Shown here piece by piece: positions 1 to 41,610 of a stretch of 41,610 bases of DNA. Position 1 is the stretch's first letter, and each line of letters opens with the position of its first letter. The notes below the pieces were generated by a model that did no database searches, was not told the DNA's origin, and was given only the letters and a program-made list of their open reading frames with translations. Made by a program: the position numbers and the translations under genes. Source of the stretch: Sphingomonas sp. (GTDB lineage Bacteria; Pseudomonadota; Alphaproteobacteria; Sphingomonadales; Sphingomonadaceae); assembly GCA_013817375.1 (NCBI GenBank), contig JACDCV010000005.1:1-41610 (forward strand), in the 5' to 3' direction.

Positions 1-1
1 C

Positions 2-325
2 GCCGCCGCCGCCGCCTCCGCCGCCTCCGCCGCCTCCGTCGCCTACGTCGCCGCCTACGCCTACGCCGCCTACGCCTCCGCCTACGCCGCCTCCGACGCC
101 TCCGCCGCCGCCGCCTCCGCCGCCTCCGCCGCCTCCGTCGCCTACGTCGCCGCCTACGCCTACGCCGCCTACGCCTCCGCCGCCGAGCGCGCGAAAATTT
201 GCGACAAGGTGCTTGGCGAGTTTGCCGAGGATGTCGTGCAGATACTCGTCAGCATGAATGTGCCGGGCGCGCAGTGGCTCGATTTGGCCCCTCTCGACAT
301 CGCCAAAGAGGGATCGGCGTCATGA
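2..325 (+). CDS. Alanine/serine/tyrosine-rich repeat protein, 5' truncated
   Basis: The window opens inside this reading frame, so the N-terminus is missing. About 60 visible residues are almost only Ala, Ser and Tyr with a few Val and Asp. They are followed by a normal-looking tail of about 45 residues (ERAKICDKVLGEF...) that ends in TGA overlapping the ATG of the next gene (ATGA). Phage and actinobacterial proteins with AAYAA-type repeats and a short C-terminal domain are known, and some are annotated as putative immunity proteins. That assignment here is only inference. The ATGA coupling and the in-frame GCC, TCC and TAC codons support real coding. The function is not established. Confidence 0.6.
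   Translation, partial: AAAAASAASAASVAYVAAYAYAAYASAYAASDASAAAASAASAASVAYVAAYAYAAYASAAERAKICDKVLGEFAEDVVQILVSMNVPGAQWLDLAPLDIAKEGSAS
5..181. repeat. Perfect 78-bp direct repeat with 99-bp period in GCC-rich coding DNA
   Basis: Bases 5-82 and 104-181 are identical when compared by eye, and the period is 99 bp (33 codons). The units are made of GCC, TCC, TAC and GTC triplets and encode the Ala/Ser/Tyr-rich segment of the truncated gene. Such repeats can change copy number by slippage and also break short-read assemblies, which may be why the sequence starts here. Confidence 0.85.
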
Positions 326-705
326 CCGCAGCAGCACAGACCGCCCACACGCCGGGACCGTGGGAAGCCGGACGTAACCCGCGAGGCGATTTTACGAACG
401 AGACAGTCATTCGCCCTTCCGGAGAGTTTCCCCACGGCAGGTGGATTGCTGACGTTGGGCCTTGGATGCCGGAGACTATCGCCAACGCCCATCTTATCGC
501 CGCCGCGCCCACCATGGCCGACGCAATCAAGGGTCTGATTGGGCTTTGCCAGATGCTCCGCAACCGCGACGACTGCCCGTCCGAAATCAGGCAGGCGCTG
601 ACGCACAATCACCGCATCATCGCTGGCTACGAGGCTCTTTCGGCGGCTGGAATTGACGGGTTCCAGCCCTCGGATTTCGACGCTGACAAGGCGGTGCAAT
701 CTTGA
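322..705 (+). CDS. Small phage protein of the HTPGPW...NAxLIAAAP type
   Basis: This is a 127-residue protein. The ORF track begins at a TTG at 199, but ATG 322 is chosen because it has a GAGGGA ribosome site and an ATGA overlap with the upstream gene. It shows the HTPGPW motif near residue 9 and NAHLIAAAPTMADAI near residue 53, a signature common to many small phage and prophage proteins of unknown role. It sits in the early rightward operon, and the next gene starts inside its stop codon region. No catalytic motif or membrane segment was seen. Confidence 0.8.
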   Translation: MTAAAQTAHTPGPWEAGRNPRGDFTNETVIRPSGEFPHGRWIADVGPWMPETIANAHLIAAAPTMADAIKGLIGLCQMLRNRDDCPSEIRQALTHNHRIIAGYEALSAAGIDGFQPSDFDADKAVQS

Positions 706-1064
706 ACGCCCGCGCCTTCGCCGCGTCATGCGGTTGCCCGACGAACGATCCCGCACTGCTCTCGATCTACGAAGACATCCGCCAGTATGGCATCCGCGAG
801 GCCCGCGCTGGGCATTACGAGCGGGTTAAGCTGGTCAAAAAATTGAAGGTTCACCCTTCGATGTTCTTCGCGATGATCCGGCCGGCCTTGTCCAGCGACG
901 AGGCGATCGAGGATGCGGCCCGCTTCATTTCCTGCTTTCGCAATCTGCCGAGATGGCAGCAGGAAAGCCGTCTCGATCGGCTCGCCAAGGCGAAGCAGGT
1001 GCTCGTGATGGCCAGGTTCTTCCGCCGCTACGGGCTGCGGATTTGGGCTCGGAGGGCAGCGTGA
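702..1064 (+). CDS. Hypothetical protein, basic and helical, TTG start
   Basis: The product has 120 residues. It starts at TTG 702, which overlaps the stop of the upstream gene (TTGA), and ends in TGA overlapping the next small gene. It is rich in Arg and Lys towards the C-terminus (FFRRYGLRIWARR). The middle is amphipathic helix with no recognised motif. The tight spacing on both sides supports translation from the unusual start, but no family was recognised. Confidence 0.6.
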   Translation: MNARAFAASCGCPTNDPALLSIYEDIRQYGIREARAGHYERVKLVKKLKVHPSMFFAMIRPALSSDEAIEDAARFISCFRNLPRWQQESRLDRLAKAKQVLVMARFFRRYGLRIWARRAA

Positions 1065-1150
1065 TGTTCCCGCGCGTCTCCCTGATCATCCTCGCCTGCA
1101 TCCTGTTCGTCGGGCTGCTCGAAAATCCAACTCAATTCGGAGTGTTCTGA
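1064..1150 (+). CDS. Very short membrane protein (28 aa)
   Basis: A 28-residue ORF, MFPRVSLIILACILFVGL..., is almost entirely one hydrophobic helix. ATG 1064 overlaps the upstream stop by one base, with an alternative GTG at 1061. Its stop overlaps the ATG at 1150 (TGATG). The position between two coupled genes and the clear transmembrane segment suggest a real small inner-membrane protein. The track shows it only as the tail of a longer out-of-context ORF. Confidence 0.5.
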   Translation: MFPRVSLIILACILFVGLLENPTQFGVF

Positions 1151-2181
1151 TGGACTCGTTCACCAGCATCGGCGAAGCCGCAGCGAAGGTCGTCGACAAG
1201 TGGGCATGGTGGCAGAACGCCCTCCGAGGCGAGTTCGGGCCGATCCACAGCGAGCCGCAGCAGGGTTATTACCGCGTTCGCGGCCGCGATGGGCAATGGG
1301 ATGCGGTTGCTATCTGGCTCGACGATGGCGGCTCCTGGCTCGCCTACCGCAACGGGCAGGATGTCCGCGACGTCGAGAGCCTTTGGACTTATGCCTGCCG
1401 TCACCCGATCGAGCCTGCCGCCTACGACGCGGCGATGGCCGGCAAAGGCTTCGACGACGAGCCCCCGGCGCCGATTGGGCATAATGCTGCGCCGGGCGAC
1501 GACCCGTTCGAAGCTTTGCGCATCGAATATCTGGGCGAAAAGGAACTCGCCGAGGAATTCTTGCGCTCGCCGATCAAGACACAAGCCGACGCGGACAAGT
1601 CAGCCATATGGAGCCGCCGCCTCGCCGACATTGCGAAGAAGGCTACCGATCACCACAAGGTCGAAAAGCAGCCGTCGCTAGACGAGGGCCGGCGCGTTGA
1701 TGAACGCTGGCGCGAGTTGAAGGAAGAACCGAAGGCGCTCTCGACTAAGTTGAAGCGCCATCAGGACGAATGGCTGAACGAACAGGATCGGCTAGAGCGC
1801 GAGCGCCAGCGCAAGGCGCGCGAGGAAGCCGATCGTATCCGTCAGGCGGCTGAAGATGCCGAGCGCGAGGCGCAAACCGCCGTGCTGGTCGACGATCGGG
1901 AAGCAGAGCCCCGCAAGGCGGAAGCCGAGAAGTTGGCGAGGCAAGCTCATGAAGCCGAGCGCGCCGCCGAAGCGCGCAACGTATCCGCCGGTCGCACCGG
2001 CGCGCGCACGTCGCTGCGCACTTTCAAGTCTGCCGAGATCATCGACTTCGATGCTCTTTTCGCTTCGCTAAAGGACAACGCGGAAGTCCGCGACCTCGTG
2101 AAATCGCTTGCCGACAAGGCGGCGAAGACCGGCTTTCCGCTGCCAGGCACGAAGGTCTTGGAAGAGCGGAGGGCCGTCTGA
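1150..2181 (+). CDS. Coiled-coil protein of the early recombination region
   Basis: This 343-residue protein has a Trp-rich N-terminal part (about residues 1-85), a short PIGHNAAP linker, and then a long charged Glu/Arg/Lys/Ala-rich coiled coil (about 130-280) followed by a short folded C-terminus. It is coupled by TGATG overlaps to genes on both sides and lies two genes before recT. Proteins of this shape often precede recT in phage operons, so a role in recombination or DNA binding is possible. No nuclease motif was seen, so it should not be called the exonuclease partner. Confidence 0.75.
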   Translation: MDSFTSIGEAAAKVVDKWAWWQNALRGEFGPIHSEPQQGYYRVRGRDGQWDAVAIWLDDGGSWLAYRNGQDVRDVESLWTYACRHPIEPAAYDAAMAGKGFDDEPPAPIGHNAAPGDDPFEALRIEYLGEKELAEEFLRSPIKTQADADKSAIWSRRLADIAKKATDHHKVEKQPSLDEGRRVDERWRELKEEPKALSTKLKRHQDEWLNEQDRLERERQRKAREEADRIRQAAEDAEREAQTAVLVDDREAEPRKAEAEKLARQAHEAERAAEARNVSAGRTGARTSLRTFKSAEIIDFDALFASLKDNAEVRDLVKSLADKAAKTGFPLPGTKVLEERRAV

Positions 2182-2504
2182 TGAACGCCGAGGAACTCTA
2201 CAAGCGCAACGAGGAGACCTTTGCGCGGGCGTTCGCGGCGCAGAAGATGGGCCTCGTCGACGATCCGTGGGGACAGAAGCTGCCGGACGATCTCTGGCAG
2301 CAGTGCATCCCTCAGGCGCAGCGCGCGCTCTCCTTCAAGGTGACGAGCACAAGCCATGGCTACAACCATGACACGGTGCAGGGCACCTGCCCGATCGACG
2401 CCACCGTGAAGGAAGTCGAGGATCGCTTCTACCACTGGTATTTTGGCGGTCGAGGCGCCTGGGTCAAAGACGGCCGTTTTGGCTGCACCATTCACAACGA
2501 TTAG
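2181..2504 (+). CDS. Hypothetical protein directly upstream of recT
   Basis: The product has 107 residues and begins one base into the upstream stop (TGATG). The C-terminal half is rich in aromatic residues, His and Gly (HGYNHDTVQGTC, FYHWYFGGRGAWV) and looks folded. Its stop codon forms part of the TAGGAG ribosome site of recT. No known motif was identified. It could be an accessory of the RecT system, but that is inferred from position alone. Confidence 0.7.
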   Translation: MNAEELYKRNEETFARAFAAQKMGLVDDPWGQKLPDDLWQQCIPQAQRALSFKVTSTSHGYNHDTVQGTCPIDATVKEVEDRFYHWYFGGRGAWVKDGRFGCTIHND

Positions 2505-2516
2505 GAGCGCAGTCAA

Positions 2517-3422
2517 ATGAACGCCATCACCAAGACTGAGAAGCCGTCGCTCATCGCCATGATGGCGGCGCAGCGCAACATGGACCCGGAGCAGTTCGCC
2601 AAGACGGTGCGCGCCACGGTCATGCCGGCCAATCACACGAATGAACAGTTCGCCGCGCTGATGCTGGTCGCCAGCAAATACGACCTCGATCCAATCTTGA
2701 AGGAAATCTACGCCTTCCCGGCCAAAGGTGGCGGCATCGTGCCGATCGTCTCCATCGACGGCTGGATCAATCTCGTCAATTCGCACCCGCAAAGCGACGG
2801 GTTTGAGTTTGACTTCGAGCATGACGACAAGGGCGCGCTCGTCTCCTGCACCTGCCGGATGTTCCGAAAGGATCGGAGCCGGCCAGTCGCCGTCACCGAA
2901 TATCTGGCTGAGTGCGTCCGCGCCACCGATCCATGGAAGATGAAGCACCGGATGCTTCGCCATAAGGCGATGATCCAGGCCGCGCGCTTGGCCTTCGGTT
3001 TCTCCGGCGTCTATGACGACGACGAAGGCGCGAAAATCGCCGAGATGAAGGACGTGACGCCGGCCGCCGAGCGCCCGCAGCCGCCGCGCCCGCCCGCGCC
3101 AGCGAGCGCCAGCGCCGCGCCAGCGCCTACCATCAACCACGCAGAGATCGTCGACGCCCAGACCGGCGAGATCATCGACGAGATGGAGATCGTCACCGAA
3201 ACCGGCGAGGCGACCGACACGCTGGTCGACTCCGATGCATTCGACGCCAATCTGTTTTTCGAAGAACTGGAAATTTCTCTCGGGGCGGAGACGACCGCCG
3301 AGGGCGTTGAGGAGCGCTGGAACGAATTCGACCCCCTCGCCACCCTTGAAGGCGACGAGACGAACCAGTCGATCGCGCTCGCCATCAAGAAGCGCCGGCT
3401 CAAGACCATCGGAGGCAAGTGA
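2517..3422 (+). CDS. recT: RecT/Bet-family single-strand annealing recombinase
   Basis: The 301-residue product resembles phage recombination protein Bet of the RecT family. It carries the typical run from LMLVASKYDLDPILKEIYAFP through VSIDGWI, the charged DRSRPV segment and KMKHRMLRHKAMIQAARLAFGF in the first 170 residues. These proteins coat single-stranded DNA and anneal complementary strands during phage recombination. The C-terminal part is Pro/Ala-rich and then acidic, which is usual for protein partners such as an SSB or exonuclease. A TAGGAG ribosome site precedes the ATG. No lambda-exo, RecE or YqaJ-like nuclease is visible beside it. Confidence 0.93.
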   Translation: MNAITKTEKPSLIAMMAAQRNMDPEQFAKTVRATVMPANHTNEQFAALMLVASKYDLDPILKEIYAFPAKGGGIVPIVSIDGWINLVNSHPQSDGFEFDFEHDDKGALVSCTCRMFRKDRSRPVAVTEYLAECVRATDPWKMKHRMLRHKAMIQAARLAFGFSGVYDDDEGAKIAEMKDVTPAAERPQPPRPPAPASASAAPAPTINHAEIVDAQTGEIIDEMEIVTETGEATDTLVDSDAFDANLFFEELEISLGAETTAEGVEERWNEFDPLATLEGDETNQSIALAIKKRRLKTIGGK

Positions 3423-3427
3423 AAGTG

Positions 3428-4000
3428 ATGGCTGAGTGTTCCGTCGATGGATGCGCCCGTCAACCGCATGGCCATGGGTTTTGTCTCAAGCACTATAAGC
3501 GGTGGCGCAATCATGGCGACCCGCTTGCCGGGCGCACCCCGGTCGGAGAGCCGCAGCGATATTTTCAAGAGGTCGTTCTTCCCTATGAAGGGAATGACTG
3601 CCTTACGTGGCCATATTCCCGAACCTCTTATGGCTACGGAACTGTCTATCAAGACGGGGAGATGAAGTACGTTCACAATCTGATTTGTGAAGCCGAGAGC
3701 GGTCCCCGCCCTACTCCGTCCCATGAAGGTGCTCACGGGTGCGGCCAAGGGCACAACGGCTGCGTTGCTAAACGGCATATCCGATGGGCGACATCGGCCG
3801 AGAACAAAGCCGACATGGTGATTCATGGAACGGACAACCGCGGCGAGCGGTGCGGGACATCTAAACTTACCACGGATCAGGTCGTAGAAATACGGAGATC
3901 AACCACACCAAACGCGGATCTGGCTAAGAAATTCGGCGTTCGAACAGATGCCGTGCGCCGCGCGCGAAAGGGTCAAACCTGGGGGCATATCGATGTCTAA
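3428..4000 (+). CDS. HNH-type homing-like endonuclease with C-terminal HTH
   Basis: This protein of about 190 residues begins with a Cys-rich segment (CSVDGCARQPHGHGFC...H) typical of zinc-binding HNH proteins from phages. It continues with HNLICEAESGPRP, an HXC-rich centre (HEGAHGCGQGHNGCVAKRHIRW) containing the HNH/beta-beta-metal residues, and ends in a small HTH (LTTDQVVEIRR ... DLAKKFGVRTDAVRRA). This layout matches free-standing phage endonucleases that spread selfishly. A GGAGG site at 3411 fits GTG 3425 or ATG 3428, and GTG 3419 is less likely. Its base composition looks more AT-rich than its neighbours, consistent with recent acquisition. Confidence 0.85.
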   Translation: MAECSVDGCARQPHGHGFCLKHYKRWRNHGDPLAGRTPVGEPQRYFQEVVLPYEGNDCLTWPYSRTSYGYGTVYQDGEMKYVHNLICEAESGPRPTPSHEGAHGCGQGHNGCVAKRHIRWATSAENKADMVIHGTDNRGERCGTSKLTTDQVVEIRRSTTPNADLAKKFGVRTDAVRRARKGQTWGHIDV

Positions 4001-4883
4001 GACAGAGAGTCCCAGCTTCAAGATGACGGTCGAGAATGGAAGGCTCGTTCCATCGACCGCCTACGATCAAGAGCGTCTTTTCACATGGAGGAACGGCACG
4101 AACGTCAATGTCCGCTTCACCGAGGACAAGGACCGCGTGATGGTCCGCAAGTGGTGGGCAGTTCTCAACCGCGCCGTCAAGGAATGTGCGACGCCATGGA
4201 AAACGGCCAGCGAGGCGTCCGAGGCGATCAAGCTCGCGCTCGGCATCGTACATCTGACGAAGACCGTCGGCGGCCAGTTCATGCAGTATCCGAAGAGCCT
4301 GACGGAACTGACGGACCCAGAACTCGACGATGCCGTCGTTCAGATGCTCGGCGTGGTCCAGGGTGTGACCGGAGTTGACCCGGAAGACTGGAAAAAGGAA
4401 ATCGCCGACATCGGCGAAGACGAAACAACCGAACCCGCATCCGCTCTCTCCTCCAGCGATGATGCGGCAGGCAGCGGCGAGGCATCCCCTGGCTCGACCG
4501 CTGCCGACCCTACACAGATCGAGCCGCCTGCCGGTGAAACAATCCGGGCGACGCAGGATGGCGCGATGGAATCCGAGCCGGCGACCGTGCAGTCGACGGT
4601 AGGCTCGGATTCCAACCAATCAGAGGCCGCAGAGCGCGACGAGGCTGCCTGGCTGAAAGGCTTTGCCCGATCCATCGTCGCGGCGATCGCGGTCGACGAC
4701 AAATTCGTGCTGGCGACGTCAAAGGGTTCGTTCGTCGACGGCCTGTCCAGAGACGCAAGCGAGCGCGCCCGCGCCATCACGAAATATGCGGTCCAGGTTG
4801 CTCGCAACGAAATGGAGCGCGCCGATGCGCTCGACATCATCGCCGGCAAGGCCGGGTGCGAAATCGGGGAGTTGGCGGTATGA
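3993..4883 (+). CDS. Phage protein with DUF1367-like N-terminus
   Basis: ATG 3993 (MSKTESPSF) is preferred over the tracked 3948 because a GGGGG site precedes it and it overlaps the HNH stop. The product has 296 residues. Residues 1-130 (NGRLVPSTAYDQERL, RKWWAVLNRAV, QMLGVVQGV) resemble NinX/DUF1367-type phage proteins of the early region. A Ser/Pro/Ala-rich acidic linker follows, then a helical C-terminal domain (about 215-296) of unknown type. The family assignment is tentative. The stop overlaps the next ATG (ATGA). Confidence 0.65.
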   Translation: MSKTESPSFKMTVENGRLVPSTAYDQERLFTWRNGTNVNVRFTEDKDRVMVRKWWAVLNRAVKECATPWKTASEASEAIKLALGIVHLTKTVGGQFMQYPKSLTELTDPELDDAVVQMLGVVQGVTGVDPEDWKKEIADIGEDETTEPASALSSSDDAAGSGEASPGSTAADPTQIEPPAGETIRATQDGAMESEPATVQSTVGSDSNQSEAAERDEAAWLKGFARSIVAAIAVDDKFVLATSKGSFVDGLSRDASERARAITKYAVQVARNEMERADALDIIAGKAGCEIGELAV

Positions 4884-5089
4884 AAAGCCCGATCGCCCTC
4901 TTCCTCGCATGGCGGGAGCGTCGCCGCGCAGATCGCGCCATCGTCATAGCCGAGCGCCGCCGCCTCGCCATTGCTACGCAGATCGCCGACAGGCGGGCGC
5001 ACAAGCGCGAGTGGCGCTATCTCGCCGGTGACTTGCGGCGGGCGACAGAACAAAGCCTGGCGGCCTCCTGTGGCCGGATGGTGCGGTGA
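4880..5089 (+). CDS. Small Arg-rich hypothetical protein
   Basis: The protein has 69 residues from ATG 4880, coupled by ATGA to the upstream gene and by TGATG to the downstream one. The tracked start at 4856 lies inside the upstream gene and is not used. The sequence is strongly basic and probably one long helix (WRERRRADRAIVIAERRR...). No motif was recognised, but the precise coupling on both sides supports it. Confidence 0.55.
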   Translation: MKSPIALFLAWRERRRADRAIVIAERRRLAIATQIADRRAHKREWRYLAGDLRRATEQSLAASCGRMVR

Positions 5090-5235
5090 TGGCCGGCTTC
5101 CGTGTAGTCCGCGAGCCCGAGGCGTTCTCCAATGCTCCTTCCCGTGGCCAGAAGAGGCCAAGGAAGGCCGATGACGCGGCACCCGTTATTGCAGATTGGC
5201 TCGCCCCGGCAGCCGGGAGTGCGGGCCGTGAGTAG
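5089..5235 (+). CDS. Small hypothetical protein (48 aa), not in ORF track
   Basis: ATG 5089 overlaps the preceding TGA, and the frame runs to TAG at 5233-5235. The peptide begins MAGFRVVREPEAFSN and is probably unstructured and basic in the middle (GQKRPRKADD). It is supported mainly by overlaps with both neighbours, since the next gene starts at GTG 5228 inside it. Function is unknown. Confidence 0.4.
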   Translation: MAGFRVVREPEAFSNAPSRGQKRPRKADDAAPVIADWLAPAAGSAGRE

Positions 5236-5425
5236 CCATGTCCTGCTGGGCCTGCAAATCCTCATTGGCGGCTTGATCGCGGCGATGGGCTTCCATCTTG
5301 TCGACTACGCATTTGGCAAAGGCGGCGCTGCCAATCCCGATGCAGGCTTGGTCTATTTCCTCACTGGCATCGCGACGATCCTGCTCGGCATATTCCTGAT
5401 ATCTGGAGTAAACCTCAATGACTGA
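5228..5425 (+). CDS. Two-helix membrane protein, GTG start
   Basis: A 65-residue protein contains two hydrophobic helices (LLGLQILIGGLIAAMGF and VYFLTGIATILLGIFLI) joined by a short polar loop. GTG 5228 is preceded by GGGAG at about 5215 and overlaps the previous stop. The tracked ATG at 5132 would add a non-hydrophobic extension that lies over another gene. It is probably an inner-membrane protein of the early operon, and it ends inside the start region of the next gene. Confidence 0.6.
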   Translation: MSSHVLLGLQILIGGLIAAMGFHLVDYAFGKGGAANPDAGLVYFLTGIATILLGIFLISGVNLND

Positions 5426-5915
5426 CAAGAACGATCTGGTGGCGCGGTTGCAAATGCTGGCCGATTATATCGACACAATGCCGGGACCGCTTACGATTCG
5501 AGAGGAAGGCGACCAGCTAATTTATCGCGAAGTCACCTCCATCCGCGACCAGCTTGCTGGGGTGGTTGCCGAGCGGGATGCGTTCAAGGCGGCTTGTGCA
5601 AGTGCCGGCGTTTGTATGACCTGCGTTCTTCGCGCTCCCGACACCTTCGGATGCTCGGATTGCCTTAACACGGGGTGGTCACAGGGCGATCCTTACGCGC
5701 AAATCGAGACGCTTAAGATAAAACTGGATCAGACTCGCGATTTGGGGATGGCGTATTCCGCCGACGCGAAAGCCGCCGAAGCCGAGCGGGATGCGGCGCT
5801 GGCGGTATTGCTGCGGATAGCTGAACATCCCGATACCGAGAACGGGGCGTTTCGAGCCGCACTCGCCCGCGCCTTTCTCACCAAGCAGGCCAAGCCCGAT
5901 GGAGAGGTGGGATGA
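5418..5915 (+). CDS. Hypothetical phage protein with Cys cluster
   Basis: This 165-residue protein overlaps the upstream gene by 8 bases. It is mostly helical, with coiled-coil-like stretches at both ends (REVTSIRDQLAGVVAERDAF; KAAEAERDAALAVLLRI). A central Cys-rich patch (CASAGVCMTCVLRAPDTFGC...C) could bind a metal such as zinc. Similar ead/Ea22-like phage proteins carry coiled coils, but no firm family was recognised. Confidence 0.65.
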   Translation: MTDKNDLVARLQMLADYIDTMPGPLTIREEGDQLIYREVTSIRDQLAGVVAERDAFKAACASAGVCMTCVLRAPDTFGCSDCLNTGWSQGDPYAQIETLKIKLDQTRDLGMAYSADAKAAEAERDAALAVLLRIAEHPDTENGAFRAALARAFLTKQAKPDGEVG

Positions 5916-6082
5916 GGGCGCTCGCACTCCCTGCCCGTCAGGTGACGGCTCTTTGCAAGGGAGCCGCGAAAGCCGGCTATGTCGTGGAAGTCAAGATAGG
6001 GGACGTGGTTATGCGCCTTGTTCCCGCATCCCATGCACAGGAAACTGCGAAAGTTGACGACAACGAGGATTTCAGGCTTTGA
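5912..6082 (+). CDS. Small protein upstream of integrase (possible excisionase position)
   Basis: The ORF encodes 56 residues from ATG 5912 (GGAGAGG site), overlaps the preceding stop, and ends in TGA overlapping the TTG start of the integrase. It begins MRALALPARQVTALCKGAAKAGY and has a basic N-terminal helix followed by a beta-like segment (YVVEVKIGDVVMRLVP). Small proteins just before integrase genes are often excisionases or regulators, but no clear winged-helix Xis motif is seen. It is missing from the track because of its length. Confidence 0.5.
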   Translation: MRALALPARQVTALCKGAAKAGYVVEVKIGDVVMRLVPASHAQETAKVDDNEDFRL

Positions 6083-7155
6083 CCGAGGATATGCCCCGCC
6101 CGCGCCCGCCTTACATCCGCCAGGAAAGAACCCGCCACGGGCGCCTGATCTGGACATTCCGGCGCGGCGCCGAGTATGTCCGCCTGCCCGATGTCTTCGG
6201 CAGCACCGAGTTCTGGACCTCCTACAATGCCGCTCTGGAGGGCAAGAAAGCCCCGAAACCGACGCTAGGCAGGAGTGGGACGCTCGAATGGCTGGTCCGC
6301 AGATACAAGCAAAGCGGCCACTTCGCGTCCCTCGCCCCGACGAGCAAAATCAACCGCGACTATATCATGCAGGCGGTTTGCAAGGAAGCCGGACACGTCC
6401 CTTTCGTGAAGGTGACGAGGCTGAAAATTCAGGAGGCGATGGACCGCAGGGCGGCAACTCCCCACGCCGCAAATAACTTCCTCGTCGCCATGTCCGTGCT
6501 GTTCAAATGGGCCGTGGACAACGAGATGGTCGAGAAAAACCCGTGCGAAGGCGTGTCGCCGCGCAAGGACAAGATCAAGGGTTTCCATACATGGTCGATC
6601 GAGGAGGTCGAGCAATTCCGGGCAAAGCATCCGGTCGGATCGAAGCCGAGGCTGGCGCTCGATCTGTTGCTGTTTACCGGCCTACGCCGTGGCGATGTCA
6701 GGATCGTCGGCAAACAGCATGTGCGTGAGGGCGTCATCGCGCTCCGCACCGGCAAGACGAATGCTCAGGTTCATCTGCCGATATTCCCCAAATTGCAGGC
6801 GTCTCTCGACAATACGGCAACGGGGAATTTGGTGTTCCTGACCAATGCGAAGGGCGAACCGTTCGCGAACGCCCAGGCATTCGGGATGTGGTTCATTCGC
6901 CAGTGCAACGCGGCAGGGCTGCCGGCAGGATGCACAGCGCACGGATTGAGAAAAGCTGGCGCGACCATCGCAGCCAACAATGGCGCGACGGCTCATGAGC
7001 TGATGGCGATGTTCGGATGGTCGAGGATTTCGATGGCCGAAGTCTACACCAAACAGGCGGACAGGGCGCGGCTCGCAAGGGGTGCGTCGGAACGCATTGC
7101 GAACAATTCATCGTCGCACCTTCAAATAGGTGCGGCGGCGGCAGCTAAAAAATAA
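6079..7155 (+). CDS. int: Tyrosine recombinase (phage integrase)
   Basis: The 358-residue product (TTG 6079, or ATG 6091 giving 354) is a tyrosine-family site-specific recombinase that joins attP and attB. The N-terminal DNA-binding and core-binding regions occupy about residues 1-170. The catalytic domain shows Arg203 in GLRRGD, His288-x-x-Arg291 in AHGLRKAG, Trp314 in MFGWS where many members have His or Trp, and nucleophile Tyr323 in EVYTKQADR. The gene is translationally coupled to the small upstream ORF. It is the last gene of the rightward early operon and is followed by an AT-rich noncoding stretch, where an attachment site might be expected. Confidence 0.95.
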   Translation: MTEDMPRPRPPYIRQERTRHGRLIWTFRRGAEYVRLPDVFGSTEFWTSYNAALEGKKAPKPTLGRSGTLEWLVRRYKQSGHFASLAPTSKINRDYIMQAVCKEAGHVPFVKVTRLKIQEAMDRRAATPHAANNFLVAMSVLFKWAVDNEMVEKNPCEGVSPRKDKIKGFHTWSIEEVEQFRAKHPVGSKPRLALDLLLFTGLRRGDVRIVGKQHVREGVIALRTGKTNAQVHLPIFPKLQASLDNTATGNLVFLTNAKGEPFANAQAFGMWFIRQCNAAGLPAGCTAHGLRKAGATIAANNGATAHELMAMFGWSRISMAEVYTKQADRARLARGASERIANNSSSHLQIGAAAAAKK

Positions 7156-7189
7156 GTTTTATCAAAGCTGTTTTTCGGGGGTTTTACTT

Positions 7190-7218
7190 TTGACACTTGA
7201 ACGACAAACGAATAAAAT
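7190..7218 (+). promoter_or_regulatory. Sigma-70-like promoter between integrase and RMF-like gene
   Basis: TTGACA at 7190-7195 is followed after exactly 17 bases by TAAAAT at 7213-7218, close to the sigma-70 consensus. It points to the gene at 7392. The predicted start lies just before a perfect inverted repeat, which could act as an operator or attachment-site arm. Recognised by eye and not scored. Confidence 0.6.
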
Positions 7219-7235
7219 CAATCACTTGCAGTATA

Positions 7236-7291
7236 GTGCGACGTTTTATGGCCCTTTGATTTGGTTAGAGATTTCTAATCGAACGTCGCAC
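7236..7291. repeat. 10-bp perfect inverted repeat, possible operator or attP arm
   Basis: GTGCGACGTT (7236-7245) is repeated in inverted form as AACGTCGCAC (7282-7291) around 36 AT-rich bases. The position just after the integrase, and just downstream of a promoter-like sequence, fits an integrase/excisionase arm-type site or a repressor site. The 36-base spacer is too long for a simple terminator loop. Which role applies cannot be decided from sequence alone. Confidence 0.55.
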
Positions 7292-7391
7292 CAAAGGAGA
7301 AGGATATTGCTGCGTGACCGGGGAACAGTCGGCATACACCCGATGCACGAAAACCGGCACAGTCGGCCCGGTCTGTTCTAAGGAGAGAGCG

Positions 7392-7652
7392 ATGAGCGAC
7401 GACGAACGACGAGCGGTTGTTACGGCAGATGATCTGGACACCTTGGACGAGGCCGAAATCATCGAAGGCTACAGAGACGGCTTCGAGGGTTTCCCATGCG
7501 GCGAAAATCGGGGCCGATCATATTGGCATGGATGGAAAAACGGCATGACCGACACCGGCAGGATGGACATGACAGTCGAGGGAAAATTGCTCGTCCGTTC
7601 GGTTCTCTCGCAACAGCGGCTCGCCCTCACCCTAGAAGGAACTGAGACTTAA
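7392..7652 (+). CDS. RMF-like (ribosome modulation factor-like) small protein
   Basis: ATG 7392 follows an AAGGAGAGAG ribosome site and gives an 86-residue protein. The tracked start at 7314 lacks this site. Residues 24-52 (EGYRDGFEGFPCGENRGRSYWHGWKNG) follow the RMF-like pattern: a helix with Gly, a CP or NPY-like turn, then a W-x-x-GW helix. True RMF dimerises 70S ribosomes. Phage versions are widespread in alphaproteobacteria without a proven function. The gene is read rightward from its own promoter and converges with the lysis cassette, its stop overlapping that of the minus-strand gene. Confidence 0.65.
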   Translation: MSDDERRAVVTADDLDTLDEAEIIEGYRDGFEGFPCGENRGRSYWHGWKNGMTDTGRMDMTVEGKLLVRSVLSQQRLALTLEGTET

Positions 7653-7993
7653 GTCGGCAACCCCATAGGCGTGCCGTCCATGCCCACAGCCACCACACAT
7701 GCGACGATGCCGTCCAACGCAAGTAGCGTCCAGGTGCGTTTTGCCGACGATTGAAACAGCAGCAACTCGCGGGGCCCGGCGGGCGTAGCAACCACCCCTT
7801 GCCAAACGATATGCTCTTTGTATCGCTCGCTCAGAATGCCGACGGCGACTTCCAGCGGTCTGCACTTGGGCGAGGGTAATACGGATTGCGCACGGGCCGG
7901 GACGAGCAGCAGCAGGCCGATGATGAACGATGCGGCCAGCATGACGCCAGCGAGAACGACAGGGCGGTTGTTTCTAGCGTTGGTCACGGTCAT
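7649..7993 (-). CDS. Secreted or membrane-anchored hypothetical protein of the lysis cassette
   Basis: The product has 114 residues. The N-terminus is a signal-peptide-like segment: polar head, hydrophobic core LAGVMLAASFIIGLLLLV and then PARAQS, which could be a signal peptidase I site. The remaining domain of about 80 residues is mixed beta/alpha with two Cys residues (KCRPLEVAVG, VACVVAVG) that could pair in the periplasm. It is the last gene of the leftward late operon. No lysis family was recognised. Confidence 0.65.
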   Translation of the reverse strand: MTVTNARNNRPVVLAGVMLAASFIIGLLLLVPARAQSVLPSPKCRPLEVAVGILSERYKEHIVWQGVVATPAGPRELLLFQSSAKRTWTLLALDGIVACVVAVGMDGTPMGLPT

Positions 7994-8370
7994 GCTCCCT
8001 CACGTCTCGGGGTCGATTGTCGGCGCGCCGGCTGGTCAAAGGCGCGGTCCAGCCTCTCGTTCATTTTGTCCATGCGCTCGGCGATCCCGTTGATGGAATC
8101 CATCATCGGCGCCATCGTTTCACGCACCCCGCTCTTGGTCGTATAGGTTTCGGCGACATGCAGCTTGTGCTCGGCAAGCTGCACCTGGAGCAACGAAGCC
8201 AGCGCCGAGGCCGCGCTTACCTGATGAGACGCTTCCGACTTCGCCGCGGCGATAGACGCTGACATGTCCGCTCTGGCCGTGGCGATTGCCTGCTCCACCC
8301 GCCACCATGCGCCGGCCACCACGCCCAGGACCGAGATGACAAAGACAACCAGTTCGGTGGTGACGGTCAT
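7990..8370 (-). CDS. Single-pass membrane protein with coiled coil (lysis region)
   Basis: ATG 8370 is used instead of the tracked 8412. The 126-residue product begins with one transmembrane helix (ELVVFVISVLGVVAGAWW) and continues as a long Ala-rich coiled coil with a second amphipathic helix near the end (MDSINGIAERMDKMNERLD). The arrangement resembles inner-membrane spanin or holin-accessory proteins. A more typical spanin pair lies just upstream, so its role is open. The start of the secreted-protein gene overlaps its stop (ATGA). Confidence 0.65.
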   Translation of the reverse strand: MTVTTELVVFVISVLGVVAGAWWRVEQAIATARADMSASIAAAKSEASHQVSAASALASLLQVQLAEHKLHVAETYTTKSGVRETMAPMMDSINGIAERMDKMNERLDRAFDQPARRQSTPRREGA

Positions 8371-8380
8371 TTCAGCATCC

Positions 8381-8569
8381 TCACGGCTTCCACCCGCACA
8401 GTTCTGCGCCACGCAAATTGAGCTCCAGAGCAGTCCTGGCTTCAGCCGGCGTCATGTCTTCGATGGGATTCCGGTTCGGCTCGTTCAGATCGCAGAAATT
8501 GCCCGATGGCATGGACTGGCAGCCTGCGAGCAGCACGAGGGCGAATATCAGCGCTTGGGTCTTGACCAT
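8381..8569 (-). CDS. Outer-membrane spanin-like lipoprotein (Rz1-like)
   Basis: A 62-residue protein has a classic lipoprotein signal: MVKTQALIFALVLLAGC, with lipobox LAGC and Cys16 as the lipidated residue. The mature part of about 46 residues has two further Cys. The gene starts inside the 3' end of the inner-membrane spanin candidate in another frame, the Rz/Rz1 overlap seen in many phages. The mature region is not very proline-rich, so the call rests on the lipobox and the overlap. Spanins fuse the inner and outer membranes in the last step of lysis. Confidence 0.7.
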   Translation of the reverse strand: MVKTQALIFALVLLAGCQSMPSGNFCDLNEPNRNPIEDMTPAEARTALELNLRGAELCGWKP

Positions 8570-8805
8570 TTGGCCTGCTCCCTCATGACTTCAGCGTCGG
8601 TCATGCCGGCCACCGCCTGATCGATCTTGTCGGCTTCGGAGCGGGCGGCGAGACGATCAGCAGCCTGTTCCGCCTTGACTTCGTTGCGGCCGGCTTTCTT
8701 GGCGCCGTAGAGCAGCGTCCCGAATGCAACCAAGGCAGCGACGATGCCGCCGAGGATTGCGGTCAAGCCGCCGCCTGGAATGAGGGACAAGAGGAAGTCG
8801 GTCAT
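8548..8805 (-). CDS. Inner-membrane spanin-like protein (Rz-like)
   Basis: ATG 8805 is chosen (MTDFLLSLIPGGG) over 8877 because the next upstream gene ends there with an ATGA overlap. The 85-residue protein has an N-terminal transmembrane helix (LTAILGGIVAALVAFGTLLYG) and a charged periplasmic coiled coil (RNEVKAEQAADRLAARSEADK). It ends in MTDAEVMREQAKWSRPKR, a pattern often seen at the end of i-spanins. The lipoprotein gene starts 22 bases before its stop. Together they form a plausible two-component spanin. Confidence 0.72.
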   Translation of the reverse strand: MTDFLLSLIPGGGLTAILGGIVAALVAFGTLLYGAKKAGRNEVKAEQAADRLAARSEADKIDQAVAGMTDAEVMREQAKWSRPKR

Positions 8806-9113
8806 GATCCGACCACCTCCGTAGTCCCATCCCAGACGAACTGGTCGAGCGGGAAATGCTTGCCGCAGCCGACGCAAAAGGTGCCGCTGTAGAAGTAGGG
8901 ATCGCGGGCATAAGTCTCGGCGATGGAAGAACCCATTCTGGTGACCGAGCCGCAGGGATTGTGGACGTATTTCTCGCGGTAGGGCCTAACGAAGCCCTTG
9001 GCGCGCTCATCGGCCGAAAGCACGACGTAGCCTTTCTGCTGGCCGTTTTCTTTCAGTTCGCGATGGTCGGCTGTGACGGGACCGCCGCCGGCCAGTTCGG
9101 TTTTCGTATTCAT
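8802..9113 (-). CDS. Hypothetical protein with CxxC motif between holin and spanins
   Basis: ATG 9113 (MNTKTELAGGG) is used because it overlaps the stop of the holin-like gene, while the tracked start at 9248 lies inside that gene. The product has 103 residues, is soluble, and has Tyr- and Arg-rich middle segments with a C-terminal FCVGCGKHFPLDQFVW motif that may bind zinc with an earlier Cys. Small proteins of this style occur in rhizobial phage lysis modules. Function is unknown. Confidence 0.65.
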   Translation of the reverse strand: MNTKTELAGGGPVTADHRELKENGQQKGYVVLSADERAKGFVRPYREKYVHNPCGSVTRMGSSIAETYARDPYFYSGTFCVGCGKHFPLDQFVWDGTTEVVGS

Positions 9114-9427
9114 CACTTCTTCTCCGGGCTGTGGACGATGATGTCGGGGACGCCGGCGGGAGTTTTCAACACAACATCCTCGCCCTTGGGGATTTGCTGG
9201 TCGACGACCTTTGCCGTCTCCATGGCTTTGACGGACGGGCGCTTCCATGCGGCATAAAGCGCCGGCCCGCCCGACAGGATAATGCCAGTGGTTAGGACAA
9301 CCGCCTGCTCGACAATCGTGTTGGCGTCGAGTTCGGAAAAGCCCTTGCTGACCAGCCAGACGCCAAGCCCGGATATCGAGTAGCGAAGGAAAATCATCAG
9401 GATCGGAGCGACGGATTCGAAGGTCAT
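9113..9427 (-). CDS. Holin candidate with two membrane helices
   Basis: The protein has 104 residues. Two hydrophobic stretches (APILMIFLRYSISGLGVWLV and EQAVVLTTGIILSGGPALYAAW) are followed by a polar tail. The pattern resembles the Pam3-gp28-type putative phage holins, and the gene sits directly downstream of the endolysin with an ATGA overlap. A holin would accumulate in the inner membrane and open it for the endolysin at a set time. The assignment rests on topology and position. Confidence 0.7.
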   Translation of the reverse strand: MTFESVAPILMIFLRYSISGLGVWLVSKGFSELDANTIVEQAVVLTTGIILSGGPALYAAWKRPSVKAMETAKVVDQQIPKGEDVVLKTPAGVPDIIVHSPEKK

Positions 9428-10185
9428 GGCTTCTTCCTTCCGAACAGTTTCAGGATTGCTTCAATGAGCGCGGCTATCCATCCCTTCGCCACAGGGGCGG
9501 GCGTGGGGCGCGTTTGAGGCTTAGGAGCGGGTTTGGGAGCCGGAGCGGCAGGAACGGGCCTGACGGGCGGCTGTGGCTGCGCGGGTTTTGGGACGCCGCC
9601 AGCCGCTTCAATGGCCGCAAGAAACGCCTTGTAGTAACCGGCGATCTCCTGCCAATGGTCGGTGACGTTCACCGTGCGTCGCGCATTCTTCAGATCATCC
9701 GGACCGCTCGTCGGCAGATAATGCGCGATGCCCTTGCCCGCCCCGTTCCAGCGCCCATCCAGTAACCCGGTGAACAGGTAGCGAGCCGCCCATTCCGGCT
9801 GGAGCGCAATGTCCGGATTGTCGAGGATGCCGGCCGCCGCATAGTTGTGGTCATGAGTAAGCTGGACCAGCCCGCGCCCGTAATAAACATGGCCATATGG
9901 AGGCTTCGGCTTCGAATAGCTCTTGTTCGGGTAGTTCTTGGCGACATAGGCTCGCGCCGCTTTGTCGCTCTTGGCAAACCCTTCCCTAACCGGCTGCATT
10001 CCCGAACCGACCTCGCGCCGGGCCGTGGCCAAACCATAGGCCAGCGTCTTTGCCCGGCTGTCACCATGCGTCAAGAAGGCATTGAGTATGCCCTCGATGC
10101 CGTCCACCTGGCCTTGCGACAAGCTCGTGCCGAACACGCCGGAATCGCGCGCGCGCAGCACCGCGTAGAGCTTGCTACGGTTCAT
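9424..10185 (-). CDS. Endolysin, GH19 chitinase/lysozyme-like, with C-terminal anchor-like tail
   Basis: Residues 1-180 of this 253-residue protein look like the glycoside hydrolase family 19 fold used by many phage endolysins. They include LATARREVGSGMQPV with candidate catalytic Glu58 and the YYGRGLVQLTHDHNY motif, followed by a late helix with conserved Gly and Trp. It would cleave the glycan strands of peptidoglycan. A Pro/Ala/Lys-rich linker leads to a short amphipathic hydrophobic end (GWIAALIEAILKLFGRKK), which could bind the membrane. There is no signal peptide, so export through the adjacent holin is expected. Confidence 0.88.
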   Translation of the reverse strand: MNRSKLYAVLRARDSGVFGTSLSQGQVDGIEGILNAFLTHGDSRAKTLAYGLATARREVGSGMQPVREGFAKSDKAARAYVAKNYPNKSYSKPKPPYGHVYYGRGLVQLTHDHNYAAAGILDNPDIALQPEWAARYLFTGLLDGRWNGAGKGIAHYLPTSGPDDLKNARRTVNVTDHWQEIAGYYKAFLAAIEAAGGVPKPAQPQPPVRPVPAAPAPKPAPKPQTRPTPAPVAKGWIAALIEAILKLFGRKKP

Positions 10186-10214
10186 CTGGCATTCCTTCGA
10201 TTTGGGGATGGGTC

Positions 10215-10238
10215 AGCGCTTGCGCGCGCAGGAGCGCT
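10215..10238. terminator. GC-rich hairpin just after the tailspike gene
   Basis: AGCGCT at 10215-10220 and 10233-10238 flanks the palindromic TGCGCGCGCA. The structure lies at the tailspike stop codon and before the endolysin start. There is no T-run, so it may attenuate transcription or protect mRNA rather than act as a full intrinsic terminator. Confidence 0.4.
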
Positions 10239-11872
10239 TATTTCAGCACCCACGCCTTGAGCGTGCCGGAGGCGATGTCGAGAACACCGGCGGTTTCGTT
10301 CTGGAAGCGCACGGACACAGTGTTCGCCGCGCTCACCCATGCGGTGATCGTGATGCCGGAGGTAGCCAGCGAGAATGACGCCATCGCCATGTCGCCCAAG
10401 GCCGCGCCGGTCACGGTGACCGTGGTCGTAACGCCCGCGCCATCTGCCAAACTGACCGGATCGAACGTAGCCGTGCCTTCGATCCGGTAGGGAAAGTCGC
10501 TAGTGTTCGGCGTTATAGGTGTATTCCCGGCCAAGGATGAGTTGGCCGCCGTCAGCGTCACACCTTTGAACACCGGCAGGACTGCGTTATTTTTCAGATC
10601 AACGCCAGCCATAGTCACTGCATCCACGCCGATTGCGACGCCGTATTGCTGTGACGTTCCGCCGCCCGTATTACCCGACTTGCCACCCACGATAGCTGCC
10701 GAACCGCCATCGATGGAGATGCCGGAGCGTTGACCCGCAACAAGGGCAAGCCCGTTATTGAGAACCTGACAGCCAGCCATCGACAGTTGGCCGGACGCAG
10801 ACCGGATGCCGACAAGGCTGTTGTTGTCTATAAGCACACCAACCAGCGTGATCGCATTTGTCTCATTACCGGCAATTTGAACTCCCGGTGCATTGTTCGA
10901 TGCAGGGGTCGCGTAGGCAGGACCAGTTGGGTCCATCCCGCAGCGTTCGATAAAGCCGCCAGTGATGACGTGCTTGCCGCCATATGCGTCAATATAAATG
11001 CCGGTAGTCCCATCAGACCCGATGAAGGGATTGTTCAGCCGCATATCGAAAACAGGGGTAGTCGCACTGCCCAGAAGGATCACCCCGCGACCAGTGTTGC
11101 CGAAAGTCTTGAGGCTGTTCCACGTGCCGAGGATCATCCCGGCCGAACCGAGCACGCTCTGCGCGCGGACGCCATCGCGCCCATTTTGCGCCAAGAGGAT
11201 ATCGTTGACTTCCCACTGGGCCGCGCCGTAAGCGACTTCACAGGTCGCAAGCCATCCGTCTAGAATATTCTTCTTCGACGTGACGCGAGATATTCGCCCT
11301 TCGTCGCAGGTGCTGGTCTGTAGGCCGATATACTGCCCTTCGATATGGAGGTCGAAGAGTTCAGACCTGTCCGTAGAGCCGAGGCAGGCCACTCCGATAC
11401 CAGCAGTCGGTACTACACTCCGAAGAAGCGACAGCCCGCCGACTTTCATACTGGAAATACCGTTCGCCAATGTAATTAGATTGGCTGTTAAGGACGTTGA
11501 TGTGATGCTCCCTTGGCCGTTTCCATCGCCGAGCAAGGCGTGGCCGATACGGCTCAACGGAATTGCCCCGCTGGCTTTGTAGGAGGCAGTGTCCTTGACA
11601 TAGACAATATCGTTTGCCACCAGCGCCGCGTTGATCGCCGCCAAGCTGTCGGCGACGCCTGTCGGGTCGGCTCCGTAATCATCCGGCGTCGGAAACTTGT
11701 TCAAATTGACGGAGATGCTGCGTGGTATCGCGCCCGCACCGGGGAATGTGTGGGTGCCAGTCACATTCAGCGTGTCGCGGATGTCTACCTTGCGAGGTTT
11801 ATGAGCGCCGGAGGAAGGAACCCCATCGACCACATAATCGCGGAATATTTCATTGATCGGGAGGACGGCCAT
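10238..11872 (-). CDS. Tailspike with right-handed beta-helix (pectate-lyase-like)
   Basis: The product has 544 residues. The N-terminal part (1-60) is a virion-attachment-like segment. It is followed by DDYGADPTGVADSLAAINAAL, the usual entry to pectate-lyase-3 beta-helices in tailspikes. About residues 100-470 hold repeating Gly/Asn/Val-rich short strands typical of a right-handed parallel beta-helix. The last 75 residues (VTVTGAALGDMAMASFSL, VSVRFQNETAGV) form a beta-rich trimerisation or receptor-binding tip. It probably recognises or degrades host polysaccharide. A TGGAG ribosome site precedes the ATG. Confidence 0.85.
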   Translation of the reverse strand: MAVLPINEIFRDYVVDGVPSSGAHKPRKVDIRDTLNVTGTHTFPGAGAIPRSISVNLNKFPTPDDYGADPTGVADSLAAINAALVANDIVYVKDTASYKASGAIPLSRIGHALLGDGNGQGSITSTSLTANLITLANGISSMKVGGLSLLRSVVPTAGIGVACLGSTDRSELFDLHIEGQYIGLQTSTCDEGRISRVTSKKNILDGWLATCEVAYGAAQWEVNDILLAQNGRDGVRAQSVLGSAGMILGTWNSLKTFGNTGRGVILLGSATTPVFDMRLNNPFIGSDGTTGIYIDAYGGKHVITGGFIERCGMDPTGPAYATPASNNAPGVQIAGNETNAITLVGVLIDNNSLVGIRSASGQLSMAGCQVLNNGLALVAGQRSGISIDGGSAAIVGGKSGNTGGGTSQQYGVAIGVDAVTMAGVDLKNNAVLPVFKGVTLTAANSSLAGNTPITPNTSDFPYRIEGTATFDPVSLADGAGVTTTVTVTGAALGDMAMASFSLATSGITITAWVSAANTVSVRFQNETAGVLDIASGTLKAWVLK

Positions 11873-11943
11873 GCAGATGCTCCAAAAAATGCTGGAAACC
11901 CCGCTGGGAAGCAGGGCGAAGGAAACGGTGATGAGAGGTGCGG

Positions 11944-14004
11944 TTAGGTCACGACCTTCAGGCCAGTCGCGACCGAGGCGCTTTCAACGCCGGAGCCGTT
12001 GCGGGCCTTGAGCCAGTAGTAGTAATTGCCGGCCGCCAGCCCGGTATCGATATAAGAATCCGAGTTCGACGCCGGCCCATATTCCGTGCGGATCAGTGTG
12101 GCCGAGCCTTCGGTGTTGATCGTGTTGCGGCGGATATTGACCGCAGTGAAGTTCGGCGAATTGGGCGACACCCACGAAAGCGCGACCTCGCCGACGCCGC
12201 CCGTGCCGACGACGTTGGTCAGGATCCCCGGCGCGGTGCCATCAGCCACAGGCGTGACCGTATCGCTCGCCGTCCAGTCGCCTTGCCGGCCAGTGATGGT
12301 GACGTGGCGGACCTGGGCTTCGTAGATAGCGCCATCGCTAAGGGCGGGCGTCTGGGCCTCGGTGGCGTCGTCGCCAACCGGCACGACATTCCACTCGCTT
12401 GCCGACTGCAGCTTATAGCGCGCCTCGACCTTCAGCCCTTCCGAGGGCGGCAGGTCGAAGAGGATGATGCCGAAAGGAACAAGCGTGCTGCCTACCGTGA
12501 TCCGGTCGAAGATGAACGAGAAGTTCAAAGGCAGCGGGATGGTGTCGTCGGTCGTCACCGTCTCGCTGATCGGCTCGGTGCCTTCCTCGGCCTCTGCATC
12601 CCAGTCGTATGCCTCGGCCGGCATGGACTGCACCTGGATCGTCACGCCCGTCAGGATGCCGCCTTCGCCAATGTTGAAGCGGAAGTCGCCGATCTCGAAC
12701 ACCTCATCTATGCCAAACAGCGGATAGGTGACGCGGACGAACCGTTTTCCGAAAGCGGCGAGCCCCTTGAGATTGCACTGGAACGTGCCCACCCACGACG
12801 GATTTGCCCGGTAGGCGGCAAGCTTCATCAGCCGCCGCGCCTGGCCGTGGCTCGGCGCCATGTTGAACGACAGATCGGAAGCTATCTCGCCCCGCAACGA
12901 AACATCATCCTCGTCTCGCCACTGATCCGCGTCCGTCGCCTGGTAGTCGTGCGTCACGCCGAGATAGGTGGCCCGGATCACATTTGCCGTGGTCAGGATA
13001 TCGCGGCCACGGCTGACCTCGGAGAAACCGACGATCGCATCCTCGTCGATGATGACGGTCGGCTCTTCCCACGCTCCTACGTCGAGCGTGACGCCCCCGT
13101 CCGGCGTCGGAACGATGCGCCCGTCGCAGCATTGCAACATCCGCGACAGAACATCGGCGGGCCGCTCGTCGAGGCGATAGCTGCCCCATAGCCGATACCG
13201 ATCCTCGGTGCCGCCTGCCTTGCGGGCAATGTTTTCTGTGGCGACATTGTAGGCGGCGAGCCAGCCAGCCGTCGCCTCCGTGGTAGTCATCATATCGACC
13301 GGCAGTCGCATGGCGTCCGCATGTGTCATGAAATCCCGGATCACAGCCGCCGCGTTATCGCTCCAGACGGTCGTTCCGGTCGATGGATTGAACACCTTCG
13401 ACGCCCGCGCCACGACGCGGTAAAGGGTCTGGGTGAGGTTCGGGAATACTTTCGAGATTTTATCAGCGCTGACTCCGCGCTGATAGGCGTAAAGGCTCGA
13501 AATTCCATCACCGCGATGCGCCGAGTCCCATTCAGGAAACGCACTCGTAAGTTCGGAATAATGCGTCTCGGTTGGTAGTCCCATCCGCGTCAGAATGCGC
13601 AGGGCGCCATTATAAGGTGAGACAGTGACATTACCCGCCCCGTTGACCGTGACGATGTTGTCGTCAACCCAGATCTCCTCGATTGCATCAAGTTCACCAG
13701 TTCCGAGTGCGATGACCTTGTGCAATTGGCCGGCTTTACTTTCGCCGAAAACCCATGGTCCGGACGTTTTCACCCGGCCATAATGCCGTTGCCTGGATAC
13801 GGTCGGGTTCTTGACAGAAGTCTGCACGTCCTCCGGCTTCGGCTGTTCTGGCGCGAAGAGTGCGGAGGCCAAGAAGTTCAGGCCGACCGACAGGCCGATG
13901 CCGATCGCAGCTGTGACAAGCGTCACGCCGATGCCCAGCGCAGCGCCGGATACGCCGGCTGCCGTCAGAGACAGCAACACGAAGCTTTCGATCACACCGG
14001 GCAT
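11944..14004 (-). CDS. Tail tip / host-specificity protein J-like with fibronectin III domain
   Basis: This 686-residue protein starts with a hydrophobic Gly/Ala segment (about 10-50, LTAAGVSGAALGIGVTL...), common in tail-tip proteins. An EQPKPEDVQTSVKNPTVSRQRHYGRVKTSG region follows in several pieces, then an extended central body, and from about 590 a fibronectin type III-like domain (GEVALSWVSPNSPNFTAVNIRR ... YYYWLKARNGSG). The position after the 130-residue peptidase-like protein and before the tailspike matches central tail-tip proteins that bind the receptor or attach the spike. It starts right after the upstream stop. Confidence 0.85.
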   Translation of the reverse strand: MPGVIESFVLLSLTAAGVSGAALGIGVTLVTAAIGIGLSVGLNFLASALFAPEQPKPEDVQTSVKNPTVSRQRHYGRVKTSGPWVFGESKAGQLHKVIALGTGELDAIEEIWVDDNIVTVNGAGNVTVSPYNGALRILTRMGLPTETHYSELTSAFPEWDSAHRGDGISSLYAYQRGVSADKISKVFPNLTQTLYRVVARASKVFNPSTGTTVWSDNAAAVIRDFMTHADAMRLPVDMMTTTEATAGWLAAYNVATENIARKAGGTEDRYRLWGSYRLDERPADVLSRMLQCCDGRIVPTPDGGVTLDVGAWEEPTVIIDEDAIVGFSEVSRGRDILTTANVIRATYLGVTHDYQATDADQWRDEDDVSLRGEIASDLSFNMAPSHGQARRLMKLAAYRANPSWVGTFQCNLKGLAAFGKRFVRVTYPLFGIDEVFEIGDFRFNIGEGGILTGVTIQVQSMPAEAYDWDAEAEEGTEPISETVTTDDTIPLPLNFSFIFDRITVGSTLVPFGIILFDLPPSEGLKVEARYKLQSASEWNVVPVGDDATEAQTPALSDGAIYEAQVRHVTITGRQGDWTASDTVTPVADGTAPGILTNVVGTGGVGEVALSWVSPNSPNFTAVNIRRNTINTEGSATLIRTEYGPASNSDSYIDTGLAAGNYYYWLKARNGSGVESASVATGLKVVT

Positions 14005-14391
14005 TCAGATCACCTTCCAGGCTTTCCAGACCGCCGTGAGCGGTGCGCCGATCAGGCCGTCAGCATCGCGCGAGAACCAGAACTTCCCGGCATGGATCGC
14101 CACGCACAGCTTTTGCTTATGGAAGATCAGCCCGACATCACCGGTGACAGGCTCATCCGTCTTGGACAGGCCGCCGGCGCGCATGACGCGGTTCAACGCG
14201 ATTGCAAGGCCACCGGGCGATGCCAGCACCTCGCGCGCCTCAGCCTCGTCCTTGTGGACACGCCCGAACATCTGCATGGGCGAGCGGCCGAGAACGACCG
14301 CCATCCACCTGTCTGCCGTGATGCCGCAATCGGTCTTGCCCCAGGCGAACGGCTTCTCCGCCTCGGCTGCGATGTACTCGTCGATGGTCAT
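14005..14391 (-). CDS. DUF6950-like tail assembly protein (NlpC/P60 position)
   Basis: ATG 14391 is used; the tracked 14394 codon is TTG. The product has 128 residues. It shows PFAWGKTDCGITADRW with a candidate nucleophile Cys22 and later His-containing strands (LIFHKQKLCVAIHAG), matching the small Cys/His tail proteins (DUF6950 type) that occupy the NlpC/P60 peptidase position in siphophage tail modules. A role in tail-tip assembly or peptidoglycan processing is inferred. It overlaps the upstream gene by ATGA. Confidence 0.75.
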   Translation of the reverse strand: MTIDEYIAAEAEKPFAWGKTDCGITADRWMAVVLGRSPMQMFGRVHKDEAEAREVLASPGGLAIALNRVMRAGGLSKTDEPVTGDVGLIFHKQKLCVAIHAGKFWFSRDADGLIGAPLTAVWKAWKVI

Positions 14392-14984
14392 CAATAATCC
14401 GGATACCGAATGACTTTGGACAGCAGCCGCGAGACGAAGCCGAAGAACTTGTCGCCGGGCGATCGAGCCTGCTGATCGCGATCGGTGTTACGGCCATAAG
14501 GCGGGCGTGAACGGCTGTAGAAGATATTCTCCGCCGTCAGGCTGATGGATTGCATCGCGCCCTCGGTCCCCTGCATGGCCGAGCGCGTGACCGTCGGCGG
14601 CTGCATGAAGCCCCGGAACAGCGGGATCGGAACTCCCGAAGGCTGCCAGTCCTCGCTGAAAAGCTGGAGCGACACCGTGAGCAGTTGCTGCTCCACCTCC
14701 GGCGTGTCGGCCAGCGCCACCGCCAGAAAGTCCAGTGCCTTACCTGGAAGCCCGTCAACCGAGAGCGTGATCTGCTCGGAAACCGCATTGCCCGAAAAGC
14801 CGAGACCGTCGATCTGGCCAAAGCCGAACATCGGCAGATAGGTGATGCCGTCGACCTCAAGCGCCGTGTTGCCGTTCCAGACATGTTTTGTCGACGAGGC
14901 AAATTCAAAACGGACAAGAAAATCACACCTAACCGTCGATGCCGAAAGCAGCGCGATCTGGTCGGCGGTGAAGAATTCCGCCAT
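14391..14984 (-). CDS. Minor tail protein upstream of the tail-tip genes
   Basis: ATG 14984 is preferred (MAEFFTADQIALL) because it overlaps the upstream stop (ATGA); the tracked extension to 15080 lies inside that gene. The product has 197 residues and is beta-rich, with VRFEFASSTKHVWNGN near residue 22, GLGFSGNAVSEQITLSVDG, and PLFRGFMQPPTV, as in lambda gpL-like or baseplate-hub proteins of rhizobial phages. The exact family is not certain. It belongs to the run of tail genes following the tape measure. Confidence 0.75.
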   Translation of the reverse strand: MAEFFTADQIALLSASTVRCDFLVRFEFASSTKHVWNGNTALEVDGITYLPMFGFGQIDGLGFSGNAVSEQITLSVDGLPGKALDFLAVALADTPEVEQQLLTVSLQLFSEDWQPSGVPIPLFRGFMQPPTVTRSAMQGTEGAMQSISLTAENIFYSRSRPPYGRNTDRDQQARSPGDKFFGFVSRLLSKVIRYPDY

Positions 14985-15655
14985 CACAGATCCTCGATGA
15001 AGCTGACGGTGGGAGTGCCAAAGCGGCGAAGCTGGAGATCGAGGTTCATCGCGTCGTCGGTCGCCAGCCGCATCCTGCAAACGGGATTGTCGAACTCGAG
15101 CCTTTCGCCGGCGGTGACTGCTTCGCGCAGCGGCGGGCGGAAGGTCATCGCACCTGTATCCTCGTTGAACGAACGAACTCGGTACAGCCTCTCCCCCACA
15201 CTGAAATGCTGGCCCGGCTCGATGTCGCCTGCATAGTTCACAGTCACCGTCATCGAAACAGCGCGGGCGGCCACATTCGCTGCGGCCACAACATCAATCA
15301 CCGTCCCGACATAGCCGCTGTCGTCGTCGAAGAACGCGTCGTCGGAATGCGGTATCTGTCCATAGAGCCCAGCCTCCACAGCGCCGGCAGGAACCGGCTG
15401 GTCGCCGCGACAGAGCGGAACGAGGATCGGGTTCAGCCTGCCTTCCAGCAGCGTGTCGATTGCCCGGAACGCCAACCGCGTCTGCCGGCTGTTGATATGG
15501 ACGCTTGCGAGCGTCGCCTTCCAAATACCAGCGTCGGACGCCACCACTTGGCCAAAGCCGCTCACCGATGAAGGGCCGGCGAGGGATCGCGGAGCAATGT
15601 CAAATGAAACATCCCGTGCGGGCAGGACGTGGATCGGCCACATGATGGTCGCCAT
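14984..15655 (-). CDS. Minor tail protein following the tape measure
   Basis: This 223-residue protein begins next to the stop of the tape-measure gene. It is beta-rich with no membrane segment. A Trp-Pro N-terminus (MWPIHVLPARDVSFDIAPRS) and RMRLATDDAMNLDLQLRRFG near the end are similar in style to distal tail or gpM-like proteins. In siphophages the gene after the tape measure usually encodes the distal tail protein that joins the tube to the tip. That is inference from order, not from a recognised motif. Confidence 0.72.
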   Translation of the reverse strand: MATIMWPIHVLPARDVSFDIAPRSLAGPSSVSGFGQVVASDAGIWKATLASVHINSRQTRLAFRAIDTLLEGRLNPILVPLCRGDQPVPAGAVEAGLYGQIPHSDDAFFDDDSGYVGTVIDVVAAANVAARAVSMTVTVNYAGDIEPGQHFSVGERLYRVRSFNEDTGAMTFRPPLREAVTAGERLEFDNPVCRMRLATDDAMNLDLQLRRFGTPTVSFIEDL

Positions 15656-17683
15656 CTACATGGTCCTCGCTTGCGCGTTCGCGACCTTGCCGCCGATCGA
15701 CCGGCTCAGCTGCTTGTCATAGGCGCCGATGCCTTGCCGGGTGACCTGCGCGGCCTTGCGCTCCGAAACGCTCTCGACGAAAGGCATGAGATTGCCGTTG
15801 TTGTCGGCCGAGACGCCGACCGTGACGTGCATGCCCCGAGAACTACCCGAGCCCCCGCCCCTCGGAACAACGAGTTCGCCCCGCTGGAGGATTGCCGGAA
15901 CTTCGCCTGCCTGAAGTCCAGCCACGCCGCCCTTATGATAGCGGCGCGCGCCGGCAAAGACACCTGGCGAGACCGAGCGGCCGTGGCCGTAGCCGTCTTT
16001 TCCGGCGACACCGCCCTTGTGCAGGATTCCGGGGATGATCTTGCCACCGAGGAGGCCGCCGCCCAGGCCGCCCAGCCCACCACCACTGAACAAACCGTCC
16101 AGCGCCATGTCCAGCAATTTGCTCGCTACCTTGTCGAGCGCCCCAGCGAGGGCTTCAGAAGCAGATTTCCCCTCGCGGAGATCGGAGATGAAACCGCCCA
16201 TGACATCCTTGCCGAGATCGGCGAACTCCTGTGCCGATTCGCGCGCGCGGTCCTGCGTCTCCAGAAGCCTCTGCGCCTCGACCGAGGCCGTGGCATAGCC
16301 TTCGGCCAGCGTGTCGATCTGCGTCCGCAGCGCTGGCGTGATCGCAATGCCGGCTTGCTGCGCAGCGTTGAGCAGTTCCTGCACTGAGCGGGCTTTGTCG
16401 AGGGTGTAGCCGTAATCCTCGACAAGCGGATTGACGCCAGCCTGCGCCGCGGTCTCAGCGATCAGGGCAGCCGTGCGCTCCTTGATCTGCGCCGTCTCGC
16501 GGGCGAACTCGTTTTCGCGCTTCGAGCCGCCGCCACCGCCGCCCGAACCTCGCCCAACAGGCGCAGCGTAATCGGAAAGGGAAACCGGCTTGATGACCGA
16601 ATTGGGCTTTGTGGCTGTAATCTGGGTTGGAGTTCGAAAGGCGCCATCGAACCTGGCCTGGATTGCATCCTGGCTGATTTTTTCGCCGCGTGAGCCTTTC
16701 AGGTATTTGCCGATCGCATCGGCGCCGACGGCCCGGCCTGCCTGTCCCGCAAGTTCCTGGATCTTCGAGATCACCCCGACGAGCGATTCCCCGAATTCCA
16801 GAGCACCATTTATCAGCGGCGAGAAATCAGTGTTTGCGATCCAGTCGCCAAGGACCTGCAACGCCTCGGACATGCGCTCGGTCGCGCCCGAGCTGGAATT
16901 GAGTTCGCCGGCCGTGTCGATGAGGATGTTCTGGAGGCGCACGAAGGATTGGCTGACAGTCAGCGAGGAACCGGCGACCTTGTCTTCCAGCATGGAAGCG
17001 CCGGCCTCAAACGCCCGGAAAAACACTTCGGACGATATCTTGCCGTCGATCACCAATTGCCGCAGTTTTGCGACCGAGCCTCCGGCTTCCTCCAGACCAG
17101 CCGCCGCCGCCTGCGCCACTGGCAGCGCGCCCTCCAGGATTGAGTTGAATTCTTCGGCCCGAACCGTGCCGGAGCCGAGCGCCTGACCAAGCTGAAGAAG
17201 CGCGCCGGATGCCGACTGCGCATCCGTGCCAGCCACCCTGAGCGCCAGGGCGACGTTGTCGGTGAAGCCAAGCAGTTCCTCGGTCGAAACGCCGAGTTCC
17301 TTCTGCACGATCGCCGCGCGGCCGTAGAGCGTGACCAGGCTCTCCAGCGGTGCAGCATTGCGTTGCGCGCTGGCAAACAGACGGTCATAAACCTTCGAAA
17401 GCTCGGACCCCGACAGGCCGGCCACTTTCAGCGCATTGTCAATCCGCGTCGCCGCGTCGACCAATTGCTGCGCGCCGCGAAGCGAAGCAGCGCCTGCGAA
17501 GGCGGCCAGAAGGCCCCGACCGCTGCCGCCCATCGTCGCCAGCCGCGATTCCAGTTGCTTGCCGCGCCGCTCGATCTTGGTAAAAGTCGAATTCGTGTTG
17601 CCGAGCGCCTTGTTGAGCGCACGGTCATACTTGTTGAAATTCGCTTCGAGAGTGGCGATCAGCCGCTCAACTTCGATGGCCAT
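15656..17683 (-). CDS. Tail tape measure protein
   Basis: ATG 17683 (MAIEVERLIATLEANFNKYDRAL) gives 675 residues; the tracked start at 17746 would run over the divergent plus-strand gene. The N-terminal 250 residues match the tape-measure N-terminal type (SLVTLYGRAAIVQKELGVSTEEL, AEEFNSILEGALPVAQ). Hydrophobic and helical regions follow, then a Gly-rich stretch (GRGSGGGGGGSKR), coiled coils and a C-terminal Gly/His repeat-like end (HKGGVAGKDGYGHG, YHKGGVAGLQAGE). It sets tail length and is threaded through the tube during infection. It has about the usual size for a tail near 100 nm. Confidence 0.93.
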   Translation of the reverse strand: MAIEVERLIATLEANFNKYDRALNKALGNTNSTFTKIERRGKQLESRLATMGGSGRGLLAAFAGAASLRGAQQLVDAATRIDNALKVAGLSGSELSKVYDRLFASAQRNAAPLESLVTLYGRAAIVQKELGVSTEELLGFTDNVALALRVAGTDAQSASGALLQLGQALGSGTVRAEEFNSILEGALPVAQAAAAGLEEAGGSVAKLRQLVIDGKISSEVFFRAFEAGASMLEDKVAGSSLTVSQSFVRLQNILIDTAGELNSSSGATERMSEALQVLGDWIANTDFSPLINGALEFGESLVGVISKIQELAGQAGRAVGADAIGKYLKGSRGEKISQDAIQARFDGAFRTPTQITATKPNSVIKPVSLSDYAAPVGRGSGGGGGGSKRENEFARETAQIKERTAALIAETAAQAGVNPLVEDYGYTLDKARSVQELLNAAQQAGIAITPALRTQIDTLAEGYATASVEAQRLLETQDRARESAQEFADLGKDVMGGFISDLREGKSASEALAGALDKVASKLLDMALDGLFSGGGLGGLGGGLLGGKIIPGILHKGGVAGKDGYGHGRSVSPGVFAGARRYHKGGVAGLQAGEVPAILQRGELVVPRGGGSGSSRGMHVTVGVSADNNGNLMPFVESVSERKAAQVTRQGIGAYDKQLSRSIGGKVANAQARTM

Positions 17684-17699
17684 GGGAGGTTCTCTCGCG

Positions 17700-17912
17700 A
17701 TGGGAATTGAAAAGACGCGCCGATTTTGCCCCGAGGACAATCGCATGGTGCTGGCGGAACGGCAGACGCCGAACCACTTGCTTCACCTGGTGCTGTCGGT
17801 CCTGACGCTGGGGCTTTGGCTTATCGTCTGGCTTGCGCAGGCCATCTATCCCCGGCCATATCTATGCCCGATGTGCGGCGGGAAGACTAAGCGGCGCGGC
17901 CTTTTCGACTAA
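17700..17912 (+). CDS. Zinc-ribbon membrane protein encoded against the tail operon (moron)
   Basis: ATG 17700 with a GGGAGG site nine bases upstream gives 70 residues. An N-terminal Cys segment (RRFCPEDNRMVLAERQTPNHLL) is followed by a transmembrane helix (LHLVLSVLTLGLWLIVWLAQAI) and a C-terminal YLCPMCGGKTKRRG. The layout C...TPNHLLHL...LWLIVW...CPMCG is a recognisable family of small membrane zinc-ribbon proteins found in bacteria and phages, with unknown function. It starts 17 bases from the divergent tape-measure start and its stop overlaps that of the tail chaperone on the other strand. It is likely expressed in the prophage from its own promoter. Confidence 0.8.
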   Translation: MGIEKTRRFCPEDNRMVLAERQTPNHLLHLVLSVLTLGLWLIVWLAQAIYPRPYLCPMCGGKTKRRGLFD

Positions 17913-18058
17913 GCCGCGCCCCTGACCCTCATTACCGCCAGATCGAATTCGTCTTCGCTCGGCGGCGGTGCCTTGCCATCGCCATGCGCCTTGTTCCACT
18001 GCCGGCAGATCGACCCCCACTGCCCGAGCGAAAGATCGCCGACATTCTGCACGTTCAT
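17909..18058 (-). CDS. Short tail assembly protein (rcc01693-like), 49 aa
   Basis: Found by reading the minus strand; it is not in the track. ATG 18058 overlaps the upstream TGA (TGATG) and the frame runs 49 codons to TAG. The peptide MNVQNVGDLSLGQWGSICR and the later HGDGKAPPPSEDEFDLAV fit the small proteins that follow the tail chaperone in alphaproteobacterial phages and gene transfer agents, where a Trp-containing helix precedes an acidic helix. It probably works as the second tail-chaperone component, made by reinitiation instead of a frameshift. Confidence 0.7.
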   Translation of the reverse strand: MNVQNVGDLSLGQWGSICRQWNKAHGDGKAPPPSEDEFDLAVMRVRGAA

Positions 18059-18462
18059 CAGGGTTGCGCTTCCATAGAGTGCGGCGAAGTCGATGCGCTC
18101 GTCTCCGCCGCGTCCGCTTCCCCCGATGGCTGCTCCAGTTCGCCCGAGTGAACCCGCATCAGGCCCGCGAGCGCAATTGCGTAGGCCGTGTCGCGGTTTT
18201 CATCCAGCGGGCGCTCGTCGACATACTTTCGCACCTTGGCCAGAGCGTCGACCGGCTTCATGCCGCCGCCGATCAGCCCAAGCCGGATTACCTCGATGAT
18301 GTCGGTCGAGCGGGCATGCCGCACTTCGGGTGCAAGCCGCGTCGCGATCTGGAAAAGGCTGAGATCACGCTTCCGCTCCAACTCCTCGACCTCCGAAAGC
18401 CCGAGGCGGAAGGTGAAATCGCCATCCGCCCAGGCCAGTTCGACGGCCGCGTGCCTGTTCAT
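18058..18462 (-). CDS. Tail assembly chaperone, GTA-gp10 family (Phage_TAC_11-like)
   Basis: ATG 18462 (MNRHAAVELAW) is chosen over 18582 because it overlaps the major tail protein stop. The protein has 134 residues, with a beta segment GDFTFRLGLSEVEELE followed by helices IIEVIRLGLIGGG and KVRKYVDERPL, which matches the GTA gp10/TAC_11 family. It probably coats the tape measure during tail assembly. Its C-terminal tail is polar and low-complexity. The next gene begins at its stop codon. Confidence 0.85.
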   Translation of the reverse strand: MNRHAAVELAWADGDFTFRLGLSEVEELERKRDLSLFQIATRLAPEVRHARSTDIIEVIRLGLIGGGMKPVDALAKVRKYVDERPLDENRDTAYAIALAGLMRVHSGELEQPSGEADAAETSASTSPHSMEAQP

Positions 18463-18917
18463 TACGCGGCGGCCGGAACCCAAGTCACGACGCCGCTGGA
18501 AATCAGCGTGACGGAGACGGTCGCTTTCTCGTTGCGGTTGCCGGTAATTTCGAAGCCGGTCAGGTGGAACGCGCCGGCCCAATGTCCGCCGCCATTGGCG
18601 AGCGTGACGCTGTTGAGCAGCACGCGCACGTTCTTGGTGTCCTTGTCGATGAACCAGTCATGCCAGTCCGAAATCGAAGACGTGTGCAGCATGCCGCCGC
18701 CGGAGATCGACGCCGAAAGCCCGTCCTTCGTCGTTTCCTTCCATGCGGGATCGTCGGGATTGGTGCAGTCCGGAACGATGAACTCATTCGTGTCGGACTG
18801 GAAAGCAATGCCGCGTTCCGCGTTGATGAGACAGTCGGCGACGAACACTTCGGGAGAGGCCCCGTTGCCGATTTGGACGAGTATCTGCGTCCCGTTGATG
18901 GTTTTCACGAGTGCCAT
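18462..18917 (-). CDS. Major tail tube protein (Phage_tail_2/TP901-1-like)
   Basis: The protein has 151 residues. ATG 18917 is used. It has the features of siphophage tube subunits of the TP901-1 type: N-terminal MALVKTINGTQILVQIGNG, a central SASISGGGMLHTSSISDWHDWF, and a late FHLTGFEITGNRNEKATVSVTLISSG strand. It forms hexameric rings of the tail tube. Placement between DUF3168 and the tail chaperone is the standard order. Confidence 0.9.
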   Translation of the reverse strand: MALVKTINGTQILVQIGNGASPEVFVADCLINAERGIAFQSDTNEFIVPDCTNPDDPAWKETTKDGLSASISGGGMLHTSSISDWHDWFIDKDTKNVRVLLNSVTLANGGGHWAGAFHLTGFEITGNRNEKATVSVTLISSGVVTWVPAAA

Positions 18918-18938
18918 TGGAATCTCCTATCTGGCGGG

Positions 18939-19331
18939 TCAGGCTGGTTGCAGGACGTAGCGAAAGGTCAGCACGGCGTGCTCGGTTTTGCCGTCGGGGT
19001 CGCGAAAGGTGCGCGAGGTTTCGAGGGCCGCGATGATGACCGTGAAGCCCGAAACGGTGAGAAGTGCTTTCAGCCGACCGACGACCGCGGCGGCCAAGTC
19101 TTTCGCTTCGACCTTTGATCCCGTAACCGGACGGCTCCATAAGTGGATATCGGCGAAGACTTCCCAGCCGTCGTCGCAACTGTTGCCGTGGTCAATCACC
19201 TGGTCGTCGCCAATGGTGATGTAGGGGAAGACCGGGTCCGGAGGCACGCGGTCATAGACCCGCCCGCCGGCCAGCGCTGTCGCTGCCGTGAGCGCCGCAA
19301 AGATCGCCGTTTGAAGCTGACTGCCGATCAT
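18939..19331 (-). CDS. Tail completion / terminator protein (DUF3168)
   Basis: This 130-residue protein has the DUF3168 pattern: an N-terminal helix (MIGSQLQTAIFAALTA), RVYDRVPPDPVFPYITIGDD, the DGWEVFADIHLWSR strand, and a later FRDPDGKTEHAVLTFRY. DUF3168 proteins cap the tail tube and join it to the head. It overlaps the HK97 gp10-like gene by ATGA at its start. Confidence 0.88.
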   Translation of the reverse strand: MIGSQLQTAIFAALTAATALAGGRVYDRVPPDPVFPYITIGDDQVIDHGNSCDDGWEVFADIHLWSRPVTGSKVEAKDLAAAVVGRLKALLTVSGFTVIIAALETSRTFRDPDGKTEHAVLTFRYVLQPA

Positions 19332-19753
19332 CCGCCCGCCGCCACTCGTTTTGCCGCTTTATTCGTTGCCCGCGTGATGCGCGAGCGAGCGCGCTTCTTG
19401 CCAAATCGCCAGGAGGTATAAAAAAAAGGCTGCGCCGCCATCTTCGTGGTTCCAAATTCAACCCATCGGGCATGGAAAGCATCGCCGCCGCCGGCATAGA
19501 TCGTCGCCACGAGGCCAGCGTTGCCGGCCACGGTTCGCTTCGATGTAGCGAGCACGGAACTGCCTTTCGGCGGCGCGCCCCATGTCCAACCGATACTGTC
19601 GCGAAGGTCGCCGCGATCGACCGGAGCGAGGCGGCGCATCAGATCAACGATTTCTTCGGCGCTCTTTTCGATGGCGATCCGAATTTCGTCTTTCGCGGCC
19701 TTCGGCATTTTCGCCAGCTTGCGCTTGAACCGCGCCAGGCCGAGGATTTTCAC
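19328..19753 (-). CDS. HK97 gp10-like head-tail protein
   Basis: GTG 19753 is chosen because it forms a GTGA overlap with the head-closure gene; the tracked start at 19786 lies inside that gene. The 141-residue product begins VKILGLARFKRKLAKMPK and carries AAKDEIRIAIEKSAEEIVDLMRRLAPVD...LRDSIGW and FHARWVEFGTTKMAAQPFF, the HK97 gp10 family pattern. These proteins help form the neck and tail terminator. The C-terminus is very basic. Confidence 0.88.
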   Translation of the reverse strand: MKILGLARFKRKLAKMPKAAKDEIRIAIEKSAEEIVDLMRRLAPVDRGDLRDSIGWTWGAPPKGSSVLATSKRTVAGNAGLVATIYAGGGDAFHARWVEFGTTKMAAQPFFYTSWRFGKKRARSRITRATNKAAKRVAAGG

Positions 19754-20103
19754 GCCACACCTTTTTCGCAGAGAAAATCCAGCCACATGCGATCGTCGCT
19801 CGGCGTGACATCGCGAATGTTGAAAACGTCGCTCGACCGTTTGTCGCTGATGCGCCAGTCGGTCGTTACCAGCCGCGTGTCGGTCGATGACCTGACCCGG
19901 ATCACCTGCGTGTGCTTGCCAGCGAGCCGCGCCGCCATCACGCTCTCGCCGCCGCGCAAATGGATGAACTGCGCGCGCACAACGAACTGCTCCGAAAACG
20001 AGGTGATCGATCCGCCAGCGCCGTCCGAGGCAGAGCCGTGCTTGTCGAACCCGACCTTGTGCTTAAGGTCACCCGCGCCGGTTTTCGTCGCCATCGGGCG
20101 CAT
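19750..20103 (-). CDS. Phage head closure protein (head-tail adaptor, SPP1 gp16-like)
   Basis: The product is 117 residues from ATG 20103, or ATG 20094. It resembles the Phage_H_T_join family, with an N-terminal loop (GAGDLKHKVGFDK), a strand pair and VMAARLAGKHTQVIRVRSS in the middle, RISDKRSSDVFNIRDV, and an end WLDFLCEKGV. It closes the connector after DNA packaging. Its start overlaps the small upstream gene by 35 bases. Confidence 0.85.
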   Translation of the reverse strand: MRPMATKTGAGDLKHKVGFDKHGSASDGAGGSITSFSEQFVVRAQFIHLRGGESVMAARLAGKHTQVIRVRSSTDTRLVTTDWRISDKRSSDVFNIRDVTPSDDRMWLDFLCEKGVA

Positions 20104-20263
20104 CCTTTTTCGTAGTTTCAGGAACTCCCGCGCCGGCCGCTTTGGCCTTCGCAGCGCACTCTTGCGTCACGTTGGCTCGCGAACCGGACTTGTAGGCGAC
20201 GGTCACCCGGCCTTTTTCGGCATCGGGCGAAAAGTCGAAATCTCGCGTGAACCGAATCCACAT
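20069..20263 (-). CDS. Small basic structural-module protein
   Basis: This ORF encodes 64 residues beginning MWIRFTRDFDFSPDAEKGRV. The N-terminal half is beta-like (VTVAYKSGSRANVTQEC) and the tail is Lys/Ala-rich. Proteins beginning with a similar xxxxFTRDFDF...VTVAYK pattern are common between connector and decoration genes of rhizobial prophages, with unknown role. It overlaps the head-closure gene by 35 bases and lies 2 bases from the upstream gene. Confidence 0.7.
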   Translation of the reverse strand: MWIRFTRDFDFSPDAEKGRVTVAYKSGSRANVTQECAAKAKAAGAGVPETTKKDAPDGDENRRG

Positions 20264-20265
20264 GG

Positions 20266-20676
20266 CTACAGCGCCACGCCCGGATATTGAATGTTGATCG
20301 CCAGCACCGAGGCGCTTTTGGCGAGCCCGAGTTGGCAGATATATTCGCCGGTCCCGACATCTGCGAGCGGGCAGATGCCGCCGGGCGTGTCGGACAGGAA
20401 GTAGGCGGCGCCGGCCACCAGCGTGCCGCCGATCGTGATGTCGCCGGAGCGCTGCACGACGAGCGGCTGATTGAGCGATGCGCCATTGAGCGCGATGCCT
20501 TCAGCCCGCCGAGCCTCGGCCGTGCCCGAGTTGCTGTCGGCCTTCATGTACTTTTTCGTCGTGGGGCTTTTGTAGACCGGTTGCCCAGCGGTGATGGTCT
20601 CGCCCGCCGTGCCGGACGTGTTGGACGCGTCGGAAGCGGCAATGACGCTCGCGGCGGTAATGACGATATCAACCAT
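20266..20676 (-). CDS. Probable capsid decoration or head accessory protein
   Basis: The protein has 136 residues, is rich in Ala, Gly, Ser and Thr, and is probably all beta (VDIVITAASVIAASDASN; GQPVYKSPTTKKYMKAD; DITIGGTLVAGAAYFLSDTPGGICPL). This composition and the double-beta-barrel-like pattern recall decoration or head-fiber proteins that sit on the capsid surface. The family was not identified, and the role comes from composition and the head-module position. Confidence 0.65.
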   Translation of the reverse strand: MVDIVITAASVIAASDASNTSGTAGETITAGQPVYKSPTTKKYMKADSNSGTAEARRAEGIALNGASLNQPLVVQRSGDITIGGTLVAGAAYFLSDTPGGICPLADVGTGEYICQLGLAKSASVLAINIQYPGVAL

Positions 20677-20691
20677 GGGAGTTCTCCTGGG

Positions 20692-21267
20692 TTAGATTGA
20701 AATTCTGCGATAGGGCGCAAGCAGCGCGGCCGCACCCATCGGGAGTTCGGCCAGCGATCCGACGCCAACAGCCTCGCGGTTTGCATACCAGTGGCCGACC
20801 ATCAGCAGGATTGCGACCTTGAGCGGCGCAGGAACATCGGCCGCCGCGCCATATCCCGCCACAAAGCGTATCCGCACCGCGTTCACCGCATCGTACGTCG
20901 AGGGCCACGCAACATCGATTGGCAAGACCCATCCGTCCGCGCTGACGATATCAGCGTCGTAGTCAGCCGGGGCGACAGTCTGCTCGATACCGTCCGCGTC
21001 GTCGTATTTGACGCTGACGATCGATTGAAGTGGCCCAATCGGTATCTTGACTTCGCTGGATGGGAATCGGTCCAGCGTCAGTTCCCATGTCTGCGTGATC
21101 AGGCAACGACCGAGAATCCCCGAATACCCATCGAGATAGCCTGTCGCCGCCTTGATGAAGGTCGAGATCAGGTCGTCATCGTCTGCGCTGGTCACTCCAA
21201 GATGTAGTTTGGCCTCGACGAGGCTCACCGGCTCGGATGCGGGCGGTGTTACTATCCTGAGCGCCAT
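20692..21267 (-). CDS. Head-tail connector, phiE125 gp8 / gp6-like
   Basis: This 191-residue protein matches the head-tail connector family that includes phiE125 gp8. It has an N-terminal EPVSLVEAKLHLGV, DDLISTFIKAATGYLDGY, then VKYDDADGIEQTVAPADYD and a late ADVPAPLKVAILLMVGHWYANREAV helix. It forms the ring below the portal. The 3' end of the repeat-protein gene overlaps its first 92 bases in another frame. Confidence 0.88.
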   Translation of the reverse strand: MALRIVTPPASEPVSLVEAKLHLGVTSADDDDLISTFIKAATGYLDGYSGILGRCLITQTWELTLDRFPSSEVKIPIGPLQSIVSVKYDDADGIEQTVAPADYDADIVSADGWVLPIDVAWPSTYDAVNAVRIRFVAGYGAAADVPAPLKVAILLMVGHWYANREAVGVGSLAELPMGAAALLAPYRRISI

Positions 21268-22438
21268 GGCGTGTCATGTCCTGTGTCTGCGGCGTGCGCT
21301 GTGGATCGGGAAGCAGGAAGCCGCCACGCGCTGACCGCTTTCGGCGTCTGGCAAAAGTGGCAGTGACCGTTTCGTCCGCTTCCGTGATGCTGGCTTGTGC
21401 GTAATTCGTGCCAGCGCTGAGGCCGTAGGCTTCCAGCCCGTCACCTTGCTCGGCAAGGTCCAGCCCGCCGACAATTCGAAGTCCTGCCGACGACGTGAAG
21501 CCTTCACCATCCTCATTGACCGTGGCCTGCCCGCCAATCGTCAGCCTGCTAATGCTGGTGACGATGTCCCCGGCTTCCGTGACTGACGCCGAACCCGAAA
21601 TTCTAACGACAGCAGCCGCTGAAAAAGTCTCACCAGCTTCGACAATTGACGCAGCACCCGACCCCTGAATGGCTTCAAGAGTTCCGGCCGCGCCGACCGT
21701 ATCGCCCGCTTCCGAAATACTGACCGCGCCGGCAATCGGGAGCGTCCCGGTTGCCGTAATTATTGTGTCGTTCGCTTCGGTGATCGAGGCCACCGCCCGA
21801 ATAACCATTGCGCCCGACGATGTGAGCGTATCCCCCGTTTCCGGGAGGCTCGCCGTGCCAGTGATCGCCAGTGTGGCGAGTGCGGCAAGAGTATCGCCTG
21901 CCTCTGTGATTGATGCTGTGGCTGCGAGAGCAGTCACCCCAGCCGATGAAACTGTGTCCCCTGACTCCGTCTTGGCCAGTGCGCCGGCAATGGTCATCGC
22001 ACCGGTCGCTGCCGATGCGTCACCTGCCTCCGTTATCGACGACTGCCCCGCAATCAGCAGGGTAGACGCCGATGAAACTGTGTCCCCGGCCTCGGTAATC
22101 GAAGATATGCCGACAATCGCCAGTTTTGCGGCGCTTGTGACTGTATCGCCCGCCTCGACTAGCGACGCCGTTCCGGCAATCGATGAACCGAGGGTTCCCG
22201 TCGCGGCAACAGTATCACCGGCTTCCGAAACCGCAGTCGTTCCGACTATTCCCAGGGCTGCCGTTGAGGCAACCGTATCGTTTGCCTCCGTTGTCGCGGC
22301 AGTCGCAGCGAGCGCCAGAACCGCCGTCGAAACGACTGTATCGTTGGCTTCCGTGATAGCAGAAGCGCCGGCAATTCCGGTCGCGCCGGCCGATAAGTCA
22401 GCTTCCGGCGCGCCGCCGAACCAGAAGAAACCGGCCAT
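21176..22438 (-). CDS. Tandem-repeat protein with about 16 copies of a 21-residue unit
   Basis: After about 24 non-repeat residues, this 420-residue protein is built from about 16 repeats of roughly 21 residues with consensus A-S-I-T-E-A-G-D-T-V-S-S-A-G-T-L-A-I-A-G-T. It ends with a basic tail (RRRKRSARGG) followed by a stretch that overlaps the connector gene in another frame and may be nonessential. The repeats are beta-strand plus turn in style and have no Cys. The location inside the head module suggests a virion surface fiber or decoration protein. Copies have diverged, so this is an old repeat, not an assembly artefact. Confidence 0.75.
   Translation of the reverse strand: MAGFFWFGGAPEADLSAGATGIAGASAITEANDTVVSTAVLALAATAATTEANDTVASTAALGIVGTTAVSEAGDTVAATGTLGSSIAGTASLVEAGDTVTSAAKLAIVGISSITEAGDTVSSASTLLIAGQSSITEAGDASAATGAMTIAGALAKTESGDTVSSAGVTALAATASITEAGDTLAALATLAITGTASLPETGDTLTSSGAMVIRAVASITEANDTIITATGTLPIAGAVSISEAGDTVGAAGTLEAIQGSGAASIVEAGETFSAAAVVRISGSASVTEAGDIVTSISRLTIGGQATVNEDGEGFTSSAGLRIVGGLDLAEQGDGLEAYGLSAGTNYAQASITEADETVTATFARRRKRSARGGFLLPDPQRTPQTQDMTRHGAQDSNTARIRAGEPRRGQTTSWSDQRRR
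21355..22380. repeat. Degenerate 63-bp tandem repeats inside the head-module gene
   Basis: The 21-residue protein repeats correspond to units of about 63 bp. The recurring minus-strand segment encodes TEAGDTV, seen on the plus strand as variations of ACTGTGTCCCC(G/A)GC(T/C)TC. Some units are 66-72 bp because of small insertions. Boundaries are approximate and judged by eye. Confidence 0.7.
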
Positions 22439-22439
22439 G

Positions 22440-22790
22440 TCAGGCTACTTTGCGGATCGAGGCGTCAAACGCGCGGTCGGTGCCGGCCAGCTTGTGGATG
22501 GTCATGTTCCAGCCGTTAAGCAGAATAAACGTCGGCGTCACAAAAACCTCCGTCTGGACGCCCTGTAGATTAAAGGTGGCAAAGGTCTTTCGGACACCTC
22601 CCGTCGCTTCCACCTTTTCAGACAATGTGATGCGGAACTCGTCGCCCTTCGCCATCACTCCGGCGTCGATCCAGAGTTGATAAACGCCCGAGATAGCCGT
22701 GTCCGCGACAGTAGTGGTGCCGGAAACAACGGAGATCGGCGCGGTGCCAACCGTCACGCCGTCAAGCTCGTAGGGTTCCGATATGGCCAT
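22440..22790 (-). CDS. Hypothetical head-module protein
   Basis: The ORF encodes 116 residues beginning MAISEPYELDGVTVGTAPISVVSG. The body is beta-rich, with GVYQLWIDAGVMAKGDEFRI, EKVEATGG and VTPTFILLNGWNMTIHKLAGTDRAF. Related-looking proteins occur next to structural repeat proteins in alphaproteobacterial phages. It lies one base from the next structural gene and is probably a virion component. No specific role is claimed. Confidence 0.68.
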   Translation of the reverse strand: MAISEPYELDGVTVGTAPISVVSGTTTVADTAISGVYQLWIDAGVMAKGDEFRITLSEKVEATGGVRKTFATFNLQGVQTEVFVTPTFILLNGWNMTIHKLAGTDRAFDASIRKVA

Positions 22791-22791
22791 C

Positions 22792-23619
22792 TTAGTTTAC
22801 CCCATAAATGAGAGCGTCATAGGTGGCATTGTTCAGGCCGCTGTTCGATGCGAGCAGGCTGATACGACTTCCCGCAGGAACGTCCTGGAAGATCGGAAAC
22901 GCCGGGAACGGGCCGTGGTGTTCTTCGGAGCCTGTCGTCGTGGCCGTCCATGTTCCGATACGATCCTCTACCGATGCCCCTATGCCGATGCCGATGTTGT
23001 AGCTAACAAAAGACATGGTTGCGTCGGTCGAAGTCTGAAACCCAGGCATGAAGGCGAAATAATCACTGACTGACGATGCCACCATCTGCGTTACCGATGC
23101 CGCGCCACCTGATTCCGTCGGCACTACAGCCTGCCCGCGCGCATTGTTGGCTTGTGTCCCGAGCGCCGTGACCTTTTGCCCGACACGCCATGGTGGTGGT
23201 GAGCCGCCGTAGAGAGTAATCTGAACGCGATACGCCATGCTCACTTTGGCGCTGGCGAGAATACCGGCAATCCGTTTCCCCTGCGGGATGTGTAGCGGGA
23301 AGAAATAGTTGATCGAGGAATACGTAGACGTACCGCCGCAGATGAGTGCCGGGATTAAAACATCATCGGTCGCGCCGCCAATCAGAATGTCCAGACATGT
23401 TTGAACCGCCGCAACCGCGCTCGGTGAGACGTCAGCGGTGATCATGATATGGATACCCCAACTATCCTGATCGTTGGCGGCGGCGCTGATGAACTCCGTC
23501 ACGGCACCGTCAAGCAATGTCGTCGCATTTGCCGTGATAGCGGTGCCGGGCGAAACAGTGCCAACTATGCCGCCATTCGTAATCTGCTTTACGCGGCCTT
23601 TTTGCGGAACCCAAAGCAT
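22792..23619 (-). CDS. Hypothetical virion protein, beta-rich
   Basis: The product has 275 residues beginning MLWVPQKGRVKQITNG. It is Gly/Ala/Thr-rich and probably beta-sandwich throughout (AVTEFISAAANDQDSWGIHIMI, YFFPLHIPQGKRIAGILA, AGSRISLLASNSGLN). It is a single-domain-looking structural protein between two small head-module proteins. The family was not recognised. A fiber, decoration or receptor-binding role is possible. Confidence 0.68.
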   Translation of the reverse strand: MLWVPQKGRVKQITNGGIVGTVSPGTAITANATTLLDGAVTEFISAAANDQDSWGIHIMITADVSPSAVAAVQTCLDILIGGATDDVLIPALICGGTSTYSSINYFFPLHIPQGKRIAGILASAKVSMAYRVQITLYGGSPPPWRVGQKVTALGTQANNARGQAVVPTESGGAASVTQMVASSVSDYFAFMPGFQTSTDATMSFVSYNIGIGIGASVEDRIGTWTATTTGSEEHHGPFPAFPIFQDVPAGSRISLLASNSGLNNATYDALIYGVN

Positions 23620-23889
23620 TTAGGCTGATCCCCGCTGTCGAGCCTTCAGCACATGGCTGACCGACTGCACGACGCCCTTGGCCTCCTTCTCGTCCAGCGT
23701 CACGACGACTGCCGGGTCGTCGGGCTTGGACAGATCGACGAGCCGGACGCCAGTGATCGTGTGCTTCGCGGTGATGGCCGAGGCCTGCCGCTTGGCATGC
23801 GCCGCAGCGTCAAAAACCTCCGTCAGGCTACCATTCTCTCGGCGACGATAGACCCGCCCGTCGTCGCCCTTGATGATGTCTTTTTCCAT
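23620..23889 (-). CDS. Small hypothetical head-module protein
   Basis: ATG 23889 (MEKDIIKGDDGRVYRRR) is chosen because the tracked extension to 23958 has a shadow-like Arg/Ser sequence and lies over the upstream gene. The product has 89 residues and is charged, with beta-like halves (RLVDLSKPDDPAVVVTLDEKEAKGVV). Function is unknown. It sits in the same leftward operon between two virion genes. Confidence 0.65.
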   Translation of the reverse strand: MEKDIIKGDDGRVYRRRENGSLTEVFDAAAHAKRQASAITAKHTITGVRLVDLSKPDDPAVVVTLDEKEAKGVVQSVSHVLKARQRGSA

Positions 23890-23899
23890 TTTGCCGCTC

Positions 23900-24307
23900 C
23901 TACGCGTTGCCGGCAGTGATCGTGAAAGCCGTGATCGTGAAAGCCTGCGCCGCAGCAAACACTACGTTGTCGACCGTCATATCGCCGCCGCCGCCTGTGG
24001 CCGTCACCGAACCCTGCTTGTGGCAGGTGACACCGTCGGACGCGTAGAGCCGCCAGTGAGCAGCGGTTCCCGCAGCATCGGCGCTCAAGTCCTCCCATGT
24101 GCCAAGCTTGGCCTTTGCGCCCGCCGCCGCGGCCGACATCCAGTCGGACGGAAGGTTGAGTGTCGCCAGCACGGTGCCGGCATCCGCCGTAGCGCAGGTC
24201 GCTGGCTGCGCACCCGTCCTGATCTTCAGGACGGCCAAGACGCCAATCGTGGTTTCCTGCGAGTCCAGGCCGGCATTCCGCACGGCAACAGAATTTTGAA
24301 CGGCCAT
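23900..24307 (-). CDS. Hypothetical structural protein
   Basis: This 135-residue protein begins MAVQNSVAVRNAGLDSQETTIG and is rich in Ala, Thr and Gly with strand-forming segments (AVLKIRTGAQPATC, AFTITAFTITAGNA). It resembles small capsid-associated proteins of this operon in composition, including LPSDWMSAAAAG. No specific family was identified. Confidence 0.68.
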   Translation of the reverse strand: MAVQNSVAVRNAGLDSQETTIGVLAVLKIRTGAQPATCATADAGTVLATLNLPSDWMSAAAAGAKAKLGTWEDLSADAAGTAAHWRLYASDGVTCHKQGSVTATGGGGDMTVDNVVFAAAQAFTITAFTITAGNA

Positions 24308-24310
24308 GGT

Positions 24311-24583
24311 CTATTTCCCTTGTTTTGCGCTGGGCTGACGAAAGCCGATCGACACGTCGCGAATGTCATCTGCACTAAGGAGCTTGTTCTTCGGAGCCGC
24401 ACCTTCGGCCTTGTTGGCAGGCGCAGGGGCCATCTTGTTCTGCGGCTGGGGTGCGGCCTTTTTTTCTGGGGCGCGGCGAACGGCGTTCAGCGTTTTCAGA
24501 CGGTCAAAATCAACCTGGCTGAAATCCCGTTCTGTACCTGCCGGAAAGCCATCGAGCGGCTTGATGAGAATTGCTTTGATCAT
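24311..24583 (-). CDS. Small protein downstream of the major capsid gene
   Basis: ATG 24583 (MIKAILIKPLDGFPAG) is preferred to 24604 because GGAGAG lies just upstream. The 90-residue product has a short folded N-terminus (TERDFSQVDFDRLKTLNAV) and a Lys/Pro/Ala-rich linker (EKKAAPQPQNKMAPAP), ending in LLSADDIRDVSIGFRQ. Small proteins of this shape occur after capsid genes. It may be a head accessory protein, but this is not certain. Confidence 0.65.
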   Translation of the reverse strand: MIKAILIKPLDGFPAGTERDFSQVDFDRLKTLNAVRRAPEKKAAPQPQNKMAPAPANKAEGAAPKNKLLSADDIRDVSIGFRQPSAKQGK

Positions 24584-24610
24584 GGTGATCTCTCCTTCGG
24601 ACATAGATGA

Positions 24611-24634
24611 GAGGGCGGCCCTGAAGCCGCCCTC
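24611..24634. terminator. Strong hairpin after the major capsid gene
   Basis: GAGGGCGGC (24611-24619) pairs perfectly with GCCGCCCTC (24626-24634) around a 6-base loop. It lies directly after the capsid stop codon on the minus strand. No T-run follows, so it may be a transcription attenuator or an mRNA-stabilising structure that lets capsid mRNA accumulate above the downstream genes. Confidence 0.6.
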
Positions 24635-24653
24635 CTGAATGAGCCGAACTCAA

Positions 24654-25850
24654 TTAGACGACGCGGCCGAGGTCGCCGTACACAATTGCCTGCGGACGAT
24701 AAATCGCCAAGGCAAGACGCTCTTCGGCACGGATCGTGACCTTGTTCCTGACGAAGTTGTCCTGGTCCTCGGTCGATACGTCGACAGTGGTATCCTGACG
24801 GTCGAATATCTGAGCAGCCAGGTTGAAAGCACCGACCAAGGCTTTATCGACGCCCATAGCCTGCGTTGCCACCAAGGGGAGACCCCACAGAGATGGCGAT
24901 ATGGTGCCTTGCGGATTGCCGATGAGGTAGTTTCCGTTGGCGTCTTTCGCCATTTCAATGGCCGCCCAGTCTATCGGATTGAGGACGATGCCGTTCGCCG
25001 GATATTCAGCAAGCGCCACCTGCAAAATCATCAGGCGGATGATGTCAACTTGCGAAGTCGCCGTCAGACCACCAGGGGCCACGTAGGCTGTCGCCGCTGT
25101 AACGAGACCAAGCAGGTTCTGGCCAACGCCTGATCCGTTGAGCAACTGCTGCTCTTCAACGTAGGCAAGGCCATAACGAAGCCGCTGATCGATGATCGAT
25201 CGAAGGCCAGGCGCATCAGCCAGAATCTGCACCGAAGTGCGCATCCAGTGAGCGATGGTTCGAACGTTCGCGACTGCGTCCTCGAACTGCAGTTCCGACT
25301 GTGGCTTGAGATCGCCTTCAGCCACAAGCGCTGCGCTGTTCGTGAACAGCTTTTCACGCTCGTACTCGATCGAGCTGCTTGAAGTCGTGCCCGGAAGCAG
25401 CAGCGAGCGAACAGTGAGGCGTCGTTGAGGCAACTCCACACTCATCCCGCGACGTTCCGAGGAGACCAATGCGCCGACAGAACCGGGCGCATCCGTGGTG
25501 AGCGACGTGATATCCTTCACGTCTACGAGGACACGACCACGCGGGCGTGTCTGACCGGCGAAAGCCTTGAACGCCTCATCTTCAACAAAACGCTCGCCGG
25601 CAGTGCGCAGGATGTCGCCCTGATCGCCACGGCGTGCCATCTTCTGGTCCATCTCATCGAGACGAGCCTTGGCCTCGTTCATGCCGATGATCGCCTGATC
25701 CGCCAGTTCCTTGGCAGTGGCAGCGAGCGGCGTGCCTTTTTCGGCCTCAGCGAGCGCCTTCTCGGCGATCTCCTTGACCTTGTCGTGCTTGGTTTCGAAG
25801 TCGCGTTTGACCTCTGCGGCAAGCTCGGCCGCAGTTTTCTGTTCCAACAT
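24654..25850 (-). CDS. Major capsid protein, HK97 fold
   Basis: The product has 398 residues. The N-terminal 85-100 residues are charged coiled coil (the delta or scaffolding domain, normally removed by the prohead protease), followed by the HK97-fold domain (GRVLVDVKDITSLTTDAPG, LTVRSLLLPGTTSSS, VLNPIDWAAIEMAKDANGNYL, GLPLVATQAM). It builds the icosahedral head. It is directly downstream of portal and protease genes with GGAGG before its ATG, and is followed by a hairpin. The length is typical for this family. Confidence 0.95.
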   Translation of the reverse strand: MLEQKTAAELAAEVKRDFETKHDKVKEIAEKALAEAEKGTPLAATAKELADQAIIGMNEAKARLDEMDQKMARRGDQGDILRTAGERFVEDEAFKAFAGQTRPRGRVLVDVKDITSLTTDAPGSVGALVSSERRGMSVELPQRRLTVRSLLLPGTTSSSSIEYEREKLFTNSAALVAEGDLKPQSELQFEDAVANVRTIAHWMRTSVQILADAPGLRSIIDQRLRYGLAYVEEQQLLNGSGVGQNLLGLVTAATAYVAPGGLTATSQVDIIRLMILQVALAEYPANGIVLNPIDWAAIEMAKDANGNYLIGNPQGTISPSLWGLPLVATQAMGVDKALVGAFNLAAQIFDRQDTTVDVSTEDQDNFVRNKVTIRAEERLALAIYRPQAIVYGDLGRVV

Positions 25851-25879
25851 GGGAACCTCCTGTTTGGGTTGAGCGGGCG

Positions 25880-26548
25880 TTAGCCCATCATGGCGCGCAG
25901 GAATGCAACGCCCTCATCTTCCGCTACAGCAGGTTCCCCCTGCCCCTTCAGGTGGAGGCGTGCGGCGCGCTCCGCCTGCGAATTCGAGAAGCCAACTCCC
26001 TTGAGCCAGGTTTCAAACTCGCGTTCCGTCAGCCGGTCCCCGGCTTTCAGACGTTCCATCAGGTCGTGCGCCGCTTTGGCGGCTTTCACGCTTTGCACGA
26101 CCGCGTTCTCATTAGCGCCGACCGAGACGATGCTGACCTCCACGAGGTCCAGATTTTCGAGTGTCCAGACGCCCGAATCCGTGTCGACGCTGTATTCCTT
26201 GATGCGGTAGCCGATCGACAGGCCGTCGATATCGCCTTCCTTCAGTAGCGCGTGCGCCTCGCGGCCGCGCTGAACGTCCATGTTCAGCTTGCCCTTCAGC
26301 AGCAGGCCGTGGTCATCTTCCTTGGCGTCGAGCCACTTGCCGATTGGCTGGTCCGAATTGTGCTGCCAGAACAGCTTCGGCATAGATCCTTTAGCCTTGT
26401 GAGCCGCCAGACTGTCGGAATAGGCACCCTTGGCGATGACATCGCCATAAGCATCCGGATCTCCACCGAACGTGCTGCCGTAGCCTTCGAATTCTCCGCT
26501 AATCTTGAGCGACTTGATCTCAAGAACTGGCGCGGTTTTCTTGTCCAT
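25880..26548 (-). CDS. HK97 prohead protease (peptidase U35/S78 family)
   Basis: The 222-residue protein fits phage prohead proteases: FEGYGSTFGGDPDAYGDVIAKGAY near residue 20, His63 in LFWQHNSDQPIG, and catalytic Ser111 in GLSIGYRIKEY. The His-Ser order and spacing match the family, in which a third acidic residue lies downstream. It cleaves the capsid delta domain and itself during head maturation. The C-terminal 60 residues are helical. The gene overlaps the end of the portal gene by 29 bases and has a strong GGAGGT site. Confidence 0.92.
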   Translation of the reverse strand: MDKKTAPVLEIKSLKISGEFEGYGSTFGGDPDAYGDVIAKGAYSDSLAAHKAKGSMPKLFWQHNSDQPIGKWLDAKEDDHGLLLKGKLNMDVQRGREAHALLKEGDIDGLSIGYRIKEYSVDTDSGVWTLENLDLVEVSIVSVGANENAVVQSVKAAKAAHDLMERLKAGDRLTEREFETWLKGVGFSNSQAERAARLHLKGQGEPAVAEDEGVAFLRAMMG

Positions 26549-27803
26549 TTGGACCTCCGTTGATGGCGTCGGCGAGCGGGATGTCCTGCATCTGCACCGT
26601 CACCACATCCCCGCCCTCTATCGGCGGAAGGTTTTCAAGCGCTCGGCATTCGTTACGGGTCGCAATTCCCATGCGAATTGCCTTCTCGTAGGCGTCGTAG
26701 CGGCTCTGTGTGTCGCCGCGCAGCAGACCTTCGAAGTTGAACTCGATGGTGATTCCCTGCGCGCGGCGCTCAGCCAGAGGGACGAGCTGCTTCAGCAGCG
26801 CCTGTTCGATGCGCTTCAGTCTCTTGCGCAGCGTGAATTTCTGAAAGCCAAGGACATCGATCTCCTTGCCCGTCCCCCAATTTGAAGCTTTGTCACCAAA
26901 ACCAACCATGGCCGGCGGCACGCCGAAGATGCGGCAAATCTGCTCGCCGCTGAACTTGCGGCTCTCCAGCATCTGCGCGTCGTGCGGATTGATCGAAAGT
27001 TGAGTCCAGGTCAGCCCATTGTCGAGCAGCATCGGCCTCCCCTGACGAATAGACCCCATATATTTCCTGGCGAGGTTTTGCTCCATTTCCTCGCGCTGTT
27101 CCGGGGTGAGCCGGACCTCAGGCTTCGTGGAGAGGATGCCGCTCGGATTCACTCCGTTCATGAAAATTGCGCCGGCCGCGTTTTCGGCAGCCATGGCGTC
27201 ATCGAACACGCTCCGGCACATCGAAAGCGTCGACGATCCCGATAGAGCGTCCCCGAGAGACCCGCGAATGTGCAGTACATCCGGGCCATGCTTGACGATG
27301 CGACGCCCGTTATCAATCCACTCGTATTCCAGACTGCCATCTTCTTTGCGGCGAACTTTCACAATGTCTGGGCGGATCGGGTGCAGGGCATGGAGAACGC
27401 CGCTCGATCGCCGCTCGATTTCGGCATAAGCATTGCCGTACAGTTCAATGCTGGCAGCCATCACCTCCCAGAAATCAACCGCCGTCTGGTCATAGTTTGG
27501 GCTGTCGTGCAGCACGAAGTAGAGAGAGTGATCCTTGGCGACGGTGCGCACGCCATTCGCGGCTGTGCGATAAACCATCAAGGGCAAAGAGGCGATCGTT
27601 CCGGCGATAAGTTGGACGCAGGCCCACGTGGCAGAAAGTCCAACCGCTCCGTTTGGCTGGCCAAATCGACCGTCCCGATAGTCGGCAACCGTGACCTGGT
27701 TGGTAACGAAATTGTTCCCGTTCTCGGTCGAGACCTGCCCACCGCGCCAAGGCTCTATGTCCTTGGCTCCACTAATCCTAAGCAGTCGTGAGAACCAGTT
27801 CAT
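26520..27803 (-). CDS. Portal protein, HK97 family
   Basis: This 427-residue product matches HK97-type portals: GLSATWACVQLIAGTIASLPLMVYR at about 55, the ASIELYGNAYAEIER region, GVNPSGIL, QICRIFGVPPAMVGF at about 285 and NWGTGKEIDVLGFQKFTLRKRL. The portal ring is the DNA entry channel and the site of terminase docking. ATG overlaps the stop of the terminase gene (ATGA), and the 3' end runs into the protease gene. Size is normal. Confidence 0.95.
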   Translation of the reverse strand: MNWFSRLLRISGAKDIEPWRGGQVSTENGNNFVTNQVTVADYRDGRFGQPNGAVGLSATWACVQLIAGTIASLPLMVYRTAANGVRTVAKDHSLYFVLHDSPNYDQTAVDFWEVMAASIELYGNAYAEIERRSSGVLHALHPIRPDIVKVRRKEDGSLEYEWIDNGRRIVKHGPDVLHIRGSLGDALSGSSTLSMCRSVFDDAMAAENAAGAIFMNGVNPSGILSTKPEVRLTPEQREEMEQNLARKYMGSIRQGRPMLLDNGLTWTQLSINPHDAQMLESRKFSGEQICRIFGVPPAMVGFGDKASNWGTGKEIDVLGFQKFTLRKRLKRIEQALLKQLVPLAERRAQGITIEFNFEGLLRGDTQSRYDAYEKAIRMGIATRNECRALENLPPIEGGDVVTVQMQDIPLADAINGGPNGQENRASS

Positions 27804-29617
27804 GCGTAGCTCGCAATCCAGGAATCGGCGTCGAAGGCAGCACCTGTCGCTCCCACAGTCGCCACGCCGACCGCCATCGCCAGGCTGACAGCGCCGTCAA
27901 TGCGGCTGGTGGCTTTGTCCTTGGCGAACATGCGATGCCCCGTCCGGTTCATTTCGTAAATTACGCCAGTCAGACACATGCGCATCACCAGGTTGTCCGC
28001 AATGACGATGCGCTCCTCGATAACCGCCGCCTCAAGCTTGTTGATGCTGTCAGGCATCCACAGCGAGACATCTTCCGCGCCCTCGAACCCAGCCTCGTCT
28101 TCGCCGACTTTTCGCTTTTGAAAGCCCTGCGGATGCACCACGCAGGGCAGCGACAAGCCTCTGTCGCTCAATTGCTCACGAAGATTTTCCAACCCGTATT
28201 GATCGCAGCCGATGGAGACTGGCTGATACTTCGCGCACAGACTGCCGAGCGCTTCCGCAACCCAGCCATAGCCGATGCGCTTGCCCGGAACCGGCTCCAT
28301 GTGGCCATCCTTGGCCCATGTCTCATAATGCGCCCTGTCCCGGCGCGACCGCTCCGCAAGCGTATCCTTCGGCGTCCAGAACCATGTCTTTGCCGCGAAC
28401 CGCCACTGGTCCGCCGTCTCGTCAAGCAGCCATGCCAGCGTGAACGCGGTAAGATCGTTCGCCCGGCTAAGATCAAGCCCGCCGAAGCAGGGATATCCGC
28501 GTTCCGAAAGAGCGTCCGCGTCCACATCGCCAAGCACCTTTTCAAGTGCCGCGCGGGAAAATGCCGCCGTTTCCGATTCCGTCCATTCGCAAAAGTGCAG
28601 GCGCCGAACCATCGCTTCCTTCGATGGCATCCCTTTCGCCTCGTTCACCTGCTCCCGGATGAACTGTGGCTGGATCGTTATCCCGAGCGTCGGGTTCGCC
28701 TTCGCCCAGCAATCCTCGTCCTCGAAGGGATCGTCGCCTTCATCCAAAGCGCAGACAAAACTGAACCACGCATCGTTTTCGGCCTCGCCATGCGCCAGAC
28801 GAACCGAATATTCATGCTCCGAAAAGCACACCGATTTCCGATCGAAGCCCGAATTGGTGATTTCGAGGATCAGCGCGTCCTGGTTGCCCTTCGTGCCGGC
28901 CCGCAGCATCTCGATAACGTCGTTGTTCGGATGCTCATGCACCTCATCGATCAGTGCGCAATAGGGACGAATGCCCGACTTGCCCCGCTTGTCCGACGAG
29001 ATCGGCTTGAAGAACGAGGCTTTCGCCATGTCCGTCAGTTGCCACACCGGATTCACGCCCGACGACACCAAACGCTTGTTGAGGTGCGGCGACCGCTCCC
29101 ACATCGCAACGGCATCCCGAAACAGGATGGCGGCCTGGTCCTTGTCCGTCGCCGCTGAATAGACTTCCGCCCGCAACTTGCCCGTCGCGGTGAGCATGTA
29201 ATGGCCGATGCCGGCGGCGAGCGGGCTTTTGCCACTGCCCTTCCCAGCCTCGATATAGGCGCGGCGAAACCTTCTCAGCCCGTTCGCCCGTTTCCAACCG
29301 AACAGCGACCCGACGATAAACGCCTGCCAATCCGCAAGGATGAACGGAACCGCGGCACTCACCACGCCGCCATCATCATCCTGCGACTCGACCTCGACTG
29401 TCAGAACATCGCGAAAGAAGCCGACAACCCGCTCGACCGCAGCCGCGTCCCAAACTAATCCGCGCTTGTCGCCCGTCTCCAGATCGTCCAGATGGCGCTG
29501 ACATGTCGCCTTGACGTGCGGCCCGGCGATAATCTTGCCGGAGACGACGCCTTGCGCATATGCCGTGGCCGGATCATCCGAAATAGGAGGCGGCGCTGTC
29601 TTCTTCCTTGTTCCCGC
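27800..29617 (-). CDS. terL: Terminase large subunit (TerL)
   Basis: ATG 29617 (MAGTRKKTAPPP) with an upstream GGAGCG site is preferred to the tracked TTG at 29656. The 605-residue protein is the packaging motor and nuclease. It shows Walker A in EAGKGSGKSPLAAG (about residue 125), Walker B CALIDEVHEH (about 235), the ATPase coupling region, and C-terminal RuvC-like nuclease motifs FGGLDLSRANDLTAF, SIGCDQYG and SRIDGAVSLAMAVG with the expected Asp residues. It pumps DNA through the portal and cuts genome ends. It overlaps the small subunit gene by 44 bases. Confidence 0.95.
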   Translation of the reverse strand, partial: AGTRKKTAPPPISDDPATAYAQGVVSGKIIAGPHVKATCQRHLDDLETGDKRGLVWDAAAVERVVGFFRDVLTVEVESQDDDGGVVSAAVPFILADWQAFIVGSLFGWKRANGLRRFRRAYIEAGKGSGKSPLAAGIGHYMLTATGKLRAEVYSAATDKDQAAILFRDAVAMWERSPHLNKRLVSSGVNPVWQLTDMAKASFFKPISSDKRGKSGIRPYCALIDEVHEHPNNDVIEMLRAGTKGNQDALILEITNSGFDRKSVCFSEHEYSVRLAHGEAENDAWFSFVCALDEGDDPFEDEDCWAKANPTLGITIQPQFIREQVNEAKGMPSKEAMVRRLHFCEWTESETAAFSRAALEKVLGDVDADALSERGYPCFGGLDLSRANDLTAFTLAWLLDETADQWRFAAKTWFWTPKDTLAERSRRDRAHYETWAKDGHMEPVPGKRIGYGWVAEALGSLCAKYQPVSIGCDQYGLENLREQLSDRGLSLPCVVHPQGFQKRKVGEDEAGFEGAEDVSLWMPDSINKLEAAVIEERIVIADNLVMRMCLTGVIYEMNRTGHRMFAKDKATSRIDGAVSLAMAVGVATVGATGAAFDADSWIASYA

Positions 29618-29972
29618 CATCCGCTCCAAACCTTGCGCGTGATCCTGGGCCGCCAACGCCTATCTCCGACGCCGCCGCCCGAAGCTGCGCGATCTTGCCC
29701 GCGACCATCCCGGCCGGGTTGATCTCGAATTCATGGTAAAGGCTGACCCAAACCAGTGCGGCCGGCGCATCATGCGGCGCGAGCCACGAGGCCGTGCGAA
29801 CGAACTGGTTCCACAACACAAGCTGCCGCCCCGACAGCCTCACCGGCGGATCGATCGGTCCTGAATTGCCATTTCCACCCGGAGCCGGATCGCTCTTGAT
29901 CGGCCGCTTGCCGGGATTTCCCGTCACCAATTTGAGAAACGGCGGCTTGGGCTTGCGCCCTCTGGTTGCCAT
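29574..29972 (-). CDS. Terminase small subunit (P27-like)
   Basis: The 132-residue product begins MATRGRKPKPPFLKLVTGNPGKRP, the usual basic start of P27-family small terminases. A helical core follows (LSGRQLVLWNQFVRTASWLAPHDAPAALVWV). Small terminases bind the packaging site and load the large subunit. The next gene starts inside its 3' end. The C-terminal tail is polar. Confidence 0.88.
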   Translation of the reverse strand: MATRGRKPKPPFLKLVTGNPGKRPIKSDPAPGGNGNSGPIDPPVRLSGRQLVLWNQFVRTASWLAPHDAPAALVWVSLYHEFEINPAGMVAGKIAQLRAAASEIGVGGPGSRARFGADGGNKEEDSAASYFG

Positions 29973-30032
29973 CGGATTTCCTTGAAACTTAAATTCGCGA
30001 TATTGTGTGCGAAAGGTCGCGCCGGTCTAGTT

Positions 30033-30063
30033 GGGGCCATGGCTGCAGACTTTGGATGGCCCC
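30033..30063. repeat. Inverted repeat between terminase and HNH genes (possible cos/terminator)
   Basis: GGGGCCAT (30033-30040) is repeated inverted as ATGGCCCC (30056-30063), giving an 8-bp stem with a 15-base loop. It lies between the HNH stop and the TerS start, where phages often place the cos site. No T-run marks a classical terminator, so a role in packaging recognition is possible but untested. Confidence 0.45.
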
Positions 30064-30069
30064 CCGCCC

Positions 30070-30399
30070 TTATGTCGGCCAGCCGTCTGTACCGATGATG
30101 ATCAGCGGCCTGGCCTTGCCTGTGCGCTCCTCTGACTGCTTCGCGCTGTTGTGACAGTTGGCGCATAGTATGATGAGGTTGTCAGCGTTCCAGAACAGTT
30201 CGTCCTTGCCCTTGTGCGGAGTCTTGTGATCGCAGTGTGCTTCGCCCTTGCCTGCTACTATCCGCTTGCACCTTTGGCAGGTGAACATGTCGCGGACCAG
30301 GATGGACCAGCGCAGCTTCTGCCATCGTGCTGTCTTGTAGTGTCGCCTATACGACAGCGCATCTGGCGACCTATCGTCGCGCCGCGCAATATTGTTCAT
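30070..30399 (-). CDS. HNH endonuclease next to terminase (packaging-associated)
   Basis: A 109-residue product contains the HNH pattern with paired Cys: CQRCKRIV, HCDHKTPHKGKDELFWNADNLIILCANCHNSAK. The His/Asn/His residues lie in the DH...N...CHN layout. In HK97-like cos phages an HNH protein beside the terminase works with TerL in genome cutting, so this is the likely role. The N-terminal ARRDDRSPDALSYRRHYKTARW is shared by many rhizobial phage versions. It is the first gene before the terminase module. Confidence 0.88.
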   Translation of the reverse strand: MNNIARRDDRSPDALSYRRHYKTARWQKLRWSILVRDMFTCQRCKRIVAGKGEAHCDHKTPHKGKDELFWNADNLIILCANCHNSAKQSEERTGKARPLIIIGTDGWPT

Positions 30400-30458
30400 T
30401 GCGTCTGCCTGTCGGATTGTGGCTAAATGCCATAGTATTTAGCGGAAAGTGGAAATGC

Positions 30459-30968
30459 ATGGCAAACCAGACTGAACCGCTCACGCTTGAATGGACGAAG
30501 GCCCGACTAGAGCAGGACATTGCCCAAGCACATGAGCGCTACGACCGTCGGCTGCAACGCCTGGAGGACATGAAGCGCCCACTACCGGAGCCTAGCGATT
30601 TCCCTTGTCCTAATCCTCGCTACGAACAAGCAGTGATCATGCGCGAACAGGGTAATACGTTCGCTCAGATTGGCGAACGTCTGGGCGTAACCGCAGGCCG
30701 CGCAGGTCAAATGGTGAAGAAAGGGATTCGCCTCCGCGAGAAGGCTAAGGAGCCGTCCGGAAAGCTGTCCGCAAGAGCTAGAAACATCCTTGCCAATTTT
30801 CTTGGGATTGGATGGCCCCACAAGGATTCCAGGCTCGCAGAGATAACCCCTGAACGAGTTTCAGATATCAGCTATTTCGAACTCAAGGATTCGTCGAATT
30901 GCGGGAAGCACTCGCTCAACGAAATTCGCATGTGGCTTCGCGGCCACGGCCTCGACCTCAAGAAATAG
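30459..30968 (+). CDS. HTH protein with RNA polymerase alpha-CTD-like domain (moron)
   Basis: ATG 30459 (MANQTEPLTLEWTKARLEQD) gives 169 residues; earlier codons of the tracked ORF run back into the HNH region. Residues 15-40 look coiled. An HTH with sigma-region-4 style follows at about 68-88 (FAQIGERLGVTAGRAGQMV). Residues 103-168 resemble the C-terminal domain of RpoA: LSARARNILANFL, ITPERVSDISYFELK, then NCGKHSLNEIRMWLRGHGLDL, matching NxGRKSLNEIKxxL...GL of the alpha subunit. The alpha CTD binds UP-element DNA and activators. The gene is read against the surrounding operon, so it is probably independently expressed. A regulator that mimics or competes with the host polymerase is possible. 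Confidence 0.72.
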   Translation: MANQTEPLTLEWTKARLEQDIAQAHERYDRRLQRLEDMKRPLPEPSDFPCPNPRYEQAVIMREQGNTFAQIGERLGVTAGRAGQMVKKGIRLREKAKEPSGKLSARARNILANFLGIGWPHKDSRLAEITPERVSDISYFELKDSSNCGKHSLNEIRMWLRGHGLDLKK

Positions 30969-31029
30969 CGTACCGCTTGTAGGCTTCTGCCTCTGTGCTG
31001 CGCTGATCTCTTCGTATACGATCCGGCAT
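30958..31029 (-). pseudogene. N-terminal stub of an HNH-like gene
   Basis: ATG 31029 overlaps the stop of the upstream small ORF (TGATG). The 23-codon frame MPDRIRRDQRSTEAEAYKRY resembles the N-terminus of phage HNH proteins, including the intact HNH gene at 30399 (RRDDRSPDALSYRR), and stops inside the 3' end of the plus-strand gene. The DNA sequences of the two N-termini differ, so this is not a recent duplication. It is read as the remnant of an HNH gene cut by a cassette exchange. Only a short stretch of similarity supports this. Confidence 0.4.
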
Positions 31030-31223
31030 CACTTCGCCTTTACAGCCTGTCTGATTGTCGTCTCTGGATTTGCCTCGGCATAAGCCTTGGCGGGCAATGA
31101 TGCTCGAAGATGGTTCGCCCCAATCCAGAAGTCAGGCGAACATGGTTGCGACCCGGATTGCTGGCTTACCGGGACAATGCAGACAGCCTCACGGCGCTGC
31201 GGCATCTTCGATCTGTGAAACAA
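31029..31223 (-). CDS. Uncertain small ORF of a decayed region (64 aa)
   Basis: The frame encodes 64 residues that end ANHLRASLPAKAYAEANPETTIRQ, and its stop codon overlaps the ATG of the HNH stub. The N-terminal part is not convincing as protein. The space 31224-31300 contains another broken-looking frame (NAETILSWIDFARV...). The stop-start coupling suggests the C-terminal part was once real, and frameshift or truncation is likely. No family was recognised. Confidence 0.35.
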   Translation of the reverse strand: MFHRSKMPQRREAVCIVPVSQQSGSQPCSPDFWIGANHLRASLPAKAYAEANPETTIRQAVKAK

Positions 31224-31300
31224 TTTCGGGGATTGCGAATGACTGGCATGTCACGCGCGCGAAGTCAATCCACGAAAGGATCGTTTCGGCATCGTTACGA

Positions 31301-31858
31301 TTAACGGGCCTTGGCCGCATAGCCCCAAAGCTCGGACAGCACGTCCAAATACATTCTCAAACAGTCAGTCATCGTGTCTCGCTGGCGGCGCGTCTGACAT
31401 AGGTCGTGGATCGAATAGCCCTCTCCGCAGATGTAGAGGACGAGGCGATAGGCATATTCGCCGTGGGCGTCCTTCAATGCCTTCTGCGCGTCCTTCAGAT
31501 CGCGGCCGGCCTGCATCTGCCGCGCGCTGATCGGATCAGGCGACATGCCGCCGTCCACCACAACACGGCTGTAATCCATCGCTCCGGCTCCAGCGCCGCC
31601 CATCGCCTCGAATAACTGGCGAATGCGGTTAGCCGCAGCCGCCTGGGGCGCGGTGATCGCCCCTTTGGCCGCAAGCATGGTGATAGCGCTTTCACGGATG
31701 TTGATGTCCGCGATGATTTTGCGGCTGTTTCCGAGCTTCCCTTCGGCGTGGTCGCGCGTGAATTTGGGATCGTCCATCTCCATCTTGACGGTCTCGGCCC
31801 GGATGTTGCCGCCGGGGTGCATTGCCGGATAGATCGGATCGCGCTTCCGCTTGGCCAT
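31301..31858 (-). CDS. DUF6456-like phage protein
   Basis: The 185-residue product starts at ATG 31858. A basic N-terminus (MAKRKRDPIYPAMHPGG) leads into a helical body with AAANRIRQLFEAMGGAG, RVVVDGG, and a C-terminal YRLVLYICGEGYSIHDLC and LRMYLDVLSELWGYAAK. The RVVVDGG...CGEG...LDxLxxxWGY run resembles DUF6456 proteins of alphaproteobacteria, which are found fused to or near HTH domains and have unknown function. A regulatory or late-switch role is inferred. It overlaps the winged-helix gene by one base. Confidence 0.72.
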   Translation of the reverse strand: MAKRKRDPIYPAMHPGGNIRAETVKMEMDDPKFTRDHAEGKLGNSRKIIADINIRESAITMLAAKGAITAPQAAAANRIRQLFEAMGGAGAGAMDYSRVVVDGGMSPDPISARQMQAGRDLKDAQKALKDAHGEYAYRLVLYICGEGYSIHDLCQTRRQRDTMTDCLRMYLDVLSELWGYAAKAR

Positions 31859-32220
31859 CAACCCGCCTTTATAAGTTTGTGCTTGGGCTTCGGCTGGTCA
31901 AGATCACTCACGGGGCAAAGGCGATATTCGGCCTTGTTTCCGCGTCCTGTGGCTCCCTTGGGGATTGTCCAGCCATAGGCGCCAAGCTTCTGGCGCAGGA
32001 TGTGGACCTGGACCGACAATGCCGCTCTGGCGTGTACCGGGCCGCCGTCTCTCACCCCTCGATAGATATTCTCGATCAAAGCTTCGGCTGACACGCTTCT
32101 CGGATATGCCGCGGCGAGGCCGTTGACGATCGTTCTCGGCACTGTCGGCAGTTGAACATCGGCCAGCAGTGAGAGTTTGGCGCGGGTCTGCATGTGGCCG
32201 CCGCAGCAGGGGCAGTTCAT
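31858..32220 (-). CDS. CxxC zinc plus winged-helix DNA-binding protein
   Basis: The product has 120 residues. It begins MNCPCCGGHMQTRAKL, a probable zinc-binding knuckle, and residues 30-100 resemble the OmpR/PhoB-type effector domain: helices ADVQLPTVPRTIVNGLA, AEALIENIYRG, a recognition-like VQVHILRQKLGAYGWTIP and the strand AEYRLCPV. There is no receiver domain, so it is a stand-alone regulator. Together with the similar gene at 35698 it may control late phage genes. It overlaps the neighbouring genes by ATGA and TGATG. Confidence 0.75.
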   Translation of the reverse strand: MNCPCCGGHMQTRAKLSLLADVQLPTVPRTIVNGLAAAYPRSVSAEALIENIYRGVRDGGPVHARAALSVQVHILRQKLGAYGWTIPKGATGRGNKAEYRLCPVSDLDQPKPKHKLIKAG

Positions 32221-32588
32221 GCGCGGATCCTCCGCGTCTCGACCGCGACGACCTTGCCATTGCAGAAAACGAGCTTCGGCCTGTCACACGCTCCGAAGAC
32301 GTTGCGGCGTTCCTCCTGCGCTTCGCGGTCCTTGCCGGCGCGCCATGCCCTGAAACCGTGATCGTCAGGCTCCGGATCGATCTTGATTGCCCGGATCGGC
32401 TTTTCGGCCATCTTGATCCGCATGGCTTCCGAGAACGCCGTCATCATCGTCGGGAACATCATCCGGCAACGGTTCTTGTCGGAGAGGATCGTCCAGCGTT
32501 CGGTGTCGTCCCACCGCCACATGGCACAGTAGTGTGTGCCGAAGTTGATGGTATCGACGAAGGGCTCGCCGTTGGATTTCGTCGCCAT
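32217..32588 (-). CDS. Hypothetical protein downstream of dnaB
   Basis: ATG 32588 is used; the tracked first codon at 32591 is TTG. The product has 123 residues starting MATKSNGEPFVDTINFG. A Trp-rich central part (CAMWRWDDTERWTIL) and basic helices follow, and it ends KLVFCNGKVVAVETRRI. It begins one base into the DnaB stop (TGATG), so it is expressed with the helicase. Function is unknown. Confidence 0.68.
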   Translation of the reverse strand: MATKSNGEPFVDTINFGTHYCAMWRWDDTERWTILSDKNRCRMMFPTMMTAFSEAMRIKMAEKPIRAIKIDPEPDDHGFRAWRAGKDREAQEERRNVFGACDRPKLVFCNGKVVAVETRRIRA

Positions 32589-34027
32589 CAAAGCGCCCCT
32601 TCGAACAGTTCGGGCTGCGCGGCCGCGCGCATGGACACGTAGCGCGTGTATTCCGCCTCGAACCGCAGGCGCCGGCGGATCGTAGGATTCCCGAATCTAA
32701 CTTTCAGAGCGCCTATCTCGGCCTGGTCCTCGGTCCAGTTGCCGCGCGTGAATCGGGCGTCGACATCCCGCTCCTGCCGCTCGTCATCGGCCGTCGCCAG
32801 TTGCGCCTGCCAGTATTTCCAAGGGCGGTAGAGGTAGAACATGCCGTCGTAATCCTCTCGCGCCTGCTCGCCGCCGTAGAGGTCGCTGTCGATCGGTCGC
32901 GGGTTCTTGCGTTTGGCGCCAGCCGAGCTGCGCTGGTTGAGGCTCAGCCAGGCCGCGCCATGCTCGCCTGCTAATTCCTTGCAGACGCCGTTGATTTCGC
33001 CGGCAATGCGCCCTTCGTGGTCGCGGTCGCTGCGGGGCTTCACCTTGCGGACGTGATCCAGGGTGATCAGCGGGTGCTTGTCGAAGCGGCCACGGTAGGT
33101 CTTGATGAACCTGCGGACATAGCCGGCGATCTGGACCGTGCCGTCATCGCGGGCGCTGCACTTGCGAATTTCCAGCGGAAGGTCGGACATCGCGAACAGC
33201 GTCTCGTAATATCGCTCCTGTTCGTGATCCATCAGCGTCATGGCCCGGATCCGCGTGTTCTCGATCCCGGTCCGCTGCGAAACGATCTGGTTTATGCACT
33301 GGTCCGGCGACTGGTCGTAGGAGAGCATCAGGACGGGATGGCCGTTCATCACGGCATGGTCGATGATCTGCATCAGAAGGCTCGTCTTGCCCTCTCCCGA
33401 GCCCGACAGGAGGCCGTATAGGTTTCCGACCTCCATGTGACCGTTCATGACTTCGCGCAGCTGCTCGAGCGGGAACGCGACAGTCGGCATGTCGGCCTTC
33501 GCCTTGTTCCGCTCCATCATGCGGGCGACGGTGGCCTTGGCCGTGCCCGGCCCTTCATGTTTCGGGCTGTCGGCCTGGATGGTGGCCAGCTTTTCGCTGT
33601 ATTCGCCCGCGATCTGGTTGCCCGACGTTTCGATCGGCGCGTCGTATGCCTGGGCGGCCATGCCCTCGCCGATGCCAATCAGTTGCCGGCGTTGGTAAAG
33701 GTCGAAGATCGATTGGCCATAGTCGTTGGCATTGATGACCGTGACGGTTCCCGCCGCGAGCTTGGCGAGGTATTGGGCGACGTTCATATCGCCGACTTTT
33801 TCGTTGGCCGGCAGAAACGGTTTGATGATGACCGGATCGACGGACTTGCCCGCGGCGATGTGCCGGCCGATTTCCTCGAATATCCTGCGGTGCAGACCCT
33901 CGTGGAAATGCTCTGGACGAAGGAACGCGCTGACACGGGCGAAGGCGTCGTTGTTGACGAGCAGGGCGCCGAGTAAGGCTTGCTCTGCCTCACAGTTGTT
34001 CGGGGCTTCGCGCTGGATGTCGGTCAT
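32588..34027 (-). CDS. dnaB: Replicative DNA helicase, DnaB family
   Basis: A 479-residue DnaB-like helicase. The N-terminal domain (PNNCEAEQALLGALLVNNDAF) is typical, and the linker and the C-terminal RecA-fold ATPase follow. Walker A is LSGSGEGKTSLLMQ at about residues 207-220, then SYDQSPDQC, the DHVRKV region and the arginine-finger area with LNQRSSAGAKRKNPRP. It unwinds DNA at the phage origin and probably recruits host DNA polymerase. It overlaps the methyltransferase gene by ATGA. No separate loader or primase was seen in the window. Confidence 0.92.
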   Translation of the reverse strand: MTDIQREAPNNCEAEQALLGALLVNNDAFARVSAFLRPEHFHEGLHRRIFEEIGRHIAAGKSVDPVIIKPFLPANEKVGDMNVAQYLAKLAAGTVTVINANDYGQSIFDLYQRRQLIGIGEGMAAQAYDAPIETSGNQIAGEYSEKLATIQADSPKHEGPGTAKATVARMMERNKAKADMPTVAFPLEQLREVMNGHMEVGNLYGLLSGSGEGKTSLLMQIIDHAVMNGHPVLMLSYDQSPDQCINQIVSQRTGIENTRIRAMTLMDHEQERYYETLFAMSDLPLEIRKCSARDDGTVQIAGYVRRFIKTYRGRFDKHPLITLDHVRKVKPRSDRDHEGRIAGEINGVCKELAGEHGAAWLSLNQRSSAGAKRKNPRPIDSDLYGGEQAREDYDGMFYLYRPWKYWQAQLATADDERQERDVDARFTRGNWTEDQAEIGALKVRFGNPTIRRRLRFEAEYTRYVSMRAAAQPELFEGAL

Positions 34028-34860
34028 GCGGCGGGCCTCGATTGAGCGTCAAGCCGGAACGTCACGGCGATATGCCGGGCAAGCGGCTCCGGGATTTTCG
34101 CGATCATGGCGGAAGCGGCTTTGCGCTGCGGCGATTTGGAACCGTGCTTGCGGCAGGTTGAGTTCGGGTCGCTGAACCAATCGCCGCCGATCTTTGTCCC
34201 GCTCGCATGGTCAACGGCGTGCTTCCCGGCCAGTCTCGTGAAGTCCTGCCCTCGCTTCGTTGGGTCGCTCCAATTCATCCCTGGAGCCTTGACGCCGGTT
34301 TCCGCGACACTCGCCGTCTGGAAACTGCCGCCTGAGCCATCGAACCGAAAGCCCGGAACCTTCTGTGCCTTGAATGCGACCGGCATCAGCGCCGGCACAT
34401 CGCCCCACAAATGGAACGAGCCGAAATTCCAGCGCGACCTACCTACCCAAGGGATGGCACCGCGCACGTTCTCCACAATCAACGGTACATGCCGGCCGGC
34501 GGCGATCGAGGCTTCCTTCTGGATGCGAAAGCAGGCGTTGAACAGACGATTGAGCCGCTCCAGCTCCGCGCCCGACGTGTCAGCCCGGATGGCCGCGGCC
34601 TTCGCCTTTGCCTTCTTCCAAGGCATCGCCATGTAGGAATATTCCTGGCATGGCGGCGAAGCGACGATCAACGCGGCATCCTTGAATTGCGAGCCGTGCA
34701 GCGTGAGGACATCCGCGACAACGAGTTCGCCGGGATAGCGGTTCTCGCCGTATTCGTGCCGCTCGATGTCGTAGCCGATGACGTGGTAGCCCTCGGCCAG
34801 AAGTCCTTCAGTCCATCCGCCAAGACCGCAGAACAGATCGACCGCCAAGGGCTTGCTCAT
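34024..34860 (-). CDS. DNA C5-cytosine methyltransferase
   Basis: ATG 34860 (MSKPLAVDLFCGLGGW) is used; the tracked start at 35106 lies in the RuvC gene. The 278-residue product has motif I DLFCGLGG at residues 8-15, motif IV with catalytic Cys71 in SPPCQEYS, and motif VI ENVRG with Glu130. A long charged insert between motifs IV and VI and a variable target-recognition region precede RKAASAMIAKIPEPLARHIA. It methylates cytosine, most likely to protect phage DNA from host restriction. No partner nuclease lies beside it. It is coupled to RuvC by ATGA. Confidence 0.88.
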   Translation of the reverse strand: MSKPLAVDLFCGLGGWTEGLLAEGYHVIGYDIERHEYGENRYPGELVVADVLTLHGSQFKDAALIVASPPCQEYSYMAMPWKKAKAKAAAIRADTSGAELERLNRLFNACFRIQKEASIAAGRHVPLIVENVRGAIPWVGRSRWNFGSFHLWGDVPALMPVAFKAQKVPGFRFDGSGGSFQTASVAETGVKAPGMNWSDPTKRGQDFTRLAGKHAVDHASGTKIGGDWFSDPNSTCRKHGSKSPQRKAASAMIAKIPEPLARHIAVTFRLDAQSRPAA

Positions 34861-35429
34861 GCCGCCCTCATCTGAAGTGCTCGGAACGCCTGACAGCCGG
34901 CTCCGGCAAATGCGATTCCGACGGCATCGGCCATGTCGTCGTTGGTGACCGTGATTTTCAGTTGCTGGCATTTGTCGCGAACCGCGCGCTTCCAGTCCTT
35001 GCGCGCCCAACCGGGATGAGTGCCGAAGCCGAGAAACGCCTTGCGCCAAGTCACCGGCGCTATCATCTGGAACGGAATGCCGTAGGCACCGACAATGGCC
35101 GCGCATGCACCTACCATTTGATTGCTCGAAATCACCGCATTGAGGCCGGAGCCGGATGCTTCCTCGACCTGCGCCTCACCCATGAACTTGACCTTGCGTG
35201 TCACCCGGCCGGGCTGGGTGCGGATTGGCATTTCGATGGCGATGAAGTCGGGCCGATCAGCCTTGATCAGGAGGACCAGCGCGCGACCGAGAGCGGCGGC
35301 CTTGTCCTCATAGGTCTCGCCAGTGGCTTTCAGCACGCCCGCCTTGATGGATGACAGGCTTGTGCCGGGCGCTGCATCATAGAGCGCCCAGCCTGTGTTT
35401 TGAGCCGCATCGAGGCCGAGGATGATCAA
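34857..35429 (-). CDS. RuvC-like Holliday junction resolvase
   Basis: TTG 35429 with GGAGGAGG upstream gives a 190-residue protein, preferred to the tracked 340-residue frame whose first 150 codons look like a shadow. It has the RuvC-like pattern: IILGLDAAQNTGWALYD with Asp7, IAIEMPI with Glu66, and NDDMADAVGIA with Asp165 and Asp168 near the end. The middle is helical, as in phage resolvases. It processes branched DNA before packaging. Its start overlaps the upstream stop by TTGA. Confidence 0.85.
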   Translation of the reverse strand: MIILGLDAAQNTGWALYDAAPGTSLSSIKAGVLKATGETYEDKAAALGRALVLLIKADRPDFIAIEMPIRTQPGRVTRKVKFMGEAQVEEASGSGLNAVISSNQMVGACAAIVGAYGIPFQMIAPVTWRKAFLGFGTHPGWARKDWKRAVRDKCQQLKITVTNDDMADAVGIAFAGAGCQAFRALQMRAA

Positions 35430-35701
35430 GCCGCCTCCTCCGCGAAGAGTTCGGCCTGCCGCGCGTCCTTGCGGTCGAGCATGCGAAGGACTGTTTCGCC
35501 CTTGTGCTTCTTGTCCCAGACGAACCAGCCGTTGAGCATGGGCGGCGCGCCCTGCCCGGTGAAATCGATCTTCCAGCGCATCAGGTATGTCCTCGCAAAT
35601 AAGGCGGGTGACGTACTTATCTTCAGAGTTATGCCGGCGCACGACAGGCGCGGGATTGCGCGGCTGCGGAAGCGGCGGAGGAAGCGGGAAAGACGGGTCA
35701 T
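35426..35701 (-). CDS. Small protein resembling a methyltransferase C-terminus
   Basis: ATG 35701 is used because of its ATGA overlap and GGAAAGG site. The product has 91 residues. The last 50 residues (MRWKIDFTGQGAPPMLNG, GWFVWDKKHKGETVLRMLDR) look like the C-terminal part of phage DNA methyltransferase-like proteins (...W...GWFVWDK.HKG...). The first 40 residues are Arg-rich and less convincing, so a shorter start at ATG 35579 or an upstream frameshift is possible. It could be a domain remnant or a small accessory. Confidence 0.5.
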   Translation of the reverse strand: MTRLSRFLRRFRSRAIPRLSCAGITLKISTSPALFARTYLMRWKIDFTGQGAPPMLNGWFVWDKKHKGETVLRMLDRKDARQAELFAEEAA

Positions 35702-36081
35702 GCGACGGCCTTTCCGGCGGCGACATCCCAAGCGTCAGCGGACGCGCCGGGCATGAAATAACCGCGGCCCCATGCTGTCTCGACGTTGATGGAAAGAGGT
35801 TCGAGCTTCGGCCGAATCTTGCAGACGAACACGTCGACGATCTTGATTTCAGGCTGCTCTCCATCCGACCGGAACGCATAGAGCAGATCGAGGACGGCCT
35901 GCTTCGTGACGACGTTCGGCGACCGCGCCCGCAAGAGTTGAGCGACCTTTTCCTCGGTAGCCGTCAGCCCAGCGAAGTACGGCGCGCCAACTGCATTGAG
36001 AGCCGCTTCAAGGTTCTCGACTCGGAACTCCAGATCGTCGACCTGGCGCTGTAACTCGCGGGCGCGCGCCTCCCAATTCAT
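35698..36081 (-). CDS. Coiled-coil plus winged-helix regulator
   Basis: ATG 36081 (MNWEARARELQRQVDDL) is used because it overlaps the upstream stop (ATGA). The product has 127 residues. Residues 3-32 form a coiled coil suited to dimerisation (RELQRQVDDLEFRVENLEAAL). Residues 42-115 match an OmpR-type winged helix: LTATEEKVAQLLRAR, VTKQAVLDLLYAFR, KIVDVFVCKIRPKL and the AWGRGYFM strand. It is a receiver-less response-regulator-like DNA-binding protein. It lies between the replication genes and may regulate the leftward operon. Confidence 0.8.
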   Translation of the reverse strand: MNWEARARELQRQVDDLEFRVENLEAALNAVGAPYFAGLTATEEKVAQLLRARSPNVVTKQAVLDLLYAFRSDGEQPEIKIVDVFVCKIRPKLEPLSINVETAWGRGYFMPGASADAWDVAAGKAVA

Positions 36082-37727
36082 GCCGCTTTCCTTCCAGAAA
36101 GCGCGCTGCAAGCGCGATAGAGCATGACCGCGCCGGCCGTATGCCTGCCTTGGTTGGTTTCAGCGCCAAAGCGAACGGCTGCCTGCTCGATGTCGGGCCG
36201 CGCCATAAGGGCGGTGACGAGATCGTCCCGGTTGACATCGCTGTATTGCGGCTGGGTTATGAGGATTCCGATCGCGCGCAGGATCATGCTGCTGATCGGC
36301 TTGCACTTTCCTTCCACGGCGATGCCTATTATGTCGCGCAACACGTCGGCGCCGTGCGCGCGGTGCATCGAGTAGAGTTCCTTGACCGCCGTGATCTGGC
36401 CGATCTTCGCGCCCCGCTTGCCTATCGGGTGGCGTGGGATCGTGCCGCCAACGGCCGCAACCAGATCGTTGATCGCTACCGCTTCGGGCTCTCCGGCGGC
36501 AACCTCACCATGGAATACCTGGTAGGGCGACATTGCGACCCGGTCGCGGTTATGGGCAACGAAGGATGACGCGCGCGCTTCCAGGCTACCGGCGTCGACC
36601 AGCATGACCGGGATTGTCTCGACGTCAGGATGCGAGGCCGCGCCGATGGCGGTGTGCTGGCCGTCGATGACGAAGTAGCCATCGCCATGCTCGACGCAGA
36701 CCGGCGGCTTGAACTTCGTCCAGTCGAACTTCTCGACGATGCGCCGGATAAGGTTGAGCGACTTCGCCGAGAGGTCGCGCTGATACTTCGTCTCGACGAT
36801 CAGCTTCGCCGGATCCACGTCGATGAAACGCGGCCGCGCAACCCGGATGGCGCTCGGGGAAAGTCCGTTGAGAGGAATGGGCAGGATTGGCCTATATTCT
36901 GACCCGCCCGCTTCCGCCGGCGGCGGCGCGACATCGCGCATGATGTTTGCGGTTTCGACGTCGATGCTCGTCCGGCCGTGCTTGATGAAGGCGATGCACT
37001 CGCGCGGTGCTTCCCAGCACAGGGCGCAGGTGGCGCAGCAGGCGGTGGCGTCCGTCTGCGAAGGGCAGACAATCTCATTACTCGGCCCGCGCTTTCCGCG
37101 TGGCACCCTGTCCAGCACGACCGCGCCGTCGGCCATTGCGACATCGGTTGACCACCGGATGCGGAACCTCTCGGGATGCGCGTCCTTGACCGCTTGGATG
37201 GCGTCGGCGATCTCGTCGCCTTTGCGATGCGTGTATCCAAAGCAGGCGACGTTCGGATGCTCGTCGAGCACGTCTTTCCAGAAGGCAACGTATTCAGCGG
37301 ACGGGAAGTCACCCAGGACATGCAGCCGGATCAACAGGCCATCGTGATCGTCGAGCAGTTCCGCGATTTCAAAGCCGAGCCTGTCGAAGAACACGTCGCT
37401 GTCGCCGATGCGGTGGCGCCGCGCCATCTGCATACCGTTGCCGTAGCAGTAGGCCCGCGCGCTGCATTCGGTTGGACAGGTCGCCCGTTCCTCCAGCGAC
37501 AGCATGAAAATGCCGTAGCCTTTGAACCGGCCCTTCTCGACCGTCTTTCCGATCTTCCGGTTGTTGTCGCCAGAGATCAGGAGGCGCGCTGGCTCGGCTT
37601 CCGTCACCGTGACCACGGTCGACGGAAACAGCGTCCGGTTCCCGACCATGGCCGGGTGATCTGCCCGCAGGGACATGACAGCCTGCGGGTTTAGATCGGG
37701 CTTCTCGGTGAACCGGCGAGCGCTCAT
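36078..37727 (-). CDS. Fusion of GP88-like Cys-cluster domain and ParB-like domain
   Basis: A 549-residue protein with two parts. Residues 30-270 resemble the phage GP88 family: CPTECSARAYCYGN (Cys84, Cys88, Cys94), RLHVLGDFPSAEYVAFWKDV, FGYTHRKGD and a second cluster CPSQTDATACCATCALCW with Cys221, 230, 231, 234, 237 and 244, which suggests iron-sulfur or zinc sites. Residues 300-420 have the ParB/DUF6551 style: FIDVDPAKLIVETKYQRDLS, then GYFVIDGQHTAIGAA with Asp355-Gly-Gln-His358, followed by a helical C-terminus. The ParB fold often binds CTP or acts as a nuclease. The role in phage replication or host takeover is unknown. Confidence 0.75.
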   Translation of the reverse strand: MSARRFTEKPDLNPQAVMSLRADHPAMVGNRTLFPSTVVTVTEAEPARLLISGDNNRKIGKTVEKGRFKGYGIFMLSLEERATCPTECSARAYCYGNGMQMARRHRIGDSDVFFDRLGFEIAELLDDHDGLLIRLHVLGDFPSAEYVAFWKDVLDEHPNVACFGYTHRKGDEIADAIQAVKDAHPERFRIRWSTDVAMADGAVVLDRVPRGKRGPSNEIVCPSQTDATACCATCALCWEAPRECIAFIKHGRTSIDVETANIMRDVAPPPAEAGGSEYRPILPIPLNGLSPSAIRVARPRFIDVDPAKLIVETKYQRDLSAKSLNLIRRIVEKFDWTKFKPPVCVEHGDGYFVIDGQHTAIGAASHPDVETIPVMLVDAGSLEARASSFVAHNRDRVAMSPYQVFHGEVAAGEPEAVAINDLVAAVGGTIPRHPIGKRGAKIGQITAVKELYSMHRAHGADVLRDIIGIAVEGKCKPISSMILRAIGILITQPQYSDVNRDDLVTALMARPDIEQAAVRFGAETNQGRHTAGAVMLYRACSALSGRKAA

Positions 37728-37730
37728 GGC

Positions 37731-38309
37731 TTATTCGGCCGCGTCGGCGAATGGATCGGCGCCCTCGTCCTCGTCTGATCCCTTAATGAGTTCGTCGACC
37801 GAAGCTTCCTCGGCCTTCTTCTTGATGCCGGCGAACAATGCGCCCTGCCCGTCATGCCAGCCGCGAGCGAACTCCTGCCCTTCGTGGGATGCTTCGTTGT
37901 AGGGATTGGCCAGCGTGTCTCCGCGCAGGCCGGCTTCCTCGCCGTCGCGGTAGGCGCGTTCATCGAGCGGTGCGCGGTCGGCAAGGAGGTCGAGTTGCGT
38001 CCCGACAGGCATGCCGGCGAACCGCATAGCCTGCGACGTGGCTTCCATCTGCGCCTTGATTGTGGCCTGACCTTCCGGGGTCTGCGCCTGCTCGTAGGTC
38101 TTGATCTGGTCGAGGCCGAATTCGCCGAGGTCTTCCTTGATCGCTTTGCCGACGAGTTTCAGCTTGGCATCGGCCGCTTTCTTGACGGCGAGCGCGTCGA
38201 GGTAGTGCCGGCGATTGATGAAGAACAGAACCTTGCGGCCCTTCTCGGCCAGGTCGCCGCTGTTGTGGCCGATCGTATCGTTGTCGGGCTGCTTCGCTGC
38301 TTTCGCCAT
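37731..38309 (-). CDS. Helical protein with C-terminal RMF-like segment
   Basis: ATG 38309 is used with an AAAGGAAA site; the tracked 38312 codon is GTG. The product has 192 residues. An IGHNSGD motif lies near residue 13, and helices follow (FFINRRHYLDALAVKKAADAKLK). The C-terminal half has AYRDGEEAGLRGDTLANPYN and FARGWHDGQGAL, the RMF-like NPYN...GW...GQ pattern also seen in the protein at 7392. It ends in an acidic tail. A ribosome-associated role is possible but not shown. Confidence 0.72.
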   Translation of the reverse strand: MAKAAKQPDNDTIGHNSGDLAEKGRKVLFFINRRHYLDALAVKKAADAKLKLVGKAIKEDLGEFGLDQIKTYEQAQTPEGQATIKAQMEATSQAMRFAGMPVGTQLDLLADRAPLDERAYRDGEEAGLRGDTLANPYNEASHEGQEFARGWHDGQGALFAGIKKKAEEASVDELIKGSDEDEGADPFADAAE

Positions 38310-38392
38310 CACCGTTTCCTTTGTTCGCGCCGCTCAGTCCTGAGCCGACGCCATTCCCGCACCAGACGGCACAGGGCGTTGAAGATCCGCAT
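38309..38392 (-). CDS. Very short basic ORF (27 aa), uncertain
   Basis: The 27-residue frame MRIFNALCRLVREWRRLRTE... ends in TGA overlapping the ATG at 38309 (ATGA). It lies in another frame within the 3' end of the gene at 38334. The coupling suggests translation, but the very short basic sequence could be chance. It has no recognisable role. Confidence 0.3.
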   Translation of the reverse strand: MRIFNALCRLVREWRRLRTERREQRKR

Positions 38393-38729
38393 TTCGTCTG
38401 TCCTGTAAGCTGCGCCGTTCGGCCTCGTAGCCGTCGGCTTTCGTCTCGATTTGGTGGCAGATCGTTTCGTAGCGGTTGCGAAGCGCGCGGTAGACGTCGC
38501 CGTCGACACTCGCCATTTGCCGCCACCGTTTCCAAAGTCTCTCTGCCTGGGCAGGAGTAATCCCGGCGTCCCTTGCCGCTCTGGCGCGGGCAGCGGTCGG
38601 TGTATCTCCGCACCCGCGATAGTGGAGCTTCGTTCCCGCGTTCAGATATTCGAACGCCTCTACTGTTGCTGAACTCATGACACTTACGCCCTGCTTTGGG
38701 TCGGATCTGACCCGTCTCGTGTCGGACAT
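38334..38729 (-). CDS. Early-region hypothetical protein
   Basis: The product has 131 residues from ATG 38729, which has an AAGGAAAG site. A second ATG at 38678 (MSSATVEAFEYLNAG) would give 114. The core has AEAFEYL-type N-terminal helices (here VEAFEYLNAGTKLHYRGCG), a helix-turn-helix-like AARDAGITPAQAERLWKRW and a coiled end. It is probably an early regulator or accessory protein. No family is certain. Confidence 0.65.
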   Translation of the reverse strand: MSDTRRVRSDPKQGVSVMSSATVEAFEYLNAGTKLHYRGCGDTPTAARARAARDAGITPAQAERLWKRWRQMASVDGDVYRALRNRYETICHQIETKADGYEAERRSLQDRRNADLQRPVPSGAGMASAQD

Positions 38730-38926
38730 GCTCTTTCCTTCTCGCTTACTCTGTGTCCGTCAGAGAGAGCGACTAGGCCGACACCGTCGGCGGAAATTGA
38801 AAGGTCGAGAAATGGATCGAACCACACGCTTGCAGGCACAGAGGCCGATCCAGTTGCAGCTACCGCTATGGGCCGGACGGCCGGCGGCGAACGACGATTG
38901 CCCGTTTGCGGAAGGGCGGCGTTCAC
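38684..38926 (-). CDS. Possible small early protein, GTG start
   Basis: GTG 38926 overlaps the TGA of the upstream small membrane gene (GTGA) and gives 80 residues. The centre ASVWFDPFLDLSISADGVGL looks protein-like, while the ends are polar. It overlaps the next gene by 46 bases. A competing plus-strand ORF (from about 38812) covers the same DNA, so the assignment is uncertain. The chain of minus-strand stop-start overlaps favours this strand. Confidence 0.45.
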   Translation of the reverse strand: MNAALPQTGNRRSPPAVRPIAVAATGSASVPASVWFDPFLDLSISADGVGLVALSDGHRVSEKERACPTRDGSDPTQSRA

Positions 38927-39069
38927 AGATCGCGCTCCCACCAATCCAGGTCGTGCCAAGCATGAAACTCAAGCACGTCGGACTCGGTCTGGCGGACCTG
39001 GACGCGCGTTGCGGCCCAATGACAGGCAGCGCCAGCCGCGAATGAGAGGAGGCAAAGCGCGAGGGTCAT
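38923..39069 (-). CDS. Small membrane or secreted protein (48 aa), not in ORF track
   Basis: ATG 39069 overlaps the TGA of the upstream gene (ATGA), and the frame ends at 38923. The peptide MTLALCLLSFAAGAACHWAA has a hydrophobic N-terminal helix, followed by an acidic/aromatic stretch (SDVLEFHAWHDLDWW). It is probably a small inner-membrane protein with a soluble tail. Its stop overlaps the GTG of the next gene. Confidence 0.6.
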   Translation of the reverse strand: MTLALCLLSFAAGAACHWAATRVQVRQTESDVLEFHAWHDLDWWERDL

Positions 39070-39392
39070 TTCGCGCCCCGCAGGATCGGCTCAAGGCCTT
39101 CCGCGCGGCGGAACTCATCAACCAGTTGCCAGACCTTCGCCCACTCAACCGTCTTCGGTCGGCCCGGTCCTCGGCTGATCATGCATTGGTTGCTCGCGAG
39201 ATCGAACGTGACGCCATGCCTGGCGAGATAGAGCTTGAGATTGAGATATTCGGTGGTGAACCCGCGCTCGAACCGCCGCGGCCTGCCGTGCTTTGCAATC
39301 CAGTCGTCGACAAGGGCCGAAACGTCAGCGCCGAGGCTGCGGATATTGGCCGGCGGGGCGTCTTGTGTGGTGGAAGCCTCAGCGCGGATCAT
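39066..39392 (-). CDS. Hypothetical early protein
   Basis: The product has 108 residues. ATG 39392 has GGGAG at the right spacing. It contains a helical N-terminus (LGADVSALVDDWIAKHGRPRRFERG) and a central HTH-like LNLKLYLARHGVTFDL, with WAKVWQLVDEFRRAEGLEPIL at the end. This suggests a small DNA-binding or regulatory protein, but no family was recognised. Confidence 0.65.
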   Translation of the reverse strand: MIRAEASTTQDAPPANIRSLGADVSALVDDWIAKHGRPRRFERGFTTEYLNLKLYLARHGVTFDLASNQCMISRGPGRPKTVEWAKVWQLVDEFRRAEGLEPILRGAK

Positions 39393-39463
39393 TGCGCAGC
39401 TCCCGATGGACTCGCCGCGTTGGGCGAAGCATCATCGCCGCCTTCAACCCGGGAGGTTTCAAT

Positions 39464-39694
39464 ATGGCGAAGAGCATCCTCGACAGCGCCGAGATCGGCG
39501 TTCCCTGCCCTGGCTGCGGCCATGAAACGAAGAAGAGCGTCGGATGGCTCCGCTCGCACGACGAGCTTGTCTGCTCCGGCTGTGGAGAGACGATCCGCCT
39601 TGATGACGAAGGCTTCCGCGCCGGCCTCGATAGCGCCGACAAGGCGATGGGCGACTTCAAGCGGAACCTTGCCCGCCTCAATAAGCGAAGATAG
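39464..39694 (+). CDS. Zinc-ribbon protein on the opposite strand (76 aa)
   Basis: ATG 39464 with GGGAGG upstream gives a protein of 76 residues. It starts MAKSILDSAEIGVPCPGCGH, with a second knuckle CSGCGETIRLDDEGFR, forming a four-Cys zinc ribbon, and ends in a basic helix (DKAMGDFKRNLARLNKRR). Proteins of this pattern (SILDxAxIxxPCPGCGxxTxK...CSGCG) are common in Rhizobiales. A larger minus-strand ORF in exact codon register covers it and is judged a shadow. It may be a host-derived moron. Function is unknown. Confidence 0.78.
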   Translation: MAKSILDSAEIGVPCPGCGHETKKSVGWLRSHDELVCSGCGETIRLDDEGFRAGLDSADKAMGDFKRNLARLNKRR

Positions 39695-39819
39695 CTCGCT
39701 TGTGATTTCTCCGACCGCCGACGTGTCGCTGTGAAGGGTGAGCGCGCTCATGCTGCCGTCGCCTGCGGAGCGGCGGGTTCGGCCACTGGACGCCCCTTCG
39801 CTGTGGTTGCAGGATTGCG

Positions 39820-40194
39820 ATGCGAACCGAATCCGTCACCAGCAACGAAGGAGCGAACTTGGAAAACCGAATTGACGAAATGGAAGTCCGGATGCACATC
39901 GCCGAGGCGCGCGCCATGATCGCTACCGATTTGCTTCGATTTCTCGTCGATCAACTCAGCCTGTCCGGCGTGATCAACTGGACGGCCAGCGACTTGATCA
40001 GGGAATTTCTTGAAACCGAAAACTTCGATGGATCGGCTTCGAAAATCGCGCGGATGGACCTTTTCGAAGGCGTTGACGGTAGCGCCGAAGACATCATCGA
40101 AGACATGAATCTCAGGCGCCGCGCGCGGGAGAAAGAGCTTGATCTGCTTAAAGGACAGGTCAGGGCTCATGCAGCTACCCGGCGCGATAAGTGA
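39820..40194 (+). CDS. Helical early protein on the plus strand
   Basis: The product has 124 residues from ATG 39820. TTG 39859 with AAGGAG just upstream is an alternative start (LENRIDEMEVRMHIAE). It is almost all helix, with an N-terminal coiled coil (RIDEMEVRMHIAEARAMIATDLLRFL) and an acidic middle (LFEGVDGSAEDIIEDM) before a basic helix. No domain was recognised. It overlaps the minus-strand gene downstream by 28 bases tail to tail. Confidence 0.7.
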   Translation: MRTESVTSNEGANLENRIDEMEVRMHIAEARAMIATDLLRFLVDQLSLSGVINWTASDLIREFLETENFDGSASKIARMDLFEGVDGSAEDIIEDMNLRRRAREKELDLLKGQVRAHAATRRDK

Positions 40195-40472
40195 CGAACC
40201 GAGTGGACCATCTTGCGAGTTCCCGTAAGCCCGAGCTCTCGGCGAAGAAGCTTGAGTATCTTGGCGTGGAACGGGCGGACAAGGCGGGTCAGAGCGGCGC
40301 TGTATTCGTCGTAGGTAAGAATTTGGCGAAGCCAAAGGCCACGAAGGGCCTTCCTGTCCGACCGAAGTTGGACGTCAAAGGTCGTCAGTTCACCTTGGCG
40401 TTTGCAGTGATCGGAGAACCGCCGGATATAGCCGGCCGAAAGCAGCGCCTGGTAGATCGGGTTGCGCATCAT
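40167..40472 (-). CDS. Basic early protein
   Basis: The product has 101 residues. ATG 40472 or 40469 overlaps the upstream stop. The middle is very basic and helical (CKRQGELTTFDVQLRSDRKALRGLW, LVRPFHAKILKLLRREL), with a few aromatic residues. It is the second gene of the leftward operon and probably nucleic-acid binding. No family was recognised. Confidence 0.65.
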   Translation of the reverse strand: MMRNPIYQALLSAGYIRRFSDHCKRQGELTTFDVQLRSDRKALRGLWLRQILTYDEYSAALTRLVRPFHAKILKLLRRELGLTGTRKMVHSVRHLSRRVAA

Positions 40473-40738
40473 GCGACGGCCTTCTCGGTGGGGGTGTTGG
40501 TGGGAGCGGTGGGTTCGGGACGATTGAATTCATCAGGCCAGACCGCGGCCGCCGGCCAGTTCGCCGAGAACCAATGCAGCGCGGCATTGAACCGCCCGAG
40601 CGTGATGTCTGACCCTGTGCGGAGCGCCGCCAGCTTCTTGCTGTCTCCGAAAAGCCTGTGGCTGACCGTGACATCCTCCAGAGAGGTTGCCTGTTTGTAA
40701 GCGTCGGCGACGGCGAGGAGGTGTGCGATTTCAATCAT
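40469..40738 (-). CDS. First gene of the leftward operon, small helical protein
   Basis: ATG 40738 gives an 89-residue product starting MIEIAHLLAVADAYKQATSLEDVT; the tracked codon at 40747 is TTG. The motif VSHRLFGDSKKLAALRTGSDITLGRFNAALHWFSANWP is typical of phage early proteins, and HTH-like helices make a Cro-like role attractive. No ribosome site is seen, so it may be leaderless. It is transcribed away from the repressor across the operator region. Confidence 0.72.
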   Translation of the reverse strand: MIEIAHLLAVADAYKQATSLEDVTVSHRLFGDSKKLAALRTGSDITLGRFNAALHWFSANWPAAAVWPDEFNRPEPTAPTNTPTEKAVA

Positions 40739-40747
40739 GTTCAACAA

Positions 40748-40765
40748 TTCGGTTATTTTACCGAA
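40748..40765. promoter_or_regulatory. Operator-like palindrome 1
   Basis: TTCGGT-TATTTT-ACCGAA, a perfect 6-bp inverted repeat with 6-base spacer between the divergent early genes. It is probably bound by the CI-like repressor. Two related copies lie within 60 bases. Confidence 0.75.
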
Positions 40766-40771
40766 TATGTC

Positions 40772-40789
40772 AACGGTTATCTTACCGAA
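40772..40789. promoter_or_regulatory. Operator-like palindrome 2
   Basis: AACGGT-TATCTT-ACCGAA, with one mismatch in the outer half relative to site 1. It is 24 bases from the first site. A TTGACA (minus strand) lies at 40768-40773, overlapping it. Confidence 0.7.
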
Positions 40790-40805
40790 TGCGAAGCGAA
40801 GGCTT

Positions 40806-40823
40806 TTCGGTCAAAATACCGAT
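40806..40823. promoter_or_regulatory. Operator-like palindrome 3, abutting the repressor start
   Basis: TTCGGT-CAAAAT-ACCGAT, ending one base before the repressor ATG. The position suggests autoregulation of the repressor. The spacing between site centres is 34 bases from site 2. Confidence 0.7.
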
Positions 40824-41474
40824 ATGATTTTGAAGGATATTCTCACGCGCATAGACCGTCGGCTGGTGGCTAAAAACCTGGCTGAATCGGCGGCGGCGAC
40901 AAAGGCCGGCCTCAGCAACTCCGCGATCCGCAACATGCGGCGCGCCGTCAAGGCAGGGAAAAACCAAGGTGCGTCGATTAAGACCATCGAGGCGCTGGCT
41001 CCTGTCCTTGGGACATCATCGGCATGGCTGTTGGAAGAGCGCGGCCCCGAAGAGGGCGACGGCAGCATCGGCGCGCCTATCGTCGAGGCGAAGCTGATAT
41101 CGTGGATCAGCGCCGGCCAAATTGCTCAGAACCCAACGGTTCAGATTGCCGACCTCGAATATGCGCCGACCGTCTATGCCCCGGATTTAGACCCGGAAGG
41201 CGACTGGATAGCGCTTCGGGTCGACGGAGATTCGATGAACCGCATATCCCCACACGACTCAATCATCTTCGTAAACCGCAAGGACCGCCGGCTCGTTCCG
41301 AACGCCTGCTATGTGATCGGCGATGGGGACGGCGGCGCGACCTATAAGCGCTATCGCCCGCCGAACAGTTGGGCGCCGGTTTCAACAAACAAGGCGCATC
41401 AGCCTTTCATTCTCCCGGCCGGCGTCGATCCCGACATCATCGGCCGCGTGAAAAAGACTATCCTTTCGATGTAG
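40824..41474 (+). CDS. CI-like repressor with S24/LexA-like autoprotease domain
   Basis: ATG 40824 (MILKDILTRIDRRLVAK) gives 216 residues; the tracked extension to 40737 covers the operators. Residues 5-70 form an HTH_3-like domain (NLAESAAATKAGLSNSAIRNMRR). After a charged linker comes the S24 peptidase domain with cleavage-like Ala97-Gly98, nucleophile Ser137 in DGDSMNR and Lys175 in TYKRY. It represses lytic genes and would self-cleave during the SOS response. No ribosome site is visible before the ATG, so it may be leaderless like lambda cI. Confidence 0.92.
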   Translation: MILKDILTRIDRRLVAKNLAESAAATKAGLSNSAIRNMRRAVKAGKNQGASIKTIEALAPVLGTSSAWLLEERGPEEGDGSIGAPIVEAKLISWISAGQIAQNPTVQIADLEYAPTVYAPDLDPEGDWIALRVDGDSMNRISPHDSIIFVNRKDRRLVPNACYVIGDGDGGATYKRYRPPNSWAPVSTNKAHQPFILPAGVDPDIIGRVKKTILSM

Positions 41475-41490
41475 CCTTGGGAGGGGCAAA

Positions 41491-41610
41491 ATGAGCGTAG
41501 AAGAGAAACTAAGGGTGCTCGCCGATCGCATCAAGTCTCATTCGAGCGCAATGCTGACCGAAGAAGCGGTGAAGACAGCAATCGTTCTGCCGTTCCTGGC
41601 AGCGCTGGAC
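41491..41610 (+). CDS. Type I restriction HsdR N-terminal-like protein, 3' truncated
   Basis: ATG 41491 with GGGAGGGGC upstream opens a frame that runs off the window after 40 residues. MSVEEKLRVLADRIKSHSS followed by TEEAVKTAIVLPFLAALD matches the N-terminus of the small HSDR_N_2-type family (about 250-400 residues), whose members contain a restriction-nuclease-like domain and are often found in prophages. It is 16 bases after the repressor gene, so it is likely expressed in lysogeny and may protect the host or prophage. Confidence 0.7.
   Translation, partial: MSVEEKLRVLADRIKSHSSAMLTEEAVKTAIVLPFLAALD

What the first reader, a model, noticed from the sequence alone, without database searches (positions are those of the whole stretch)
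17700..17912. Zinc-ribbon membrane moron facing the tape-measure start
Seen: a plus-strand gene with a good ribosome site starts 17 bases from the divergent tape-measure ATG and ends tail-to-tail with the 49-residue tail protein. The family (CP...TPNHLLHL...LWLIVW...CPMCG) is recognisable but functionally uncharacterised. Inference: expression in the prophage may alter the host envelope or exclude other phages. It interrupts the usual chaperone/tape-measure neighbourhood.
Basis: partly seen in the sequence, partly recalled or inferred. Interest (0 to 1): 0.55.

Follow-up and report, generated by a model that had tools for sequence, protein, structure and literature searches.

The report
Swappable antisense envelope gene beside tape-measure
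A tiny prophage gene for a membrane-anchored zinc-ribbon protein sits backwards next to the tape-measure gene, in a slot where related phages carry other, unrelated membrane or periplasmic proteins or nothing at all, which suggests an exchangeable shield against the DNA injection of rival phages that lysogens could be tested for.

Summary
The gene is real (70 aa, + strand, 17700-17912). It is 16 nt from the divergent tape-measure (TMP) ATG, and its stop interlocks by 4 nt with the stop of the 49-aa tail gene. dN/dS among relatives is 0.03-0.09. It has three cysteines, not four: the first knuckle is CPED, and every TMP-linked relative has Asp/Glu there. Four-Cys relatives exist elsewhere, and the layout is LITAF-like (a zinc ribbon split by a hydrophobic hairpin).

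The larger finding is the slot. In 65 dereplicated relatives that share this TMP, the junction is either closed (22) or, with one unresolved exception, holds a small gene transcribed against the tail operon. That gene belongs to one of four unrelated families (zinc-ribbon 16, B 8, C 7, D 7) or is one of four singletons, all with a signal-peptide-like or membrane segment. Phages with nearly identical TMP N-termini carry different cargo or none (C/empty 99.6%, C/D 98.6%, D/B 97.9%).

HK97 gp15 occupies the same junction, and P22 sieA lies antisense beside the injection gene it antagonises. The best reading is an exchangeable cassette for superinfection exclusion at DNA injection. The slot is shown; the exclusion function is inferred (about 50%).

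The parts
17700..17912 (+). Slot cargo gene: 70-aa membrane zinc-ribbon-like protein (family A)
   Evidence: homologues in the same slot; dN/dS 0.03-0.09
17727..17738 (+). First knuckle C10-P-E-D13 (C-x-x-D, not C-x-x-C)
   Evidence: position 13 is D/E in all TMP-linked members
17775..17846 (+). Hydrophobic hairpin, residues 26-49, with the invariant TPNHxLHL just before and in it and W40, W44
   Evidence: conservation; model with helices 26-35 and 39-49, pLDDT 75, pTM 0.41
17865..17876 (+). Second knuckle C56-P-M-C59
   Evidence: both invariant in 16 relatives
17684..17699 (+). Intergenic of 16 nt between the divergent starts; GGGAGG ribosome-site-like at 17684-17689
   Evidence: no sigma-70-like promoter found here
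15656..17683 (-). Tape-measure protein gene (675 aa), divergent neighbour
   Evidence: PF20155 1.8e-51 and PHROG 17300 1e-165
17909..18058 (-). 49-aa conserved tail gene, convergent neighbour; marks the upstream edge of the slot
   Evidence: phrog_18467 1.9e-5; profile hits beside TMP in most related loci
17909..17912 (.). 4-nt overlap of the two convergent stop codons
   Evidence: the same 4-nt overlap in 26 of 42 occupied slots from six of the cargo families
17893..17920 (.). 10-bp GC-rich inverted repeat at the convergent 3' ends; terminator role unproven
   Evidence: one found, 1.1 expected by chance
18058..18462 (-). GTA-gp10-like tail gene (TAC11)
   Evidence: PF11836 2.1e-17
18462..18917 (-). 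Major tail tube protein gene
   Evidence: PF06199 1.3e-13
6079..7155 (+). Tyrosine integrase: temperate phage
   Evidence: PF00589 6.2e-14
40737..41474 (+). S24-type repressor: temperate phage
   Evidence: PF00717 2.4e-9

Best explanation
The gene is the cargo of an exchangeable antisense slot between the 49-aa tail gene and the tape-measure gene of a family of siphophages, many of them from alphaproteobacterial hosts. Shown: the slot is empty, or filled by a small gene from one of several unrelated families; the cargo is divergent from TMP, usually abuts or interlocks with the upstream gene's stop, encodes a protein with a membrane or signal-peptide-like segment, and differs between phages whose TMP N-termini are nearly identical. 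Inferred: because it runs against the late operon, the cargo is expressed from the prophage. The protein (here a zinc ribbon probably held on the cytoplasmic face of the inner membrane by a re-entrant hydrophobic hairpin) blocks DNA entry by superinfecting phages whose TMP forms the conduit across the periplasm and inner membrane. Staying beside TMP keeps the exclusion type linked to the injection type it must match, and exchange of the cassette changes its reach.
For: Slot states and families. Exchange between near-identical TMP backgrounds and empty sites. Envelope targeting of all eight cargo families against 8-13% of control ORFs. Other junctions of the same operon stay closed. Purifying selection. 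Temperate phages. Parallels: HK97 gp15 in the same junction, P22 sieA antisense 22 nt from gene 16, with escape mutations in genes 16 and 20 (PMC10883804); SNIPE, a membrane nuclease associated with TMP during injection (PMC13190303).
Against: No sequence relation to any proven exclusion protein: HK97 gp15 is PF13974 YebO and the slot family profiles do not match it significantly; PADLOC finds nothing. HK97 gp15 runs with the late operon, not against it. No promoter is recognised in the window and the two-box promoter score for the slot is only slightly above chance. Families B, C and D look periplasmic while A looks cytoplasmic-faced, so a single mechanism is not given.
Confidence: 0.5

Rival explanations
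1. Generic lysogenic conversion: the slot is a safe harbour for any small prophage-expressed envelope gene that helps the host (stress, colonisation, surface change), and its place beside TMP only reflects a tolerated insertion site.
For: Cargo families are unrelated and mostly without known function; morons of many functions are known (general knowledge). The slot is one of the few open junctions of the operon.
Against: All eight families are envelope proteins, and a neutral site would be expected to hold cytoplasmic genes too; two proven exclusion genes lie at the equivalent place.
Confidence: 0.25
2. Defence at another step: the cargo acts on tail assembly of the superinfecting phage (as Tab and Tai do) or as a membrane-bound sensor, rather than blocking injection.
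For: Tab is a minus-strand prophage moron with its own promoter that targets TMP during assembly (PMC10884400).
Against: Tab was soluble when expressed alone; here the cargo looks membrane-bound or exported, where incoming TMP but not assembling TMP is expected.
Confidence: 0.09
3. A phage function in the lytic cycle: the cargo helps assemble, insert or regulate the phage's own TMP or lysis, or the antisense transcript regulates the tail operon.
For: Conserved place next to TMP.
Against: The slot is empty in 22 of 65 relatives, including ones with near-identical TMP; unrelated proteins replace each other; strand is opposite to the late operon; purifying selection on the protein argues against a pure RNA role.
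Confidence: 0.08

Closest known systems
HK97 gp15 (superinfection exclusion moron, YebO-like PF13974)
   Same: Sits exactly between the tail assembly chaperone and the TMP gene; small protein with a hydrophobic segment; exclusion escaped by hybrids with other tube and TMP genes (PMC10883804).
   Different: Same strand as the late operon; no sequence similarity to the zinc-ribbon family; no cysteines.
P22 SieA
   Same: Antisense to the virion operon, 22 nt from gene 16, whose product it antagonises; inner membrane; prophage-expressed; own promoter; present in only part of the relatives.
   Different: Short-tailed phage, larger protein with three predicted membrane segments, convergent with gene 16 rather than divergent, not replaced by unrelated families at that place as far as reported.
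Tab (Pseudomonas phage JBD26)
   Same: Minus-strand late-operon moron with its own promoter; antagonises the TMP of competing phages (PMC10884400).
   Different: Lies between the terminase genes, acts at virion assembly, was soluble when expressed alone, has a cognate anti-Tab.
LITAF-domain proteins (PF10601)
   Same: Zinc-ribbon halves separated by a hydrophobic stretch of about 22 residues; four-Cys relatives of this protein match PF10601 near full length and the related bacterial protein L176 passes its cut-off.
   Different: The window protein itself does not match; its first knuckle is C-x-x-D; LITAF is described from eukaryotes and acts in endosomal trafficking (PMC5142333).

Membership tests
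LITAF-like zinc ribbon (PF10601) | Two C-x-x-C pairs flanking the hydrophobic stretch | tested here: not met
   Window protein: C-x-x-D and C-x-x-C. Met in relatives L009, L011, L025.
LITAF-like zinc ribbon (PF10601) | Score above Pfam's cut-off | tested here: not met
   No hit for P0001; 6 of 16 relatives below cut-off, best 1e-3; L176, a distant relative, passes with 31.7 bits.
LITAF-like zinc ribbon (PF10601) | Zinc binding and monotopic membrane insertion | not testable with these tools
   Needs purified protein; the model shows two short helices with a turn, which is compatible only.
HK97 gp15 / YebO (PF13974) | Sequence match | tested here: not met
   gp15 itself hits PF13974; the window protein does not, and the family profiles do not match gp15 significantly.
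HK97 gp15 / YebO (PF13974) | Position between chaperone-region gene and TMP | tested here: met
HK97 gp15 / YebO (PF13974) | Superinfection exclusion activity | not testable with these tools
   Needs plating assays.
Phage moron | Extra gene between two genes that are adjacent in relatives | tested here: met
   22 of 65 relatives have the two neighbours joined.
Phage moron | Own promoter and terminator | tested here: inconclusive
   None recognised in the window; in relatives a -10-like element exceeds shuffles but the two-box score barely does.
Phage moron | Expressed from the prophage | not testable with these tools
   Needs RNA-seq of an uninduced lysogen.

The most novel reading that the evidence does not exclude
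A dedicated, TMP-linked antisense slot that rotates unrelated inner-membrane and periplasmic exclusion proteins, each tuned to a type of injection conduit: an arsenal locus from which new anti-injection proteins can be read off by position, including a phage zinc ribbon built like eukaryotic LITAF.
Probability: 0.42. Interest if true: 0.78.

Novelty: new variant of a known kind. Interest (0 to 1): 0.62.

Why it matters
Proven exclusion proteins that act on injection by long-tailed phages are few. If the slot is what it seems, position alone nominates at least four protein families without a known function as anti-injection proteins. Natural pairs with nearly identical TMP N-termini but different cargo or an empty slot give ready-made controls. 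It would also tie the separate cases of HK97 gp15 and P22 sieA together under one rule: exclusion genes travel next to the injection gene they antagonise.

Tried and rejected
Fold searches of the zinc-ribbon model and of a family C model gave no credible match (no E-value below 0.8). PADLOC, NCBIfam and plasmid searches found nothing. A general sigma-70 two-box score of slot promoters gave only a weak excess (7.5 vs 7.1 in shuffles; empty slots 6.8 vs 6.8), so the promoter is claimed only as suggestive. A homology of HK97 gp15 to the phage 16-3 slot ORF (5.7 bits in a single-sequence comparison) was rejected as not significant. Antisense-RNA control of TMP and a tail-assembly role were considered and rated low. 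The class-wide genome search (385 genomes) found, besides the window, only two distant relatives, neither recognised as lying next to a TMP gene, and 60 near genomes have none, so the gene appears to travel with phages, not with the host lineage.

Full report
What is there. The ORF 17700-17912 (+) encodes 70 aa. It starts 16 nt from the divergent TMP ATG at 17683, after GGGAGG, and ends with its stop interlocked by 4 nt with the stop of the 49-aa tail gene 17909-18058 (-). TMP is PF20155 (2e-51), the next genes are the GTA-gp10-like PF11836 and the tail tube PF06199, and the phage is temperate (integrase PF00589, S24 repressor, RecT). The gene is coding: related copies have dN/dS 0.03-0.09, with most changes at third codon positions.

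Protein. Invariant in 16 relatives are MG, C10, TPNH, L28, H29, L30, L32, G38, W40, W44, C56 and C59; two slot members found later begin MS and have APNH. There are three cysteines, not four. Position 13 is D or E in every TMP-linked member (CPED, CEDD, CEEE, CQEE, CPEE, CPDD, CPQE), H in L024 (whose contig ends before any TMP gene), and C only in members found in other surroundings (L009, L011, L025). D, E, H and C can all bind zinc (general knowledge), so a Cys3-Asp/Glu site is plausible but unproven. The layout, two knuckles split by a hydrophobic hairpin, is that of the LITAF domain. PF10601 matches 6 of 16 members below threshold, near full length in the best cases, and the bacterial protein L176, retrieved with this family's profile, exceeds its cut-off. 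LITAF itself is a membrane protein with both ends cytosolic and a zinc-ribbon or rubredoxin fold (PMC5142333). The AlphaFold model shows two strands and a helix-turn-helix hairpin, but with pTM 0.41, and it matches no solved fold.

The slot. 80 loci were fetched by similarity to TMP, independent of the cargo, with more, four annotated phages and phage 16-3. Loci fetched with the zinc-ribbon protein itself are also in the set, so the share of family A is inflated. In loci where the 49-aa gene could be recognised, its stop either lies close to the TMP start (-11 to +45 nt, one at 72) or is 177-460 nt away; two loci have larger inserts (669 and 2764 nt). Every larger gap but one (L111) holds a gene of a recognised cargo family on the strand opposite to the tail operon, divergent from TMP. 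After dereplication at 97% TMP identity (65 loci): 22 empty, 16 zinc-ribbon (A), 8 B (ETYRLVHAIGN...GSITCLP, signal-peptide-like start), 7 C (NEIDDAMKRIGPAYMCGP..., signal-peptide-like start), 7 D (VDNFT...VTNNT...DCAFL, signal-peptide-like start), single cases E, F, G and H, and one unresolved. The single cases rest on one sequence each and are weaker. The family profiles do not match each other's representatives. B, C, D, F and G have no significant Pfam or PHROG match, E only weak PHROG matches, and H no Pfam match. Representatives of all eight families carry a strong hydrophobic segment (window-13 Kyte-Doolittle 1.9 or more), against 8-13% of 249 control antisense ORFs. Control junctions are closed: major tail to TAC about 5 nt with one large exception, TAC to 49-aa gene at most about 100 nt, TMP to next gene at most 21 nt with one exception. 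26 of 42 cargo genes, from six of the families (A, B, C, D, F, G), overlap the upstream stop by exactly 4 nt.

Exchange. On trees of the TMP N-terminus the cargo label changes 30 times (65 rows) or 27 times (61 rows, four odd ones left out); these are quick trees with some long branches, so the counts are approximate. Pairs with nearly identical TMP N-termini carry different states: L104 C / L134 empty (99.6% over 241 aa), L091 C / L094 D (98.6%), L076 D / L141 B (97.9%), L005 A / L094 D (96.6%). In L134 the 49-aa gene's TAA is followed directly by the TMP ATG; L104 has 331 nt there, while the first 300 nt of TMP are 99.7% identical. For the window's own lineage the nearest TMP relative (L035, 70% identical) has an empty slot.

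Expression. In the longer intergenics a -10-like element sits 9-17 nt from the TMP start, with TTGC from the first TMP codons at -35 spacing in many; the -10 match exceeds shuffles (3.62 vs 3.07 +/- 0.16, 0 of 500), but a two-box score is only slightly above chance. The position range was chosen after looking at the sequences, so this is suggestive only. In the window the intergenic is 16 nt and no promoter is recognised. Prophage expression is therefore inferred from orientation.

Function. HK97 gp15 lies in the same junction. PMC10883804 lists it among proteins that block DNA injection and says that hybrids with HK022 tube and TMP genes escape it. P22 sieA is antisense, 22 nt from gene 16, with its own promoter; it is an inner-membrane injection blocker whose escape mutations are in genes 16 and 20, and it is present in 22 of 66 P22-like phages. 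Tab is another minus-strand prophage gene with its own promoter, and it targets TMP. SNIPE shows that a membrane protein can associate with TMP during injection. Together with the envelope targeting this makes superinfection exclusion at injection the best single explanation for the slot, at about even odds; most of the rest goes to generic lysogenic conversion.

Literature. Searches for an antisense cargo slot at TMP found no description. The library holds only open-licence papers, and the original HK97 gp15 paper is not in it, so absence there is weak evidence of novelty.

Noticed in passing
L112 4049-4216 (-), Rhizobium phage 16-3 NC_011103 about 9037-9204: Unannotated 55-aa antisense ORF with one hydrophobic segment in the TMP slot; its stop overlaps the p016 stop by 4 nt.
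   Followed up: partly
L175 538-1719 (-): 393-aa protein of an alphaproteobacterial genome with an N-terminal four-Cys version of this zinc-ribbon/hairpin module and a peptidoglycan-binding domain PF01471 (3.4e-16).
   Followed up: no
L176 1423-1998 (+): Bacterial protein with a LITAF-like domain above Pfam's cut-off plus further zinc ribbons; prokaryotic relatives of a domain described from eukaryotes.
   Followed up: partly
L009 6001-6369 and L025 5056-5373 (+): Four-Cys relatives with a second zinc ribbon after the first, outside any tail operon; in L009 primase-like and antirepressor-like genes are nearby.
   Followed up: no
L004 6298-7350 and beyond: Slot enlarged to 2764 nt: besides the zinc-ribbon gene it holds an antirepressor-like (BRO-type start) gene and other sequence.
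   Followed up: no
L064, slot of 669 nt: Apparently two antisense genes in tandem in the slot (family D plus a second ORF).
   Followed up: no
window 21176-22438 (-): 420-aa ORF made of about 20-residue repeats (..SITEAGDTVSSAGTLAIAG..) next to the head genes; role unknown.
   Followed up: no
window 1-185: Low-complexity CGCCGCCTC repeat at the contig end, a likely assembly break.
   Followed up: no
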